Shown here piece after piece: positions 1 to 64,000 of a stretch of DNA of 64,000 nucleotides. The stretch lies in NCBI GenBank assembly GCA_025499625.1, contig JAFMVD010000005.1:62001-126000 (forward strand), in the 5' to 3' direction. The notes under the pieces are model-generated. The model was not told the origin of the DNA, searched no databases, and was given only the letters and a program-made list of their open reading frames with translations. Origin of the DNA: Carboxylicivirga fragile. Its GTDB lineage: Bacteria; Bacteroidota; Bacteroidia; Bacteroidales; Marinilabiliaceae. Each line of letters starts with the position of its first letter. Position 1 is the first letter of the stretch. Position numbers and translations under genes: made by a program.

Positions 1-241
1 AAGAAGATACTAATTCTGCGCGGCCATGTCCATAAGGGTGATTATTATCTGCAGGTTTAGCTGATAATTTTAAACCAATTAAAACAGCTACGGATGAGAT
101 ACTGTCGCTTAATGTATGCCAGGCATCAGCTATTATAGCGATTGAACCACTAACGATGCCAGCCCATAGTTTTATAGCAAATAAAGCAACATTAAGAATT
201 ATTGATACATAAGTTGCTAGTATACCAGTTTTGTTACTCAT
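1..241 (-). CDS. Cation diffusion facilitator (CDF) family transporter, N-terminal part
   Basis: The gene runs off the left edge, so only about 80 N-terminal residues are visible. They show a first membrane helix (ATYVSIILNVALFAIK), then a second segment with the CDF metal-site pattern around ADAWHTLSD, then HPYGHGRAE, the classic sequence after helix 2. These proteins export divalent metals (Zn, Fe, Mn, Cd) by proton antiport at the inner membrane; the metal cannot be told from this fragment. The ATG shares one base with the hemW stop (TAATG), so the two genes are probably translationally coupled in one minus-strand operon. Confidence 0.85.
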   Translation of the reverse strand, partial: MSNKTGILATYVSIILNVALFAIKLWAGIVSGSIAIIADAWHTLSDSISSVAVLIGLKLSAKPADNNHPYGHGRAELVSS

Positions 242-1371
242 TATTCATCAATATAGAAGAAATCTGATATTATACGATCGGTGATAAACCGTTTCGATTT
301 TGGAACCCGATAATACACATCATCTTTTTCAATGTTTCCTAGTTTAATTTGTTGAACTAATTCTTGTTCAAAAAAGCTTTTAATATCGTTATTAACACGC
401 TTAATAAAATCCGAATTAAATCCTTTTAAAGTACGTAAACCAAGCATTATCCGTTCATTGTATATATCTGTGTCGGATAAAAGCTCTTCGTCCCAATACT
501 TTTGTTTACCTTTTAGCTGTTCGTTATACTTTGATAAATGGCTAATATTCCACTTTCGCTTTTTCCCATCAAATGAATGAGCTGATGGGCCTAATCCTAA
601 ATACTTTTTACCCGTCCAATAATTACTATTGTGTTGAGATATTAGCTTACCATAGGCAAAATTTGATATCTCGTAATTACTGAATCCAGCTTCTTCAAGT
701 TTACTAACCAAGTATTCAAACTGTTGTTCACTATCTTCTTCATTAATTTCCGTCAGTTTGCCTTTTTTAAGTAAATCGTAGTAAGGTGTTCCTTTTTCAA
801 TGGTTAAATGATAAGCAGAAATATGCTCAACTTTTAAGTCTAAGGCCATTTTTACATTTTTTTTCCACTCATCAAATGTCATGTATGGCAAGCCATAAAT
901 CAGATCTATACTAATATTATTGATACCTGATTTTTTAGCGATTTCAACTGCATTAATGGCTTGTTTGGCATTATGGCGTCGATTCATTTTACGCAAATGC
1001 GCATCAAAAAAACTTTGAATACCCATGCTAAGGCGATTAACACCTAGTTCAATCAAACCTTGAATATATGCTTCAGATACATCATCGGGATTGACTTCCA
1101 TTGTAATCTCATCCAGTTCCGATAAATTTACGAAATCAGATAAACAATTAAATATACTTTGCAGTTCTTGTAAGGAAAGAACAGACGGAGTTCCTCCACC
1201 AAAATACAATGTGGATATTTGATTATCTTTAAAAAATGAAGCATTTAAGATAATTTCATCACAAATTGCTTCTAAAAAATCGCTTTTTAAAGTCTGATCT
1301 GTAGTTTTGTAAAAATCGCAATATGAACAACGCGAATAACAAAATGGAATATGTATGTAAATGCCCGCCAT
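241..1371 (-). CDS. hemW: HemW, radical SAM heme chaperone (coproporphyrinogen oxidase-like)
   Basis: This 376-residue protein starts with MAGIYIHIPF and carries the radical SAM cluster motif C11-x3-C15-x2-C18, followed by the glycine-rich FGGGTPS stretch and a HemN-like C-terminal part (GLGPSAHSF). HemW lacks the N-terminal extension of true oxygen-independent coproporphyrinogen oxidase HemN and delivers heme to respiratory enzymes; older annotations call it HemN. The length and the motif near residue 11 fit HemW. The start lies only 9 bp from a parS palindrome, so ParB loading would cover its 5' leader. A CDF transporter gene follows with a one-base overlap. Confidence 0.9.
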   Translation of the reverse strand: MAGIYIHIPFCYSRCSYCDFYKTTDQTLKSDFLEAICDEIILNASFFKDNQISTLYFGGGTPSVLSLQELQSIFNCLSDFVNLSELDEITMEVNPDDVSEAYIQGLIELGVNRLSMGIQSFFDAHLRKMNRRHNAKQAINAVEIAKKSGINNISIDLIYGLPYMTFDEWKKNVKMALDLKVEHISAYHLTIEKGTPYYDLLKKGKLTEINEEDSEQQFEYLVSKLEEAGFSNYEISNFAYGKLISQHNSNYWTGKKYLGLGPSAHSFDGKKRKWNISHLSKYNEQLKGKQKYWDEELLSDTDIYNERIMLGLRTLKGFNSDFIKRVNNDIKSFFEQELVQQIKLGNIEKDDVYYRVPKSKRFITDRIISDFFYIDE

Positions 1372-1380
1372 TACTGGAAT

Positions 1381-1396
1381 TGTTTCACGTGAAACA
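1381..1396. other. parS centromere site (perfect 16-bp palindrome)
   Basis: The sequence TGTTTCACGTGAAACA is a perfect palindrome identical to the widely conserved bacterial parS consensus bound by ParB/Spo0J. It lies in the 106-bp gap between divergent hemW and the vanZ-like gene. parS sites cluster around chromosomal origins in most bacteria. A second site follows at 14516 and a third near-match at 14743. Confidence 0.85.
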
Positions 1397-1411
1397 CTGT
1401 GTAGTAATGCT

Positions 1412-1464
1412 TTATTAACAGGTTTATCAACATTTTTTCAACAGTATTATATAGTTTATCAACA
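1412..1464 (+). repeat. Four phased TTATCAACA-like 9-mers (DnaA-box-like array)
   Basis: Four same-orientation 9-mers occur: TTATTAACA at 1412, TTATCAACA at 1424, TTTTCAACA at 1435 and TTATCAACA at 1456. The start spacings of 12, 11 and 21 bp are close to whole helical turns, so all would face the same side of the DNA. TTATCAACA differs from the DnaA box TTATCCACA at one base. The array starts 15 bp after the parS site. It may be part of an origin or a DnaA-regulated promoter region; a regulator of the flanking divergent genes is the alternative. Confidence 0.55.
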
Positions 1465-1477
1465 GTAAAAACCAAAA

Positions 1478-1894
1478 ATGGCAAGAATAATTAGATATCA
1501 TAAAACCCTATGCATTTTATTAGCTGTTACTATTTTAAGTTTAATGGATACCAGTAGAATTGAACCCGGTAATATAGTTACTATACCACATTTCGATAAA
1601 ATTGTTCATTTCATAATGTATTTCACCCTCGCTTTTACACTAATGTTTGAATATTATCTACATCACAAGTATAAAATAACTAAAGGAATACAAGTACTTA
1701 TCTTGCCTCTTATTTGGGGTGCAATAATGGAATTAGCTCAGCTATTATTAACAGATTATCGTGGAGCTGAATGGAAAGACATGCTTGCAAATACAGTCGG
1801 TATTATTTTAGCTTACTTCACTGTAAAACAGCTTAAAGACAATAGAATACTTGTTACATTAATACTGTTTCCATTTTTCAAAAAACCACTATAA
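1478..1894 (+). CDS. VanZ-like family membrane protein
   Basis: The protein has 138 residues with about four hydrophobic segments. It carries the VanZ-like signature: an early basic helix, DKIVHFIMYFTLAF near residues 40-53, and DMLANTVGIILAY near the end. VanZ itself gives low-level teicoplanin resistance, but most short VanZ-like proteins have no known role, so no resistance should be inferred. It is transcribed divergently from hemW across the parS/9-mer region, and its end overlaps the convergent Rrf2 gene by 6 bp. Confidence 0.75.
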   Translation: MARIIRYHKTLCILLAVTILSLMDTSRIEPGNIVTIPHFDKIVHFIMYFTLAFTLMFEYYLHHKYKITKGIQVLILPLIWGAIMELAQLLLTDYRGAEWKDMLANTVGIILAYFTVKQLKDNRILVTLILFPFFKKPL

Positions 1895-2332
1895 TTTTAT
1901 GTAGTGACTCTTATCTTCCATATTGGTCATAATTTTTGAAATTGACTCTGTTTTGAAAAATTCAGTCATTTGTTTTCGTATAGAGCTATACTGATCATGC
2001 ACCGGACAAGCATGTCCTTCTTGATTATTTGTTTTACAACTATGTAATCCAATCAAACAATTTGTAAATACATCTTCACCATCAATAATAGAAACAATAT
2101 CATACAAAGTAATATCCTCTGGTTTTTTTCCAATACTAAAACCACCATGTGGACCTTTAGTACTTTTTAAAAGCTTCTGTTTTGCTAAGCTTTGTAGTAT
2201 TTTACCCAAAAAAGGTGTTGGAATATCCAACTCTTTTGAAATGTGCTTTATGCCTATTCTCTTTCCTTCTTCTTCATTTACAGCTAGATAAATAACAGCT
2301 CTAATAGCGTACTTACAAGTATTTGATAACAT
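1889..2332 (-). CDS. Rrf2 family transcriptional regulator, probably Fe-S binding
   Basis: This 147-residue protein has the Rrf2 winged-helix pattern: YAIRAVIYLA at 8-17, a recognition segment around IPTPFLGKILQSLAK, and KGPHGGF in the wing. Three cysteines, C92, C99 and C109, sit where IscR and NsrR carry their cluster ligands, so a [2Fe-2S] or [4Fe-4S] sensor is plausible. No isc or suf genes are nearby, so the target is unknown. A terminator (2446-2481) separates it from rpiB upstream, so it is probably its own transcription unit. It could sense nitric oxide, iron-sulfur status or redox state. Confidence 0.85.
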   Translation of the reverse strand: MLSNTCKYAIRAVIYLAVNEEEGKRIGIKHISKELDIPTPFLGKILQSLAKQKLLKSTKGPHGGFSIGKKPEDITLYDIVSIIDGEDVFTNCLIGLHSCKTNNQEGHACPVHDQYSSIRKQMTEFFKTESISKIMTNMEDKSHYIKL

Positions 2333-2445
2333 CTTTCTATTGTTTGAAGGCTAAAATAAATAAAATCATTATAAAACCTTTAAGTCTTTTTATTCTTTCT
2401 TTATATAAGACTAAGTTTTTAACAACTCTTTAATACATCTAATAA

Positions 2446-2481
2446 CCAAAAAAGCTACTAAAATACAATTTCAGCAGCTTT
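2446..2481 (-). terminator. Intrinsic terminator downstream of rpiB
   Basis: On the minus strand AAAGCTGCT pairs with AGTAGCTTT (nine pairs, one G-U) across a 13-nt loop and is followed by a T tract. It lies 60 bp past the rpiB stop. Confidence 0.6.
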
Positions 2482-2540
2482 CCTTATACAATCCGTATTC
2501 CACATTTTTTAAAATAAGCAGATCTATAAAATAAATCCAA

Positions 2541-2978
2541 TTACACAGGAATTTTATCAATTCGAGCTTGATGACGACCACCCTCAAATAAAGTAGTTAC
2601 GAACTTTTCAACAATCTTAATAGCCTCTTCATTACTTACGTATCTACCAGGTATTGTGCAGATATTCGCGTTGTTATGAAGGCGTGCCATTTCACTAATT
2701 TCAACTGACCAACATAAAGCCGCTCTAATGCCTTGATGTTTATTAACAGACATATTAATACCATTTCCACTACCGCAAACAGCTATACCTATTTCATAGT
2801 CACCGTCTTCCACAGCAGAAGCCATCGGATGAGCGTAATCTGCATAATCTGTACTCTCTTCTGAGTGTGTTCCAAAATCCTTAACTTGAAAGTTATTTTT
2901 AATAAGGTATTCCTTTACTAATTCTTTTACTGGAAAACCAGCATGATCAGCAGCTAAAGCAATTGATTTAAAAATCAT
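2541..2978 (-). CDS. rpiB: Ribose-5-phosphate isomerase B
   Basis: The protein has 145 residues, the usual RpiB length. It interconverts ribose 5-phosphate and ribulose 5-phosphate in the non-oxidative pentose phosphate pathway. Visible family features are ADHAGF at 10-15, the catalytic cysteine C68 in AVCGSGNG, RAALCW, and HNNANI with the conserved histidine at 101. The C-terminal FEGGRHQARIDKI is typical. A clear TAnnTTTG promoter lies just upstream and a terminator follows, which indicates a single-gene unit. Confidence 0.93.
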   Translation of the reverse strand: MIFKSIALAADHAGFPVKELVKEYLIKNNFQVKDFGTHSEESTDYADYAHPMASAVEDGDYEIGIAVCGSGNGINMSVNKHQGIRAALCWSVEISEMARLHNNANICTIPGRYVSNEEAIKIVEKFVTTLFEGGRHQARIDKIPV

Positions 2979-2995
2979 TTGTTGTGTTTTTTTTG

Positions 2996-3029
2996 CAAAG
3001 ATAACAATGCATTTTATTGAAAATACAAA
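2996..3029 (-). promoter_or_regulatory. rpiB promoter, Bacteroidota type
   Basis: On the minus strand TATCTTTG (2996-3003) matches the -7 consensus TAnnTTTG, and TTTG (3026-3029) lies 22 nt upstream as the -33 element. Confidence 0.65.
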
Positions 3030-3319
3030 TTGTGAATAAAGCTCTTAAAAATTGTTTAAAACTTGTGTACAACGCCTCATTACTTTTTATAATTTATGAT
3101 TGATATTTTAAACTATTTTTACAATACAATGGAAGCTTCCAATAATACATGTTGATAGACGGTTTTTTTAAGGTCAATTTTTGAACAGTTTTAAACGTCA
3201 TTTTAAACACAAAGAATAGAAGAAATTATTAAATTTGGCCATTATTAACCAATTGTTAATATAATTCAAAAGTGAATTACTTTCAATTGATTAAGCTTTA
3301 TAAATACTGTTAATAAGTA

Positions 3320-3353
3320 GTTGATAGAGTATATTTATTCTTTAATAACTTTG
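3320..3353 (+). promoter_or_regulatory. nadA promoter, Bacteroidota type
   Basis: TAACTTTG (3346-3353) matches the -7 consensus, and GTTG (3320-3323) lies 22 nt upstream as a -33-like element. It predicts a leader of roughly 75 nt. Confidence 0.55.
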
Positions 3354-3359
3354 GATCAA

Positions 3360-3381
3360 AGTATTTTTCAATAAAAATACT
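3360..3381 (+). promoter_or_regulatory. Hairpin at the predicted 5' end of nadA mRNA
   Basis: AGTATTTTT and AAAAATACT form a perfect 9-bp stem with a CAAT loop, a few bases after the predicted -7 box. A 5' hairpin may stabilise the message or be part of a regulatory leader; it does not resemble a known NAD riboswitch. Confidence 0.4.
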
Positions 3382-3437
3382 AACCTTGCTAACAGGATAT
3401 TATCATTACTATATTTATTTATTATTTCTATCTCTAT

Positions 3438-4433
3438 ATGAATATAAAGAGTAGTTGGTTAAAAAGTGGATTTGTAGATGAGGCGATTCCAACTAGTGTA
3501 AATCTAAAAGAAGAGATAATTCGTTTGAAGAAGGAAAAGAACGCTATTATTATGGCGCATTTCTATCAGACTAACGAATTACAAGATATAGCCGATTTTG
3601 TTGGTGATAGTTTGGCATTAGCTCAAGAGGCTGCAAAAACCAAAGCTGATATTATTGTTTTAGCTGGGGTTCACTTCATGGGTGAAACGGCAAAAATTCT
3701 TTCGCCTGATAAACTAGTGTTAGTACCCGATTTAAATGCCGGATGTAGTTTGGCCGACAGTTGTCCGCCCGAAGCTTTTAAAAGCTTTGTTGATAATAAT
3801 CCTGATCATACTGTTTTAACCTATGTAAATACAACGGCAAAAATTAAAGCTTTATCTGATATTGTTGTTACAAGTACCAATGCTAAAACAATAGTTGATA
3901 GTTTGCCAATGGATGAGAAAATCATATTTGGTCCTGATCGTAACCTTGGTAACTACTTAAACAGTGTAACTGGTAGAGATATGTTGTTATGGGATGGTGC
4001 TTGTCATGTACACGAAAAATTCTCGGTTGAAAAAATAATTGAGTTAAAAAAGGAATATCCTGAAGCAATAATATTAGCACATCCTGAGTGCAAACAGCCA
4101 CTTTTGGTATTGGCGAATTATGTTGGTAGTACAGCTGCATTATTAAAGTATTCTACAAATAGTGATGCAAATGATTTCATTGTGGCTACCGAATCAGGTA
4201 TTATTCATCAAATGAAAAAATCAAGCCCTAATAAGAATTTTATTCCTGCTCCACCTAATGATTCTACATGTGCATGTAATGATTGTGAGTACATGAAGTT
4301 AAATACCATGGAAAAGTTATATAATTGTTTAAAATTTGAGTGGCCTAATATCGACGTAATAGAAGAGATTCGAAAAGATGCGGTAAAACCCATAAATCGA
4401 ATGTTGGATATTTCTGCCAGTAAAGGTTTATAA
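3438..4433 (+). CDS. nadA: Quinolinate synthase NadA
   Basis: The protein has 331 residues. It condenses iminoaspartate with dihydroxyacetone phosphate to quinolinate in de novo NAD synthesis, using a [4Fe-4S] cluster. Likely ligands are C103 (GCSLAD), C189 (DGACHVHEKF) and C283 (CEYM), which matches the spacing in known NadA proteins. Other family marks are MAHFYQ near 39-44 and VGDSLALA. Its partner nadB lies about 48 kb away at 52688, and nadC is not in the window. The gene starts the long plus-strand run that continues to uvrC. Confidence 0.95.
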   Translation: MNIKSSWLKSGFVDEAIPTSVNLKEEIIRLKKEKNAIIMAHFYQTNELQDIADFVGDSLALAQEAAKTKADIIVLAGVHFMGETAKILSPDKLVLVPDLNAGCSLADSCPPEAFKSFVDNNPDHTVLTYVNTTAKIKALSDIVVTSTNAKTIVDSLPMDEKIIFGPDRNLGNYLNSVTGRDMLLWDGACHVHEKFSVEKIIELKKEYPEAIILAHPECKQPLLVLANYVGSTAALLKYSTNSDANDFIVATESGIIHQMKKSSPNKNFIPAPPNDSTCACNDCEYMKLNTMEKLYNCLKFEWPNIDVIEEIRKDAVKPINRMLDISASKGL

Positions 4434-4456
4434 TTAAGGAATTAGCTAATTTGTAA

Positions 4457-4846
4457 ATGGAAAAATTGGAGTATTCTCTTTCTATCTTGCTAGTTGAAGA
4501 TAATGTTTTAAATCAGAAACTTATCTATTTAAATCTGTGTAAATATGGATTTAAGATAGACATTGCTAACAATGGTCAGGAAGCTTTAGATAAGTTAAAA
4601 ATAGGTGTTTATGATCTAATTTTAATGGATTTAATGATGCCAGTAATGGATGGTCTTGAAACAACTGTTGCCATTCGAAATAATGAGCTTACTACAAAGG
4701 AACATATGCCTATAGTTGGTTTAACTGCAAATACATATGATGCTGATCGGGAAAAATGTTTAGCTCATGGTATGGATGAATACATGGCTAAACCATTTGA
4801 TTTACAGGAGTTTTTCAATAATTTAAAAAAATTGCAGTTAATCTAA
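4457..4846 (+). CDS. Stand-alone response regulator receiver domain protein
   Basis: This 129-residue CheY-like protein has only a receiver domain. The acidic pocket E14/D15, phospho-acceptor D58 (in LILMDLMMPVMDG), T90 and K112 are all present, so it should be phosphorylatable. There is no output domain and no histidine kinase nearby. The sequence style (VEDNVLNQKL, LTANTYDADREKCLAHGMDEYMAKPF) resembles receivers attached to hybrid kinases. It follows nadA by 23 bp and precedes ruvB by 9 bp, so it is probably co-transcribed. Its partner is unknown; the chemoreceptor at 42.5 kb is one distant possibility. Confidence 0.9.
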   Translation: MEKLEYSLSILLVEDNVLNQKLIYLNLCKYGFKIDIANNGQEALDKLKIGVYDLILMDLMMPVMDGLETTVAIRNNELTTKEHMPIVGLTANTYDADREKCLAHGMDEYMAKPFDLQEFFNNLKKLQLI

Positions 4847-4855
4847 ATAAGGTTT

Positions 4856-5869
4856 ATGGATTTTGATATTCGGGGTAATGAGGGAGAAGAATTTGATGTT
4901 GAAAAACAATTAAGGCCTTTAAAATTTGATGATTTTAAAGGGCAGGATAAAGTAGTTGAAAACCTCGAAATATTTGTAAAAGCTGCAACCATGAGGGGTG
5001 ATGCCCTTGATCATGTTTTACTACATGGTCCTCCTGGTTTGGGTAAAACCACCTTATCAAATATAATTGCTCATCAGCTAAATGTTGGGTTTAAATTAAG
5101 TAGTGGACCCGTTTTGGATAAACCTGGTGATTTAGCTGGTATTTTAACAAGTTTAGAGGAGAATGACGTACTATTTATAGATGAAATACATCGTTTAAGT
5201 CCAGTTGTTGAAGAGTATTTATATAGTGCAATGGAGGACTTTAAAATCGATATAGTCATTGATAAAGGCCCGGGTGCACGAAGTATTCAATTGGATCTTA
5301 ATCCGTTTACACTCATTGGAGCCACTACACGTAGTGGATTATTAACCGCTCCGTTGCGAGCTCGTTTTGGTATTAATTGTCATCTCGAATATTATAATAC
5401 TGATACAATTGCAGGTATAATTGAAAGATCTGCAGATATTCTCAAGGTAAGAATCCACGAAAATGCGTCTATTGAAATTGCCAGAAGAAGCCGTGGTACA
5501 CCACGAATAGCAAATGCTTTACTACGTCGTGTTCGTGATTTCGCCCAAGTAAAAGGCAATGGTACCATCGATCTTGAAATTAGTAAGATTGCATTAAATG
5601 CCTTAAACATTGATCAACATGGCTTGGATATTATGGATCATAAGATCCTGATAACATTAATTGATAAATTTGGTGGAGGTCCTGTTGGTGTAAATACTAT
5701 AGCAACAGCTGTAGGTGAAGATGCTGGTACTATTGAAGAAGTGTATGAACCCTTTTTGATTATGGAAGGATTTCTTAATCGTACTCCGAGAGGGCGAATG
5801 GCTACAGCATCGGCGTATGAACATCTTGGTAAAGAAAATACCTTAAATCAAGGTTCACTTTTTAGTTAA
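4856..5869 (+). CDS. ruvB: Holliday junction branch migration helicase RuvB
   Basis: The protein has 337 residues, a normal RuvB length. The AAA+ ATPase drives branch migration with RuvA during recombination repair. Walker A GPPGLGKT lies at 58-65 and Walker B VLFIDEIH at 105-112; sensor and arginine-finger segments GATTRSG and LRARFG follow, and then the winged-helix C-terminus with [17 protein letters not shown]. ruvA and ruvC are not adjacent. The flippase gene begins 5 bp after the stop, which points to shared transcription. Confidence 0.97.
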
Positions 5870-5874
5870 ATTTT

Positions 5875-7335
5875 GTGAGTAAGTTAAAGAAGTTAGCCGG
5901 TGAAACGGTGATATACGGTGTAAGTACAATACTTGGACGTTTGTTAAATTGGCTTTTAATGCCTTTTTATATTCGCACACTCGATCCTGAACAATTCGGT
6001 GGAGTTGTAAATATTTATAGTTACATAGCTGTTCTACTAGTGCTTTTGACATTTGGTTTTGAAACTGGTTTTTTCCGATTCGCAACCAAAAACAATCATA
6101 AAAGTCTAATTAAATCATTAAGTTTTACGGTAGGTCTGTTTTCAATTGTATTAGTAATCTTCAACATACTATTTAGTAATCAAATTCATACAATTCTAGG
6201 GAATGAATTCTTATTAAAAGAATATTTCATTTATGCTGCTGTTTTGGTTGGTATTGATGCTGTTTGCAGTTTACCTTTTGCTGAACTCCGATTTTTAGAT
6301 CGAACACTCAAGTATGCTGGATTACGCTTCTTTCAAGTGATACTGACTATTCTTTTTAATGTCTTTTACCTGGTATTATGCCCTTATTTATTAGATAATG
6401 GATATGAGTGGGTCAATTATATTTATAACCCTTTAAATAGGCTTAAATACGTTTTTGTTTCAAATTTGATTAGTTCTGGTTTAATAATGTTGGTGTTGTT
6501 ACCTTCTATATTTCGGAAAACTGCCAATTTTGATTTTTCTTTGGTTAAATCAACTGCTAAGTATTCGTATCCTATTATGATTGTAGGCCTTTTTGGAATG
6601 TTGATTCTTAATGTCGATAAAATACTAATGCCGCATTTATTGAATAAAGGAGCAATGGAGGCATTGGCTATTTATGGTGCTAATTTTAAGATTGGTGTAT
6701 TGATGGCTTTATTCATTCAATCCTATCGTTTGGCTTTTGAACCATTCTTTTTTAAAGAAGGAAAAAATAATGCATCAAAGGAGCTTTACGCGGTAATTTT
6801 AAAATACTTTGTAATATTTGGCATACTCATCTATGTCGGTGTTTTGCTGTTAATCGATGTAGTTAATTTATTATTACTACCTGATTATATTGAAGGTAAT
6901 ATTATAATTCCATATATCTTACTAGGACAACTGTTTTTTGGTATTTATTACTCTTTATCGCTCTGGTATAAATTAACAGATCGTACTCATTATGGTGCTT
7001 ATATTAGCGGATTTGGTGCATTTTTGGTATTAATTTTAAATCTTATATTGGTACCTAAATTTGGTTATCTGGGAGCTGCTATTTCTTCTTTTATTTGTTT
7101 TTTAGGTATGATGGTTGTTTCTTATTTATACGGTCAAAAATTTTACCCCATTAATTATCCTCTAAAAACTATATTAGCTTACATATTGTCAGGTATTTTA
7201 CTTGTAAAAATTGTTAATTTACTTCTGATTGATAACGATTTATTTTATTTAGCTATTAAAGGGTTTATATTTGTAAGTTATGTCTTCATAATTTTTAAGA
7301 TAGAACATAAAGCTTTTAACAAGGTTATTTCCTAA
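5875..7335 (+). CDS. Polysaccharide/lipid flippase-like membrane protein (Wzx/MATE superfamily)
   Basis: This 486-residue, highly hydrophobic protein has about 12-14 membrane helices. The N-terminus ([25 protein letters not shown]) is typical of the polysaccharide biosynthesis protein family (MATE-like oligosaccharide flippases). It probably moves a lipid-linked saccharide across the inner membrane, but the substrate cannot be inferred because no glycosyltransferases are nearby. The start is a GTG 5 bp after the ruvB stop. As I recall, a flippase between ruvB and dut is a conserved arrangement in Bacteroidota, so this may be a core envelope function rather than an O-antigen gene. Confidence 0.85.
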
Positions 7336-7348
7336 ACACAAAATTTTT

Positions 7349-7786
7349 ATGACACAGGTAAAAATTGTAAATAAAGGTAAACACCAATTACCAGCCTATA
7401 GTACTGTTCATTCCTCGGGTATGGATTTACGTGCTAATATTGATGAATCAATTATTATAAAACCATTGGAACGCGTATTAGTACCTACTGGTTTATATAT
7501 GCAATTACCTGAAGGTCACGAAGCACAAATTCGCCCAAGAAGTGGTTTAGCTGCAAAATTTGGTATTACTGTTTTAAATACGCCTGGTACCATAGATGCT
7601 GATTATCGTGGAGAGATTAAGGTGATATTGGTTAATTTATCTTCCGACGATTTTGAAATTAAAGATGGAGAGCGTGTTTGTCAGATGATTATTTCTAAAT
7701 ATTCTAAGGTTGAATTAGAATTGGTTGAGTCTTTAGAAGAAAGTGATCGTGGAGCTGGTGGATTTGGGCATACTGGAACACATTAA
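7349..7786 (+). CDS. dut: Deoxyuridine 5'-triphosphate nucleotidohydrolase (dUTPase)
   Basis: The protein has 145 residues. It hydrolyses dUTP to dUMP, which keeps uracil out of DNA and supplies thymidylate synthesis. All five trimeric dUTPase motifs are visible: SSGMDLRA (22-29), PRSGLA (63-68), the [11 protein letters not shown] segment (80-90) with the catalytic Asp, the GERVCQMI segment, and the C-terminal P-loop-like [10 protein letters not shown] (134-143). The gene follows the flippase by 13 bp. A 138-bp gap with a palindrome follows before the TPR gene. Confidence 0.97.
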
Positions 7787-7839
7787 AATTATATTCAAAT
7801 AGTGAAGTTAATTATAATCTCATGAAACAAGCCATAAGA

Positions 7840-7896
7840 ATCCCGATAATTATCGGAACTCACACCCGAGGATGGTTAACGTTTGGGAGTTCCATC
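7840..7896. repeat. Intergenic palindromic element
   Basis: CCGATAATTATCGG (7843-7856) is a perfect 14-bp palindrome. It is followed by GGAACTC (7855-7861), which pairs with GAGTTCC (7887-7893). The words ATCCCGATA and GAGTTCCATC recur in opposite orientation in the 32.8-kb gap. There is no T tract, so this is not an obvious terminator. Confidence 0.5.
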
Positions 7897-7924
7897 TGAC
7901 TTTAAGAAATAAAAATATAAACAG

Positions 7925-9667
7925 ATGAAATATATATTAATAGCATCTTTAGTTGTAATTTCCTTTGCTTGTAAAACGAGTTCAAAGATTACAAAAAAGG
8001 ATGTTAGTGTTGAACAAATTAAAAAGGTTCAATTAAGCGATACTGAGAAAAGAAAATTTGATTATTTCTTTTATGAAGCCAGTCGCGAAAAAATGAAAGG
8101 TAATATTGAGAAAACAGTCATGTATTTAAGTGAATGTTTAAAGATTGATCCTACTAGTAGTGCTTCAATGTACGAATTGGCTAACATTCTTGTTAATGGT
8201 AATGAAGTTGTTAAAGCTCAAGGTTTGCTTGAAAGAGCCATTTTAATTGAGCCAAATAATATTTGGTATAAATTGTTGTTAGCGCAATTGTATCAGCAAA
8301 ATCAGTTAGGCGTAAAAGCTATACAACTGTATGAGGATATTGTTGAAACTAATCCTAATAACGAGGAGTATTTATATGGTTTAGCCCAAATATATGCTCA
8401 AAACGGTAAATTTGATAATGCCATTGACGCCTACGAGAAACTTGAGAAGTTAGTTGGTTTAAATGAGGTTATTATTGTTGAGAAAGAAAAAATATATCTT
8501 GAATTAGGTAAAAATAAAGATGCTTTAAATGAGTTAGAAAGATTAACTAAGAAGTATCCTGAAGAAGCTCGCTATTATGGCTACATAGCTGATTATTATC
8601 TCTACCTTAAAGATTATCAAAGTGCAAATTCCTTTTATTACAAAGTTCTTGATAAGGATCCTAACAATGGAATGGTCTATTTTAGCCTTGGTAATTTGGC
8701 CTTAACACAAAAGGATACAACTAGTTTTATTGATCATTATACCAAAGGTTTATATAATAAAAGTACGCCTTTTGAAGTTAAATTTCAGCGAATTATACCA
8801 TTGTTGGTTGACGGAAATGAATTTAATGAATCAAACGCATTTATTGAGGACTTTTTATTGATTCTAACGGAGGTGCATCCCTTTGAGGCTAATTCATTTA
8901 TTTATCTAGGTAATTATTATAAGGCAACCAATAAAAAGAAGAAAGCTATTAGTGCTTTCAAAGATGCCTTGTCTATTGAAGAAAGTAATGAATTAATATG
9001 GCAAGAGTACTGTCTTTTGCTTATAGATGATTCTCAGTTTGAAGAATTATACAGTACTACTACGAATTTGATTGTTAAGTTTGATACTAATGCTTTTTTC
9101 TACCTAATTGGTGGTTCTGCCGCTATGCAAATTGATAAGGATGAAGAAGCTTTAGCGATGCTGATGGAAGGAATCCAGTTTTCGGAGTCTAATCCTCCGC
9201 TTAAATCACAGTTTTTTGCAATTATTGGAGATGTCAACTTTGAATTAGGTAATAGTAAGGAAGCTTTTGAATCCTATGATAATTCTTTAAAATTAGATGA
9301 GTTCAATATTGTTGTTCTAAATAATTACAGTTATTACTTAACGCTTGAAAATCGTGATCTGGATAAGGCTGAACGCATGAGTAGTAAATGTATTGAGATG
9401 GAGCCTGGTAATTCGACTTACCTCGATACTTATGCTTGGGTTTTGTTCAAACGAGAACGCTATTTTGAGGCTAAATATATCATAGAAAGAGCTATCGATA
9501 ATGGTGGAAGTGATAGTGATGTTATTGTTGAGCATTATGGTGATATACTTTTTAAAAATGGCGATATTGATGGTGCTTTGGTGCAATGGATTAAATCCTT
9601 AGAAATGGGAAATGAAAGTAAAACATTGCCTGAAAAAATTAAATCTAAAAATTATATTGAAGAGTGA
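7925..9667 (+). CDS. TPR-repeat lipoprotein
   Basis: The protein has 580 residues. The N-terminus is a lipoprotein signal with lipobox ISFAC (C16), followed by a polar linker and many tetratricopeptide repeats covering most of the chain (for example ALxxxPxN-type repeats around 70-170 and 430-560). TPR arrays bind other proteins, and such lipoproteins probably sit at the inner face of the outer membrane. It overlaps the DUF4292 gene by 4 bp (GTGA). In this operon with DUF4292 and the EnvC-like protein it probably serves envelope assembly; the partner is unknown. Confidence 0.85.
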   Translation: MKYILIASLVVISFACKTSSKITKKDVSVEQIKKVQLSDTEKRKFDYFFYEASREKMKGNIEKTVMYLSECLKIDPTSSASMYELANILVNGNEVVKAQGLLERAILIEPNNIWYKLLLAQLYQQNQLGVKAIQLYEDIVETNPNNEEYLYGLAQIYAQNGKFDNAIDAYEKLEKLVGLNEVIIVEKEKIYLELGKNKDALNELERLTKKYPEEARYYGYIADYYLYLKDYQSANSFYYKVLDKDPNNGMVYFSLGNLALTQKDTTSFIDHYTKGLYNKSTPFEVKFQRIIPLLVDGNEFNESNAFIEDFLLILTEVHPFEANSFIYLGNYYKATNKKKKAISAFKDALSIEESNELIWQEYCLLLIDDSQFEELYSTTTNLIVKFDTNAFFYLIGGSAAMQIDKDEEALAMLMEGIQFSESNPPLKSQFFAIIGDVNFELGNSKEAFESYDNSLKLDEFNIVVLNNYSYYLTLENRDLDKAERMSSKCIEMEPGNSTYLDTYAWVLFKRERYFEAKYIIERAIDNGGSDSDVIVEHYGDILFKNGDIDGALVQWIKSLEMGNESKTLPEKIKSKNYIEE

Positions 9668-10509
9668 ATATTCGATTAATCTTTTTTCTTTTTGTCAGTT
9701 TAATTTTATTTGGTTGTAGTAGTACTACTAAATATTATAATAATAAGGGTGAGTTACGTAATATTTCTGATGCTCGTTTAATTAACAGTGTAGAAAATGA
9801 GTTTATTACCTGCGATAATTTGCTTTTAAAGCGCTTTAAAGCCGATTATATAATTGGGGATGATAATAAATCTTTCAAAGGTAATTTGTTATTAACTAGA
9901 GATAGTTCCATTATTGTGTCAATTACGCTTGTCAAGGAATGGTTTCGTATAAAATTATCACCTGATAAAGTCGAAATATTAGATCGTAGAAAGAGAGAAT
10001 ACATTGTGGGTGATTATAGTCTTTTATGGGATAAGTTTATGATAGAAATAGACTATAATATTGTGCAATCTATAATTTTAAATGAATTATATGCTTATCC
10101 TATTGTAGCTGATAATAAAGATGGAATTAAGAAATACAAACATTATTTGGGTGATGAAGTTTATTTATTGAAATCGTTGAAGAATAGACATGTTTCCAGG
10201 ATGAATAAGCCAAATTATTCTGGACGCCCTATTATGCACGAATTTACTGTACTTCCTGAAATCTTTAAAGTTTCTCAAACCTATTTACACGATTTTGGTT
10301 CCGATACCAAATTGAATATTGAATATTCTAATTTTATTGAAACAGGTAAAGGTTTTTATGCAACAGAGTTATCTTTAAAGGGACAAAAATCAAAATCGGA
10401 GTTTTCTATTAATCTACAATTTAATGATGTAGAGTTTGATAGTGAATCAAACATCGGATTTAAAGTTTCATCTAAATATAAGGTGGTTAATTTATTAAAT
10501 GATAATTAG
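9664..10509 (+). CDS. DUF4292 family lipoprotein
   Basis: The protein has 281 residues with a lipoprotein signal (lipobox LFGC, C18) and a beta-rich body. It resembles the DUF4292 family, which is common in Bacteroidota and has a LolA/LolB-like look: an early segment about substrate handling, then ITLVKEWFRIKLSPD and a C-terminal FSINLQFNDVEF. A lipid or lipoprotein carrier function is possible but unproven. The start is a GTG inside the preceding gene's stop (GTGA). The 3' end overlaps the EnvC-like gene by 11 bp, so the three genes are translationally coupled. Confidence 0.75.
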   Translation: MNIRLIFFLFVSLILFGCSSTTKYYNNKGELRNISDARLINSVENEFITCDNLLLKRFKADYIIGDDNKSFKGNLLLTRDSSIIVSITLVKEWFRIKLSPDKVEILDRRKREYIVGDYSLLWDKFMIEIDYNIVQSIILNELYAYPIVADNKDGIKKYKHYLGDEVYLLKSLKNRHVSRMNKPNYSGRPIMHEFTVLPEIFKVSQTYLHDFGSDTKLNIEYSNFIETGKGFYATELSLKGQKSKSEFSINLQFNDVEFDSESNIGFKVSSKYKVVNLLNDN

Positions 10510-11650
10510 ATATTCCATATTGTTTATCATAGTCATGCTCAATCTTTTGAATGGGTACGGACAAAGTGTCTCTGATCTTGAGAAAGAAAAGAATGCCATT
10601 GAAAAAAGTTTAGCAAATTCTAATGCTCTACTTAAGAAGTATTCTAAAGAAAAAAGAAAATCTTTCGTAAGTATTCGTTTGTTAGACAAACAAATCAGTG
10701 ATCGTCAACGATTAATTACAATTTTAAATGATGAAATTAATTGGTTGGATGAGGATATAGCGACATTAAAAATGGATATTGAGCATTCAAAAAGTGAATT
10801 GAATGAATTAAAAAAGCAATATGCAACGTTAATTGATAAATCCTATCGTAACCGTCAAAAATACAACGAGCTAACTTTTTTTCTTGGAGCTGGTTCCTTT
10901 AATGAGGCATATCGAAAGTTCATTATTTTAAAGGAATACAATAAGTTTCGTCGTAATCAAGGTATTCTTATTAAGCAGCAAACCGAAGAATTGGAACAAA
11001 AGCAGGTTTTATTGGAAACAAAATTGCTTGTGCAAACCAATGCTTTGAAAAAGGTTAACGATGAGAATGATCAATTATTACTTAGTAAAACTAACTTAAG
11101 TCGGTCAATAAATAAGTTACAGCAAAAAGAATCAAAAGTTAAAAAACGAATTAGAGCGAATAAAAAGGCCTTAAAAAAACTTGAGGATGAAATTGTTCGT
11201 TTAATTAAAGAAAGTGCAAAAGAACCGGTTATTTTTTCTGATTTTGATAAGTCTAAAGGCAAATTACCTAGTCCGTTAACCGATGGTATTATCATACGAC
11301 GCTTTGGTGAACATCAGCATCCAGTTTTAAAGTATGTAAAAATACACAATAATGGTATTGATATTCAAACAACAAATTCGAATAGTTCTGCGTTATGTGT
11401 ATTTGATGGTGTTGTTTCGCGTATAGTATCCATACCTGGTTATAACAGGGCTGTTTTAGTACGTCATGGCCACTTTCTTACAGTATATGCAAATTTAAGT
11501 AGTGTAAGTGTAAAAACAGGTGAAACAATAAAAATGGGTCAAACAATTGGTAAAGTATACAGAGGAGATGGAGAAAATTCTGGTGTTCTACATTTTGAAT
11601 TATGGCAAGAAAGTAAAAAAATTAACCCTGAATTATGGCTTTCTAAGTAA
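10499..11650 (+). CDS. EnvC-like murein hydrolase activator (degenerate LytM/M23 domain)
   Basis: The protein has 383 residues: a signal peptide (1-21), long coiled coils rich in Glu, Lys and Leu (about 25-240), and a C-terminal LytM domain (about 265-383). In active M23 enzymes the first zinc site reads HxGxD, but here the segment is HNNGID with Asn in the ligand position. The usual YAHLS histidine is also Asn (YANLS). The domain is therefore probably non-catalytic and activates an amidase, as EnvC does in cell separation. It is the last gene of the TPR-DUF4292 operon. Confidence 0.88.
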   Translation: MIIRYSILFIIVMLNLLNGYGQSVSDLEKEKNAIEKSLANSNALLKKYSKEKRKSFVSIRLLDKQISDRQRLITILNDEINWLDEDIATLKMDIEHSKSELNELKKQYATLIDKSYRNRQKYNELTFFLGAGSFNEAYRKFIILKEYNKFRRNQGILIKQQTEELEQKQVLLETKLLVQTNALKKVNDENDQLLLSKTNLSRSINKLQQKESKVKKRIRANKKALKKLEDEIVRLIKESAKEPVIFSDFDKSKGKLPSPLTDGIIIRRFGEHQHPVLKYVKIHNNGIDIQTTNSNSSALCVFDGVVSRIVSIPGYNRAVLVRHGHFLTVYANLSSVSVKTGETIKMGQTIGKVYRGDGENSGVLHFELWQESKKINPELWLSK

Positions 11651-11748
11651 ATATGTCATATTTTTCTAAAAAAATGGAACACTTTTGTTTACTTTGAGTA
11701 TAAACTATAAATGTGGCTAAAATTGCCACTAGTAAATGTGTCATATTT
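11647..11748 (+). repeat. 17-bp direct repeat pair upstream of the RsbW-like gene
   Basis: GTAAATATGTCATATTT (11647-11663) and GTAAATGTGTCATATTT (11732-11748) match at 16 of 17 bases, 85 bp apart. The first covers the stop of the EnvC-like gene; the second ends 25 bp before the next ATG. Between them GTGGC and GCCAC (11713-11729) form a small inverted repeat. Confidence 0.6.
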
Positions 11749-11773
11749 ACATTGATATTAAAATTGATTATTA

Positions 11774-12178
11774 ATGGAACTTATAGTGGATAAAATAGTT
11801 TTTAATTCTGAAACAAAAAACATCAATATAGTTGAAAAGTTAATTGATGATTTATCTAATCAATATGATTTACATAGTGATGTGTACGGTAAATTATTGT
11901 TAGGTGTTGTTGAAGGTGTTAACAATGCTATTGTACATGGTAATCGTCTTTCTAAAGATAAAAATGTTACTGTACAGTATTCCATTGATGATAAGCATAT
12001 TGAATTTATCATAACAGATGAAGGAACTGGCTTCGATTATACGAATGTTCCGGATCCAACTAAACCTGAAAATTTAGAAAAGACACATGGACGAGGTATT
12101 TTTCTAATGCATCATTTGGCGGATGAAATTGAATTTGAGGAGGAAGGTAGTGTTGTTAAAATGATTTTCAATTTGTAA
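11774..12178 (+). CDS. RsbW-like serine protein kinase / anti-sigma factor ATPase
   Basis: This 134-residue protein is a single GHKL ATPase domain. The N box has E47 and N51 (EGVNNAIVHGN), the G1 box is DEGTGFD (82-88), and the G2 box is HGRGIFLM (105-112). Such proteins phosphorylate STAS-domain antagonists and bind sigma factors in partner-switching systems. No STAS protein, PP2C phosphatase or sigma factor is nearby, so the partner is unknown. It precedes ybeY by 3 bp. I recall the ATPase-ybeY-mnmG order as common in Bacteroidota, which suggests a core function. Confidence 0.85.
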   Translation: MELIVDKIVFNSETKNINIVEKLIDDLSNQYDLHSDVYGKLLLGVVEGVNNAIVHGNRLSKDKNVTVQYSIDDKHIEFIITDEGTGFDYTNVPDPTKPENLEKTHGRGIFLMHHLADEIEFEEEGSVVKMIFNL

Positions 12179-12181
12179 TAA

Positions 12182-12604
12182 GTGATTAATTTTCAATCTG
12201 AATCAGATAGTTTACCAAGTGAAATTGATAATGGATTAATATCTTGGATTGAAAGAGTTATCTTATCTCACAATTGTAAATGTGGCGAATTAAACTATTT
12301 CTTTTGTTCAGATGAATACATTTTACAAACTAATCGTGATTTTCTTAATCATGATTATTATACAGATATTATAACTTTTGACAATTGTATTGGAAATATT
12401 ATTACTGGTGATTTAGTCATTAGTTTAGATACTGTTAAGTCAAATTCTGTTTTGTTATCGATAGATTATACGAGCGAATTACATCGTGTAATTATTCATG
12501 GAATTCTACATTTAATTGGTTTTAAAGATGCATCGGATGATGATAAACGTGTAATGCGTCAACAAGAAGATGCCGCGTTGAAGTTATTGCCAACTTTTCT
12601 GTAA
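12182..12604 (+). CDS. ybeY: Endoribonuclease YbeY
   Basis: The protein has 140 residues. YbeY is a metal-dependent RNase for 16S rRNA maturation and ribosome quality control. The motif TDIITFD lies at 61-67, and the zinc site reads HGILHLIGFKD: H106 and H110 are present, but the third ligand, normally His (GYDH), is D116. I believe this change is widespread in the phylum, so it need not mean inactivation. The GTG start lies 3 bp after the preceding stop. The gene belongs to the ATPase-ybeY-mnmG run. Confidence 0.92.
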   Translation: MINFQSESDSLPSEIDNGLISWIERVILSHNCKCGELNYFFCSDEYILQTNRDFLNHDYYTDIITFDNCIGNIITGDLVISLDTVKSNSVLLSIDYTSELHRVIIHGILHLIGFKDASDDDKRVMRQQEDAALKLLPTFL

Positions 12605-12637
12605 TTTTACTGTTTATATTTTAGTAAATATTTTTAG

Positions 12638-14515
12638 ATGGATTTTAAGTACGATGTAATTGTCGTAGGTGGTGGGCATGCTGGTTGTGAAGCTGCAGCT
12701 GCTGCGGCTAATATGGGTAGTAAGGTTATGTTAATAACCATGGATATGTCGCGTTTTGCACAAATGTCTTGCAACCCTGCAGTGGGTGGAATTGCGAAGG
12801 GACAGATTGTTCGTGAGATTGATGCCTTGGGTGGTTATATGGGAATTATAACTGATAAGAGTTCTATTCAATTTAGAATGTTAAATAGATCTAAGGGTCC
12901 TGCTATGTGGAGTCCAAGAGCACAATGTGATCGTATGGTATTTTCAGATGAATGGCGCTCACAATTGGAATCGATGCCTAATGTTTTTTTCTGGCAGGAT
13001 ACTGTTTCTGATTTTATTATTCAAGATAACATAATTAAGGGTGTTACAACAAAAAATAATGTCACGTTCAAGGCAGATGCTGTTATTTTAACAACTGGAA
13101 CCTTCTTAAATGGCTTAATGCACATTGGATCAGTTAGTTCCGAGGGTGGCCGAGTATCTGAACCTAGCTCAAAAGGATTAAGTGAAACGCTATTTTCGCA
13201 TGGTTTTACTGTAGGACGTATGAAAACGGGTACACCTGTAAGAATTGATGAAAGAAGCATCGATTTTTCGAAGTTACAAGAACAAAAGGGCGAGGAGACT
13301 AATCATCGTTTTAGTTACCTGCCTGGTTCTAATAAAATATTAAAACAACGAAGTTGTTACATTACTTATACCAATAAAAAAGTACATGCAAAACTTGAGG
13401 AAGGTTTACATGAATCTCCAATGTATAATGGTACCATACAAAGTATAGGTCCAAGGTATTGTCCTAGTATTGAAACTAAGATTGTAACTTTTTCTGATAA
13501 GGATAGACATCAATTATTTCTCGAACCTGAAGGACAATCAACCATTGAGTATTATCTAAATGGTTTTAGTAGTTCTTTATCTTTAAATTGTCAAGTTGAA
13601 TCTTTAAAACTTGTGGAAGGTTTAGAAAATGTAAAAGTATTTAGACCAGGTTATGCGATTGAATATGATTTTTTCGATCCAACACAATTACGTCATACTC
13701 TAGAGACTAAGTATATTTCTAATTTATATTTTGCTGGTCAAATTAATGGTACAACTGGATATGAAGAGGCAGCTGCACAAGGAATTGTTGCTGGAATTAA
13801 TGCGCATTGTAAAATTAATAATCGTGAAGAATTTATATTATCTAGAGATCAAGCTTACATTGGTGTATTAATTGATGATTTAGTGACTAAAGGAGTTGAT
13901 GAGCCTTATCGAATGTTTACTTCAAGAGCTGAGTATCGAATTTTACTACGTCAGGATGATGCAGATTCACGTTTAACACCATTGAGTTATAAGATCGGTT
14001 TAGCTTCAAAATCTCGTTATGATTATTTACAGGAAAAGAATTCATTCAAAAATGAATTGATTAAATTCATTCGCTCTTATAGCGTAAAAATGGATAAGAC
14101 CAATGACTGGCTAAAATCTAAAGGAACTACTGCATTAAAACAAGGAGTTAAGTTAATTGATATTCTTAATAGACCTCAGATTTCGATAATGGATATTTAC
14201 GATTTCTTTAATGATTTTAAAACTAAATGTAATGAAATTCCCGAGGAAAGATTGTTAGAAGTACTCGAGTCTGTTGAAGTATCAGTGAAGTATGAAGGAT
14301 ATATTAATAGAGAACGGGTATTAGCTGATAAGTATAAACGTTTAGAAAATATTAAAATTAAAGATCGATTTGATTACCCAACCTTGCTTTCAATATCAAC
14401 AGAAGGTCGTCAAAAGTTGGAGAAAATTAATCCAGAAACAATTGGGCAGGCTAGTAGAATATCTGGTGTTTCACCAAGTGATGTGAATGTGCTATTAGTT
14501 TTATTGGGGAGGTAA
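12638..14515 (+). CDS. mnmG: tRNA uridine-5-carboxymethylaminomethyl modification enzyme MnmG (GidA)
   Basis: The protein has 625 residues, full length. With MnmE it installs the carboxymethylaminomethyl group at wobble U34 of certain tRNAs, using FAD, NADH and methylene-tetrahydrofolate. The FAD-binding GGGHAGCEAA lies at 11-20, the conserved CNPAVGGIAKG at 45-55, and GQINGTTGYEEAAAQG and the C-terminal helical domain follow. mnmG is often near the chromosomal origin, and a parS site starts directly after its TAA stop. mnmE is not in the window. Confidence 0.97.
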   Translation: MDFKYDVIVVGGGHAGCEAAAAAANMGSKVMLITMDMSRFAQMSCNPAVGGIAKGQIVREIDALGGYMGIITDKSSIQFRMLNRSKGPAMWSPRAQCDRMVFSDEWRSQLESMPNVFFWQDTVSDFIIQDNIIKGVTTKNNVTFKADAVILTTGTFLNGLMHIGSVSSEGGRVSEPSSKGLSETLFSHGFTVGRMKTGTPVRIDERSIDFSKLQEQKGEETNHRFSYLPGSNKILKQRSCYITYTNKKVHAKLEEGLHESPMYNGTIQSIGPRYCPSIETKIVTFSDKDRHQLFLEPEGQSTIEYYLNGFSSSLSLNCQVESLKLVEGLENVKVFRPGYAIEYDFFDPTQLRHTLETKYISNLYFAGQINGTTGYEEAAAQGIVAGINAHCKINNREEFILSRDQAYIGVLIDDLVTKGVDEPYRMFTSRAEYRILLRQDDADSRLTPLSYKIGLASKSRYDYLQEKNSFKNELIKFIRSYSVKMDKTNDWLKSKGTTALKQGVKLIDILNRPQISIMDIYDFFNDFKTKCNEIPEERLLEVLESVEVSVKYEGYINRERVLADKYKRLENIKIKDRFDYPTLLSISTEGRQKLEKINPETIGQASRISGVSPSDVNVLLVLLGR

Positions 14516-14531
14516 TGTTTCACGTGGAACA
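14516..14531. other. parS site between mnmG and ade
   Basis: TGTTTCACGTGGAACA matches the parS consensus TGTTNCACGTGAAACA with one change, which is itself seen in natural sites. It begins at the base after the mnmG stop and fills half of the 30-bp gap. Confidence 0.8.
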
Positions 14532-14545
14532 AATTATATAAATTT

Positions 14546-16189
14546 ATGACTATATCAGGGAATATTGTAGATGTTGTTAATAGAAGAATATTTGGTGGAA
14601 TTATTCATTTGAAAGATGGCAGAATTCAATCTATTATAACTTCAACTGATAAATTTCAAAATTATATTCTGCCTGGTTTGATCGATTCGCATGTACATAT
14701 CGAAAGTAGTATGTTGGTGCCATCCCGATTTGCCCATATGGTTGTTCCACGTGGAACGGTTGCTGTTGTTTCCGATCCTCATGAAATAGCTAATGTATTA
14801 GGTAGAGACGGTGTAGAATATATGATTAAGGATGGTGCGCGAGTACCATTAAAATGTTTTTTTGGAGTTCCTTCCTGTGTACCGGCAACCAGTTTTGAAT
14901 CTGCTGGAGGTAAAATTGACAGTGCTGATATAGAATATTTATTCTCACGTGGAGCTAATTTTTTAGCAGAAATGATGAATTTTCCAGGTGTTATTTATGG
15001 AGATTCAGAAGTAAAAAAGAAATTAGATATTGCTAAAAAATACAATAAACGCATAGATGGACATGCACCTGGTTTAAGTGGAGATGATTTAATTAAATAT
15101 GCTCAGGCTGGAATAAGTACAGATCATGAATGTTCTACCATAGAAGAAGCGATACAGAAGATTAAGTTGGGTATGCTTGTTCAAATACGAGAGGGGAGTG
15201 CGGCTCGAAATTTTGATGCTTTACATGAATTAATTCGAAGTCATCCTGATAAAGTAATGTTGTGTACCGACGATAGTCATCCGGATTTAATAAAAACTAA
15301 AGGGCATATTGATAGATTAATTCGTCTAGGTTTGAGCAAGGGTTATGATATTTTTGAATTATATCAAACTGCACTTATTAATCCAGTCTCACATTATGAT
15401 TTGCCTGTTGGTATGTTACGTGTAGATGATCCTGCTGATTTTATTGTAGTTGATAATTTGCAAGATTTTAATGTAAAGCAAACATATATTAATGGTATAA
15501 AGGCAGCTGAAAATGGCACTGCTCTATTTGATTTAATGCCTGTTGATACCGTTAATAATTTTGATTGTAATAATATTTCAGCTTCAGATTTATCAATTAT
15601 TGCTCCATATGATCATCCAGTTGTTCGTGTAATTGAATGTGAAGATGGAGAATTATTAACGAATGAATTTATTTGGCATCCAAATATTAAGAAGGGTAGT
15701 GAAGTAACATCAGATATCAATGCAGATATTCTAAAGATAGTTGTAATTAACAGGTATGAAAAAGCGCCAGTTTCAGTTGGCTTTATTAAAAACTTTGGTT
15801 TACAACAAGGAGCATTGGCTAGTTCTGTTGCTCACGATAGTCATAATATAGTCGCAGTTGGTTGTGATGATGAGTCGTTGGTTAATGTCGTTAATGGTAT
15901 TATTGGATCGAAAGGAGGGATTGCTGCTTATAATGATGGACTGTCTATCCAAGTTGATTTGCCTGTTGCAGGCATCATGTCTGATCAAACAGGAGATGTG
16001 ATCAGTGAGAAGTATACACAATTAAATGAATTTGTAACAGAACTTGGTGTAAATATGAATGCGCCTTTCATGACACTTGCCTTTATGTCTTTATTGGTAA
16101 TTCCTAATTTAAAGATTGGAGACAAAGGATTATTTGATGTAAGCACCTTCCAATTTACTGATCTGTTTATGCCTAATGAAACAATCTAA
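14546..16189 (+). CDS. ade: Adenine deaminase
   Basis: The protein has 547 residues. It deaminates adenine to hypoxanthine for purine salvage. It belongs to the amidohydrolase superfamily: the metal-binding HVH lies at 49-51 (LIDSHVHIESS), with VVPRGT (66-71), AVVSDPHE, an HAPGLSG segment and CTDDSHPD further on. The C-terminal domain (GIIGSKGGIAAYNDG) is typical of bacterial Ade. A parS-like sequence lies within codons 66-71. The 3' end overlaps uvrC by 14 bp. In Bacteroides, as I recall, this slot between mnmG and uvrC holds apt, so adenine salvage here may take a different route. Confidence 0.93.
   Translation: MTISGNIVDVVNRRIFGGIIHLKDGRIQSIITSTDKFQNYILPGLIDSHVHIESSMLVPSRFAHMVVPRGTVAVVSDPHEIANVLGRDGVEYMIKDGARVPLKCFFGVPSCVPATSFESAGGKIDSADIEYLFSRGANFLAEMMNFPGVIYGDSEVKKKLDIAKKYNKRIDGHAPGLSGDDLIKYAQAGISTDHECSTIEEAIQKIKLGMLVQIREGSAARNFDALHELIRSHPDKVMLCTDDSHPDLIKTKGHIDRLIRLGLSKGYDIFELYQTALINPVSHYDLPVGMLRVDDPADFIVVDNLQDFNVKQTYINGIKAAENGTALFDLMPVDTVNNFDCNNISASDLSIIAPYDHPVVRVIECEDGELLTNEFIWHPNIKKGSEVTSDINADILKIVVINRYEKAPVSVGFIKNFGLQQGALASSVAHDSHNIVAVGCDDESLVNVVNGIIGSKGGIAAYNDGLSIQVDLPVAGIMSDQTGDVISEKYTQLNEFVTELGVNMNAPFMTLAFMSLLVIPNLKIGDKGLFDVSTFQFTDLFMPNETI
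14743..14758. other. parS-like site inside ade
   Basis: TGTTCCACGTGGAACG contains the perfect 14-bp palindrome GTTCCACGTGGAAC; only the last base departs from a full 16-bp parS. It spans codons 66-71 (V-P-R-G-T), which are conserved in adenine deaminases, so it may be partly coincidental. It lies 212 bp from an intergenic parS site. Confidence 0.6.
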
Positions 16190-17996
16190 ACAAATACTAG
16201 AAGCATTATCTACACAGGTAAAAGCTTTACCTCATTTACCTGGCGTTTATCAATACTATAATAGTGAAGGTAAAATCATATACATTGGTAAGGCAAAAGA
16301 TTTAAGAAAACGTGTTGCTTCTTATTTTAGTAAAACCCATGATGATGGTAAAACGAGGATACTGGTAAGAAATATTTTTGATATAAAACACATTATTGTG
16401 GATAGTGAAGAAGATGCTTTGCTATTAGAAAATAACTTAATAAAAAAATATCAACCCAGATATAATATCCTATTAAAGGACGATAAATCTTTTCCTTGGA
16501 TTGTTGTCAAGAATGAGCGTTTTCCAAGGGTTTTTCAAACCCGAACTTTTGTAAGAGATGGAAGTTTCTATTTTGGCCCATATACTTCAATGGGAATGGT
16601 TCGAACTCTTCTGGATTTATTTAAGCAACTATATCCTTTACGTACATGTAAGCATAATTTAAGTGAAGCAAATGTTGCTAGGGGCAAGTATAAAGTTTGT
16701 CTTGAGTATCATATTGGTAATTGTAAAGCACCCTGTATTGATGAATATAGTGAAAGTATTTACAACGAACATATTGATGCGATAAAGGATATACTTCAAG
16801 GTAATATATCAAGCGTGATTAAATATATGAAGAATGTAATGTTTGATTATGCAAAGAATCTTGAATTTGAGAAAGCGGAAGATATAAAGAGACGAATTGG
16901 TTTATTGGATTCTTATCAAAGTAAGTCAACAGTCGTTAATCCAAAGATGAGTAATGTTGATGTGTTTTCTATTATTGAAGATGAAAAGGCAGGATACGTC
17001 AACTTTATTCGTGTTGTAAATGGTAGCATAATTCAATCGCACACAATGGAATTTATTAAACGATTGGATGAATCTAAAGAGGATATTTTATTAATGGCTA
17101 TATCCGAAATGCAAATACGTTTAAAGCTTCTATCACGTGAAATATTGATTCCATTTAGGTTAAAATATAGTTTATCGAATTCCAGTTTTGTTGTTCCTAA
17201 GATTGGTGATAAGAGAAAGTTATTAGATTTATCGGAACGAAACGTTAAATATTACCGTCTGGATAAATTGAAGCAACAAAGTATAATGAAAAAGGAGCCG
17301 CGTGAAGATCGATTGATGAAATTAATTCAATCAGATCTGCGCCTAAAAAGTTTGCCTCGTCACATTGAATGTTTTGATAATTCAAATATACAAGGAACAA
17401 ATCCTGTAGCAGCCTGTGTTGTTTTTCGAAATGCGAAACCTTATAAAAAGGACTATCGGCATTTTAATATTAAAACGGTAATTGGAGCTAATGATTATGC
17501 ATCGATGGAAGAGGTCGTCTTTCGTAGATATAAACGTTTAAAGGAAGAGAATCAAGGTTTACCGCAGTTAATTATTATTGATGGAGGTAAAGGGCAACTC
17601 GGTGCTGCAGTGAATGCATTAAAGAAATTGGATTTAGAGAATGATATTGCGATAATAGGAATCGCAAAACGATTAGAAGAAATTTTTTATCCTGGAGATC
17701 CGGTTCCTTTATATCTTGATAAAAATACTGAGTCGTTAAAGGTAATTCAACATTTAAGAAATGAGGCGCACCGATTCGGAATTACTTTTCATAGACAAAA
17801 AAGATCCATCAACTTTATTAATTCTGAACTTGATAATATTCCAGGTATTGGGGAGAAGACAATCGAGGTAGTAATGACACATTTTAAGTCATTGAACAAA
17901 ATAAAAGCAGCTACATTACAAAATTTGGAGTCAGTAGTGGGCAAGGATAAGGCTAAAAAAATCTATTCGTTTTTAAATTCAAATAAAGAAACATAA
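16176..17996 (+). CDS. uvrC: Excinuclease ABC subunit C
   Basis: The protein has 606 residues. UvrC makes both incisions in nucleotide excision repair. The N-terminal GIY-YIG nuclease starts LPGVYQYY (21-28) with YIGKAKDLRKR (36-46). A UVR motif lies near 228 (LEFEKAEDIKRRI). The RNase H-like nuclease has ECFDNSNIQG and IDGGKGQLGAA, and helix-hairpin-helix motifs close the protein (IPGIGEKT). It overlaps ade by 14 bp. uvrA and uvrB are not in the window. Confidence 0.97.
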   Translation: MKQSKQILEALSTQVKALPHLPGVYQYYNSEGKIIYIGKAKDLRKRVASYFSKTHDDGKTRILVRNIFDIKHIIVDSEEDALLLENNLIKKYQPRYNILLKDDKSFPWIVVKNERFPRVFQTRTFVRDGSFYFGPYTSMGMVRTLLDLFKQLYPLRTCKHNLSEANVARGKYKVCLEYHIGNCKAPCIDEYSESIYNEHIDAIKDILQGNISSVIKYMKNVMFDYAKNLEFEKAEDIKRRIGLLDSYQSKSTVVNPKMSNVDVFSIIEDEKAGYVNFIRVVNGSIIQSHTMEFIKRLDESKEDILLMAISEMQIRLKLLSREILIPFRLKYSLSNSSFVVPKIGDKRKLLDLSERNVKYYRLDKLKQQSIMKKEPREDRLMKLIQSDLRLKSLPRHIECFDNSNIQGTNPVAACVVFRNAKPYKKDYRHFNIKTVIGANDYASMEEVVFRRYKRLKEENQGLPQLIIIDGGKGQLGAAVNALKKLDLENDIAIIGIAKRLEEIFYPGDPVPLYLDKNTESLKVIQHLRNEAHRFGITFHRQKRSINFINSELDNIPGIGEKTIEVVMTHFKSLNKIKAATLQNLESVVGKDKAKKIYSFLNSNKET

Positions 17997-18041
17997 CTAT
18001 CAGTAAGTCAGTGTTATGAATAGATGAGTGTATTATTTAAA

Positions 18042-19016
18042 TTATGGTCTAAAAAGTGTCAATAAGTCACTTTTTGAAATATTTGCATAAATCAATTCAC
18101 TAAAAAAAATATTAAGTTTATTTACATCAAATTCAAGCCCAATTATCGATTTACTAATTTGATCTAATAATTCTTGATTTATACTATTTGTGTTTTTTAA
18201 ATGACATTCCGTTATTACGCCCTTTGTAATTTTGGTTTCATTATAACAACGGGTACCATCTTCCAATTTAATCCGCTTCTTAAATAAATAGTCTGGACTA
18301 TACCCAAAGTTCCAATTCCAGGTATTGTATTTTTCTTTTACCAGAGAATTTATCAATGTGTTAGCTTCTGCGCTTATATGAGATTCTTTTGAACCTGGGA
18401 AGTAATTGAGTAGATATTCAAATATGTAGTTAGAAAAGGATTTGAAATCTAAATTATTCGTGTAAGGTTGGATATTACAGACTTCGCTTCTAACAGATTT
18501 AACTGCCTTATCTTTAAATTGTAAGGGATTCGTTTTTAAAGCATTATTTAATACATCCAAATCAGAATCAAAAAGGAGCGTACCATGATGCATAACTCTG
18601 TTTTTAAAGACGTGAGATGCGTTTCCTGATATTTTTTTATGATTTATTTGAATGTCATGCCGTTTACCAAAATGGGCCTCTATACCAAGGTTTTTTAAAG
18701 CACTAATTATTGGTTTAGAATATTCGGCAAAGTTAACAAGTTGGGTTTTTTTACCACTTTTAATAAAACAGAAATTAAGATTATTTAAATCGTGATAAAC
18801 AGTACCACCGCCAGAAAGGCGGCGGTGAACTGAAATCTTATTTTCACTGGTATAATCAATATTAATTTCTGCTAATGCATTCTGATGTTTTCCAACAATT
18901 ATAGATGGTTGATTTACATATAGAAAGAATAAATCATCGGAAGTATGACGTAATAAATACTCTTCAGTGGCTAAATTGTATGCTGCATTTGTATTTTTAC
19001 TTCTAATTCCTATCAT
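18042..19016 (-). CDS. lplA: Lipoate-protein ligase A
   Basis: The protein has 324 residues. It activates lipoate with ATP and attaches it to the E2 and GcvH lipoyl domains. The signature RRLSGGGTVYHDLNNLNFCF is present near residues 64-84. The catalytic lysine region is HKKISGNASHVF, and the C-terminal accessory domain starts around WNWNFGYSPDY. This architecture matches two-domain LplA rather than LipB. The gene converges on uvrC and follows the secreted endonuclease gene by 9 bp, perhaps in one message. Confidence 0.92.
   Translation of the reverse strand: MIGIRSKNTNAAYNLATEEYLLRHTSDDLFFLYVNQPSIIVGKHQNALAEINIDYTSENKISVHRRLSGGGTVYHDLNNLNFCFIKSGKKTQLVNFAEYSKPIISALKNLGIEAHFGKRHDIQINHKKISGNASHVFKNRVMHHGTLLFDSDLDVLNNALKTNPLQFKDKAVKSVRSEVCNIQPYTNNLDFKSFSNYIFEYLLNYFPGSKESHISAEANTLINSLVKEKYNTWNWNFGYSPDYLFKKRIKLEDGTRCYNETKITKGVITECHLKNTNSINQELLDQISKSIIGLEFDVNKLNIFFSELIYANISKSDLLTLFRP
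18051..18075. terminator. Bidirectional terminator between uvrC and lplA
   Basis: AAAAAGTG and CACTTTTT form an 8-bp stem around a 9-nt loop, with A and T tracts on either side. It overlaps the last codons of convergent lplA and can serve both uvrC and lplA. Confidence 0.5.
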
Positions 19017-19025
19017 TCGTTGTCT

Positions 19026-20660
19026 TTAATGTAGAATAACCTTTTGGGTTGAAAATTGTTTGATTTCGCTGGTAATTTTTAAATAATACAAGCCTTTTGG
19101 AAGGTGACTTAGTTGAATGGTTTTTTTATTAAAATTCGCGCTTATTTCGCTATAAACAACTTTACCACTGATATTGTATAAATGTAAGCTTAAACTATGA
19201 GCTTCAAAATCTCCTTCAACGTTTATTTCACCCTTACTAGGGTTAGGATATAGCTTAAAACTATGTATTATTTCTTCATTTATATCGGTTGATACAGGAA
19301 CACCAGTGACTAATATATCATCTAACTGCCAGGTAGTTGTTTTACCAATGCCGTCACCGCCTGAGTATTTAAACGCTACGTGAAATGTACCAGAATAAGC
19401 ACTTAAATCCAAGGCATCAATTAGTGTGAAATCATTAGAATATTCATTTGCAGGTGCAAAAGGCTGTGAGAAACTTAGTTCTGTTTTAGTACTATTCCAC
19501 GGATTGTTTCCTGAATAGTTTGTAAGGATATATGCTTGAATTGTTGCCCCATTGTCGTAGCCTCCTTTAAGTTTAAAACTTAATTCACAGTTTTCGTAAT
19601 CACTTACATCAATTTGTGATGTTACAAGCCAAGCATCATTATTGCTATCTCCACTTTGGTATGATTTTAATTCTGCATAATTATTTGAACCATAAAAGTT
19701 TTTACAATTCCAGGTAATGTTACCAGTCTCAGCACTATTCGTCCAGTTGCTTAAATTGATTGTATTGTCAACTGAGCAAGTTTCAAAATCTTCGAAGAAA
19801 ATAGTCGTTGGGTTCGGGTCAGGATCCGGACCAGTTCCACCACTATTGCTTGGATCCCATATTTTTAGTACATATTCAGGATGGTTAATAAAAGGATTGG
19901 CGTTACCTTGAAATTTATAGATTTCTTTATTTCTAGCTATTTCTTTATCACTCACCGGATCTTGATTGTGCCATTTAATCAATAAATTTAATTGCCAATC
20001 TTTAAATACTTTATCTGAACTACCATCTAATATAGCGTCTGCTGTACCGTTGTTTTCCCAGTTTGCAATTACATTTTCGTAGCGCGTAGCAACATAAAAA
20101 AGACAACGAGCGATGTCACCTTTATATTCATCTATTGGTTCAAAAGATGTTCCTGAATATCCATTAAATGAACTATTTCCACGTTTACTACCATTAGTTG
20201 AAATCCATTCATAAGAAGTAACTTCACTAAATGGGAAACTTCCTCTCTGTCCATTTACTTTGCCATCAGAAGGAATAACATGGTGAGCATCATTTTTCAT
20301 AGGAGATGCTTTACTAAACCAGCTTTGCGGAACTAGATGTTCACGATTATAGCACGTTCCTTCTGGACCAACATTGCCACATTGATCTGTACCGAATGTA
20401 TATTCATATGCGGGTGTTCCGCCTGGAACATCGGAATACATATCCCAAACTTTACCGTTTGATTTTACATCTGATTCACGATAACACGTCCAAAGAGCTG
20501 TATATCCTTTGTCGGAATGATCTTTAATAATGTTGTAAAGTTCAGTTTTTAATGCATATCCGGTTTTTCCTTCTGCTGAACTGTAATAGTCGGTCGGTAT
20601 TTGAGCAAAAATAGCACCGGAAATAAAAAGAAAAATGAATGGTAAAAGTCTAATTTTCAT
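19026..20660 (-). CDS. Secreted endonuclease I with type IX secretion sorting domain
   Basis: The protein has 544 residues in three parts. A Sec signal peptide ends at AQ (about 1-20). An endonuclease I (EndA/NucM-like) domain follows at about 25-265 with the YNREHLVPQSWF active-site segment and a second metal site in the DAHHVIPSDGKVNGQRG segment. After a proline-rich linker comes a beta-sandwich (about 285-455). The last 80 residues (FKLYPNPSKGEINVEG to the end) are a type-A T9SS sorting domain. It is probably exported through the Por secretion system to digest extracellular DNA for nutrients or to remodel biofilm. Confidence 0.93.
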   Translation of the reverse strand: MKIRLLPFIFLFISGAIFAQIPTDYYSSAEGKTGYALKTELYNIIKDHSDKGYTALWTCYRESDVKSNGKVWDMYSDVPGGTPAYEYTFGTDQCGNVGPEGTCYNREHLVPQSWFSKASPMKNDAHHVIPSDGKVNGQRGSFPFSEVTSYEWISTNGSKRGNSSFNGYSGTSFEPIDEYKGDIARCLFYVATRYENVIANWENNGTADAILDGSSDKVFKDWQLNLLIKWHNQDPVSDKEIARNKEIYKFQGNANPFINHPEYVLKIWDPSNSGGTGPDPDPNPTTIFFEDFETCSVDNTINLSNWTNSAETGNITWNCKNFYGSNNYAELKSYQSGDSNNDAWLVTSQIDVSDYENCELSFKLKGGYDNGATIQAYILTNYSGNNPWNSTKTELSFSQPFAPANEYSNDFTLIDALDLSAYSGTFHVAFKYSGGDGIGKTTTWQLDDILVTGVPVSTDINEEIIHSFKLYPNPSKGEINVEGDFEAHSLSLHLYNISGKVVYSEISANFNKKTIQLSHLPKGLYYLKITSEIKQFSTQKVILH

Positions 20661-20710
20661 ACTAATATATTAATATTATTAATTTATTACTTATTCTTAT
20701 TATTATGATA

Positions 20711-20718
20711 CAAATATA
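20711..20718 (-). promoter_or_regulatory. -7 box of the endonuclease promoter
   Basis: TATATTTG on the minus strand matches TAnnTTTG, 51 bp upstream of the ATG. No clear -33 element is seen. Confidence 0.45.
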
Positions 20719-20752
20719 AGTATTATTTTACGGCCTTTATTAAGAAAAGGTT

Positions 20753-21205
20753 ATGCGTGTAGTAATTCAACGAGTAAAACAAGCTTCGGTTAGTATAAAC
20801 GGTATTCTTAAATCTTCTATATCAAATGGTTTGATGATTTTTGTAGGCATTGAAAATGAAGATGGTCCGGATGATATTAATTGGTTGGCCAATAAAATTT
20901 ACGGCTTACGTATTTTTGATGATGTGCAGGGTGTTATGAATTGCTCGATAAGGGATGTTGAAGGTGAAATTCTGCTTATAAGTCAATTCACTTTACATGC
21001 TAAAACTAAAAAGGGAAACAGACCTTCCTATATTAAGGCGGCTCGACCTGAGCATGCTATTCCTATTTATGAGCAATTTATTGCTAAATTAGATGAATTA
21101 AATGGTAAACCATGTGGAACAGGTGAATTTGGTGCTAACATGCAGGTTAGTTTAATTAATGATGGCCCAGTAACCATTATAATTGATTCAAAACAAAAGG
21201 ATTAA
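20753..21205 (+). CDS. dtd: D-aminoacyl-tRNA deacylase
   Basis: The protein has 150 residues, the standard DTD length. It removes D-amino acids (and glycine) wrongly loaded on tRNA. Both active-site motifs are present: LISQFTLHA near residue 80 (SQxT) and NDGPVTI near 140 (the GP cis-proline motif). It opens the plus-strand group dtd-mazG-deoC; the mazG-like ATG follows its stop with no gap. The same trio follows uvrC in Bacteroides, as I recall; here lplA and the endonuclease gene intervene. Confidence 0.96.
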   Translation: MRVVIQRVKQASVSINGILKSSISNGLMIFVGIENEDGPDDINWLANKIYGLRIFDDVQGVMNCSIRDVEGEILLISQFTLHAKTKKGNRPSYIKAARPEHAIPIYEQFIAKLDELNGKPCGTGEFGANMQVSLINDGPVTIIIDSKQKD

Positions 21206-21535
21206 ATGGAATTAAAGGAAGCGCAACTTAAGGTTGATGAATGGATCAAGACCTATGGTGTTAAATATTTTAGTGAGCTGACAAACATGGCTATACTTAC
21301 CGAAGAGGTTGGTGAGTTGGCGCGCATTATAGCCCGTAAATATGGCGATCAATCTTTTAAAGACGATGAGAGTGAATTAAATCTTGGAGATGAAATGGCA
21401 GATGTACTTTGGGTGTTGCTTTGTTTGGCAAATCAAACGGGAGTAGATCTTAATAAAGCGTTAATAGCCAATATTGAAAAGAAAACAAATCGAGATAAAG
21501 AAAGACATAAAAACAATAAGAAATTATATAAGTAG
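21206..21535 (+). CDS. MazG-like nucleotide pyrophosphohydrolase
   Basis: This 109-residue protein has a single MazG-type all-alpha domain. The metal-binding pattern is visible as EEVGELARI (about 33-41) and DEMADVLWVL (about 62-71), the ExxE and ExxD signature. Such enzymes hydrolyse (d)NTPs to monophosphates and diphosphate, often as house-cleaning of non-canonical nucleotides; the substrate is unknown. It begins at the base after the dtd stop and ends 3 bp before deoC, so the three are co-transcribed. Confidence 0.88.
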   Translation: MELKEAQLKVDEWIKTYGVKYFSELTNMAILTEEVGELARIIARKYGDQSFKDDESELNLGDEMADVLWVLLCLANQTGVDLNKALIANIEKKTNRDKERHKNNKKLYK

Positions 21536-21538
21536 ATT

Positions 21539-22429
21539 ATGAACAATTTCGCAGAAAATAACCCATGTCCTTTAAAAAAGGAAGAAATGGATAGTGCTAT
21601 CAGCTCAGCAATTGAAAATTCTAAAAAAGAGTTGACCAATGTAGATGCATTGAAATTATTATTTAATTGTATTGATTTAACATCTTTAAATACAGAAGAT
21701 TCTGCAGATGGTATTCGCGATTTTGTAGATAAGGTAAATGATCTGCATAAGCATTATGACATGGTTCCGCAGGTTGCGGCAATGTGCGTATATCCTGTTT
21801 TTGCTCCTGTTCTTAAAAGTGCTTTAAAGGCCAAAGGTGTTAACATTGCTGTTGTTTCAGCTGGTTTTCCTTCTTCACAAACGTTTACGGACGTGAAAAA
21901 AATTGAGACGGAACGCGCTGTTGATTTTGGTGCCAACGAAATTGATATCGTGATTTCTGTAGGTGAATTTCAAGAAGGAAACTATGAATTTGCTGGAGAA
22001 GAGATTCGTATGATTAAAGGCGTAATGAAAGATGCACATTTAAAAGTTATACTTGAATCAGGTACGCTTAAGGATATGGAAGAAATATGGTTAGCTAGCA
22101 TTCTATCAATGGAAAGTGGAGCTGACTTTATTAAGACATCGACTGGGAAACAACAACCAGCTGCAACTTATGAAGCAGCTTATGTGATGTTGAATGCCAT
22201 TAAAGCATTCCATAAGCGAACTGGTAAGAAAATTGGTTTCAAGCCAGCTGGTGGTATTGCAACACCTGAAGTAGCTGCTGTTTATTATCAATTGGTTAAG
22301 GATATTCTGGGAGAGGAATGGTTAAACAATGAGCTATTTAGAATTGGAGCTAGTCGATTAGCTAATAGTCTAATAAGTGAAATACAATTCTTAGAAAATG
22401 GGAAAAAGGAAGAAGTAAAATATTTTTAG
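21539..22429 (+). CDS. deoC: Deoxyribose-phosphate aldolase
   Basis: The protein has 296 residues. It cleaves 2-deoxyribose 5-phosphate to glyceraldehyde 3-phosphate and acetaldehyde in deoxynucleoside catabolism. The Schiff-base lysine is K199 in DFIKTSTGK, and the second conserved lysine is K235 in GFKPAGGI. It is longer than E. coli DeoC (about 259 residues) because of an N-terminal extension, as in many Bacteroidota. It ends the dtd-mazG-deoC unit, followed at once by a strong terminator. Confidence 0.95.
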   Translation: MNNFAENNPCPLKKEEMDSAISSAIENSKKELTNVDALKLLFNCIDLTSLNTEDSADGIRDFVDKVNDLHKHYDMVPQVAAMCVYPVFAPVLKSALKAKGVNIAVVSAGFPSSQTFTDVKKIETERAVDFGANEIDIVISVGEFQEGNYEFAGEEIRMIKGVMKDAHLKVILESGTLKDMEEIWLASILSMESGADFIKTSTGKQQPAATYEAAYVMLNAIKAFHKRTGKKIGFKPAGGIATPEVAAVYYQLVKDILGEEWLNNELFRIGASRLANSLISEIQFLENGKKEEVKYF

Positions 22430-22454
22430 TGTTTTGCAGATTCATGTAAATATT

Positions 22455-22487
22455 AACGGTTTTCAATTATTTGAAAACCGTTTTTTT
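22455..22487. terminator. Bidirectional terminator between deoC and the polyprenyl synthase
   Basis: AACGGTTTTCAA (22455-22466) and TTGAAAACCGTT (22471-22482) form a perfect 12-bp stem with a 4-nt loop and a T7 tract on the plus strand. Confidence 0.85.
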
Positions 22488-23460
22488 ATTTCTTTCGTTT
22501 CATGGTGTAGTCTACCATTTTTATCAATGCAGTCTTTGTTTCGCTTTCATCATAAATACTGATTGAATCAATCGCTTTTTGCGCGTAATTAAGCATCTGT
22601 TGATGAGCAAATTCTAAACCACCATTGGCTTTTACAAATTCAATTATTTCCTGAACTTTCTTTTCCTTTTTGTGATGACGCCTTATGAGCGTTAGAATGT
22701 GACGACGCGATTTTTTATCTACTTTGTTTAAGGCATAAATTAAAGGAAGGGTTAATTTCTTTTCTTTAATATCATTACCTGTTGGCTTACCAATTAATGC
22801 ATTTTGCTCGTAATCAAACAAATCGTCTTTAATTTGAAAGGCTATACCCAGGTTTTCACCAAAGGATTGCATCGCATTAAGTCGCTCTTCAGATGCCTTA
22901 ACAGACAAGGCTCCAGCTTTTGTACAGGCAGCAATAAGAGTTGCCGTTTTTTTGCGAATGATATCGTAATATACCTCTTCCGTTATATCAAGCTTTCGCG
23001 ATTTTTCAATTTGAAGAAGTTCTCCTTCACTCATTTCGGTTACAGCATGCGAAACAACCTTCAGTACATCAATTTGGTCATTGTCTAATGCAGTACTTAA
23101 ACCTTTCGACAGAAAAAAGTCACCAACTAAAACAGCAATTTTTGATTTCCAAAGGGCATTGATTGAGAAAAAACCTCTTCGTTGATAGGTTTCATCCACC
23201 ACATCGTCGTGAATAAGTGTAGCCGTATGCAATAGTTCAATTAAGGTAGCTGCCACATAACTCGATTCAGTAATTGGCCCGTTGAGCTTAGCAGATAAAA
23301 ATACAAGCATTGGTCGCATTTGCTTGCCTTTTCTACGTAGTATATAATTGGTTATTATGCTTAAAAGAGGAATTTTTGTTTTCAATTGATCCCTAAAATA
23401 GGGTTCGAATTTCTGCATTTCTTCTTTTATCGGGGCTTTAATAATTGATATATCCGACAT
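22486..23460 (-). CDS. Polyprenyl (octaprenyl-type) diphosphate synthase
   Basis: The protein has 324 residues. It is a trans-isoprenyl diphosphate synthase that makes the side chain of quinones (menaquinone in this phylum). The first aspartate-rich motif is LIHDDVVDE (82-90), with GKQMRP (45-50) binding IPP and FQIKDDLFDY carrying the second aspartate-rich motif. GKPTGNDIKEKKLTLPLI is typical. Product chain length cannot be read with certainty. IspH, an upstream isoprenoid enzyme, is encoded at 40 kb. Confidence 0.92.
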   Translation of the reverse strand: MSDISIIKAPIKEEMQKFEPYFRDQLKTKIPLLSIITNYILRRKGKQMRPMLVFLSAKLNGPITESSYVAATLIELLHTATLIHDDVVDETYQRRGFFSINALWKSKIAVLVGDFFLSKGLSTALDNDQIDVLKVVSHAVTEMSEGELLQIEKSRKLDITEEVYYDIIRKKTATLIAACTKAGALSVKASEERLNAMQSFGENLGIAFQIKDDLFDYEQNALIGKPTGNDIKEKKLTLPLIYALNKVDKKSRRHILTLIRRHHKKEKKVQEIIEFVKANGGLEFAHQQMLNYAQKAIDSISIYDESETKTALIKMVDYTMKRKK

Positions 23461-23598
23461 TCAATTAATCTTGATCTATTACATAATAGGGCGGTAATTG
23501 CCCGTGTTTAGTTGCCAAATTTATAAATTTATCGCGATTTTAACTTATACATATTGATATAATCTAAATATTTAAATAGTTTTGTGCATCAATAAATG

Positions 23599-23622
23599 AT
23601 ATATAATAAGATAGTTATATAT
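23599..23622. promoter_or_regulatory. Operator-like inverted repeat upstream of the ArsR gene
   Basis: ATATATAA and TTATATAT are perfect 8-bp arms around an 8-nt spacer. The right arm overlaps the -7 box (23618-23625), where a repressor would block transcription. The AT-rich composition weakens the case. Confidence 0.45.
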
Positions 23623-23625
23623 TTG
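23618..23625 (+). promoter_or_regulatory. -7 box of the ArsR-gene promoter
   Basis: TATATTTG matches TAnnTTTG, 30 bp before the ATG. Confidence 0.5.
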
Positions 23626-23655
23626 CATTTATAAATCTATTGAAGAAGCTGAAGA

Positions 23656-23958
23656 ATGAAGATTAAAGACTTAGATGCAGAATTACTTGAGAGAGCTGCC
23701 GGAATGTTAAAAGCTATCGCCCATCCAATGCGAATTGCTATTTTGAGCCATTTGGAAGATGGTAATATGTTAACAGTTACCGAAATACATAAGTTATTAG
23801 AGATTGAGCAATCGACTACTTCGCATCATTTAGGTATCTTAAAGGATAAGGGTGTATTGTCAAGTAAGCGTGAGGGAAAAAACACATTTTATTTCTTAAA
23901 GCACAATAGTTTACGCAACATTGTTGACTGTGTAAGCAAGTGTAGTATTGCAGGATAA
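23656..23958 (+). CDS. ArsR family winged-helix transcriptional regulator
   Basis: The protein has 100 residues. The order LKAIAHPMRIAILSHL (helix 2), VTEIHKLLEIEQSTTSHHLGILKDKGVLSSKREGKNTFYF with recognition helix and wing is the ArsR fold. The only cysteines are two near the C-terminus (C92 and C96), not the CxC pair of arsenic sensors, so the signal is uncertain. No metal-resistance gene is adjacent. An inverted repeat over its own -7 box suggests autoregulation, and a terminator follows, which isolates it from queD. Confidence 0.88.
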   Translation: MKIKDLDAELLERAAGMLKAIAHPMRIAILSHLEDGNMLTVTEIHKLLEIEQSTTSHHLGILKDKGVLSSKREGKNTFYFLKHNSLRNIVDCVSKCSIAG

Positions 23959-23980
23959 GTAAATATAAAGATAGGATAGA

Positions 23981-24009
23981 AGACTGATTGCTTTGATCAG
24001 TCTTTTTTT
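23981..24009 (+). terminator. Intrinsic terminator between the ArsR gene and queD
   Basis: AGACTGAT and ATCAGTCT form an 8-bp stem with a 7-nt loop followed by seven Ts. queD must therefore have its own start signal, or depend on read-through. Confidence 0.8.
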
Positions 24010-24022
24010 ATGGAGTGAGGAG

Positions 24023-24469
24023 ATGGCAAAGATTAGATTAACAAAGGAGTTTAGATTTGAAATGGCGCATGCTTTATGGAACTACGATGGTTTATGTCGT
24101 AATATTCATGGGCACTCTTATATATTGGCTGTAACTGTTATTGGCGAACCTCTTACGGATGAAAACAATCCTAAACTAGGAATGGTAATGGATTTTGGTG
24201 ATTTGAAGCGAATTGTTAACGAAGAAATTGTAGACCGACTAGATCATTCAATTGTAATAAGTGATAAAGCACCGTCGGAACAATTGTTATCATTACCACA
24301 AATGAGTGAACGCTTTGAGCTTGTTAGTTATCAGCCAACCTGTGAGAATATGCTAGTTGATTTTGCCGAACGTATTAAGAAACGTTTACCTCAAGGAATT
24401 GAATTACTCAGTTTAAAGTTGAACGAAACGGCCAATAGTTTTGCCGAGTGGTTTGCTTCGGATAATTAA
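24023..24469 (+). CDS. queD: 6-carboxy-5,6,7,8-tetrahydropterin synthase QueD
   Basis: From this ATG the protein has 148 residues. The frame stays open upstream to a TTG at 23993, but that start lies inside the terminator stem, and a GGAG purine stretch precedes the ATG. QueD acts in the queuosine (7-deazaguanine) pathway. The zinc and catalytic residues are visible: H16 in EMAHAL, C25 in the CRNIHGH motif, and H29 and H31. A glutamate near the end (LNETANSFAEW) completes the site. Other queuosine genes are not in the window. Confidence 0.9.
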   Translation: MAKIRLTKEFRFEMAHALWNYDGLCRNIHGHSYILAVTVIGEPLTDENNPKLGMVMDFGDLKRIVNEEIVDRLDHSIVISDKAPSEQLLSLPQMSERFELVSYQPTCENMLVDFAERIKKRLPQGIELLSLKLNETANSFAEWFASDN

Positions 24470-24473
24470 TAAA

Positions 24474-24929
24474 TTATTTGGGAAGTTGACCAAATAAACC
24501 AACTATTGATCTGTGAAACTTGTGAATACCTTTTACCGGAGGCGCATACATAAAAATGCACTCGTTATGAATAATCTGTTGACCAGCTTCTTCAGCGATT
24601 TGAACAAGTTCCTTTGTACAAGATTCTTTTTGAACCCAGATGTTCTCAATTTCCAATTCAAGTGCTTCTCTTAATAATTCATTTGTTTTTGATTTTTGAG
24701 AAATGATTAAGAGGCTTTCAATTTTTTCGGGTATTTGTTTGATGTTTTTATAACAAGTTTGTCCATCAATCTCATCTATATTTGGATTAACAGGAATGAC
24801 CTGATAGCCATTCTTTTTTAAATTGTTGAATACCATTCTACCAAACTTCTTTTCGTTCCGACTAACGCCAACAATTGTAATTACACCAGAACTAAAAAAA
24901 CGATTGATTTGATCTTTTGTTACTTTCAT
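24474..24929 (-). CDS. CoA-binding domain protein (YccU-like)
   Basis: This 151-residue protein is a single Rossmann-type CoA-binding domain. Visible features are ITIVGVSRNEKKFG (17-30), VIPVNPNIDEIDG, and IWVQKESCTKEL with the downstream NECIFMYAPP segment. It resembles the N-terminal domain of succinyl-CoA synthetase alpha and the yccU group. The biochemical role of these stand-alone proteins is unknown. It converges on queD with a 4-bp gap. Confidence 0.85.
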   Translation of the reverse strand: MKVTKDQINRFFSSGVITIVGVSRNEKKFGRMVFNNLKKNGYQVIPVNPNIDEIDGQTCYKNIKQIPEKIESLLIISQKSKTNELLREALELEIENIWVQKESCTKELVQIAEEAGQQIIHNECIFMYAPPVKGIHKFHRSIVGLFGQLPK

Positions 24930-25001
24930 GGTAATTGGGTTTAGTGTTGTTTTGTATGAAGGACATCTTTATAGATGAAATACTTGACAAGACGATTGAG
25001 T

Positions 25002-25406
25002 TTACCTATTTAGTTTTATTGTATCCAATGGTAAACCTGCTTCAATCCAGGTTACTAAGCCATCTTTGAGTTCATATACCTCCGTGAAGCCTGAGTTCTT
25101 CATCACCTTTAGTGCTTTTTTAGATCGATCACCAATTTGGCAGTAAACAAATATTGGATCATGTTTTGGCAAATCTTGAATGAGCAATTCTAAGGTTTTT
25201 TGATCCTCAGCAAGTATAGCATCCCTAATTCTGTCTTCTGCGAATTTAAAAGAAGGGCGCGCATCAATAATAATGGCGCCTTTATTTTCATTAAGTTTTT
25301 GGTGAAACTCCTGCGCGTTTATTCGCGATTTTGAACTTTGTGCCTCAACGTGTATTATACCTAAAAGTCCAAGGGTGATAAATAGCATTTTTAAAGCGCT
25401 CATCAA
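25002..25406 (-). CDS. Exported rhodanese-like domain protein
   Basis: The protein has 134 residues with a hydrophobic signal segment (about 5-22). The rhodanese domain follows: IIIDARPSFKFAEDRI, then the active loop with catalytic C89 in VYCQIGDRS, then GLVTWIEAGLP. An intact cysteine suggests sulfurtransferase or redox activity in the periplasm. It lies 19 bp downstream of the LPP20-like gene on the same strand, so a joint envelope function is plausible. The second Met is an alternative start. Confidence 0.85.
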   Translation of the reverse strand: MMSALKMLFITLGLLGIIHVEAQSSKSRINAQEFHQKLNENKGAIIIDARPSFKFAEDRIRDAILAEDQKTLELLIQDLPKHDPIFVYCQIGDRSKKALKVMKNSGFTEVYELKDGLVTWIEAGLPLDTIKLNR

Positions 25407-25425
25407 CTTCTGTGTTTATATTGCA

Positions 25426-26814
25426 CTACATGTCGACCTGCTCCAAACGAGGCTCTATTTCCTTCTTAAATTGCTCAATTAGCTTGGTTCGCGAATCCTT
25501 AAGAGCATATTCATGATTACCAGGACGCATTCCGCGAATACCAGAGAGTTCATCTGCGAAAATTTCGGTTTGAGATTTTGTATCTGTTATGGTAATGCTA
25601 AAGTCAGCAAACACAAGGTATACCTCGTAACCCTGACCTTTACGTTTATCTCCAGAAACAAAGTTGGAGCTGATTTTTACAATAAAATCTGAATCTTCCT
25701 TATTTTGAGTGAAGGTAAAAAAGTTGTTGTTGAGTTCTGTTTTAATCATGCTTGAGAAAGCGCCTTTATCATTCTCTTCGCCAAATACTTTTTCTTCGGT
25801 AATTAAATAGGCTTTCGACTTTTGGACTTCCAACTTAATGGCAGTAGTAGGCATTTGTTTCGCAGGAAAGAATACCTGAAGAAGTTTTTTTAATTCTTCA
25901 TCTGTTTCGTTATCAATGGCATGGCTAAAGTCAAAAGTGGCGGTAATTTCCTGAACCTTACGTTTGGATATCAGGCGCGTAATGGATACACCAGCATAAC
26001 CATCTAAATTGGTTTTGGCTTGCGATGACAATAAACCTTCACCCTTAGAAAAGTGAAACGCCAAAGGAAAGCCTGTTAAAGCAACTTTTTCGCCATTATT
26101 TGATACAAATAGCGCATTCACACCTATTGGTACTTGTAATTGTTTTGAAAACTGAATTTGATAACCGGGTTGTACAGGCAGTAGTTCGGTACGTCTGAAT
26201 ACATCTTGAATTGTACTAAATACTTCGGTACCCACATTATACGTTCCGTCTACGGTCTTATATGTTAGGTCGTCTTCAAGGTGGTCGCGCAAACTTCCAG
26301 CCGCCTTCGATAAATAGTTTAAAGCTGAAAAAGCATCGTTAACAGCAATGGCTTTTTTTGCATCCATTATAAATGAACCTGCCATCATTTTTGCCTTATC
26401 CAATTTCATTTCTTTCATCCGTGCATAACGCTCCTTCGAAAGGCGGGCCATTACCCAATATTCCTTACGATCTTCCCAGGTAATAACTTCGTAGCCTTCT
26501 AAGGTTTCAAGTACCGAAGTTTCAACCTTACTTTCGTAAGCTTCCTTAAAATCGTTATCTGTTTCAATTTTTCGTAATACCGAGTTGGATGAAATGGTCA
26601 CTTTTATTTCACTGCTCATTTGCTTTAATGCCACATTACGTGCATTGCGGCGATATTCTACTTCGCTTCCTTCTTTGGCAGTCATGCCAATTCCAATAAA
26701 GTAAGTGGGATCATTGGGGCGTTGCTTTACCCAGTCTGGTTTTCTTTTTGCATCGCTTGTAAAAGGGAGTGAGAATAATACAACTAGAGTTAATAGGTAA
26801 GTTAAGTTTTTCAT
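25426..26814 (-). CDS. LPP20-like exported protein of unknown function
   Basis: The protein has 462 residues with a signal peptide (about 1-22). The N-terminal part resembles the LPP20/FlgT-N type fold: PDWVKQRPNDPTYFIGIGM, then a helix with repeated alanines (RNARNVALKQMSSEI) and VITWEDRKEYWVMARL. The middle and C-terminal parts, including SDFIVKISSNFVSG near 385, are not assigned to any family I recognise. Its job is unknown; related proteins are envelope-associated. It precedes the exported rhodanese gene in the same direction. Confidence 0.7.
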   Translation of the reverse strand: MKNLTYLLTLVVLFSLPFTSDAKRKPDWVKQRPNDPTYFIGIGMTAKEGSEVEYRRNARNVALKQMSSEIKVTISSNSVLRKIETDNDFKEAYESKVETSVLETLEGYEVITWEDRKEYWVMARLSKERYARMKEMKLDKAKMMAGSFIMDAKKAIAVNDAFSALNYLSKAAGSLRDHLEDDLTYKTVDGTYNVGTEVFSTIQDVFRRTELLPVQPGYQIQFSKQLQVPIGVNALFVSNNGEKVALTGFPLAFHFSKGEGLLSSQAKTNLDGYAGVSITRLISKRKVQEITATFDFSHAIDNETDEELKKLLQVFFPAKQMPTTAIKLEVQKSKAYLITEEKVFGEENDKGAFSSMIKTELNNNFFTFTQNKEDSDFIVKISSNFVSGDKRKGQGYEVYLVFADFSITITDTKSQTEIFADELSGIRGMRPGNHEYALKDSRTKLIEQFKKEIEPRLEQVDM

Positions 26815-26897
26815 CGGTTAAAAATTTCTTACAGTAAGCATGGATTAGTAATAATAACTGTTTACATACATCAATGTTCAATTCAAATCAGTGATTT

Positions 26898-27362
26898 TCA
26901 ATCGGATGATGCAAGTAGTCTCTCAATGCAAGTGAAAATTAAATGAGACTCGTATCCTCTTGATTGAGCAAAGCGTACCATTGAAGCCTTTGCTTTCCAT
27001 GGATCTTTGTTTCGTAATTGGCGCATTTTAACTTGCAATAATTCTGCCAATTTTTCGAGGTACTCTTTTTCATTAATTTCCTCTAATGCGTCTTCGATTA
27101 TAAAAGAGGAAATATCTTTTTGTTTGAGTTGGTACTTAATTTTGGTTCGACCCCATCCGTTAAACCTAAATTTATCCCGAACAAAAAACTGACTATACCT
27201 GCCATCATCAAGGTACTTTTCAGATATCAAATAGTCAATAGCTTCATCACATTCTTCAACCGAGAGTTCCCAATTTACTAGTTTTTTTCGAATGTCGGAA
27301 ACACACCGTTCCTGTTGCGAGCATAAAACGGCAGCTTTATGTAAAGCTTTTTTATATTCCAT
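26898..27362 (-). CDS. recX: Regulatory protein RecX
   Basis: The protein has 154 residues of three-helix repeats, with RecX hallmarks such as CVSDIRKKL, AIDYLISEKYLDDGRYSQFFVRDKF and WGRTKIKYQLKQKDI. RecX binds RecA filaments and limits recombinase activity. recA is not in the window. The ATG overlaps the stop of the aldehyde dehydrogenase gene by one base (TAATG), so the two genes are translationally coupled although functionally unrelated. Confidence 0.93.
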   Translation of the reverse strand: MEYKKALHKAAVLCSQQERCVSDIRKKLVNWELSVEECDEAIDYLISEKYLDDGRYSQFFVRDKFRFNGWGRTKIKYQLKQKDISSFIIEDALEEINEKEYLEKLAELLQVKMRQLRNKDPWKAKASMVRFAQSRGYESHLIFTCIERLLASSD

Positions 27363-28729
27363 TACTTAATCCAGATACCTTTAATATTCATGAATTCCTT
27401 CATGCCGTAATGTGATAATTCGCGTCCAAAGCCACTTTCTTTAACACCACCAAAAGGCAAGCGTGGATCAGATCGAACAAAATCATTGACAAAACAGCAA
27501 CCGGCATCCATCTCTTCTTCGGCAATACGTTTGCCACGTGAAACATCCTGGGTAAAGACTGCAGCTCCCAATCCAAATATACTATCGTTCGCAATTCGAA
27601 TGGCATCTGCTTCATCCTTAGCCTTAATTAGTGATGCTACCGGGCCAAATAATTCTTCGTGATAAGCCGCCATACCAGCTTGCACATCGCCAAGAACGGT
27701 TGCAGGATAAAAAGCTCCGTCTCGCTGTGGAATGTATCCACCCGTAAGAAGTTTTGCTCCTTTATTTATACTGTTTTCAACCTGCATATGAAGATCTTCG
27801 CGTAAATTAAACCTGGCCAATGGTCCCATTTGCTTGTTTTCATCTATTGGATCACCAAGACTTATGTTTCGCATTTTATCAACGAATAACTCGGTAAAAG
27901 CATCGTATACAGATTCCACTATAATGAAACGTTTAGCGCCAATGCAGCTTTGGCCGGCATTTAAAACCCGGCCAGCAACACAAGCATCCACCGCTTTTTC
28001 AATGTCGGCATCTTCTAGTATGATATATGGATCGCTACCACCTAATTCGAGAACGCATTTTTTGAGGTGTTTTCCGGCTGTAGCAGCAACTTCTTTACCC
28101 GCGGGTGTACTTCCGGTTAGTGTGACTGCTTTTATCCGTTTATCAGCGATAATACGTTCTACTTTATTGCTGCGTATTAATAGGGTTCGGAATACATCCT
28201 TAGGAAAACCTGCTTCAACAAAAACCTCTTCGATGGCCAAGGCACAAGCTGGCACGTTTGAAGCATGTTTTAGTAGGCCAACATTTCCGGCCATAAGGGC
28301 AGGAGCTGCAAAACGAAATACTTGCCACAACGGAAAATTCCATGGCATGATGGCCAATACCGGGCCGAGTGGTTGGAGTGAGGCATATGATTCTGTTGCA
28401 TCGGTTTCAATTATTTCGCGCTCGAGAAATTTGCTACCGTTATCGGAATAATATTCACATACCAAGGCGCATTTTTCAACTTCGGCCCGCGATTCTTTTA
28501 TGTTTTTACCCATCTCAACCGTAATATTGAAGGCCAAACCTTCTTTTTTATCACGTAAAACTTCAGTTGCTTTTCTGAGAAGCTTAGCACGTTCTGATAT
28601 GGGTGTTTTTTTCCAACTGTGAAAAGCCAGGTAATTGGCTTCGATGGTTTCGGCAACATCATCCCAATGAAACTCTTCGTATTCGCGAATGATTTCGCCG
28701 TTGGCAGGATTGATACTTTTTAAAAGCAT
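27362..28729 (-). CDS. NAD(P)-dependent aldehyde dehydrogenase, succinate-semialdehyde type
   Basis: The protein has 455 residues. Family motifs are PWNFP (129-133), the catalytic glutamate E228 in LELGGSDPY, and the nucleophile C262 in NAGQSCIGAKR. The C-terminal PFGGVKESGFGRELSHYG is typical. The sequence style, including INPANGE at the N-terminus, resembles short succinate-semialdehyde dehydrogenases, but substrate specificity cannot be proved from sequence. It heads a two-gene unit with recX. Confidence 0.9.
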   Translation of the reverse strand: MLLKSINPANGEIIREYEEFHWDDVAETIEANYLAFHSWKKTPISERAKLLRKATEVLRDKKEGLAFNITVEMGKNIKESRAEVEKCALVCEYYSDNGSKFLEREIIETDATESYASLQPLGPVLAIMPWNFPLWQVFRFAAPALMAGNVGLLKHASNVPACALAIEEVFVEAGFPKDVFRTLLIRSNKVERIIADKRIKAVTLTGSTPAGKEVAATAGKHLKKCVLELGGSDPYIILEDADIEKAVDACVAGRVLNAGQSCIGAKRFIIVESVYDAFTELFVDKMRNISLGDPIDENKQMGPLARFNLREDLHMQVENSINKGAKLLTGGYIPQRDGAFYPATVLGDVQAGMAAYHEELFGPVASLIKAKDEADAIRIANDSIFGLGAAVFTQDVSRGKRIAEEEMDAGCCFVNDFVRSDPRLPFGGVKESGFGRELSHYGMKEFMNIKGIWIK

Positions 28730-28815
28730 AGAATTATAGATTAAGCTGTGATGATAAAATTACGCTTAAATGTTATTTTAGAAAAGTGTTTAGGAAGATT
28801 TGTAATAAAATCATA

Positions 28816-28849
28816 AACAAAAAACTCCTGCCTGGAAAAGACAAGAGTT
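28816..28849 (-). terminator. Intrinsic terminator downstream of the DUF2147 gene
   Basis: On the minus strand AACTCTTGTC pairs with GGCAGGAGTT (ten pairs, two G-U) around a 7-nt loop and is followed by a T tract. Confidence 0.65.
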
Positions 28850-28875
28850 ATTTTAGTTGTTTGAATATGATTGAT

Positions 28876-29319
28876 TTATTTCACCCTCTTCCAAGTTACT
28901 TTTTTACCAATGATGGATACACCAATGTAGCCTTTTACTATGAGTGTGTCCTCATTATCGTCGAACCACATAAGACATTTATAAGTGCTGCCGCTTTTGG
29001 GGTCGTAGATAGTACCATCTATCCATTCCTCGTCGTCTTCATCGTACGAAAATCCTTGAAGCAGATTTAAACCCATTATGGGTCTCTTCTGAAGCTTTTC
29101 GTCCGGATTTTTATCATCCAGTTTATTTTCGCCACTCTCTCTTTTGGGTTCTTTAAGCCAAACTATAGCTCCATCGTATTGCTTATCTGCATTTTTTGAA
29201 ATTGTTACTTTAGAATCACCATCTTGTGTAAGCCAGGTGCCCAGTATTTTATCGGCTTGTTGAGCATTTATGGTAGATATAGCAAAAAGAAAGCCGAATA
29301 TTAGCAATAGGTTTTTCAT
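28876..29319 (-). CDS. DUF2147 family exported protein
   Basis: The protein has 147 residues with a signal peptide (about 1-19, cleavage near NAQ). The body matches the DUF2147 pattern: ILGTWLTQDGDSKVTISK, YDGAIVWLKEP, then MGLNLLQGFSYDEDDEEW and DGTIYDPKSGSTYKC, ending in GKKVTWKRV. It is a small beta-barrel-like periplasmic or outer-membrane protein of unknown function. It stands alone, with a terminator after it. Confidence 0.85.
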   Translation of the reverse strand: MKNLLLIFGFLFAISTINAQQADKILGTWLTQDGDSKVTISKNADKQYDGAIVWLKEPKRESGENKLDDKNPDEKLQKRPIMGLNLLQGFSYDEDDEEWIDGTIYDPKSGSTYKCLMWFDDNEDTLIVKGYIGVSIIGKKVTWKRVK

Positions 29320-29414
29320 AGTAATTTAAAATTTCTGGTACATTAATGTTTAACTATCTGTAATGCAAGAAAGTTAAGTTGAATAAGAATAACAAAAATG
29401 AGGTCAACTTTTTA

Positions 29415-29684
29415 TTAAGGAACGGGGTCGTGTCCATGTCCGCCCCAAGGGTTACAACTAATAATGCGCTTTATGGCTAAGTAAGTTCCTTTAAAAGGAC
29501 CATGCTTTTTTAAGGCTTCAATTGTATAGGCAGAACAAGTAGGAGTGTATCGACAAGAGGCACCAAGTATAGGTGATAAAAACCATTGATAAAGTTTGAT
29601 GGGAAGAATTAATAAAGCTACCAAGCCAGCTTTTAACCAATGAAATGGTAGTAGGTAAAAAGGTATTTTATTTTGGTTCTTCAT
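29415..29684 (-). CDS. yidD: Membrane protein insertion efficiency factor YidD
   Basis: The protein has 89 residues with the diagnostic cysteine-rich core: [27 protein letters not shown] is the YidD signature (about 52-78 in full), followed by [17 protein letters not shown]. YidD aids YidC-dependent membrane protein insertion. The 5' end overlaps rnpA by 17 bp, the conserved rnpA-yidD order; rpmH and yidC are not adjacent here. Confidence 0.95.
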
Positions 29685-30078
29685 TAGAACAGGTTTTTAA
29701 AACAAGTTGTTTTAATCCTTTTTGCATGCCTTTTTCAAAATCGGCAGTGTTTAAAATTTCGGTAGGAAGATAAATAAAAGCAAGCATAAGTTGTTTGTTA
29801 TTTGCCTTTAATTCATCAACAAGCAAGTGTTTATTAAGGCGGTATGCTTCACGTATTTTGCGTTTTATCAAATTTCGTTTCACCGCTCTTTTAAAGCGTT
29901 TTTTAGGAACCGAGATTAATAATTGTGCTTCAACCTTTGTGTATTCGCTTGTTACGGGTAGGTAGGTAATGCGAAAGGGGTATTTTACAAATGATTTTCC
30001 TTTTGAAAAAAGCATATCAATTGCAATTTCACTGCAAAGGTGCTCTTTCTTCTTAAAGGAAAATCTTCTTTCGCTCAT
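29668..30078 (-). CDS. rnpA: Ribonuclease P protein component
   Basis: The protein has 136 residues, strongly basic. It is the protein cofactor of RNase P, which trims tRNA 5' leaders. The signature [13 protein letters not shown] is visible near residues 68-80, preceded by [13 protein letters not shown]. It overlaps yidD by 17 bp. A terminator separates it from hemD upstream, so it should have its own promoter in the short gap. The usual partner rpmH is absent. Confidence 0.95.
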
Positions 30079-30092
30079 CCTAATATTGGTTT

Positions 30093-30128
30093 AAAAAAAC
30101 AATCCTTCTTACCAGAGGCAAGAAGGAT
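30093..30128 (-). terminator. Intrinsic terminator downstream of hemD
   Basis: On the minus strand ATCCTTCTT pairs with AAGAAGGAT (9 bp, 9-nt loop) and is followed by a T7 tract. Confidence 0.8.
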
Positions 30129-30151
30129 GTCTCCCGATGATGGGATAAATA

Positions 30152-30925
30152 TTATTTCTGTCCTTTATTGAACTGCTTGATAAATTGCTCAAGTGCCATA
30201 GTCATTGATGGCGCTTGTGGCATTGGTGCTTGAATATCTAAACGCAAGCCAGCATCTTTAACGGCCTTAGCAGTAGCTGGTCCGAATGATGCAATTTTGG
30301 TATCGTTTTGCTCAAAATCAGGGAAATTTTGCAAAAGCGATGTTATACCTGAAGGGCTGAAAAATACCAAAATATCATAATTTACATCTTTTAGATCGCT
30401 TAAGTCGCTACTAACTGTTTTGTAAAGAATGGCTTTCGAATATTTAACCTTCGACTTATTCAATAAGGTTGGAATCTCTTGCTTATGAATGTCAGAAAGA
30501 GGCACTAAGTATGTTTCATCTTTGTGCTTTTTAACAACATCAATTAAGTCAGGGAAACGACCTGTTGAATGAAAGATTTTTCGCTTACGATAAACAATGT
30601 ATTTCTGAAGATAAAATGCTGTAGCTTCTGAAATACAGAAATACTTCATCGTATCTGGAACTGTAACACGCATTTCTTCAGCAATTCTAAAATAGTGATC
30701 AATGGCAGTACGACTCGTAAAAATAACCGCTGTATGATCTAATAGATTTACCTTCTGAGTTCTAAATTCTTTCGCAGGAACAGCTTCTACCTGAATAAAT
30801 GGCCTGAAATCAACTTTTACATTGCTCTTATCAGCCAAATCAAAATACGGAGATTTTGGGGTTGAGGGTTTGGGTTGTGAAACCAGTATTCTTTTAATCT
30901 TCAATGTTTTACAATTTAAATTCAA
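30152..30925 (-). CDS. hemD: Uroporphyrinogen-III synthase
   Basis: The protein has 257 residues. It closes hydroxymethylbilane to uroporphyrinogen III in heme synthesis. HemD is poorly conserved, but the typical N-terminal IKRILVSQPKP, HTAVIFTSRTAIDHYF, the FFSPSGITSLL segment and IASFGPATAKAVKDAG are all visible. It follows the DUF4271 gene by 29 bp; I recall DUF4271-hemD-rnpA-yidD as a common Bacteroidota order. With hemW at 0.2 kb it is one of two heme-related genes in the window. Confidence 0.88.
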   Translation of the reverse strand: MNLNCKTLKIKRILVSQPKPSTPKSPYFDLADKSNVKVDFRPFIQVEAVPAKEFRTQKVNLLDHTAVIFTSRTAIDHYFRIAEEMRVTVPDTMKYFCISEATAFYLQKYIVYRKRKIFHSTGRFPDLIDVVKKHKDETYLVPLSDIHKQEIPTLLNKSKVKYSKAILYKTVSSDLSDLKDVNYDILVFFSPSGITSLLQNFPDFEQNDTKIASFGPATAKAVKDAGLRLDIQAPMPQAPSMTMALEQFIKQFNKGQK

Positions 30926-30954
30926 CTACACCTTTGTCCTCACTTGAATTGTCA

Positions 30955-32043
30955 CTACAATATCAATAGCTTGATAAGTATTGACAAGGGTAAAATTTCT
31001 AGCGCACAAAAGTACAAAAACATATAAAATATTGAAAGCGGAGAGCGTAAAATAATTTTAACACCTCTTAACAACTGAATGGTATACATGATAAGAAAGA
31101 GTGCCAGCCCAGCTTTCAGAAGATATGTGCTCGTTAAATAATCTACAAAAGGAATGACACTAACGATTGGTAAAAGTGTAATTCCAAAAGCTTTACTCAA
31201 AATATCTGCATTAAAGATGTATTCATTTGTATCAGCGGAGGTTTCAAAAATGAATGAAACAATTCGATACAAGATGGTCTTGATTCCAAAATAAAGTAAT
31301 ACGCCACCAATAATTGCAAGTAAAAATACATGCTTAGAAAAGCTGCTTGGAGTTTTTCCAAAAATTAGGGTGTATTCAAATATTAATAAGGAGCTGGTTA
31401 GCACAAATAGTGTAGATAAGGCCCACCCCGGTTTTTGATTTTGTAGGTTAAAACTTGAAAAAAGCTTACTGGCAGATTGTTGATATCGAACGGCAGAAAA
31501 AATCTCATTGATATACTTTCCGGCACTTATTTTCACTAAACCTGCTATTATTAGCGTTAATAGAATAAAACCAGACAGCCAATCTTTTGAATCGGTAAAA
31601 GCATTGGACTTGCGAGATTTAACTGCATTTGTTTTTAAAGTTGTTTCGCTTAATCGTTGAGATGGCTTTTCAATTTTTACTATTTCAGCTGAGCTGGTAT
31701 CGTTAGTATGATTGCTTGTATTCTTGATGGTGATTGCTTCCTCTTCAACAAACTCTTCGGAAGATTGTACGCTGATTGAGTGGTCAAGCGTATTTTGGAA
31801 AATACCTTCATCCGCCTGAATCAGGTTTAAAAAAATTGAATCTTCATGAGACAGAAACTGATATTTGAGTTTAGGAACGGGTTTGTAAGTATTCGTTTGA
31901 GACAGGTGAGCGGGTTTCTCCATATCTATTTGCATAATGTGCGTACGAAACGAATTTCCAAGGTTCAAACTATCCTTACTCAACTGCAAAGTTGGAGTTG
32001 ATGTTTCATTTTGTGGAGTTGATATCGTATTCTGCAAGCTCAT
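30955..32043 (-). CDS. DUF4271 family membrane protein
   Basis: The protein has 362 residues. The N-terminal 150 residues are polar and low in complexity (Thr-, Ser- and Gln-rich). From about 152 onward there are six or so membrane helices, including a segment GFILLTLIIAGLVKI and a C-terminal FYMFLYFCALEILPLSILIKLLIL region. This fits DUF4271, a phylum-specific family next to hemD. Its function is unknown; a link to heme or porphyrin handling is only suggested by the neighbour. Confidence 0.8.
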   Translation of the reverse strand: MSLQNTISTPQNETSTPTLQLSKDSLNLGNSFRTHIMQIDMEKPAHLSQTNTYKPVPKLKYQFLSHEDSIFLNLIQADEGIFQNTLDHSISVQSSEEFVEEEAITIKNTSNHTNDTSSAEIVKIEKPSQRLSETTLKTNAVKSRKSNAFTDSKDWLSGFILLTLIIAGLVKISAGKYINEIFSAVRYQQSASKLFSSFNLQNQKPGWALSTLFVLTSSLLIFEYTLIFGKTPSSFSKHVFLLAIIGGVLLYFGIKTILYRIVSFIFETSADTNEYIFNADILSKAFGITLLPIVSVIPFVDYLTSTYLLKAGLALFLIMYTIQLLRGVKIILRSPLSIFYMFLYFCALEILPLSILIKLLIL

Positions 32044-32180
32044 TCAAATAGTATTTACGCAAAAATAGTAAAAAGGATGTCTTAGTTATGATTATTGCAA
32101 TTGTTTCATGACGTGAGTGTTGAATTCAATTCCTTAACTTACTCATTAATACAAGGGCACATTAATATTGGTAATGGCTA

Positions 32181-32759
32181 TCATACTGCAGCAAACTTGA
32201 TTGCATCATTGTCCCATTTAGGAATCTGACGAATGGCCATTGGAACATCAGATGCTTTGTCAACTAAATGCCACAACGCCTCGTGCTCTTTTCTCATAAA
32301 GTTTTCGTCAATCATTTTGTGTAGCATAGCTACCAAAGGATCGAAAAACTGTTTGGTATTAACCAAAATTATTGGTTGCTGAAATTGACCTAGTTTTTTA
32401 AGTGAAAGCACTTCAAATAATTCTTCAAACGTTCCGGTTCCACCAGGTAGTACAACAATTGCTTCAACATCTTCTATCATTAAAGCCTTTCTTTCAGCCA
32501 TGGTATTCACATGAATCATGTTGCTAACACCTTTGTGTTCCCATTCTACTTCCACCATAAAATGAGGAATGACACCTGTTACCTTACCTTTATGTTCGAG
32601 TACCTTATTGGCAACAGCGCCCATAAGACCAACAGCACCGCCTCCATATTTCAGACCATAATTATTTTCAACTAAAACCTTCCCCAGTGCTGTCGCTTCT
32701 TCTGTGTAGGCAGTATCAACTTTTGAGCTGGAAGCGCAAAATACACATATGTCTTTCAT
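32181..32759 (-). CDS. LOG family protein (TIGR00730-type phosphoribohydrolase)
   Basis: The protein has 192 residues of Rossmann fold. It has the Lonely-Guy motif PGGTGTFEELFE (about 105-116) and the upstream GGGAVGLMGAVA. Members release adenine-type bases from nucleoside 5'-monophosphates (cytokinin-activating in plants); in bacteria the physiological substrate is usually unknown. It is a single gene, with a gap upstream that carries a palindromic element. Confidence 0.9.
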   Translation of the reverse strand: MKDICVFCASSSKVDTAYTEEATALGKVLVENNYGLKYGGGAVGLMGAVANKVLEHKGKVTGVIPHFMVEVEWEHKGVSNMIHVNTMAERKALMIEDVEAIVVLPGGTGTFEELFEVLSLKKLGQFQQPIILVNTKQFFDPLVAMLHKMIDENFMRKEHEALWHLVDKASDVPMAIRQIPKWDNDAIKFAAV

Positions 32760-32785
32760 CTGTTTGTAATTTTATAATTTTTGCC

Positions 32786-32894
32786 TCCCGACCCTCGATT
32801 GCTATCGGGATGGAACTCTCATGAAGTTTCAATCATTGACTTCGTTGATCCCACGATTCTCCTGTGTGCGGAATGAATAATTGAAATTTGCATG
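32786..32894. repeat. Intergenic inverted repeats upstream of the LOG gene
   Basis: TCCCGA (32786-32791) pairs with TCGGGA (32805-32810). Next come GATGGAACTC (32809-32818) and an imperfect long inverted repeat between TTTCAATCATT (32827-32837) and AATAATTGAAA (32876-32886). The words TATCGGGAT and GATGGAACTC recur, inverted, at 7840-7896. Confidence 0.4.
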
Positions 32895-32935
32895 TTCGTT
32901 TCATGTAAAATATTGTTTTGTTCTTTAACTTATTT

Positions 32936-33373
32936 TTAAGCCGAATCGCCAACGCACCATGCGGCGGCTCCCAACAAAATAATGTCTTTTAATATGCTTT
33001 GACCCAATTTTGATAGTTCCGGAAACCCGTATCCAGATTGCCATACATGACCCGAAGTAAATAATGTTGACACACTTATTGTTAATATTATCACAGCTAT
33101 TATTGCCCCTATAAAACTAAGTTTTTTCGAGACAGGTTTTAGCATTAATAAAATGCCAATAATCATTTGAAGATAGGCTAACACTAAAGTAAAAGTATAG
33201 GCAGTAATGTATTTTAAAAGCCAGGAAAAGAGGCTTGAGTTTTTAAGAATATCATTCAGATAATCAGCTTCCGTATTTTTGAATTTTAGTAAACCTAACC
33301 AAATAAAAACGATGGCAAGTCCGTATCGAAGTATAAAATGACTTAGTGATTTAAAGGTTTTAGCAATAATCAT
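32936..33373 (-). CDS. DUF417/YkgB-like membrane protein
   Basis: The protein has 145 residues with four membrane helices. Features are ILRYGLAIVFIWLGLLKF at the start and FTSGHVWQSGYGFPELS in the last loop, which match the DUF417 (YkgB, RclC) group. RclC is linked to reactive chlorine resistance in E. coli, but no rcl context is present, so that role should not be assumed. It lies 11 bp downstream of glsA on the same strand. Confidence 0.8.
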   Translation of the reverse strand: MIIAKTFKSLSHFILRYGLAIVFIWLGLLKFKNTEADYLNDILKNSSLFSWLLKYITAYTFTLVLAYLQMIIGILLMLKPVSKKLSFIGAIIAVIILTISVSTLFTSGHVWQSGYGFPELSKLGQSILKDIILLGAAAWCVGDSA

Positions 33374-33384
33374 GGTTAATTGTT

Positions 33385-34344
33385 TTAGAAGATTGAAATA
33401 CCTGTTTTAGTCGTGAATAACTCAAGTGCTTTTACACCAGCAAGCGAATTGCCGTGTTTGTCTAGTCCCGGGCTCCAAACACTAATTGATAAGAGTCCGG
33501 GTATTATAGCTGCAATACCACCACCAACACCACTTTTACCTGGCATGCCTACTTTAAATGCAAAATCACCTGCTGCATCGTAAGTGCCACAAGTTAATAA
33601 TAAGGCATTTAAGCGTTTTGCCTGGCTCGCGCTTAAATAGGTTTTTCCCGATATTGGATGTGTTCCGTGATTTGCTAAATATAGAAATGCATTACTGAGA
33701 TCAACACAATTCAATTCCAGTGAGCAGTGACCAAAGTATAAGTCAAGCACATCACCTACTTCGGATTGTATATTGCCATAACTTTTCATAAAATGAGCCA
33801 GAGCTGCATTTCTGTGACCCGTTTTTTTCTCCGACTGAAAGACGTTAACGTTAAGCTTCAAATTTTTGTTATCGGCTAATTCGCGAATAAAACGAATCAT
33901 GTAATTTAATGGGTCATCGTAATTATTGGCAATGCAATCGGCTACCACAATAGCACCTGCATTAATAAATGGGTTACGTGGCTTTCCGTTCTCTCTTTCG
34001 AGTTGTATGAGTGAATTAAAAGGATTACCTGATGGTTCTTTTCCAACGCGTTTCCATAACTCATCTTTGAGAATTGAGAAGGCCTTGGTTAAAGTAAAAA
34101 CCTTTGATATACTTTGTACCGAAAAGTTAGTTTTACTATCTCCAATTTCGAATAAGTCGCCATTAATTAGGCGAACAGCCATGCCGAACTTGTTTTTATC
34201 AACGCGCCCTAATTCAGGAATGTAAGCTGCAACTTGTCCTTGTGATAAAAGTGGAGCAACTTCTTCCTTTATCTCTTCCAAAATACTTTGCCATGAGTTG
34301 TTGCTAAAAGTCTTATTAGCTATGGTCATATCAGGCATAGGCAT
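33385..34344 (-). CDS. glsA: Glutaminase A
   Basis: The protein has 319 residues. It hydrolyses glutamine to glutamate and ammonia and has the serine-lactamase-like glutaminase fold. The catalytic SxxK motif lies in SVQSISKVF (S78, K81), with NPFINAGAI and the C-terminal GVGGGIAAIIPG also typical. In bacteria it can contribute to acid resistance or nitrogen supply. It follows the DUF6048 gene by 4 bp and precedes the DUF417 gene by 11 bp, so the four minus-strand genes at 33-35.5 kb probably form one operon. Confidence 0.94.
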   Translation of the reverse strand: MPMPDMTIANKTFSNNSWQSILEEIKEEVAPLLSQGQVAAYIPELGRVDKNKFGMAVRLINGDLFEIGDSKTNFSVQSISKVFTLTKAFSILKDELWKRVGKEPSGNPFNSLIQLERENGKPRNPFINAGAIVVADCIANNYDDPLNYMIRFIRELADNKNLKLNVNVFQSEKKTGHRNAALAHFMKSYGNIQSEVGDVLDLYFGHCSLELNCVDLSNAFLYLANHGTHPISGKTYLSASQAKRLNALLLTCGTYDAAGDFAFKVGMPGKSGVGGGIAAIIPGLLSISVWSPGLDKHGNSLAGVKALELFTTKTGISIF

Positions 34345-34348
34345 TCAT

Positions 34349-35020
34349 TTATTTCTTTTTAAATGGAATATGGTACTCTAGGTTGTAGGTAAAAGATAGG
34401 TTTGTGGTATTGTCACGACTTCCATACCCTGGTATGGCATAGGGTTCAATCTGATTTTCATTACTTAAGTTAAGCAGCCTTCGTACCCTGACGGTCCATC
34501 CCATGTAGAAATTTTTCAAAACCTCAGAACGTAAACCAAATACGAATTCAGCCCAATGACTTGAGGTGATACCCTTTCCTAAAGCACCAGTATAATTTCC
34601 CCAATAACCATCCTTTACTGTGAATCGGGTGTTTTCCTGTTCTTGCACAGCAACTCCATAACGCAGACCTAGTATCAAATTATCGTTGTTACCAATTTCT
34701 TCTACTTTGAATATATTGTAGTCTGCACCCAAACGCATGAAAGACCCATCAGAAGTATATGAAAAGGGGTCGTTTTGTAAATCTACTTTTTCGTAGCCTA
34801 CTTCGCCAACGGCAAACCACTTACGATTAAATTTATAACGCGCAGTTGCTTCTAAACCAAATCTTTCTGGTTCAATAGCTTTTATAATAAAAGTACCAAT
34901 ATTAATACCAATGGCTAAGCCCGGATCTTTTGGTTCTTTTACTTTTTCCTCTGTTTCTTCCTGAGCTACAAGTGTAGTGAAAGTAAAAAACAAACTAAGG
35001 CTCAATATAAATTTTAACAT
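34349..35020 (-). CDS. DUF6048 family outer-membrane beta-barrel-like protein
   Basis: The protein has 223 residues with a signal peptide (cleavage near VAQ, about 19). The body alternates polar and aromatic residues, as in an eight-strand outer-membrane barrel, and ends NLSFTYNLEYHIPFKKK. It fits DUF6048, which I recall beside DUF6452 in many Bacteroidota. Function is unknown. It overlaps the DUF6452 gene by 26 bp. Confidence 0.75.
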   Translation of the reverse strand: MLKFILSLSLFFTFTTLVAQEETEEKVKEPKDPGLAIGINIGTFIIKAIEPERFGLEATARYKFNRKWFAVGEVGYEKVDLQNDPFSYTSDGSFMRLGADYNIFKVEEIGNNDNLILGLRYGVAVQEQENTRFTVKDGYWGNYTGALGKGITSSHWAEFVFGLRSEVLKNFYMGWTVRVRRLLNLSNENQIEPYAIPGYGSRDNTTNLSFTYNLEYHIPFKKK

Positions 35021-35489
35021 TTTCTAAATTTTCTCCATAATTAACATTGGGATAGCTGATACGAACGGAATCCACAATATTAGTGGTATAAATAACGGTA
35101 TCCAGAATCAGGTTAAATGTCATTCCGCAATCACCTGATACGTATTGTAAATCTTTGTCGTACACAAAAACCAAAGTATCTTTGGTGGTAATAATTGCTT
35201 CACCAACCTTAAGTTCTTCTTGTATAATAAATTCTGTTGTATCCCGATTTAAATCCATTGGCAAATACATCTCTTGTACACTTGCACTATCATGCAAAAG
35301 AGAATCGTTATTTAATCCATGTACGGTAATGCCGTTTAAAGTAGTATCGTTTTCACTATCTACGTGTGCTGCCATAAAGCTGGTTTGCACGGCATGCTGG
35401 TTCGATAAACAAATACTACTATTGCTACAACTATATATCGCAGCGAATGCAAAAATTATACTCCACTGAACAATTCGAATCAATCTCAT
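34995..35489 (-). CDS. DUF6452 family lipoprotein
   Basis: The protein has 164 residues with a lipobox-like IYSC at residue 21, so it is probably a lipoprotein. A few cysteines (C21, C27 and one in SGDCGMTF) are conserved-looking. Its position before DUF6048 and the ending (ISYPNVNYGENLENVKIYI) fit DUF6452, a family of unknown function. The 26-bp overlap with the next gene points to coupled translation. A -7 box lies about 20 bp upstream. Confidence 0.72.
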   Translation of the reverse strand: MRLIRIVQWSIIFAFAAIYSCSNSSICLSNQHAVQTSFMAAHVDSENDTTLNGITVHGLNNDSLLHDSASVQEMYLPMDLNRDTTEFIIQEELKVGEAIITTKDTLVFVYDKDLQYVSGDCGMTFNLILDTVIYTTNIVDSVRISYPNVNYGENLENVKIYIEP

Positions 35490-35506
35490 TGAAATGCGCT
35501 TTGTTA

Positions 35507-35514
35507 CAAAAATA
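35507..35514 (-). promoter_or_regulatory. -7 box of the DUF6452 operon promoter
   Basis: TATTTTTG on the minus strand matches TAnnTTTG, 18 bp upstream of the ATG. It predicts a very short leader. Confidence 0.45.
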
Positions 35515-35592
35515 GTAGTAAGTAATCAAAATGTGTGAAGTGGATGAAAAAAAAGTAAAATTAATTTTAGTGTTCGTTATGCACGATTACGT

Positions 35593-35617
35593 ACACGTGT
35601 TTGTTCGAAATAGAACA
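35593..35617. promoter_or_regulatory. Two palindromes between divergent DUF6452 and M16 genes
   Basis: ACACGTGT (35593-35600) is a perfect 8-bp palindrome, and TGTTC/GAACA (35602-35617) is an inverted repeat with a 6-nt spacer. They are operator-like, but no cognate regulator is evident. Confidence 0.3.
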
Positions 35618-35736
35618 GAATAATATGTTAGTTAAGATTGTTAAGTGATTGAAAGTTAATAAACAAACTTTTTCGGCCTATATATTGATATAAGACGCGA
35701 AAATTAAATTATCACTTTAAACCAAGTAAATAGTTT

Positions 35737-37068
35737 ATGAAGAATTGTTTTTTACTGCTGGCTTTTACTTTCCTAGTAGCCGGTTTTGGGTCAGTTAATG
35801 CCCAATTGAACAAAATTAACTTTGAAGAATTCGATTTGGATAATGGCTTACATGTTATCCTTCACCAAGACAAAAGTACTCCTAATGTTACCGTTTCGGT
35901 AATGTACAACGTGGGTTCAAAACACGAAGATCCGTCTCGTACTGGATTTGCCCATTTCTTTGAGCACCTAATGTTTGAAGGTACCGAGAATATTGATCGT
36001 GGTCAGTATTTTAAGATTGTGCAGAACGCTGGAGGAACACTGAATGCAAATACCTCAAATGACCGTACGTATTATTACGAGATTATGCCATCGAACCAGT
36101 TAGAATTAGGTTTGTGGTTAGAGTCGGAGCGTATGTTGCATGCAAAGGTTGATTCAGTTGGTATTGCTACTCAAAAAGGTGTAGTGATTGAAGAAAAGAA
36201 ACAGACAACTGATAACCAACCTTACGGAACTATTATGCAGGAAACTATGAAACGTGCATTTAAAGTTCACCCTTATCGTTGGCAAGTTATTGGTGATCCT
36301 GATCACATTAGAGCTGCTAAGGATGAAGAGTTTCAAATGTTTTATGAGAAATTCTATGTGCCAAACAACGCTGTACTAGTTTTAGCTGGTGATATTGAAA
36401 TGGAATCAGCTAAGCAATTAGTAAAAAAGTATTTCGCTGACATACCAACAGGAAAGCATGACCTAGCTCGTGAATTAATTGTTGAGCCTGACCTGAATGG
36501 TGAAGTTCGCGACACTATTTATGACAATGTACAACTACCACTTATTCTACAAGCATATCGTACACCAGCAATGGGAACAGATGATTATTATGCATTAGAT
36601 ATGTTAGGCACCTTATTGTCAAAAGGTCAAAGCTCGCGTATGTATAAATCATTGGTTGATGAGCAACAAATGGCACTTCAGGCAGGTAGTTTTGCCATGC
36701 CATTTAATGAGCCTTCTGTAACGCTTGCTTATGCCTTGCCAAATATGGGAGTTGAGTGCAAAGATTTAGAAAACGCAATTGATGCTGAAATAGCAAAGGT
36801 GCGCGACGAATTGATTTCGGAAAGAGAATTTCAGAAGTTGAAGAATCAGTATGAAAATGATATTGTAAAGGGTAATATGAAAGTTGCGACTCGTGCGAAT
36901 AGTTTGGCTCGCTACTATACTTACTTCAAAAATACGAACATGATTAACACTGAGTTGGATAAGTATTTAGCAGTTTCTCGCGAAGATATTCAACGTGTAG
37001 CTCAAAAGTATTTGGTAGAAGATAATCGTGTAGTATTATATTATTTACCAAAATCGCAACAACAATAG
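35737..37068 (+). CDS. M16 family zinc metallopeptidase, catalytic
   Basis: The protein has 443 residues with a signal peptide (about 1-22). The inverted zinc motif HxxEH is present as H73-F-F-E76-H77, with the downstream glutamate region VVIEEKKQ. Members are pitrilysin-like and resemble mitochondrial processing peptidase beta. With the next gene it forms an active/inactive M16 pair of periplasmic peptidases, a common arrangement. Substrates are probably peptides or protein fragments in the periplasm. Confidence 0.92.
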   Translation: MKNCFLLLAFTFLVAGFGSVNAQLNKINFEEFDLDNGLHVILHQDKSTPNVTVSVMYNVGSKHEDPSRTGFAHFFEHLMFEGTENIDRGQYFKIVQNAGGTLNANTSNDRTYYYEIMPSNQLELGLWLESERMLHAKVDSVGIATQKGVVIEEKKQTTDNQPYGTIMQETMKRAFKVHPYRWQVIGDPDHIRAAKDEEFQMFYEKFYVPNNAVLVLAGDIEMESAKQLVKKYFADIPTGKHDLARELIVEPDLNGEVRDTIYDNVQLPLILQAYRTPAMGTDDYYALDMLGTLLSKGQSSRMYKSLVDEQQMALQAGSFAMPFNEPSVTLAYALPNMGVECKDLENAIDAEIAKVRDELISEREFQKLKNQYENDIVKGNMKVATRANSLARYYTYFKNTNMINTELDKYLAVSREDIQRVAQKYLVEDNRVVLYYLPKSQQQ

Positions 37069-37144
37069 TTGTTTGATAAATTCATATTGTATTAAAAGAT
37101 AAATACTCTCAAACAGTAATAAGAGAGTTTCAAAATATATTTCG

Positions 37145-39199
37145 ATGAAGAAAACATTATTTTTATTCTTAACCCTTTTGGTTGCTCTTTCAACTCAAGC
37201 GCAGCTTGACCGCAGCCAAATGCCGGAAGCAGGACCTGCTCCAAAAATTAATATTGGCAAAGCAAAGTCATTTGAACTAAAGAATGGTTTGAAAGTTTTT
37301 GTTGTTGAAAACCACAATGTACCAGTTGTGTCGTATACTTTATCATTAGATATTGATCCTGTTTTAGAAGGTGATAAAGTTGGTTATGTTTCTATGGCAG
37401 GTGATTTAATGCGTTCGGGAACAACAACAAAAACAAAAGCTGAAATAGATGAGGCCATTGATTTTATTGGAGGTTCGGTTACAACTCACTCAGGTGGTAT
37501 TTATGCCAGCTCTTTGAAAAAGCACTCTGATGTTTTATTGGGCCTTATGACAGACGTCCTGTATAACCCTGTGTTTCCACAGGAAGAATTAGAAAAGTCA
37601 ATCAAACAAACATTAACAGGTATTACTTCTCAAAAAGATGATCCTAAGGCTATTGCTGGAAATGTTTCTGACGCAATTCTATACGGAGATAAACACCCTT
37701 ATGGCGAAATTATGACTGAAGCAACAGTTGAAAACATAACTGTTGAGGATTGTAAAAACTATTACGAAACTTATTTCCGACCAAATGTTGCTTACCTTGT
37801 TATTGTGGGTGATATAACTTTAAAAGAAGCAAAGAAACAAACCAAGAAGTATTTCGCAAAGTGGGAAGAAAAAGAAGTGCCAACTCACAAGTATGAATAC
37901 CCAAAGAATTTGGATAAGCCATTCTTAGCTGTATCTAATAAAGATGGCGCAACTCAGTCAACTGTTGTTGTTACATATAATGTGGATATGAAACCAGGTC
38001 ATCCTGATGCTATTAAAGCAAAGGTGATGAATGCTATCTTAGGTAGTGGAATGAACGGTAGACTAACTCAAAATCTTCGTGAGGATAAAGCCTGGACTTA
38101 TGGTGCTTATTCATCGTTGAGTACCGATGAGTTGGTTGGTTCATTTAATGCTTCAACGCAAGTAAGAACAAGTGTAACCGATAGTACCGTTACTGAAATT
38201 TTGTTTGAAATGAACGGTTTACGTTCTGATATTGCAACTGAAGAAGAATTGAATTTGGTATTGAATTCAATGACAGGTAGCTTTTCTCGTTCATTGGAAT
38301 CTCCATCAACAGTAGCTCGTTTTGCATTAAACATTCAGAAATACAACTTACCAGAAGACTATTACGAAACGTATCTTGAAAAGTTGAATGCAGTAACCTT
38401 GGAAGATGTTAAAGCGATGGCTGATAAGTATATTACGCCTGATAATGCTTTAATATTAGCTGTGGGTGATGTACCTGCTATGAAATCGACACTTAAGCCT
38501 TTTGCTAAAGATGGCGAAGTAGTAATGTATAATTATTATGGCGAAGTTGTAAAATCAATGCCACTACCTGCAGGTTTAACTGCCGAGAAAGTAGTAGCTG
38601 ATTATGTTGATGCCATGGGTGGAGCTGAAGCTGTTAATGCGGTTGACAGCTATATGATGGAAGGAAAAATGAGTATTCAAGGTATGGCTTTGAACATGAA
38701 ACTTTTCAATAGTCGTCCGAATAAAACTTGTGTTGAAACATATATGCAAGGAAACTTGGTATCGAAGCAGGTTTGTAATGGTGAGGCAGCAAAAGCTATT
38801 AGCCCAATGGGAGAGCAGAATATCGAAGGTGAGATGCTTGAGAATATGAAGGCTGAAGCAATTATTTTTCCTGAAACGCAATATGCTGAATTAGGTTTTA
38901 AATTGGAATTGCTGGGAGTAGATAACGTTGAAGGTGAGGATGTTTTTAAGGTGAAAATTGTAAATCCACTTGGAAAAGCAAAAACAGCATTCTTTAGCCG
39001 TGAGTCTGGATTAAAGCTTAAAGAAATAAGTGAAACTCCACAAGGTAATTCTGTTACACTTGTAAAAGAGTATACTGAAGTTAATGGGATTAAATTTCCA
39101 AAATTGATAACACAATCAGTTGGACCACAGTCATTCGATATCGAATTTGAAGTAATTAAAGTTAACGAAGGCGTGAGCGAAGAAAACTTTAAAATCTAG
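37145..39199 (+). CDS. M16 family peptidase homologue, inactive, with C-terminal extension
   Basis: The protein has 684 residues with a signal peptide (about 1-19). The M16 fold is visible, but the place of the HxxEH motif reads GYVSMAGDLM, so the zinc site is lost. It resembles the alpha subunit of mitochondrial processing peptidase. Residues about 480-684, starting near LTAEKVVADYVDAMGGAEAVNAV, form an extra domain that resembles outer-membrane lipoprotein-sorting-like modules. It lies 76 bp after the catalytic partner and is probably co-expressed with it. Confidence 0.9.
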   Translation: MKKTLFLFLTLLVALSTQAQLDRSQMPEAGPAPKINIGKAKSFELKNGLKVFVVENHNVPVVSYTLSLDIDPVLEGDKVGYVSMAGDLMRSGTTTKTKAEIDEAIDFIGGSVTTHSGGIYASSLKKHSDVLLGLMTDVLYNPVFPQEELEKSIKQTLTGITSQKDDPKAIAGNVSDAILYGDKHPYGEIMTEATVENITVEDCKNYYETYFRPNVAYLVIVGDITLKEAKKQTKKYFAKWEEKEVPTHKYEYPKNLDKPFLAVSNKDGATQSTVVVTYNVDMKPGHPDAIKAKVMNAILGSGMNGRLTQNLREDKAWTYGAYSSLSTDELVGSFNASTQVRTSVTDSTVTEILFEMNGLRSDIATEEELNLVLNSMTGSFSRSLESPSTVARFALNIQKYNLPEDYYETYLEKLNAVTLEDVKAMADKYITPDNALILAVGDVPAMKSTLKPFAKDGEVVMYNYYGEVVKSMPLPAGLTAEKVVADYVDAMGGAEAVNAVDSYMMEGKMSIQGMALNMKLFNSRPNKTCVETYMQGNLVSKQVCNGEAAKAISPMGEQNIEGEMLENMKAEAIIFPETQYAELGFKLELLGVDNVEGEDVFKVKIVNPLGKAKTAFFSRESGLKLKEISETPQGNSVTLVKEYTEVNGIKFPKLITQSVGPQSFDIEFEVIKVNEGVSEENFKI

Positions 39200-39223
39200 T
39201 AGACATTGGCATGGATATTAGAT

Positions 39224-39253
39224 ATGGGCAGCCTAATAGGTTGCCCATTTTTT
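39224..39253 (+). terminator. Intrinsic terminator after the M16 pair
   Basis: ATGGGCAGCC and GGTTGCCCAT form a hairpin (one G-U) with a 5-nt loop, followed by a T tract. Confidence 0.75.
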
Positions 39254-39284
39254 GTATCAATTAAGTATCGAAAAGTAATTTTTA

Positions 39285-39292
39285 TAACTTTG
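39285..39292 (+). promoter_or_regulatory. -7 box of the cmk-ispH promoter
   Basis: TAACTTTG matches TAnnTTTG, 23 bp before the cmk ATG and after the preceding terminator. Confidence 0.5.
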
Positions 39293-39315
39293 CAAGCATT
39301 CATAAAAATGATGTA

Positions 39316-40020
39316 ATGAGCGGTAAAAAAGGAGTAATTGCCATTGATGGGCATTCGTCTTGTGGGAAAAGCACTGTGGCTAAGGATTTGGCTAAAGTAT
39401 TGGCTTATGTGTATATTGACTCTGGTGCAATGTATCGGGCAGTAACTTTATTTGCCATGAAGAATGGTATAATTGGTGAATCGGGAATTGACGAGCAAAA
39501 CTTAAAAGCTCAGTTAAATGACATTAACATCACTTTCAAATACGATGCTGATGCCAAGCTTAACGAAACTTTTTTAAATGGAGAAAGCATTGAAGAAGAG
39601 ATTCGTGGGTTGGAGGTAAGTAACAATGTGAGTGCCATTAGTACCATTGCCTTTGTACGCCATCGAATGGTTGAGTTACAACAAGCCATGGGCAAAGAAG
39701 GTGGTATTGTGATGGACGGCAGAGATATTGGTACCGTGGTGTTTCCTAATGCCGATTTAAAGCTGTTTATGACGGCATCGCCCGAAATACGTGCTCAACG
39801 TAGATGCGATGAATTAATGGCAAAAAATCCGGCTGATACAAGTATTTCTTTGGAAGCCATTTTGCAGAATGTAAAAAGCCGCGATCACATTGACAGTACG
39901 CGTACTGAAAGCCCATTAAAACAAGCAGAAGATGCGCTGGTTTTAGATAATGGTAATATGACTAAACCTGAGCAACTGCAATGGATTTTGGATGTTTTAA
40001 AAGAGCGTAACCTAGCTTAG
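39316..40020 (+). CDS. cmk: Cytidylate kinase
   Basis: The protein has 234 residues. It phosphorylates CMP and dCMP. The P-loop GHSSCGKST lies at 12-20, with YIDSGAMYRAVT, MDGRDIGTVVFPNADLK and RRCDEL also diagnostic. It precedes ispH by 4 bp; cmk-ispH adjacency is a known bacterial arrangement. Confidence 0.96.
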   Translation: MSGKKGVIAIDGHSSCGKSTVAKDLAKVLAYVYIDSGAMYRAVTLFAMKNGIIGESGIDEQNLKAQLNDINITFKYDADAKLNETFLNGESIEEEIRGLEVSNNVSAISTIAFVRHRMVELQQAMGKEGGIVMDGRDIGTVVFPNADLKLFMTASPEIRAQRRCDELMAKNPADTSISLEAILQNVKSRDHIDSTRTESPLKQAEDALVLDNGNMTKPEQLQWILDVLKERNLA

Positions 40021-40024
40021 TTCC

Positions 40025-40882
40025 ATGATTAAAGTTGAGATTGATAAATATTCAGGTTTTTGTTTTGGTGTAAAGAAAGCTATAAACGCAGCTACGGATT
40101 TATTGCAAAATGGCGCTCCACTTTATTGTGTTGGCGATATCGTGCACAATGAAGCTGAATCAGAACGTTTGCGCAATCTCGGCATGAAGGTTATCTCGCA
40201 CGATCAACTTAGTGATATTAATGGGACTATTCTGTTTAGAGCCCATGGAGAACCACCACTTACTTATTCTAAAGTGATAGAGGCAGGCCTTAAATTAGAA
40301 GATCAAACTTGCCCGGTTGTGTTGAAATTACAACAACGAATAAAGCAGGCTTATCAGCAAATGCTTAAAGTAAATGGACAATTGCTTATTTTTGGTAAGA
40401 TTGGGCATGCCGAGGTAAATGGCCTGGTTGGTCAAACCGACGATCAAGCCATTGTTATTGAGAGTATAAATGATTTAAGTAAGATAGATTTTTCACGACC
40501 AATTGAGTTGTTTGCTCAAACAACCAAAAATCCGGATGAATTAAAGCTAATTATTAAAGAGATTGAGTTGCATTCAAAAGCAAGCTTTGGATGGCACAAC
40601 ACTACATGTAAACAAGTTACGGGCCGTGTTCCTCGCATTAAAGAATTCGCGCATTTACACAGTGTAATTGTTTTTGTTGGAGGAATAAAAAGTAGTAATG
40701 CGAAAGTGCTGTTTCATGCCTGTAAAGAAAGTAACGTACAATCTCATTTTGTGTCCTCACCAGATGAAATAAATAAAGAATGGTTTAACGATGCCGTTAG
40801 GTCAGTAGGTGTGTGTGGTGCAACTTCAACGCCAATGTGGTTAATGGTGGATGTAGCCGAAGCAATACAAAAATTAGTTTGA
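40025..40882 (+). CDS. ispH: 4-hydroxy-3-methylbut-2-enyl diphosphate reductase
   Basis: The protein has 285 residues. It makes IPP and DMAPP in the last step of the MEP pathway, with an oxygen-sensitive Fe-S cluster. The three cluster ligands are C13 (FCFGVK), C96 (DQTCPVV) and C195 (NTTCKQV). The histidines H41, H74 (FRAHG) and H128 with the proton-donor glutamate (GHAEV) are present. Together with the polyprenyl synthase at 22.5 kb it covers part of the isoprenoid route. The following 191 bp holds no gene that I can see. Confidence 0.96.
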   Translation: MIKVEIDKYSGFCFGVKKAINAATDLLQNGAPLYCVGDIVHNEAESERLRNLGMKVISHDQLSDINGTILFRAHGEPPLTYSKVIEAGLKLEDQTCPVVLKLQQRIKQAYQQMLKVNGQLLIFGKIGHAEVNGLVGQTDDQAIVIESINDLSKIDFSRPIELFAQTTKNPDELKLIIKEIELHSKASFGWHNTTCKQVTGRVPRIKEFAHLHSVIVFVGGIKSSNAKVLFHACKESNVQSHFVSSPDEINKEWFNDAVRSVGVCGATSTPMWLMVDVAEAIQKLV

Positions 40883-41073
40883 TTCCTTTCGCAAGGTGAA
40901 AGAGAAGGTTGAATTAATAGAAATCAAAGATATAACACCTTTTGGATATTGACTAGATAGGAATATAAAGTGCTGTTTAATTATTTCTTGACTAAGGTTT
41001 TTTGTCAAAAATCTTATAAGAGTGTTTGAAAAGTATTTTAAATATTAAATTGCTGTTTCTAAAATAAACTTCC

Positions 41074-42273
41074 ATGAGATATTTATCAATTGTTTTTTTG
41101 TCACTGACTACAGTATTTGTTTTAAGTTATTGCACTGGTCTAAATAAGGATGTCCAAAGTGTGCATATGCAGGCTATCACAATCGATACACATTGCGATA
41201 CGCCAATGAAATTTATTAACAAGGGTTTTGACATTGGAGCAGAACATCAGGCTCCCTCAAGTAGAGTTGATCTGCCCCGAATGGAAAAAGGAGGCCTTGA
41301 TGCTATCTTTTTTGCAGTTTTTACGAGTCAACGAGAACGTATTGAGAAGAATTACGATAAAGCTTACACTATCTCACATGCGATGATAGATTCGACTGAG
41401 AATGCCCTTTTACAATATGCTGATAAAGCTGAGATAGCAACTGAAGTTGAAGATGTGTATAGGCTATCTAAAGATGGAAAGCGAGCCATTTATTTGGGCA
41501 TGGAAAATGGCTTTCCTTTGGCCAAGGATATTTCGCGAGTTGAAGAATTCTATAAACGAGGCATTCGTTATATTACGCTTGCTCATACAAAGAATAATGA
41601 TATCTGCGATTCTTCAACTGATAAGAAAGGGCCAGAGCATAATGGTTTGAGTTCTTTTGGAAAAGATGTTGTTTCAGAGATGAACAGACTGGGAATGTTA
41701 ATCGATGTTTCTCACATTTCGGATAAGGCTTTTTACGATGTGCTTGAGTTAAGTAATAAACCTGTTATCGCCTCTCATTCTTCGGTAAGGGCTATTTGCG
41801 AACATGCACGTAATATGAGTGACGATATGATTAAGGCTTTGGCAAAAAATGAAGGTGTAATTCAGATTTGCATATTAGGTGCCTACATAGAGGAAGAAGA
41901 TACTACAACAATGAATTTCATAAAGCGTAAAGAGTTGCGTGTAAAGTATAATAATTTTAAGTACGCTAACGATGAAGAACGTAAGCAGGCTTGGGCCGAA
42001 TGGGATCAAATCAATACGGATTATCCTCCAGTATTACCAACAATTGCTCAGGCTGTTGATCACATCGATCATGTGGTTGATTTGGTGGGCATTGATTATG
42101 TAGGTATAGGTTCTGATTTTGATGGAGGCGGAGGTTTGGCTGATTGTCAGGATGTAGCTGATTTTCCAAAAATTACTTCAGAATTACTGAAACGCGGTTA
42201 TACCAAAGACGATATTAATAAGATATGGGGTGGTAATTTTTTGAGAGTTTTTAAGGCTGTTGAAGAGATTTAG
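41074..42273 (+). CDS. Membrane dipeptidase (peptidase M19), lipoprotein
   Basis: The protein has 399 residues with a lipobox VLSYC (C20). The renal-dipeptidase-like metal site starts TIDTHCDTP (HxD) near residues 36-44, with ENGFPL, THTKNND-like residues, DVSHISDKAF, ASHSSVRAICEHARN and GIGSDFDGGGG all visible. It hydrolyses dipeptides, including mixed L,D forms. It is a single-gene unit that ends at a strong terminator. Confidence 0.94.
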   Translation: MRYLSIVFLSLTTVFVLSYCTGLNKDVQSVHMQAITIDTHCDTPMKFINKGFDIGAEHQAPSSRVDLPRMEKGGLDAIFFAVFTSQRERIEKNYDKAYTISHAMIDSTENALLQYADKAEIATEVEDVYRLSKDGKRAIYLGMENGFPLAKDISRVEEFYKRGIRYITLAHTKNNDICDSSTDKKGPEHNGLSSFGKDVVSEMNRLGMLIDVSHISDKAFYDVLELSNKPVIASHSSVRAICEHARNMSDDMIKALAKNEGVIQICILGAYIEEEDTTTMNFIKRKELRVKYNNFKYANDEERKQAWAEWDQINTDYPPVLPTIAQAVDHIDHVVDLVGIDYVGIGSDFDGGGGLADCQDVADFPKITSELLKRGYTKDDINKIWGGNFLRVFKAVEEI

Positions 42274-42292
42274 GAATATACAGAGTTGGTAT

Positions 42293-42329
42293 AAAAAAAC
42301 ACATTCATATCCTTGAATGTGTTTTTTTT
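42293..42329 (+). terminator. Intrinsic terminator after the dipeptidase gene
   Basis: AACACATTCA (42298-42307) and TGAATGTGTT (42314-42323) form a 10-bp stem with a 6-nt loop and a T8 tract. Confidence 0.88.
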
Positions 42330-42339
42330 GTTTAAATAT

Positions 42340-42473
42340 TTTTTTAAAAATGTGGCTTTGGCTTAATTATTGTTATTAATAGTTACAATAAGTGCAGATT
42401 GGTTGCCTTATTGCATATCAACCCCCTTAACCATAAAAGACAGCAGAGTTATCATTACCTGCTGTCTTTTTTT
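42340..42473 (+). ncRNA. Possible small RNA between two terminators
   Basis: About 100 bp of non-coding DNA follows the dipeptidase terminator and ends in a second, independent plus-strand terminator (42436-42473). No gene on the plus strand requires it. An isolated terminator preceded by free sequence is the usual footprint of a small RNA. The 5' end is not defined; a TTTG at about 42355 could be a -33 element. It has no recognised family. Confidence 0.3.
42436..42473 (+). terminator. Orphan intrinsic terminator
   Basis: AAAGACAGCAG and CTGCTGTCTTT form an 11-bp stem with a 12-nt loop, followed by a T tract on the plus strand. It lies downstream of the dipeptidase terminator and opposite to the chemoreceptor gene. 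Confidence 0.75.
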
Positions 42474-42484
42474 GTTCTTGTAAT

Positions 42485-42524
42485 CATCGGATGAATATTA
42501 ACATCTTGTAATATTCATCCGATG
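42485..42524. repeat. Perfect 16-bp inverted repeat downstream of the chemoreceptor gene
   Basis: CATCGGATGAATATTA (42485-42500) and TAATATTCATCCGATG (42509-42524) are perfect arms around an 8-nt loop, 15 bp past the chemoreceptor stop. No T tract follows on the minus strand, so it is not a standard terminator. Confidence 0.7.
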
Positions 42525-42538
42525 AGTATAAATGATTT

Positions 42539-44443
42539 TTACTTAAAGTAAGCAATGATCTCTTTTAGTTTTGCTGCCAACTGAGTTAGGTTAGCTGCAC
42601 TATCAGTAAATAGGGTAGCCGATTCAGAGTTTTGTTGAGTCACTTCATTCAGTTCCTGAATGGCTTTATTTACTTGTTCAGCACCACTTTGCTGTTCGTA
42701 GCTCGATGCTGTTATTTCTTGAACCAATTGAGAAGTTTTTTCTATGTCAGGGATGATATCTCCTAATTGTTGGCCTGATTTCTCAGATACTTCAACGGTT
42801 TTTTGTGTAAGGTCTACAATTTCATTGGCCGCTTTTTGTGAACGTTCAGCCAGTTTTTTAACCTCTGAGGCAACAACTGCAAAACCTCTGCCTTGCTCTC
42901 CTGCTCGGGCAGCTTCAACCGCAGCATTTAATGCAAGTATATTAGTTTGCTTGGCTATTTCTTCAATAATGGTAATTTTCTCCGCAATAATGTGCATTGA
43001 ATCTCCAGCAATTTTTGTTGATTCGTATCCATCTTTCATCCCTTCAGCCGCTTTAGCCGCAATGGATTGTGTTTGCTGAGCGTTCTGATTATTTTGCTGT
43101 ATGGTAGCAACCATTTCTTCCATCGATGATGATATTTCTTCAGCCGATGCAGCTTGGTTGGAGGCTCCTGCAGATAATTCATTGGAAGAACTTGAAAGTT
43201 CATTGCTAGAATTATCAATCTCATTTGAGCTTTCAATTATCTGCTTTATGATTCGTTTGATGTTATGAACCATGTCGTTTAGTGCCGAGCTTAATTCACC
43301 AATTTCATCAGTTCTATTTTCGTTTGCTTCAATCTCAACATTTAAATTACCGTTGGCAATTTCACGCGCAATCTCTGAGCTCTTTTTAATTGGGTTAGTA
43401 ATTTTTGTTGCCAATATGTAGATAATAATATAGAGTAGAATAAGACCAACAATACCTATTACAAGACTTGTAGAAAGCAGAAGGTTTGCTTTTTTAAGTA
43501 TTATTTTCTTAGGTACTTCAATCCCAATTGACCAAATATTATCAACACCTTCAACAGTAACAGGAGATAAAGATACGTAGTAGGTTTCACCATCTTCCGA
43601 ATTAACATATTCAAATTGCGAAACTGCATTGTTTTGTGTTTCTGAAATGGCCGATTCAAATCGAATCGTATCATGCTCCATAACTTCAAAAAAGTTTTTA
43701 CCAACAAATGCTTTGTTAGTGTGTCCTATTACCCTTTTATCCGAAGCTAAAAAGAATGAAATGGCACCTTCGTATGTGTTAATTTCCGAAATAATTTCTT
43801 CCATTGCACTTAAGCTGATGTCAACGGCAACAACGCCAATAAATTCACCATTTTTTTGGATTGGTGCAGCAATTGATGTCATTAGAATTCCTTCTAACTC
43901 AACAGTAACTTTATCGTAGTATGGATCCCACATCTCCAGACGGTTATTCTGTCTTGATATGTAATATTCAGAAGTTATTTCATCATTGTTCATGTCAACG
44001 CGTTCATGAACCTCGTTTATCTGACCGGTATGTGGATTTCTGAAATAAATATTCTTATCGCGACCGTTACGAAAGTTGTACCCATCAATAATTTCGTTTA
44101 ATTCCCAGGTTTGCCATGTAGAAAGATAACTTGGGTTTTTTTCAAGCCAACCGTAGAGTATATCATTTAAAATATCATTTCGTACGTCCTCATCGATGTT
44201 TTCATAACGCTCATAGATGTCGCGAATTGTTATTGTTCCGCGTAATACCTGGCTTAAATCTGCCTGAATTAAGTTACGATACTCTTGAACGTTTGAGTTG
44301 ATAATTTCTTTAGAATCCGCTAATGAGTTTTTCTTGAGGTTTAGACTGATAAATCCAAGACTAAAACCGTAAATAATAGTAAATGAGGCAAGTGTAAATA
44401 ACAATAACCGACCCTTAAGTTTAAGGTTGATGAGTTTTTTCAC
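42539..44443 (-). CDS. Methyl-accepting chemotaxis protein with Cache sensor domain
   Basis: From a GTG at 44443 the protein has 634 residues. The order is an N-terminal membrane helix, a periplasmic Cache-like domain (about 40-320 with [10 protein letters not shown]), a second membrane helix ([19 protein letters not shown]), a HAMP domain, and a signalling domain with the hairpin tip [34 protein letters not shown]. It should report ligands to CheA. Alternative starts (ATG 44569, TTG 44593) would add up to 50 residues of low-complexity sequence, and the TTG lies inside the upstream terminator. No che genes are in the window. Confidence 0.9.
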
Positions 44444-44457
44444 AATAATTGGGTTTA

Positions 44458-44510
44458 CTTGATTCGAAATGATTGGTTGTTTTTTTTGGAGTCCCTGACG
44501 GCGAATCAAG
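44458..44510 (-). promoter_or_regulatory. Structured leader candidate before the chemoreceptor start
   Basis: CTTGATTCG and CGAATCAAG are perfect 9-bp arms around a 35-nt spacer, ending 14 bp before the GTG at 44443. If transcription starts after the 44.6-kb terminator, this hairpin would sit in the 5' UTR next to the start codon. Confidence 0.4.
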
Positions 44511-44589
44511 CAATTTTTTTTTGAATTCCCAAGTTTTTTGTGAGATATCGTACCTTGCCCTATTGACATTTTCAAAAAAAACTTGTATA

Positions 44590-44622
44590 ACAAATAAAAA
44601 ATGCCGGAATAATTTCCGGCAT
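44590..44622 (-). terminator. Intrinsic terminator downstream of the YceI gene
   Basis: On the minus strand ATGCCGGAA and TTCCGGCAT form a perfect 9-bp stem with a 4-nt loop, followed by TTTTTTATTT. Confidence 0.88.
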
Positions 44623-44649
44623 TATGTAACGTAAATAGTGTATATGTTT

Positions 44650-45210
44650 CTATTTGGCTAAAACAACAAAGTCCAGTTCAAATTCATCATAGATCATTTT
44701 ATCACCCAGATTATCAAAGTATTTGCCCGATCCATATTTTACATCATATAGTGATCTGTCAACAACTAGTTTTCCTTTAAGTTTTTTATCCACCAAAGTA
44801 ACTTCAAATTCAACCGGGTTGGTTTTGTTTTTAATGGTAAGATTGCCTTTAGCAATATAACCGTTCTTAGTCTTGCTAAACTTATTAATTACTAGTTTGC
44901 TAGTGGGGTATGTGCTAACTCCGAAGAAATCATCTGATTTAAGATGACCGACAAGCTTTTTGTTATATTCTTCATTTTCAATATCAGAGCAGGTAATGCT
45001 TGTCATGTCAACAACAAAAGTCGCACTGGTCAACTCGTCGTTTTTGTACTGTAGTTGCCCATTTTTAAAACTAATTGTTCCATTGTGTTCACCGGTTACT
45101 TTTTGGGCATCCCAATGTAATGTGCTCTTTTGTGTGTCAACAGATTTTTCCTGGCTACTTATTGCTGTAATTGAGAAAATACTAATAACAGCTATTAAAA
45201 TTGTTTTCAT
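44650..45210 (-). CDS. YceI family exported lipid-binding protein
   Basis: The protein has 186 residues with a signal peptide (about 1-19). The YceI lipocalin-like barrel is shown by the [24 protein letters not shown] segment, [32 protein letters not shown]-type residues, the central region [26 protein letters not shown], and a last strand. Such proteins bind polyisoprenoids or amphiphiles in the periplasm. It is a single gene ended by a terminator before the chemoreceptor. Confidence 0.92.
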
Positions 45211-45319
45211 GTGAATGTATTTTTAAATTTAATTTGACACATGTAACTCGCCAACATGGAGACTCTCCGATTTAAGAATTATCTTCCTATGGTTCGTTTC
45301 ATATGCGTGTTAATTATTG

Positions 45320-45348
45320 GTTTATGAATTACAAACAGTTTATGAATT
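45320..45348 (+). repeat. 11-bp direct repeat upstream of polA
   Basis: GTTTATGAATT occurs at 45320-45330 and 45338-45348, 18 bp start to start, in the 250-bp gap between the YceI gene and polA. Confidence 0.45.
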
Positions 45349-45460
45349 CAATTGGTTCAATGAAATTCTGTTATGGCTATGTTAATTTTATCCTGACATG
45401 AATCTTTGTGCATCGCTCAACTTAGTGTATTTTCCTATCTTTAGAAAAAATTATTGAATC

Positions 45461-48241
45461 ATGTCGGAAGAAAAGAAGAAGTTGTATTTGTTGGATGCCT
45501 ACGCCTTGATATATAGAGCTTATTATGCATTTATAAAGAATCCTCGTATAAACTCAAAGGGTTTTAATACATCAGCAGTTTTTGGTTTTACCAATTCGCT
45601 GTTAGAGATTTTAACAAAGGAAGATCCTACTCATATCGCTGTTGTATTTGATCCTTCTGGCCCTACTTTTCGGCATGAGGAATATCCCGAATATAAGGCC
45701 AACCGTGAAGCAACTCCCGAAGATATTAAATTATCTGTGCCCTATATTAAATCTGTAATTGAGGCATTAAACATACCGGTAATTGTAAAAGATGGTTTTG
45801 AGGCGGATGATGTAATTGGTACGCTTTCGGCTTTAGCCTCGAAAGAGGGTTTTGAAACCTATATGATGACTCCGGATAAAGACTATTCCCAGTTGGTTAA
45901 GGACAATGTTTTTATGTATAAACCTCGAAGTTTTGGTGGTGGCATTGATATTTGGGGAGTTGAAGAGGTGAAAGCAAAATTTGGCATAGAGAAGCCTATA
46001 CAAGTAATTGATATTTTAGCACTATGGGGCGATTCTGCTGATAATATTCCAGGTTGCCCGGGCGTTGGAGAGAAGCGTGCCAAGGATATGATTAATGCTT
46101 ATGGAAGCATTGATGGTATTTATGAGCATGTTGAGGAGCTAAAGGGTAAGCAGAAGGAGAACATGATTAATTTCGAAGAACAGGTAAGGTTGTCATATCA
46201 TCTGGCAACCATTCGTTTAGATGTTCCTGTTGAATTGAACGAGAAAGAACTGAAGCGTGAGAAGCCAAATATGGATGCAGTTAATAAACTCTTTGAGGAA
46301 CTGGAATTCAAGAATTTAATTTCGCGTGTAAATAAATTATTCGGCTCAGCGCCGGTGCAAGGCGATTTGTTTGGAGCGCCTGCTGCTGACTCTGATAAAA
46401 ATGTTGAAGAAGAAGTTTATACATCACATAAAACTATAAATGACGTAGTTCATCATTACTATTTGATTGATAGTGAAATGAAGTTGGCTTCGTTAAGGGC
46501 TGAATTAAGTGTTCAGGATCGTTTTTCGTTTGATACCGAAACAACTTCCGTTAATGCAATGGAGGCCGATTTGGTAGGAATGTCATTTTCCTGGATAGCG
46601 AACGAAGCCTATTATGTACCTGTGCCTTCCGATAAAGAAAAAGCAACTGCCTTTGTAGAGTCTTTTCGTTCAATTTTTGAAGATTCGAAAGTCTTGAAAA
46701 TTGCTCAAAACTTAAAGTACGATATGTTAGTGCTTAAAAAATATGGCATTGATGTTAAAGGACCATATTTTGATACCATGGTAGCGCATCATCTTCTATA
46801 TCCTGGCATGAAGAATAATATGGATTTTATGGCGGAAACTTATTTGGATTACACACCTGTAAGTTTTGAATCTGTTGTTGGGCCAAAGGGAGCGAAGCAA
46901 AAAAACATGCGTGATTTATCTCCTGAGGCTGTAGTCGATTATGCTGCTGAAGATGCGGACATAACCTTGCAGTTGGCCGAGAAGTTTATGCCTGAAATTG
47001 CAGAGAGTGATGTAAAACAGTTGTTTGATGAAATTGAGATGCCGTTAATTGCTGTATTAGCTGACATGGAATTTGAGGGTGTAACCTTGGATGATAAAGC
47101 TTTACATGATTTTGCTGCCAAGTTACGCACAAAAATAATTGCCATTGAAAAGCAGATTATAGAATTGGCTGGAATGGAATTTAATATTGCTAGTCCAAAA
47201 CAAGTGGGCGAAGTATTATTTGGCCATTTAAAAATTGATGAGAAGGCCAAGAAAACAAAATCAGGTCAATACAGTACCAATGAGGAGACGCTTCAGAAAT
47301 TGAAGGATAAACACGAAATAATACCAGCTATTTTGGAGCATCGTGGTTTGGTTAAGCTCTTGAATACATATGTAGAAGCGCTTCCTAAATTAATAAATAC
47401 TTCAACTAATCGAATTCACACGAGCTACAATCAAGCAATTGTTGTTACGGGCCGATTAAGTAGTACAAACCCCAACTTACAAAACATTCCTATTCGGGAT
47501 GATAATGGTAAAGAAATTAGAAAGGCATTTACGGCATCCGACGAGGACAGGGTTTTTCTATCTGCCGATTATTCACAAGTAGAATTGCGCTTGATGGCTC
47601 ATTTTAGTAAAGATGAACATTTGATCGATGCCTTTAATCGAGGCGAGGATATTCATGCTGCCACTGCTGCTAAAATATTTAAAGTGCCCTTGGATGAGGT
47701 GGATGCCGATATGCGAAGAAAAGCCAAGACAGCCAACTTCGGAATTATCTACGGAATATCAGCCTTTGGATTAGCCGAGCGTTTAACCATTCCTCGTAAA
47801 GAGGCAAAAGCAATTATTGAAGGCTACTTTGAGAGTTTTCCTGGTGTGAAAGCTTTTATGGATGAATCTGTAAATATTGCGAGGGAAAATAACTTTGTTG
47901 AGACTTTATATCATCGTAAGCGTAATTTGAGTGATATTAATTCGCGAAATGGAGTTGTGCGTGGTATGGCGGAGCGCAATGCTATTAATGCGCCAATTCA
48001 GGGCACAGCTGCTGATATTATAAAGCAAGCTATGGTGAATGTTCAAAAACGTTTTGAAGAGGAAAATATCCAGTCGAAAATGATTTTACAAGTACATGAT
48101 GAATTGAACTTCGACGTTTTAAAATCGGAGCAAGATGTTGTCATGAAAATTGTTAAGGAAGAAATGGAGAGAGCTATTAAATTATCGGTTCCTTTGGAAG
48201 TAGATATGGGGGTAGGAAAGAACTGGTTAGAGGCACATTAA
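45461..48241 (+). CDS. polA: DNA polymerase I
   Basis: The protein has 926 residues with all three domains. The 5' nuclease is at about 1-290 (LLDAYALIYRAYYAF, DGFEADDVIGTL, WGDSADNIPGCPGVG). The 3'-5' exonuclease at about 320-510 keeps the DxE residues in RFSFDTETT, so proofreading is probably active. The polymerase at about 530-926 has motif A DYSQVELR, motif B RRKAKTANFGIIYG and motif C QVHDEL. It fills gaps in repair and removes Okazaki primers. It ends at a strong bidirectional terminator. Confidence 0.97.
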   Translation: MSEEKKKLYLLDAYALIYRAYYAFIKNPRINSKGFNTSAVFGFTNSLLEILTKEDPTHIAVVFDPSGPTFRHEEYPEYKANREATPEDIKLSVPYIKSVIEALNIPVIVKDGFEADDVIGTLSALASKEGFETYMMTPDKDYSQLVKDNVFMYKPRSFGGGIDIWGVEEVKAKFGIEKPIQVIDILALWGDSADNIPGCPGVGEKRAKDMINAYGSIDGIYEHVEELKGKQKENMINFEEQVRLSYHLATIRLDVPVELNEKELKREKPNMDAVNKLFEELEFKNLISRVNKLFGSAPVQGDLFGAPAADSDKNVEEEVYTSHKTINDVVHHYYLIDSEMKLASLRAELSVQDRFSFDTETTSVNAMEADLVGMSFSWIANEAYYVPVPSDKEKATAFVESFRSIFEDSKVLKIAQNLKYDMLVLKKYGIDVKGPYFDTMVAHHLLYPGMKNNMDFMAETYLDYTPVSFESVVGPKGAKQKNMRDLSPEAVVDYAAEDADITLQLAEKFMPEIAESDVKQLFDEIEMPLIAVLADMEFEGVTLDDKALHDFAAKLRTKIIAIEKQIIELAGMEFNIASPKQVGEVLFGHLKIDEKAKKTKSGQYSTNEETLQKLKDKHEIIPAILEHRGLVKLLNTYVEALPKLINTSTNRIHTSYNQAIVVTGRLSSTNPNLQNIPIRDDNGKEIRKAFTASDEDRVFLSADYSQVELRLMAHFSKDEHLIDAFNRGEDIHAATAAKIFKVPLDEVDADMRRKAKTANFGIIYGISAFGLAERLTIPRKEAKAIIEGYFESFPGVKAFMDESVNIARENNFVETLYHRKRNLSDINSRNGVVRGMAERNAINAPIQGTAADIIKQAMVNVQKRFEEENIQSKMILQVHDELNFDVLKSEQDVVMKIVKEEMERAIKLSVPLEVDMGVGKNWLEAH

Positions 48242-48261
48242 TGCTCAATTTTTTAGAATAA

Positions 48262-48293
48262 AAAAAGGCTCGTTTATATAAACGAGCCTTTTT
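48262..48293. terminator. Bidirectional terminator between polA and the S41 protease gene
   Basis: GGCTCGTTTAT and ATAAACGAGCC form a perfect 22-bp palindrome (48267-48288), flanked by A5 and T5 tracts. Confidence 0.88.
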
Positions 48294-48313
48294 CATATGA
48301 TGATTTGTATATC

Positions 48314-50026
48314 TTATTTCATCGATCGCTTATCACCAGCATGGCTAATCATCTGCCCGTTTAACAGGTCTGAATATTTCGACTCGTCTTGCAATAAATC
48401 TTTAGCTTCAGATAATTCCAAGTCATTTCTTAAACCAAGAACAATTGCGCCCTTTTGATAATAATAGCGCTTTGTAATTTCAAGTGCCATTAACTCCTTG
48501 ATTTCATCCTGGAAAAGGTTTAAATCTTTCTTTACATCTAATTTTAACATCGCTTCCAGTTTTTCAAACTCTTCTTTTGCAGCGTCGTAATAGTCTTCTC
48601 TTTTGGCTGTTTTAATCAGAGTTTTCAACTTATCTTGTGATAATGATTCGTACCTGAATCCTTCGCGCGCCATCACATAGTTTGTAAATTCTTCATATAC
48701 TTCATCCGAAATACTAAAATTTTCGGGCGTTTCGATGGTTTTATTTTTGATCACAAAATCCGTTGCAAAATCGAATACCACTTGCTGTGCAACAGTAGCA
48801 AAAGTAATGTTGGAATATTTTGTTGCTTCCACTTTAATGTCAGGAGAAATACCACCTCCGTCATAAACTTTACGTCCGTTAAGTGTTAGGTATTCAGAAA
48901 TTAAAGTGTCAGGAATTAAACCAACACTTCCATCATCGTTGCGGTGCGAATAATCCAGAGCTTGAATACAACGACCAGAAGGAATGTAGTATTTAGCTGT
49001 GGTGACCTTAAGTTTGGCGTTGTACGAAAGGTTTCGTGTAGTTTGAACCAAGCCTTTACCAAATGAGCGCTGTCCAATGATTACAGCACGATCTAAATCT
49101 TGTAAAGCACCTGAAACAATTTCCGATGCAGACGCCGATCCACGACTGATAAGCACTGCCAAAGGCATTACCGTATCAATTGGTTGACGATTGGCTTTAT
49201 ACACTTTATCCCATTGAGTAACCTTTCCTCTTGTGCTAACTACCTCATGGCCTTTAGGTATAAAAAGGTTAACTATTTTAACCGCTTCGTCTAATAAACC
49301 TCCCGGATTGGCGCGTAAATCAAGAATGACGCTTTTAGCTCCATGTTTGTCACGTAAATCTAAAAAGGCTTTTTCTATTTCACGACTACAATCTTGCGTG
49401 AAATTATTAAGCATGATTAAACCAGTTTCATCATTAACCATACCATAATAAGGCACTGGGTTTATTTGAATTTTTTCACGATTCAATTCAAAAGTCATTG
49501 GCTTTTTCTCACCTGGTCGTTGAACCTTTATTTTAAGTGAGGTGTTCGCAGATCCTTTCAATAAGTCGCTTACGTCAGGTGTGTTTTTACCAACCATATT
49601 CTTATCGTCAATCGCTAGTATTTTATCGCCAGCTTTTAATCCAGCCTTAGCTGCAGGGAAACCTTCATATGGTTCAGCAATTATAACATGTTCTTCGCGT
49701 TTTGAAATAAGTGACCCAATACCCGCATACTCACCAGTTGTCATGAATCTAAAATCTTCCATATCCGACTCAGGAATGTAGGTTGTATAGGGATCAAGTG
49801 ACTCAAGCATTTCATTTATGCTGGTTGCAATTAACTTTTCTGGTTGAGTCTCATCCACATAGTAGCTATTTAGCTCGCGGAATAAGGTATAATAAATGTC
49901 AAGATTCTTAATTATTTCGAAGTTTCGCTTATCGTCATTAAAACTATATAAGCCAAATAACATAACGAAAACCACCGCAATGGTTGCCGTCCATTTTACT
50001 TTAGTTGTTTTTAGAAAGTTCTTCAT
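48314..50026 (-). CDS. Carboxy-terminal processing peptidase (S41 family, PDZ)
   Basis: The protein has 570 residues with an N-terminal membrane anchor (about 12-28). A PDZ domain is visible (GIGSLISKREEHVIIAEP, AAKAGLKAGDKILAID), followed by the S41 protease core with the serine in SRGSASASEIVSGAL and the lysine in GQRSFGKGLVQ. It cleaves proteins at their C-termini in the periplasm. The C-terminal helical extension (about 400-570) is typical of the Bacteroidota members. It stands alone, with a -7 box 85 bp upstream. Confidence 0.92.
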   Translation of the reverse strand: MKNFLKTTKVKWTATIAVVFVMLFGLYSFNDDKRNFEIIKNLDIYYTLFRELNSYYVDETQPEKLIATSINEMLESLDPYTTYIPESDMEDFRFMTTGEYAGIGSLISKREEHVIIAEPYEGFPAAKAGLKAGDKILAIDDKNMVGKNTPDVSDLLKGSANTSLKIKVQRPGEKKPMTFELNREKIQINPVPYYGMVNDETGLIMLNNFTQDCSREIEKAFLDLRDKHGAKSVILDLRANPGGLLDEAVKIVNLFIPKGHEVVSTRGKVTQWDKVYKANRQPIDTVMPLAVLISRGSASASEIVSGALQDLDRAVIIGQRSFGKGLVQTTRNLSYNAKLKVTTAKYYIPSGRCIQALDYSHRNDDGSVGLIPDTLISEYLTLNGRKVYDGGGISPDIKVEATKYSNITFATVAQQVVFDFATDFVIKNKTIETPENFSISDEVYEEFTNYVMAREGFRYESLSQDKLKTLIKTAKREDYYDAAKEEFEKLEAMLKLDVKKDLNLFQDEIKELMALEITKRYYYQKGAIVLGLRNDLELSEAKDLLQDESKYSDLLNGQMISHAGDKRSMK

Positions 50027-50110
50027 ATCTAATGTTTTATTTGTCTGTGAATGCTTGCCTACCTAATGCTCACAATTTTCTATACTTCCCTGTTTTATAG
50101 GCACGAAAGA

Positions 50111-50118
50111 CAAAGTTA
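50111..50118 (-). promoter_or_regulatory. -7 box of the S41 protease promoter
   Basis: TAACTTTG on the minus strand matches TAnnTTTG, 85 bp upstream of the ATG. Confidence 0.5.
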
Positions 50119-50211
50119 ATATTTCCGATCAATTATAAACTTCTTATTAAAAGTTATTCTATCTATTTAAGTCTTATTAAACTTACAAATACTAAGCCGT
50201 ATTGTTCAAGC

Positions 50212-52578
50212 TTAATGAGGTGTTTTGGAAGGAACGCTAAAGGAGCGATGAACCATATTCCCACTTTCATCGGTAATGTTGAGTATATGAGCACCTTCTT
50301 GTGGCACAATTTCCATTTGATGTATGTATTGTGTCTGACCCAAATAGTAATCATCTAAATGCCAAAATAGTTTTTCCTTTCTATTTTGGTGGCTTGCCTT
50401 ACATACAATGCGGCCTAGAGAACCATCTATTTCGCGGGGCACAAGAAGTTCTGCATTTTCTTTTGGATATATTAATTCAAGTGGTGACTGGAGCCATCCA
50501 GAGCAGCCTTCTTTAAAAGGAGGCAGAGGTTTATATGCTGGGTTTTTACTTTGATAATACCATGCCATGAGTGGTGGTAGTACCATGCGCGACTCATGTA
50601 CTATTAGATTAATGGGGTAGCAATTGGCGTTAACCTGATATCTATGTTCTTTATCGAGATGTATGATTTGATGATATGGGCAAACAGGCATATCGTTATT
50701 GGATAAAGGCACATAAACGGTATCGGTATTAAGACAAATGTTTGACGCTTTGTGCCCTGATTCACGACACACTAAAATAGGCTCTAAATCATCATAGGGT
50801 GTTTCAAACCAAGCAGTGCTTGGGAGGTTTCTGAATAACTCAAACATTACTGGTGCGGCTGCACTGCCACCAATAATACCCGGACGACCTTCACCACTTG
50901 CATTCCCAACCCAAACGCCAACTGTATATTTGGGAGTAACGCCAATTGACCAGGCATCACGATTCCCGAAACTTGTACCTGTTTTCCAGGCAATTTTGCG
51001 GCCTGAAGAGAAATTCTCCCAACCTGTTTCCTCATCTGGTCGTTGCACATTGGTGAGCGCTTCCATTGTATAATAAATACTTCCTGCCGATAATGCTGGT
51101 GGATTATCAGTGTATATAACTGTTTCCTTTTTATCCCTTTTAAGGTGTTGAGCGATGGATATATCCGTTGATTTATATCGAGAATTACTTAGTGTATAGT
51201 TTGATAGCGATCGAGCTAAACTTGAATAGGCCGACGATAATTCAAGAAGATTTGCCTCACCTCCGCCTAGAATAAGTGATAAGCCATAGTGCGAGGGAGC
51301 TTTATTGAAACTAGAAATATTAAGCTTCTTTAGCAGATTATAAAAACGTTCGACTCTATATTCTTGCAGCAAACGAACAGCTGGAACATTTAGGGAGCGT
51401 GAGAGGGCGGTGTGCGCTGGGACAGCTCCATCAAATTGCAAGGTGTAATTTTTAGGAGCAAAATCACTGTAATAGGTTGGGATATCAGCAACAAGCATTT
51501 TGGGAAGCAGAATGCCATTTTCCAATGCTGCGGCATACAAAAATGGCTTCAATATACTGCCAGTGCTTCTGTTGGAGGTAATAATATCAACTTTGTGCCC
51601 ATAATTACCCGATGATGAAATGGCATTGCCGGTATATGCTAGTATGTTATTGCTTTCGTTATCGATAATTATTGCTGCCAAATTATGAATTTCATTGTGT
51701 TGATATACCTTGTAAAAGTTGTCAATTACTTGGTTGGTCTTTATTTGTAGTTCTTTATCAAGTGTTGATTTAAAAGCCAAATTACCATTTTTTTTCATCA
51801 GCTTGTCAAGCAAATGCGGAGCACTCATTGGTAAGGGCAATGGTTTTTCAGGTAATGGTTCGGCACAAGCCAAATAGTATTCAGTTGAATCAATGATATT
51901 TTTAGTGAGTAGTTTACCTAATAGTCGATCTCTTTTTTGTAATAATCTTTCACGATTTTTACCTGGGTGAATTAAGGAAGGGGCGTTAGGAAGAACAGCC
52001 AATAGTGTTGATTCGCTCCAGGATAATTGATGTGAAGGCCGACCAAAGTAGCGCCATGCTGCTGCCTCAATACCAACCACATTCCCACCAAAGGGAGCAT
52101 GTGCTGCATATAGTTGTAGTATTTCTTTTTTAGAATAGCGTAATTCGAGCCGTGTGGCTTGAATGGTTTCTATTAACTTATTGAAGAGGTTTCGTTTTTT
52201 GTTGCGTGCCAAGCGAATAACCTGCATCGTGATTGTGCTGCCGCCACTTTTAACCTTTCCAGCACTGATGTTTTGCTTCAAAGCCCTTAGTATGGAAATG
52301 GGATTAAAACCTGGATGATAGTAAAAGTATTCATCCTCGAAATGAATGATGGCTTGTTCGAATTTATGAGGAACTGAATCTATTTGTGGGAAGCGCCACT
52401 GGCCGTCGTTAGCTATGTGGGCTCCAAGTAAATTGCCATTATTTGAGTATAAAACAGCGCTATAATTAGGGGCGAAAAGTTTAGTGGGTAAACTGAAGTA
52501 AAAAGCCAACATAAGGCAAAAAACCAATGTAAGTGGCCATTTATTCTTACCTAATATCTCTTTTATTTTTTGAATCAT
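50212..52578 (-). CDS. pbpC: Penicillin-binding protein 1C
   Basis: The protein has 788 residues. After an N-terminal membrane helix comes the GT51 transglycosylase with EDEYFYYHPG (81-90) and GGSTITMQ (112-119). The transpeptidase has the SxxK in STGSILKPFLYA, then KTGTSFGNRDAWSIG. The C-terminal BiPBP-type domain ends the protein. It polymerises and crosslinks peptidoglycan; PBP1C is usually an accessory enzyme. In many genomes an alpha-2-macroglobulin gene (yfhM) is next to it, but here nadB is the divergent neighbour. Confidence 0.94.
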   Translation of the reverse strand: MIQKIKEILGKNKWPLTLVFCLMLAFYFSLPTKLFAPNYSAVLYSNNGNLLGAHIANDGQWRFPQIDSVPHKFEQAIIHFEDEYFYYHPGFNPISILRALKQNISAGKVKSGGSTITMQVIRLARNKKRNLFNKLIETIQATRLELRYSKKEILQLYAAHAPFGGNVVGIEAAAWRYFGRPSHQLSWSESTLLAVLPNAPSLIHPGKNRERLLQKRDRLLGKLLTKNIIDSTEYYLACAEPLPEKPLPLPMSAPHLLDKLMKKNGNLAFKSTLDKELQIKTNQVIDNFYKVYQHNEIHNLAAIIIDNESNNILAYTGNAISSSGNYGHKVDIITSNRSTGSILKPFLYAAALENGILLPKMLVADIPTYYSDFAPKNYTLQFDGAVPAHTALSRSLNVPAVRLLQEYRVERFYNLLKKLNISSFNKAPSHYGLSLILGGGEANLLELSSAYSSLARSLSNYTLSNSRYKSTDISIAQHLKRDKKETVIYTDNPPALSAGSIYYTMEALTNVQRPDEETGWENFSSGRKIAWKTGTSFGNRDAWSIGVTPKYTVGVWVGNASGEGRPGIIGGSAAAPVMFELFRNLPSTAWFETPYDDLEPILVCRESGHKASNICLNTDTVYVPLSNNDMPVCPYHQIIHLDKEHRYQVNANCYPINLIVHESRMVLPPLMAWYYQSKNPAYKPLPPFKEGCSGWLQSPLELIYPKENAELLVPREIDGSLGRIVCKASHQNRKEKLFWHLDDYYLGQTQYIHQMEIVPQEGAHILNITDESGNMVHRSFSVPSKTPH

Positions 52579-52598
52579 CTATGTCTGTACTGTTGAGC

Positions 52599-52606
52599 CA
52601 AAGGTA
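52599..52606 (-). promoter_or_regulatory. -7 box of the pbpC promoter
   Basis: TACCTTTG on the minus strand matches TAnnTTTG, 21 bp upstream of the pbpC ATG. Confidence 0.5.
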
Positions 52607-52610
52607 AAAA

Positions 52611-52627
52611 TAGAATTTTCCATTCTA
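52611..52627. promoter_or_regulatory. Inverted repeat between divergent pbpC and nadB promoters
   Basis: TAGAAT and ATTCTA flank a 5-nt spacer, placed between the two -7 boxes. A regulator here could act on both genes; the short AT-rich arms make this weak. Confidence 0.3.
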
Positions 52628-52657
52628 TGATCAATGCCAATCATATTCACTTTTTTC

Positions 52658-52665
52658 TACCTTTG
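52658..52665 (+). promoter_or_regulatory. -7 box of the nadB promoter
   Basis: TACCTTTG matches TAnnTTTG, 22 bp before the nadB ATG. Confidence 0.5.
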
Positions 52666-52687
52666 CATCAACAATCATTCTAACTAG

Positions 52688-54259
52688 ATGGCACAGGAAT
52701 TTGATTTTTTAGTGATTGGCTCTGGCATAGCCGGTTTAAGTTACGCACTCAAAGTAGCTGAATACGGTACTGTTGCTGTGGTAAGTAAGACAGAATTAAA
52801 AGAAACTAACACCGCATATGCGCAAGGGGGTATTGCGTCGGTGATGTACGATCCAGACACTTTCGAAAAGCATATCGAAGACACGCTCATAGCTGGTGAT
52901 GGGGTTTGTAACATTGAAGCGGTTCGTAAAGTAATTACCGAAGCACCAGAGCAAATTAATCAGTTACTAAATTGGGGAACGAGTTTTGACAAGGATAGTG
53001 AGGGGCAATTCGATCTTCATCGCGAAGGCGGTCATTCAGAGCATCGTATTCTACATCATAAAGACAATACGGGTGCTGAAATACAGAGGGCACTTATCTC
53101 CCAGATAAAGAATCATCCATCGATTACGGTGATGGAACATAATTTTGCAGTTGATATTATTACGCAACATCATTTAGGTAAAGTCACTGAGCCCTGGATG
53201 CGCGATATTCAATGTTATGGAGCTTATGTCCTAAATAAGGAAATAGGAAAGGTTGAGACTATTTTGGCCAAAACCACCATGATGTCGACCGGAGGCATTG
53301 GAAGTGTGTATCAAACAACCACCAATCCTTTAATTGCAACGGGCGATGGCATAGCCATGGTATTTAGGGCAAAGGGCATAATCGAAAACATGGAATTTGT
53401 TCAATTTCACCCAACCTCACTTTATAACTTATCTGTGCGCCCATCCTTTTTGATAACTGAAGCGATGCGCGGCTATGGTGGCATTCTTCGTCGAATAAAT
53501 GGGGAAGAGTTTATGCACGATTACGATTCAAGAGGATGTTTAGCCCCTCGTGATATAGTAGCGCGTGCCATCGACAATGAGTTAAAACTAAGGGGTGATG
53601 AATATGTGTATTTGGATGTAAGGCATAAAGATGCTGAAGAAACGAAACAGCATTTTCCAAATATATATAAGAAATGTCTATCCGTAGGAATTGATATCAC
53701 CAAAGACATGATTCCGGTGGTGCCTGCTGCCCACTATTTATGTGGAGGTATTAAGGTTGATTTAAACGGTCGTAGCTCCATTAATAATTTATATGCAACT
53801 GGGGAATGTGCTTCCACTGGCTTACATGGCGCTAATCGTTTGGCAAGTAATTCATTGATTGAAGCACTTGTTTTTTCAGATGCTGCCGCTAAGGATGCCG
53901 TTAAATCAATTGATAAGATTGAGATAAATAAGCGAATTCCTACATGGAACGATGAAGGAACCTCTCACCCCGAGGAAATGATTCTGATAACTCAATCCAA
54001 TAAGGAAGTACAACAGATAATGAGTAAGTATGTGGGTATTGTTCGATCCAATATTCGCTTAGATAGAGCCTATGATCGTTTGGAAGTATTGTACCGCGAA
54101 ACAGAGAGTTTGTTCCAGGGTTCTAAGGTATCTGAGAAAATATGTCATTTAAGGAATAAAATTAATGTTGGTTATTTAATCATAAAAATGGCACGTAAGC
54201 GAAAGGAAAGCAGGGGTTTACATTATACGATTGATTTTCCAGACAAGTTAAAAGATTAA
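52688..54259 (+). CDS. nadB: L-aspartate oxidase
   Basis: The protein has 523 residues. It oxidises aspartate to iminoaspartate, the substrate of NadA, using FAD. The FAD site is VIGSGIAGLSYAL (9-21). AYAQGGIASV, the HREGGHSEHRILHHKDNTG segment, EFVQFHPTSL and GECASTGLHGANRLASNSLIEALVF are all typical of NadB rather than succinate dehydrogenase. nadA is about 48 kb away, so the pathway genes are split. It is divergent from pbpC. Confidence 0.95.
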   Translation: MAQEFDFLVIGSGIAGLSYALKVAEYGTVAVVSKTELKETNTAYAQGGIASVMYDPDTFEKHIEDTLIAGDGVCNIEAVRKVITEAPEQINQLLNWGTSFDKDSEGQFDLHREGGHSEHRILHHKDNTGAEIQRALISQIKNHPSITVMEHNFAVDIITQHHLGKVTEPWMRDIQCYGAYVLNKEIGKVETILAKTTMMSTGGIGSVYQTTTNPLIATGDGIAMVFRAKGIIENMEFVQFHPTSLYNLSVRPSFLITEAMRGYGGILRRINGEEFMHDYDSRGCLAPRDIVARAIDNELKLRGDEYVYLDVRHKDAEETKQHFPNIYKKCLSVGIDITKDMIPVVPAAHYLCGGIKVDLNGRSSINNLYATGECASTGLHGANRLASNSLIEALVFSDAAAKDAVKSIDKIEINKRIPTWNDEGTSHPEEMILITQSNKEVQQIMSKYVGIVRSNIRLDRAYDRLEVLYRETESLFQGSKVSEKICHLRNKINVGYLIIKMARKRKESRGLHYTIDFPDKLKD

Positions 54260-54351
54260 AGTAAACTTCAATAACTTACTCGAGAGACAATAGTTATATT
54301 CGGAATTCAAAATATTTATTACTTTAGCGCCTTTAACCATTGGACGGAAAG

Positions 54352-55614
54352 TTGAAAGTTCTACTAATAAATAAAACCGATATGGGCGGTGGTGCTGCTG
54401 TGGCATCTAATCGCTTGAATAGAGCATTACGCCGAAATGGTGTTGATGCTAAATTGCTGGTTCAAGATTTAGTGCGAGATGAAGAGGGTGTACACGCTGT
54501 TGATCGTGGCTTTATTCATCGTCAAAAAGCATTTGCTCGCTTCGCCTACGAACGTCTGTGTTTCTTACCATATGAGCGCAGTTCTTCTGTACGTTTTGCT
54601 TTTTCACCTGCCAATGTTGGTATAGACATTTCGAACCACCCATTGGTGCAAGAAGCTGATATTATCCATTTGCATTGGGTGAATCAAGGTTTTTTATCCT
54701 TAGAAACATTGGGTAAATTATTCTCTTTAGGAAAACCAATTGTTTGGACTCAGCACGACATGTGGTCGTTTACTGGGGGCTGTCATTATGCAGGAAGCTG
54801 TTTGGAATTTTTAGAATTTTGTTCTTATTGCCCATTTCTTCGTAAGCCTTCTAAGAAAGATTTATCGGCGCAGTTATTTGCACAAAAACGGAAGATATAT
54901 TCCCAGGCTCCCCTCTCAATAGTTGCCTGTAGTAAGTGGCTGAAAGGATTGGCACAAGAAAGTAAATTACTTCGTAAGAAAAATTCTTTTGCCATACCAA
55001 ACCCAATAGATATTGATTTCTATAAACCTTACGATAAGTCTGAAGCGCGTAAACGATTGGGCTTGCCTTTAGATAAGAAACTCATATTATTTGGAGCAGC
55101 CAATGTTAACGATCAGCGAAAAGGCATGCGCTACTTTATTGAAGCCTTGTCTGTTTTGAATGAGAATTTTCCAAAGGCTGCCGAGTCTGCAGAATTAGTT
55201 GTTTTTGGTAAAATGAATAAGGATACCGAAGCAATGTTTCCCTTTAAAACTCATTCGTTTTCGTTTGTATCCGATCCTAAGGTCTTGGTTGATTTGTATA
55301 ATGCTGCTGATATTTATGCTTTGCCATCTTTACAAGATAACTTGCCTAATACCGTTATGGAAGCCATGGCATGCGGAACACCTGTTGTGGGCTTTAGTAT
55401 CGGTGGAGTACCGGAAATGGTGGATCATAAAAAATCTGGTTATTTAGCCGAAGTTAAAAACTCCTTAAGTTTAGCTAATGGGCTTTATGTATCGCTTTTT
55501 GTTGATGATCTTGAGGCATACAGTAAGCAGGCGCGAAAAGATGTTGTAGAAAATTACTCGGAAAAGGTAGTGGCAGATCAATATCTTGAAGTCTATAAGT
55601 CACTTTTAAAATAA
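54352..55614 (+). CDS. Glycosyltransferase family 4
   Basis: The protein has about 420 residues and starts with TTG. The chosen start gives MKVLLINKTDMGGGAA, the usual N-terminus of this group; an in-frame TTG at 54340 would add four residues. No ATG is available nearby. Family marks are HWVNQGFLSLETL, WTQHDMWSFTGGCHYAGSC, and the GT4 donor-site segment near SLQDNLPNTVMEAMACGTPVVG. It probably transfers a sugar in exopolysaccharide or O-antigen synthesis. It precedes a GT2 gene by 5 bp. Confidence 0.9.
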   Translation: MKVLLINKTDMGGGAAVASNRLNRALRRNGVDAKLLVQDLVRDEEGVHAVDRGFIHRQKAFARFAYERLCFLPYERSSSVRFAFSPANVGIDISNHPLVQEADIIHLHWVNQGFLSLETLGKLFSLGKPIVWTQHDMWSFTGGCHYAGSCLEFLEFCSYCPFLRKPSKKDLSAQLFAQKRKIYSQAPLSIVACSKWLKGLAQESKLLRKKNSFAIPNPIDIDFYKPYDKSEARKRLGLPLDKKLILFGAANVNDQRKGMRYFIEALSVLNENFPKAAESAELVVFGKMNKDTEAMFPFKTHSFSFVSDPKVLVDLYNAADIYALPSLQDNLPNTVMEAMACGTPVVGFSIGGVPEMVDHKKSGYLAEVKNSLSLANGLYVSLFVDDLEAYSKQARKDVVENYSEKVVADQYLEVYKSLLK

Positions 55615-55619
55615 CCCTT

Positions 55620-56363
55620 ATGGCTTCAACGGTTTCCATTATTACCATTGTTTACAATGGAAGAGATACGCTTGAAAAGACCATAAAAAGTATCTGTTCT
55701 CAAACTTATAACAACATTGAATACATAATTGTAGATGGTGGGTCTACAGATGGAACAGTTGAGTTGATCAAGCGATATGAATCCTCGATTTCGAAATGGA
55801 TATCGGAACCAGACAAGGGACTTTACGACGCCATGAACAAGGGTATAAAAATGGCTACTGGCGATTATTTATGGTTCATCAATTCGGGTGATGAGGTATT
55901 TGCGCCAGATACTTTGAGTCAACTCTTTGATCAAAATCCAACAGCCGATATTTATTATGGCGATACGGTTATGATAGACTCTTTAGGTCAATTGATAGGA
56001 GAGCGTCGCTTGCAACCGCCTAAGCAATTGTCATGGACCGATTTTAAAAATGGGATGTTAGTAAGCCATCAATCCATACTTATAGCACGAAATATTGCTT
56101 CACTTTATAATACCAAATATACATTTTCGGCAGATTTTGAATGGTGCCTTGTTGCTCTGAAAAAAGCAAAGACAGTGGTTAACACTGAACTTGTTCTATC
56201 CCGCTTTCTGGATGGTGGATTAACCAAACAGAATATCGTTCCTGGTTTGAAGGAGCGCTTTCGGATTATGGTTAATTATTTCGGATTATTTTCAACCCTG
56301 TGGCATCATATTCCTATAAGCTTTCGGTTTGTGTTGTATGTAATCAGAAATAAGCGGTTTTAG
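55620..56363 (+). CDS. Glycosyltransferase family 2
   Basis: The protein has 247 residues with the GT-A fold. VSIITIVYNGRDTLEKTIKS opens the nucleotide-binding site, with IVDGGSTDGT, then ISEPDKGLYDAMNKGI and a FINSGDEVF segment, typical of the WbbD/WcaA-like group. The donor and acceptor are unknown. It follows the GT4 gene by 5 bp, and the two probably act on the same glycan. The acyltransferase pair at 57.5-59.8 kb, on the other strand, may modify the same product. Confidence 0.9.
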   Translation: MASTVSIITIVYNGRDTLEKTIKSICSQTYNNIEYIIVDGGSTDGTVELIKRYESSISKWISEPDKGLYDAMNKGIKMATGDYLWFINSGDEVFAPDTLSQLFDQNPTADIYYGDTVMIDSLGQLIGERRLQPPKQLSWTDFKNGMLVSHQSILIARNIASLYNTKYTFSADFEWCLVALKKAKTVVNTELVLSRFLDGGLTKQNIVPGLKERFRIMVNYFGLFSTLWHHIPISFRFVLYVIRNKRF

Positions 56364-56376
56364 AGAGATGTTTTTT

Positions 56377-57432
56377 TTATAAGTGGTTTTTTATTTTCTC
56401 CCTAAATTCCTTCAATATTTTTTCGGTTTCATCCCAGGCAATACACTCATCCGTAACCGAAACGCCATATTGTAATTGACTTAAATCAGCAGGGATTTTT
56501 TGAGCACCAAAGTTGAGGTTACTTTCAATCATCACACCCATAATCGATTTGTTGCCAGCAGCAATTTGTTGTGCAATATCATCCAAAACAAGTTTTTGAT
56601 TTTCGGCCTTTTTGCTACTGTTGGCATGGCTACAGTCAATCATCATGCGTGGATCAAGACCTTCTTTTTCTAGCTCTTTTGTGTATTCGCTAATGTATTT
56701 TTCCGAATAATTTGGTTCGGTGCCGCCACGCAATATAATGTGCGAATTAGGATTGCCATTGGTTTTAACAACAGCTACATTTCCGTCGGGATCGATACTT
56801 ACAAAATTATGTGGAGAGGCTACCGAAACACGTGCATTTATGGCAATGTCGATACTGCCTTTGGTACCATTCTTAAAGCCAACGACCGATGATAATCCGC
56901 TGGCCATGTTTCGATGACTTTGTGATTCTGTGGTGCGTGCTCCAATGGCCGTCCACGAGAATAAATCCTGTATGTACTGAGGCGTAACAATATCCAAAGC
57001 TTCGCCTGCTGTAGGTAAGCCTAAATCGGCAATGTAGCAAAGTAATTCGCGCGAGAGTTTCAAACCGTCTTCAATGGCGCAGCTATCATTCAAATATGGG
57101 TCATTGACAAAACCTTGCCATCCAACCGTTGTTCGTGGTTTCTCGAAATATACCCGCATTACCAAATAGAGTGTATCATCTAACTCATCAGCCAAGGCTT
57201 TTAGTTTGTGAGCGTATTCTTTGGCCGATTCCATGTTGTGAATGGAACAGGGGCCAACTACAACCAATATGCGCTTATCTTCTTTGTTTAAGATGTTTTT
57301 AACCGTTTGCTGCCCCTCTTGAACCGTATTAATAATCTTCTCGGTGAGTGGGTAGAGTTTCTTCAATGCCGATGGTTTAATAATGGCCTGTTCTGCATTA
57401 ATATTTATATTCTCTATACGCTTATCGGTCAT
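56377..57432 (-). CDS. 3-deoxy-7-phosphoheptulonate synthase (DAHP synthase, AroG type)
   Basis: The protein has 351 residues, the length of type I-alpha enzymes such as AroF, AroG and AroH. It condenses PEP and erythrose 4-phosphate at the start of the shikimate pathway. Visible motifs are VVVGPCSIHN (about 55-64), MRVYFEKPRTTVGW, the GARTTESQSHR segment, ILRGG and MIDCSHANSSK. Regulation by an aromatic amino acid is likely for this type, but which one cannot be read. It converges on the GT2 gene and has its own -7 box. Confidence 0.94.
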   Translation of the reverse strand: MTDKRIENININAEQAIIKPSALKKLYPLTEKIINTVQEGQQTVKNILNKEDKRILVVVGPCSIHNMESAKEYAHKLKALADELDDTLYLVMRVYFEKPRTTVGWQGFVNDPYLNDSCAIEDGLKLSRELLCYIADLGLPTAGEALDIVTPQYIQDLFSWTAIGARTTESQSHRNMASGLSSVVGFKNGTKGSIDIAINARVSVASPHNFVSIDPDGNVAVVKTNGNPNSHIILRGGTEPNYSEKYISEYTKELEKEGLDPRMMIDCSHANSSKKAENQKLVLDDIAQQIAAGNKSIMGVMIESNLNFGAQKIPADLSQLQYGVSVTDECIAWDETEKILKEFREKIKNHL

Positions 57433-57461
57433 GGTGTTTTGCTGTTTTCATAAATGAAGCC

Positions 57462-57469
57462 CAAAGTTA
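57462..57469 (-). promoter_or_regulatory. -7 box of the DAHP synthase promoter
   Basis: TAACTTTG on the minus strand matches TAnnTTTG, 30 bp upstream of the ATG. Confidence 0.5.
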
Positions 57470-57508
57470 AAAGAAAAAACTGCATATGCATATACGAATT
57501 GATATTCC

Positions 57509-58339
57509 CTAATTAAGCACCTTTTGTTTGAATTGACTCATCATTCTTTCCGGATCTTTTAAATGAATACCATCAACAAACAGTGTGCTATCTACATAGG
57601 TGATGGTAGCAAAGTATTTCTGAAATTTAGTTTCAAGATTGGTTTCAGATATGGTGCTTAAATCTAGTTGTTTAAGTAGTTCTCTCTTGGCAATATTTAT
57701 AGGAGGAGAAATTAGCTTCAATTGGCAATTGTGCTGATTTGCAAGGGTTTTAATTCGACTGAGATAATCAATGGCGATTGGTGATAAAAATGTGTTATTT
57801 GGTGAACTATCTAGTTCAAATTTTGGCGCCCAGCTTGTGGCTTTGATGTGCGGAAGTTGATGAAATTGATGGTAAGGTATTTTGGCTATTTGTTCTCGAA
57901 CGGTTGCTGAGTAGTAGGGACTATTTTGCTCGTTATCAAATGGCTTTAAGAAATAATGATAGGTAAATTCCTGATCCAGATTATCCTTAAATGAAAATGG
58001 AGTATACAAAAGTATTACTTCATCAATTTGATTACCAGCCTTCAAATAATTATTTAGCAAAAGGTATTGACCAATTAAGCCAATAGCTTGATTGGTAGCC
58101 AGCGAATTGATGCTATCCGATGAAGAATTGACTGGAAAAAACTGTCGTCCCACGCTATCACCTAAAATTAAAGTTTTCGCCTTGCTTTTAACTTTGCTCT
58201 TTTTTATGGCTTCATAAATGTATTTTCCAGGGTAATTGAATAGGTATACCTCAGTATAAATCAAAAAAGCGCATGTTGCTTCAACAAATGCAATGGCTAA
58301 AAGGCTAAATAAAATGATATGTCGAATAAACTTCTTCAT
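57509..58339 (-). CDS. Membrane-anchored SGNH-hydrolase-like protein, MBOAT partner
   Basis: The protein has 276 residues with an N-terminal membrane helix (about 8-30). An SGNH-like block I is seen as TLILGDSVGRQFF (serine in GDS), and a block V-like DGIHL near the C-terminus supplies Asp and His. The gene starts at the base after the MBOAT stop, and such pairs perform O-acetylation of exported glycans (as AlgI with AlgJ/AlgX). The protein probably completes acyl transfer in the periplasm. Family assignment is by these motifs and context. Confidence 0.75.
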   Translation of the reverse strand: MKKFIRHIILFSLLAIAFVEATCAFLIYTEVYLFNYPGKYIYEAIKKSKVKSKAKTLILGDSVGRQFFPVNSSSDSINSLATNQAIGLIGQYLLLNNYLKAGNQIDEVILLYTPFSFKDNLDQEFTYHYFLKPFDNEQNSPYYSATVREQIAKIPYHQFHQLPHIKATSWAPKFELDSSPNNTFLSPIAIDYLSRIKTLANQHNCQLKLISPPINIAKRELLKQLDLSTISETNLETKFQKYFATITYVDSTLFVDGIHLKDPERMMSQFKQKVLN

Positions 58340-59788
58340 TTAGAATTGAAAGTAAATAAATTCCTGGGTACTGCCTTTAAACCAATAAATAACAAATACT
58401 AAAATTAAATAGAAACACCACCTAAGGGGCTTAGATTTTATGAAGTCTATTCTCTCGAGGCCATATTGTCCTCGTCGACCTATCCATTCAATTATTAGTA
58501 AGAACAATACAAGCAAAAGCGTACTAAAAGCATGAATACGATCTGGAAAATCCGGGACGCTAATAAGAGACATGGAAAATATTCCTGATAAATAATCGCA
58601 GGCATGTGCTAAACTATCAGCTCGAAATACAACCCAAGCTATTACCGTTAACGAAAAGGTTAAGAGCATACCGATGAGTTCTTTAAAGTTTGGCAACAAT
58701 GAATTTTGGGCGATAATATTCGTGTTTACTTTATTTCGTTTGAGGAGTAAGAGCGGCAAAAAGTATAGTGCATTAATTGCTCCCCAAACTATAAATGTCC
58801 AGTTGGCACCATGCCATAATCCGCTGAAGATAAAAATGATGAATACATTCTTAATTTGATTCAGGATAGTCCCTCTACTGCCTCCTAATGGGATGTAGAG
58901 ATAATCGCGAAACCATGTAGATAAAGATATGTGCCAGCGTCTCCAGAACTCGGCCATATCCCTTGAAAAGTAGGGGAAGGCAAAGTTCTGTTTTAAGTTG
59001 AACCCGAATAAGCGTGCTGTTCCTATTGCTATGTCGGAGTAGCCAGAGAAATCTCCATAAATTTGAAAGGTGAAAAATAGAGCTCCAAGCGCAAGAGTAC
59101 TTCCGGAATATTGAGCAGAATTGTTGAAAATCAGGTTGGCATATTCAGCACAGTTATCGGCAATAACCATTTTTTTTAACAAGCCCCAAAGTATTTGTCG
59201 CAGGCCATTAACTGCTTGAGAATAATCAAATCTACGAGGTGTAAAAAACTGAGGCAATAAGTTACTTGCTCGCTCAATTGGCCCTGCAACTAATTGCGGA
59301 AAAAAGCTTACAAAGGCAGAAAAAGCAATAAAATCCCTTGTCGGCTCTATCTTCCTCTTATAAACATCAATAGTATAACTTAAGGTTTGAAAGGTGTAAA
59401 AACTAATACCGACAGGAAGAATGATATTTAAAGTATTGCCCGAAATCTGCTGGTCAAAAAACTTGAATGATTCAATAAAGTTATCAAGAAAGAAGTTGTA
59501 GTATTTGAAAAAGCCAAGAAAACCTAAATTGACAGTAATACTGGTCCATAAGAGCAGTTGACGTTCTAGCTTCTTTTTTTCTCTACTAAGAGCAAGTCCA
59601 ACACTATAATCAACAATAGTACTGAAGATTATAAGGGAAAGAAAACGCCAATCCCAACAGCTATAAAAATAATAGCTAGCAACAACGATGAAAGCATTTT
59701 GAAGCTTATTTCCAGATTTCTGCAATAACCAATAGAGCGAAAAGGCTATTGGTAGAAATATTGCAAAATCAATGGAATTAAAAAGCAT
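58340..59788 (-). CDS. MBOAT family O-acyltransferase (AlgI-like)
   Basis: The protein has 482 residues and about 10-12 membrane helices. Hallmarks are the FWRRWHISLSTWFRDYLYIPLGGSR segment and the conserved histidine in FSGLWHGANWTFIVWGA. AlgI-type proteins move acyl groups from cytoplasmic donors across the membrane onto polysaccharides. It is followed immediately by an SGNH-like gene, as expected for an acetylation pair. The acceptor is unknown; the two glycosyltransferases at 54.3-56.4 kb are candidates for making it. Confidence 0.93.
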   Translation of the reverse strand: MLFNSIDFAIFLPIAFSLYWLLQKSGNKLQNAFIVVASYYFYSCWDWRFLSLIIFSTIVDYSVGLALSREKKKLERQLLLWTSITVNLGFLGFFKYYNFFLDNFIESFKFFDQQISGNTLNIILPVGISFYTFQTLSYTIDVYKRKIEPTRDFIAFSAFVSFFPQLVAGPIERASNLLPQFFTPRRFDYSQAVNGLRQILWGLLKKMVIADNCAEYANLIFNNSAQYSGSTLALGALFFTFQIYGDFSGYSDIAIGTARLFGFNLKQNFAFPYFSRDMAEFWRRWHISLSTWFRDYLYIPLGGSRGTILNQIKNVFIIFIFSGLWHGANWTFIVWGAINALYFLPLLLLKRNKVNTNIIAQNSLLPNFKELIGMLLTFSLTVIAWVVFRADSLAHACDYLSGIFSMSLISVPDFPDRIHAFSTLLLVLFLLIIEWIGRRGQYGLERIDFIKSKPLRWCFYLILVFVIYWFKGSTQEFIYFQF

Positions 59789-59849
59789 AGGGTTTAGAGC
59801 TATGGTTTACTTGCTAAAATACAGAAGCTTTTGGAATTTTTATCATACT

Positions 59850-59890
59850 TCAATAAAAAACAAAACCTGTGAGACGTATCCCACAGGTTT
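59850..59890 (-). terminator. Intrinsic terminator downstream of ilvE
   Basis: AAACCTGTG (59863-59871) and CACAGGTTT (59882-59890) form a 9-bp stem. On the minus strand it is followed by a T-rich tract. Confidence 0.7.
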
Positions 59891-59917
59891 ATATATTTCA
59901 AGATTCTCGAATCTTCT

Positions 59918-60937
59918 TTACTCTATAACAGTAACCCAACCGTGTGTATCTGGTTCGTCACCGTACTGAATAGCTCTTAGTTTATTGTAAAGCTTTTCAG
60001 AAATTTCACCAGCTTTACCATTAGTGCTGAAAATGTATGATTTACCCTCATCCACATCATCAATTTTACCGATAGGGCTGATCACCGCAGCTGTGCCACA
60101 AGCACCGGCTTCCTCAAAGGTACCTAGCTCTTCCAAAGGAATTGGGCGACGCTCAGTCGTCATTCCCATATCTTCAGCTAATTGAATTAAACTCTTATTA
60201 GTGATTGATGGTAATATAGAATCCGATTTTGGCGTAACGTAGGTATTGTTTTTAATACCGAAGAAGTTAGCAGGGCCACATTCGTCGATGTATTTCTTTT
60301 CCTTACTATCTAAGAAAAGAACTGCTGAATATCCTTTTGAATGCGCTTCGTCGCCCGGACGTAAGCTAGCCGCATAGTTACCACCAACCTTAATATGTCC
60401 CGTTCCAAGTGGAGCAGCACGGTCGTATTTGCGTGAAATCATCATGTCGGTTGGTTTAAATCCTTCTTTGAAATAAGGACCAACTGGCATAACAAACACC
60501 ATAAATAAATACTCATCAGTTGGAGAAACACCAATTTTAGCACCGGTACCAACTAACAATGGACGAATATATAATGAAGCACCAGAATCGTAAGGTGGTA
60601 CAAATCGTTTGTTGAGTTCAACAGCTTTGACAACAGCATCAACAAAGATTTTTTCCGGAACAGTGGCCATCATAGTACCAACTGCTGAGTTATGCATTCT
60701 TTTTGCATTTTCTTCAACGCGGAAAAGGCGTGTCTTATCATCTTTACCCTTAAAAGCTTTTAAGCCTTCAAAAGCTTCCTGTCCATAATGTAAACCAGTA
60801 GCCGCCATGTGAATGCTAATCTGATCAGATGAACTAGTTTCTAATTCACCCCATTTGCCATCGCGGTAGTAACACCTAACATTGTAATCGGCTTTCATGT
60901 AGCTAAAAGACAAATTACTCCAATCGATATTATTCAT
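59918..60937 (-). CDS. ilvE: Branched-chain amino acid aminotransferase
   Basis: The protein has 339 residues, PLP class IV fold. It interconverts Leu, Ile and Val with their 2-oxo acids. The PLP lysine lies in TGHIKVGGNYAAS; the arginine and glycine motifs RPLLVGTGAKIGV and KYIDECGPANFFGI and the final EEAGACGTAAVISPIG match the eukaryote-like BCAT group common in the phylum. No other ilv or leu genes are nearby. A terminator follows it. Confidence 0.95.
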   Translation of the reverse strand: MNNIDWSNLSFSYMKADYNVRCYYRDGKWGELETSSSDQISIHMAATGLHYGQEAFEGLKAFKGKDDKTRLFRVEENAKRMHNSAVGTMMATVPEKIFVDAVVKAVELNKRFVPPYDSGASLYIRPLLVGTGAKIGVSPTDEYLFMVFVMPVGPYFKEGFKPTDMMISRKYDRAAPLGTGHIKVGGNYAASLRPGDEAHSKGYSAVLFLDSKEKKYIDECGPANFFGIKNNTYVTPKSDSILPSITNKSLIQLAEDMGMTTERRPIPLEELGTFEEAGACGTAAVISPIGKIDDVDEGKSYIFSTNGKAGEISEKLYNKLRAIQYGDEPDTHGWVTVIE

Positions 60938-61046
60938 TTCTATGACTTTTTAAAAACGTAGTGTGACTCAAATTTTTCATAAAGGTACAATAAAGTACTT
61001 ACAATTTACATGATTTAATTCAAGTCAAACGTTGATTTGTCTATGC

Positions 61047-61808
61047 CTATTTGAAAAACAGAAGGATAGCCGATAACAATATGACAGCGAAAATAAAGTA
61101 GCGGTATTGTTTATCAGGTATTAGCTTAACAATTCGTTTTCCGATTAGGGCGCCTACAAACAAAACAGGGAACATAACAATGTTTAACTGAATGGTTTTT
61201 AAATCAATGGTTTGCCAACTTAGTACATGAAACGGCACTTTGAAGCAATTTAGAAAAAGGTAGAACCAAGCTCCCGTACCAATGTAACTTTCTTTGGGCA
61301 AGCGCATCGATAATAAATAGAGATTAAAGATGGGACCAGCCGCATTGCCCATCATTGTGGCAAATCCACCCATCAAGCCAAGCGATCCACTAAAAACAGG
61401 ATGTGAAGTCAGGTTAATTTTGCTTTTTCGAAACTCGTTGTAAAGCAATAATACCAAACACACTAAAATGGCAATGGCTATAGCATGTTTGAATTGTTGG
61501 TCGTTTATCTGATTTCCCACATAGACCGCTATTAAAATTCCGATTACAGCCCATGGGATGAGCTTAATGATGTATTTAATTTTGCCACTCTTAAAATAAA
61601 AGGAAAGTGCAAGCGCATCGCCCATAATTAGAAATGGAAGAAGTATACCTACTGAAGCTTTGCCGCCATAAAGATAGGCGAGAAGAGGTATCGATACCAT
61701 ACCTAAACCTTTCAATCCGCTTTTAGAAACACCTATTAGAAATGCACAAAACAAAGTGATTAACCATGTGTTCCATGAAGTATTTAAAGGATTAAGTAAT
61801 TCTGTCAT
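61047..61808 (-). CDS. TauE/SafE family sulfite exporter-like permease
   Basis: The protein has 253 residues with seven or eight membrane helices. The family pattern is visible: FLIGVSKSGLKGLGMVSIPLLAYLYGGK at the first inverted repeat and GGFATMMGNAAGPIFNLYLLSM at the second. Members export sulfite, sulfoacetate or other organosulfur anions, or are linked to sulfur metabolism; the substrate here is unknown. It is a single gene between ilvE and the tatD-like gene. Confidence 0.88.
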   Translation of the reverse strand: MTELLNPLNTSWNTWLITLFCAFLIGVSKSGLKGLGMVSIPLLAYLYGGKASVGILLPFLIMGDALALSFYFKSGKIKYIIKLIPWAVIGILIAVYVGNQINDQQFKHAIAIAILVCLVLLLYNEFRKSKINLTSHPVFSGSLGLMGGFATMMGNAAGPIFNLYLLSMRLPKESYIGTGAWFYLFLNCFKVPFHVLSWQTIDLKTIQLNIVMFPVLFVGALIGKRIVKLIPDKQYRYFIFAVILLSAILLFFK

Positions 61809-61863
61809 TCAACTAAAATACGCAGAATGAATGGCTATTACCAGATTCAACTATTAATTAATC

Positions 61864-62535
61864 TCAAATTGAATTAAATAAAAACTTAAAGTTATCATTT
61901 GTAATAGATAATAAATCATTGATTTGTATTCCTAAAATATGAGCTGCTTTTGTATAAATGTTTTCAATGGATTCAGTTGAATCATCTGTTTCAAAAAACA
62001 GGCGATCACTTGGTGTGTGGAGTAAGCTTTTTGCGGCTTTCGATTTAGAATTTAATATACTTGGCCCATAGGAAAAATAGAAACCGTGATTGGTAGCTTG
62101 TTTCATTATTTCCACCGAAGCATTAAAGCCATGAAATATCCATGCTTGTTTCGGTTTTAATTCTTTCCTTAAAGTAATAATTTCGTTGTAGTATCTAACA
62201 CAGTGTAATATTAGAGGTTTATGTAACTCCTCAGATAACTCAATATGCTTGTGAAGCAGGTCTAATTGTTGCTCGTAAGTACCACAACGTACTTTATCTA
62301 AACCCGTTTCTCCAATGGCAATAAACTGCTTGTTTTTAGCATGTTTATTGAGTCTATCTAATGCAATATTATTATCACTTGCATGCCATGGGTGAATGCC
62401 CAATGAACAGTATTCAGGCAGTGCATTGGGCAAAGTATTGGAAAGCTCAATATTAACAATTTCAGTAAGGTTATCAATGCCTGTGGGGCGATGCGTATGT
62501 AGATTAATGTATCTATGTGGCATCTTACTATTCAT
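61864..62535 (-). CDS. TatD family metal-dependent hydrolase
   Basis: The protein has 223 residues, shorter than E. coli TatD (about 260). The metal motif is INLHTHRPTG (HTH, 13-15). GIHPWH, AIGETGLDK, HKPLILHCVRYYNE and FFETDDSTE carry the other family ligands. TatD-type proteins are Mg-dependent DNases or deacylases of unclear in vivo role. It follows the GIN-domain gene by 26 bp, so it may be the last gene of that minus-strand operon. Confidence 0.87.
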   Translation of the reverse strand: MNSKMPHRYINLHTHRPTGIDNLTEIVNIELSNTLPNALPEYCSLGIHPWHASDNNIALDRLNKHAKNKQFIAIGETGLDKVRCGTYEQQLDLLHKHIELSEELHKPLILHCVRYYNEIITLRKELKPKQAWIFHGFNASVEIMKQATNHGFYFSYGPSILNSKSKAAKSLLHTPSDRLFFETDDSTESIENIYTKAAHILGIQINDLLSITNDNFKFLFNSI

Positions 62536-62561
62536 TTAAATTAAAGATTAAAGAAAAATTA

Positions 62562-63221
62562 TTAATAAATTCGATATGTAGATGTTGAATCACAATTAAC
62601 TGTTAATTTTTTCACATGTTGCAAGGTAATGTTAGCCTTATTTTCAGCATCTAAATTTACAGATGAAATTCGAGTGTTGGAAAATACTTCCGCATTATTT
62701 ACATGCATCATTAATGATTTAATATTCGCTGTATATATGTTTGAACGTGACTTTTCATTTGCTTCAAGCTGTAAGTGTTTAAAAGAGCTGTTTTTGAAAA
62801 CATTTACATTTCCTTTTTGACTGTTTGTAACCAAAATGCTGTCTTGCCGCAAATTAACGTCGACATTTCCGCCTTCAACTATTAATGCATTAATCAGTTT
62901 TAAATTAATGGTATAGTGAAAATTACGATCGCCAGATTTGGCTGGTTTCAAAATTAAAGTATCAGTTAAAAGTTGGTAAGGAATTTCTTTTAGCGCATCT
63001 TTTTTGTGAGAGTACTTAATATTGCAAGAATCGTTTGTGTTAAGCTGTACACGAGCTCCTTCTTGAACTACAATTACATTAAAATTGGGTAGAGCTACTT
63101 CGACATATTCCATATTTTCATTCCTGCTGTCGCCAGGGTTTTCCACTGTTATCATCACAGAAAGTAGGCTTATACAGAAAACTGATAGAAATGCGATTAG
63201 AATCTTTTTACTTGTCTTCAT
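62562..63221 (-). CDS. GIN-domain (DUF2807-like) exported protein
   Basis: The protein has 219 residues with an N-terminal hydrophobic segment (about 8-26). The rest alternates short beta strands with Asn, Asp and Ser turns, as in the head GIN domain (right-handed beta-helix) common in Bacteroidota: FNVIVVQEGARVQLN, LIVEGGNVDVNLR and NVFKNSSFKHLQL. The role of this family is unknown. The start overlaps the GntR gene by 14 bp, so expression is tied to it. Confidence 0.78.
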   Translation of the reverse strand: MKTSKKILIAFLSVFCISLLSVMITVENPGDSRNENMEYVEVALPNFNVIVVQEGARVQLNTNDSCNIKYSHKKDALKEIPYQLLTDTLILKPAKSGDRNFHYTINLKLINALIVEGGNVDVNLRQDSILVTNSQKGNVNVFKNSSFKHLQLEANEKSRSNIYTANIKSLMMHVNNAEVFSNTRISSVNLDAENKANITLQHVKKLTVNCDSTSTYRIY

Positions 63222-63588
63222 CTTCGTTCTCCTTTAATTGATTAAACAAAGGTTCCAATTCTTCTCGGGTAATACCTAACAACTTAACTTGTTGAATAAA
63301 TGCAGGTAATATTTCTTGGGTAAATTCTTCTTTACGCATGTCTCTAATCATTTTAGGGGCATTGTCTGTCACAAAGTAACCAACACCTCTGCGGTTTTCA
63401 ACAATATTATTGTGTTGTAATTCTATAAAAGTTCTCATTATGGTATTCTGATTCACACCTAGCGTAGCCGCTAGTTTTCGTACCGACTGTACCTTGTCGC
63501 CTGGCGCATATTCGCCCGACAAAACACGTTCGCATATATTATCGGCTATCTGTTGAAAGATGCCTTTGTTATTTTTAAACTCCATCAT
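63208..63588 (-). CDS. GntR family regulator, YtrA-like
   Basis: The protein has 126 residues: a winged-helix domain (GIFQQIADNICERVLSGEYAPGDKVQSVRKLAATLGVNQNTIMRTF, about 9-54, and GVGYFV in the wing) followed by a short C-terminal helix pair. The small effector part is typical of the YtrA subfamily, which controls ABC transporter operons. The ATG overlaps the membrane-protein stop by four bases (ATGA), and the GIN-domain gene overlaps its end. It probably autoregulates the operon. Confidence 0.9.
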   Translation of the reverse strand: MMEFKNNKGIFQQIADNICERVLSGEYAPGDKVQSVRKLAATLGVNQNTIMRTFIELQHNNIVENRRGVGYFVTDNAPKMIRDMRKEEFTQEILPAFIQQVKLLGITREELEPLFNQLKENEDEDK

Positions 63589-64000
63589 GCTATCTGTTTT
63601 TCTTTCACTCTAAAAAAGGCATATGCCCAAGTGGTGATTAATACAAATATTTCTATCCCAACAACTAATGCTTTTGCCGTACTCTCTTTATTATCAAAAA
63701 TTATGAGCCATGGCACTCTGCCGTTTTTAAATAGTTCGGCCCATTCAATAATTGAAAAGAAATAGAAAATAACTACTGCTGTTGTTGCGCCAAGTATAAC
63801 CAAGGTTTTTATGAGTGGCTTTTTGCCAAAAACTGCTCCGCCTGCAAATAAGACCGATTGCGCAATAAGCGCGATCAGGATGGTTAGTGTAAGAATAAAG
63901 GGGAGTTTTTCTGACCCAATTTCTTGTAGTATCGTTGTGAACGAAAAAGACTCAATAAAACGATCGGGTGAAAACCACAAGACTAATTCACTTGCCAAAT
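63585..64000 (-). CDS. Membrane protein, probable ABC-2-type permease, C-terminal part
   Basis: This gene enters from the right edge; about 138 C-terminal residues are visible, with three or four membrane helices (LPFILTLTILIALIAQSVLFAGGAVFG, TLVILGATTAVVIFYFF, ALVVGIEIFVLITTWAYAFF). Together with a YtrA-like GntR gene and a GIN-domain gene downstream, a transporter subunit of the ABC-2 kind is likely, with the ATPase gene beyond the window. The protein itself cannot be assigned with certainty from this part. ATGA overlap with the GntR gene shows coupled translation. Confidence 0.7.
   Translation of the reverse strand, partial: LASELVLWFSPDRFIESFSFTTILQEIGSEKLPFILTLTILIALIAQSVLFAGGAVFGKKPLIKTLVILGATTAVVIFYFFSIIEWAELFKNGRVPWLIIFDNKESTAKALVVGIEIFVLITTWAYAFFRVKEKQIA

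Follow-up and report, generated by a model that had tools for sequence, protein, structure and literature searches.

The 106-bp gap (1372-1477) between hemW and the gene for a VanZ-like protein in Carboxylicivirga fragile holds a perfect parS, the predicted ParB-binding centromere site, together with all four 9-mers of a DnaA-box-like array. Positions are those of the window, the whole 64,000-nucleotide stretch of DNA that was analysed, which spans 62001-126000 of the 146-kb contig C96 in a 5.6-Mb genome assembled into 140 contigs. The VanZ-like gene product gave no NCBIfam match at E-values up to 1e-10, and a search for known structured RNAs in window positions 1-5000 gave no Rfam match at E-values up to 1. 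The features of the locus, and the second parS of the origin region, are the following:

241-1371, minus strand: hemW, flanking gene (TIGR00539, above cut-off)
1381-1396, no strand given: perfect parS (predicted ParB-binding centromere site), TGTTTCACGTGAAACA, read directly from the sequence
1412-1420, plus strand: box 1, DnaA-box-like 9-mer TTATTAACA (column identity 0.912)
1424-1432, plus strand: box 2, DnaA-box-like 9-mer TTATCAACA (column identity 0.968)
1435-1443, plus strand: box 3, DnaA-box-like 9-mer TTTTCAACA (column identity 0.952)
1456-1464, plus strand: box 4, DnaA-box-like 9-mer TTATCAACA (column identity 0.900)
1478-1894, plus strand: gene for a VanZ-like protein, flanking gene (PF04892, above cut-off)
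1889-2332, minus strand: gene for an Rrf2-family regulator, between the box array and the oriC candidate
14516-14531: second origin-region parS, TGTTTCACGTGGAACA, directly after mnmG

The E. coli DnaA box consensus is TTATCCACA and that of parS is the 16-bp palindrome TGTTTCACGTGAAACA, which the site at 1381 matches exactly. The neighbouring 9-mers have the properties of a DnaA-box cluster, being several, phased, non-random, conserved and close to TTATCCACA, with both TTATCAACA boxes (2 and 4) one base away from it; their starts lie 12, 11 and 21 bp apart, or about one, one and two helical turns. Direct reading agrees with the first-pass annotation of this DNA, which had reported a perfect parS at 1381 and four same-strand 9-mers at 1412, 1424, 1435 and 1456, spaced by about whole helical turns and including two that differ from the DnaA box by a single base. 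The second parS lies 13.1 kb away on the same contig, and these two are the only sites in the whole genome with at most one mismatch to the hemW/vanZ parS. When up to three mismatches are allowed, the window contains five parS-like sites against 0.43 expected, a single one of them perfect. A weaker parS-like site, TGTTCCACGTGGAACG, is found at 14743-14758 within the gene after mnmG, 227 bp from the second parS.

Single boxes are weak evidence because 9-mers one mismatch from TTATCAACA are common in the AT-rich window (69 vs 38 expected); the weight of the evidence lies in the clustering of the boxes and its conservation, with little coming from single boxes. The tight pair TTWTNAACA-NN-TTWTNAACA has one match in the 5.6-Mb genome, at the array (the reversed control pattern also has one), and 12 of 13 same-genus relatives have it at the corresponding locus; the remaining one, G004, has its sole match elsewhere. 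Across these 14 genomes, 15 of 19 matches fall at the array, with three matches for the reversed control, and eight genomes of other families gave five matches in five genomes vs two for the control. The strict pair TTATYAACA-N(1-28)-TTATYAACA has two overlapping matches in the C. fragile genome, both in the array (reversed control, one), and strict pairs outside the array were found in the relatives G002 (3 of 4 matches), G006 (2 of 4) and G003 (3 of 3), with none in G021. By our own arithmetic, the chance of a genome-unique motif falling within 100 bp of either parS is about 7e-5. This figure, the genome-unique tight pair (with its single control match) and the conservation described below bear out the annotation's view that finding both motifs together is unlikely by chance.

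Conservation and distribution of the composite

The family set comprised 36 Marinilabiliaceae genomes (that of C. fragile, 13 of the same genus and 22 of the same family), and in 31 of them hemW has next to it a parS with no more than one mismatch. This count comes from 33 loci (32 plus the window), after dropping L108, which is the mnmG parS of G019, and L113 of G018, which has no hemW match. The vanZ gene was found past parS in 30 of the 31 loci, and in the remaining one (L103) the contig stops before it. In the 90 bp beyond parS, away from hemW, the 31 loci hold 77 forward and two reverse TTWTNAACA boxes, against a mean of 2.7 and a maximum of eight in 1000 runs of first-order Markov controls for the same stretches; the hemW side of parS has no forward and one reverse box. 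At least one box is present in 29 of the loci, at least two in 28 and at least three in 17, and among the 14 same-genus genomes all have at least two and 12 have at least three. The 9-mers singled out in the first-pass annotation are thus kept in close relatives. In all 29 loci with a strict box, the first one begins 15-28 bp beyond parS, and all 28 relatives in which nadA could be placed have it on the box side of parS. With near-boxes counted too, the first steps from box to box are mostly 11 bp and the last step is 21 or 22 bp in 12 of 14 same-genus genomes; outside the genus, steps counted in the same way are 10-12, 15, 21-22, 32-33 and 43 bp.

Among the 14 same-genus genomes, parS has a mean pairwise column identity of 0.991 and the boxes have one of 0.933, compared with 0.511 in the 52 remaining columns of the gap. 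None of 10,000 permutations reached the difference between boxes and other gap columns, and the four-fold sites of nadA, used as a neutral yardstick, have an identity of 0.425. The boxes are under purifying selection. In a wider scan of 71 family genomes, 32 had parS followed by a box no more than 45 bp away, against 0 of 71 for the reversed control; the former is an undercount because the scan used essentially one parS spelling. The array is nevertheless not universal in Marinilabiliaceae. The hemW/vanZ gap has shrunk to about 20 bp in G023, a degenerate parS (TGTTTCAAATGAAACC) and two widely spaced strict boxes are left in G032, and G031 retains only a near-box. Two further loci (L110 and L111) have parS without a strict box and another (L102) has parS with one, while the upstream DNA of G029, which gave weak hemW matches only, and of G018, whose hemW fell below the identity cut, lay outside the comparison. 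Relatives, for example G008 (L035) and G007 (L036), often have either a short CACTG...CAGTG inverted repeat or an AAAACAG motif between parS and box 1.

These comparisons leave essentially no room for the array being a chance or low-complexity artefact of AT-rich DNA. Such a reading could draw on the excess of one-mismatch TTATCAACA sites across the window, but it is refuted by the conservation in the 14 same-genus genomes and contradicted by the genome-unique tight pair, by the forward boxes of the 31 loci and by the family scan set against its reversed control.

The parS and array composite is mainly found in Marinilabiliaceae. When 84,980 species genomes were scanned for exact matches to parS with two boxes after it, 23 stretches came up, 19 assigned to this family and four from elsewhere. 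We sought hemW in 20 genomes of other families, two of which (G041 and G049) yielded no usable locus; among the 18 with readable DNA upstream of hemW (up to 260 bp), none has parS with the array, and G037 has one 9-mer. A parS with at most one mismatch is present in 13 of 24 genomes of other families, and eight of the ten such loci examined lie at mnmG (the matches of G037, G043 and G055 are outside these ten).

In G045 and G057, both from other families, hemW adjoins a vanZ-like gene without parS or the array, which speaks against a role of the array in transcription of hemW, the VanZ-like gene or both, whether under DnaA or under an unrelated regulator that reads the same 9-mer. The 106-bp gap must contain the promoters of both genes, the boxes sit where these should be and 13 bp separate the end of box 4 from the start of vanZ. 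The array nonetheless co-occurs with parS, and the same 9-mer type marks the oriC candidate described below; we consider a transcriptional role highly improbable.

Related mixtures of sites were seen in other lineages. In a Lachnospiraceae MAG, from a different phylum, three parS (at 54, 168 and 378 of L122) lie with TTATTAACA/TTATCAACA-type 9-mers in a stretch (54-391) directly upstream of genes that read as parA- and parB-like from their frames. In a Clostridia MAG (L136, 2776-3026), two parS (2777 and 3012), the first followed by TTATCAACA, TTATTAACA and an opposed box, occupy an intergenic, AT-rich stretch that precedes a ParA-like gene by about 3 kb and is possibly the origin of that organism. 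A Prevotellaceae MAG (L120, 2876-2934) has parS right after mnmG and then two TTAT-NAACA 9-mers, one of which overlaps the start codon of the next gene; this may be chance. In a Robiginitomaculum MAG (L121, 3570-3633), a perfect parS is followed by TTTTAAACA/TTATAAACA repeats beside genes that read as repressor-like and integrase-like from their frames, possibly a mobile element with parS and a replication-like site.

The replication origin region and an oriC candidate

The cumulative GC skew of contig C96 has its minimum at window position 3148. The C. fragile assembly is too fragmented for a whole-chromosome skew, and two near-complete relatives (G002 and G021) were sampled instead. On the 6.27-Mb contig of G002 (20 sampled 20-kb stretches), skew is negative in 7 of 7 samples before parS, positive in 7 of 8 from parS to 3.4 Mb and negative in 5 of 5 beyond; on the 4.1-Mb contig of G021, it is negative in 9 of 10 samples before parS and positive in 8 of 9 after it, the last sample (4.05 Mb) being negative. 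Given this sign change at the locus in both relatives, the hemW/vanZ locus is at the replication origin, and the skew minimum that the first-pass annotation had proposed looking for here was found in the C. fragile contig and in the sampled G002 and G021. The minimum lies 1.77 kb away from the hemW/vanZ locus in the C. fragile contig, 1.57 kb in G002 and 3.4 kb in G021. A 60-kb stretch of G021 has a second skew dip about 29 kb further on, nearly as deep.

The dnaA gene lies away from the locus, on contig C59 in C. fragile and at 5.149 Mb in G002 (parS is at 1.363 Mb, about 2.5 Mb away by the shorter way round). An origin linked to dnaA elsewhere had been named in the annotation as a reason to doubt its proposal; dnaA is indeed far off, which we do not count against an origin here because Bacteroidetes origins are reported commonly to lie far from dnaA (PMC4755523).

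About 1.5 kb from the array, the gap between rpiB and nadA contains the local skew minimum in the C. fragile contig and in G002, and touches the minimum in G021. Its features are the following:

2541-2978, minus strand: rpiB, left flank of the oriC candidate
2979-3437 (459 bp), no strand given: oriC candidate, the AT-rich gap between rpiB and nadA, where the cumulative GC skew of the contig is lowest
3031-3039, minus strand: DnaA-box-like site of the oriC candidate (13 of 15 genomes)
3150-3158, minus strand: DnaA-box-like site of the oriC candidate (10 of 15 genomes)
3242-3250, plus strand: DnaA-box-like site of the oriC candidate (14 of 15 genomes)
3308-3316, minus strand: DnaA-box-like site TTATTAACA of the oriC candidate (15 of 15 genomes)
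3330-3429, no strand given: probable unwinding region, ranking third for instability among separate 100-bp stretches of the 146-kb contig
3438-4433, plus strand: nadA, right flank of the oriC candidate

Among 300-bp stretches of the 146-kb contig, the least stable is 3164-3463, which overlaps this gap; the gap ranks second in the contig at 450 bp and third at 50 and 100 bp. Under 0.1% of contig windows are less stable than the rpiB-nadA gap, compared with 1.3 to 8% for the best of the hemW-vanZ gap. In 15 genomes (the 14 of the genus and G022 from another genus), the rpiB-nadA gap has 82 9-mers that differ from TTATCAACA or TTATTAACA by at most one base, where 21.9 would be expected (sd 4.6 and maximum 35 among 200 controls), and these recur at fixed places, the four sites listed above. 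The length of the gap between alignment ends is nearly constant in the genus, at 457-464 bp in 13 of the 14 genomes, with 591 bp in G007. We take this gap as oriC because it combines the skew minimum, the lowest stability and enriched, conserved DnaA boxes; the origin core is thus probably the rpiB-nadA gap, with the array as a separate module. The hemW-vanZ gap was also considered as the core and is less likely, lying off the skew minimum and being of unremarkable stability, with a second conserved box set present at rpiB-nadA. The annotation's proposal of a combined segregation and replication-control site is supported, in the origin region; its strict form, in which the 84-bp patch is itself oriC, is not supported, given where the skew minimum, the least stable 300 bp and the second box set lie. 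The patch may yet serve as a distal origin arm.

As such an arm, the array would belong to a bipartite oriC and loop to the rpiB-nadA gap to aid unwinding, with parS merely nearby. This is nearly as good a fit on sequence alone: two conserved DnaA-box clusters lie at the skew minimum with genes between them, and the bipartite origins of B. subtilis and H. pylori have DnaA-box clusters on either side of dnaA that are looped together (PMC8235120). We nonetheless regard it as possible but doubtful. The clusters here do not flank dnaA, the parS-nadA distance in relatives varies from about 0.95 to 3.5 kb as intervening genes come and go, and looping would not need the first strict box to stay within 15-28 bp of parS, as it does in 29 of 29 loci. 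In one case, G032, parS and the array have partly decayed and the oriC candidate keeps five box-like sites and the conserved AT-rich end; this speaks less clearly against a bipartite oriC because two boxes remain beside the decayed parS. If the bipartite reading were true, box loss would lead to an initiation defect and not to a segregation defect.

Four-fold-site GC skew, which was tried as a means of choosing between the two gaps, is confounded by coding strand. The pooled four-fold AT skew of vanZ is +0.069 in the 15-genome genus set including G022 and +0.131 in 15 other family genomes, which places vanZ on the left-replichore side; the value for the C. fragile vanZ (-0.095) is not decisive, since 10 of 34 right-hand plus-strand genes are equal or higher. 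A DnaA-trio was considered at the right end of the rpiB-nadA gap and rejected, the period-3 AT run ATTATCATTACTATA being largely conserved with a partial trio fit in some genomes. Within the oriC candidate, conservation is highest over the 20 bp at 3219-3238, GAAGAAATTATTAAATTTGG (mean column identity 0.98 in 14 genomes), which include TAAATTTG, a sequence that we take to resemble the Bacteroidota -7 promoter element; given this motif, transcription may start within the origin. About 3.5 kb to the left of the window, C96:58009-58458 is AT-rich and very unstable, roughly on a par with the oriC candidate. In the open-licence literature, we found no paper on a Marinilabiliaceae replication origin, and the rpiB-nadA gap now gives a concrete oriC candidate for the family.

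Partition and initiator proteins and the proposed coupling

The ParA-like and ParB genes of C. fragile are adjacent on contig C66, away from the locus, and ParB of G002 is encoded at 1.069 Mb. ParB scores above the TIGR00180 cut-off and the neighbouring ParA-like gene scores below NCBIfam cut-offs. The best NCBIfam score of ParB is with the Noc model, below that model's cut-off, and its best solved relatives by alignment are ParB proteins, which bind parS, followed by Noc proteins. At four positions that we take to separate readers of parS from readers of the Noc site, this protein has R (KRST) and G (MGHARA), which are ParB-like, a Noc-like K and a Y that is neither. DnaA is complete and keeps the DNA-reading helix of domain IV, with DHAT where its best solved relative 8btg_A, presumably B. 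subtilis DnaA, has DHTT. In E. coli DnaA, the residues in contact with the DnaA box include 432-435 (PMC5043019). The DHAT helix would fit, without proving, a preference of DnaA for TTAT(C/T)AACA. In G021, which is rated 99% complete, no dnaA was found by Pfam model or protein search; its weak Pfam matches (best 2e-6) are probably IstB-like helper ATPases, and the gene is probably missing because of a gap in the assembly or a masked stretch.

The locus, then, is a composite of parS and regularly spaced, conserved boxes at the GC-skew minimum, in a genome whose ParA-like, ParB and DnaA genes lie elsewhere. We lean towards explaining it as an origin-proximal parS with a built-in platform for DnaA oligomerisation, about 1.5 kb from the core origin, that would couple replication to segregation. 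The array 9-mers are presumably tied to DnaA because the oriC candidate is enriched in 9-mers of this type and conserves them. ParB would load at parS, and DnaA would bind the four same-direction boxes on one helix face to form a short cooperative filament, which would start 15-28 bp from the ParB loading site, between parS and oriC. Because the filament would adjoin that loading site, active DnaA rising before initiation could act on the partition complex as well as on oriC, and the signal that fires replication would also license or orient segregation of the origin region.

A cluster of boxes on one strand, close to the origin and at a site doubled early after initiation, would also suit a DnaA reservoir or an activity-control site near oriC, acting by titration or in a datA- or DARS-like manner. 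With only four boxes present, and with the fixed union with parS left unexplained by it, we rate such a function as very unlikely. An elaboration of the coupled centromere that we think unlikely, though conceivable, treats the array as a gate, operated by DnaA, that stands between oriC and the site of ParB loading. Since the array is on the oriC-facing side of parS, a DnaA filament there would block ParB clamps sliding toward the origin, or would be stripped by them; the level of initiator would set the direction of ParB spreading, and ParB occupancy would feed back on initiation. If a gate does operate here, a single 84-bp switch joining both processes would have evolved in one Bacteroidota family independently of Caulobacter.

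How bacteria time origin segregation relative to initiation is an open question. The hemW/vanZ locus is a compact parS/DnaA-box version repeated across a family distant from Caulobacter, with relatives that keep, have partly lost or lack the array, and named strains in culture collections make the link between DnaA and the centromere testable. A search of the open-licence literature found no paper on the parS/DnaA-box composite of Marinilabiliaceae, with Carboxylicivirga and Alkaliflexus unmentioned among the matches listed.

Comparison with known systems

The origin region resembles the oriC of Bacteroidetes such as Prevotella intermedia in lying far from dnaA, at a GC-skew shift and with several DnaA boxes; the excerpted part of that account mentions no parS-DnaA composite (PMC4755523). 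The bipartite oriC of B. subtilis and H. pylori likewise has two DnaA-box clusters with coding sequence between them (PMC8235120). As described there, those clusters flank dnaA, whereas here they flank the VanZ-like gene, rrf2 and rpiB at a variable distance, and one of them carries parS. In Vibrio cholerae chromosome II, parS2 lies among RctB sites at rctA, beside the origin, and the present locus is similar in having parS among initiator sites, predicted ones here, close to the origin. That chromosome has RctB as its initiator in place of DnaA, and its regulatory locus rctA is described as more complex (PMC6399470).

At the hemW/vanZ locus, DnaA-box-like sites are found at parS, near the origin, which is the Caulobacter-type arrangement. 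A parS with DnaA boxes was reportedly described in Caulobacter crescentus by Mera et al. in 2014. There, DnaA binds parS and can start parS movement without replication, the case of DnaA action at parS that we found in print, by way of a review (PMC6399470). The present locus differs from that of Caulobacter, as far as the review's excerpt describes the latter, in being more elaborate, with up to four same-direction boxes at a pitch of about 11, 11 and 21 bp that begin 15-28 bp from parS, and in belonging to a different phylum in which dnaA and parAB lie far from the origin. It is like C. crescentus in placing initiator sites, predicted here, at a centromere locus that is linked to the origin; one DnaA binding activity serves both ori and parS in Caulobacter, and the same would hold in C. 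fragile under the coupling proposed here.
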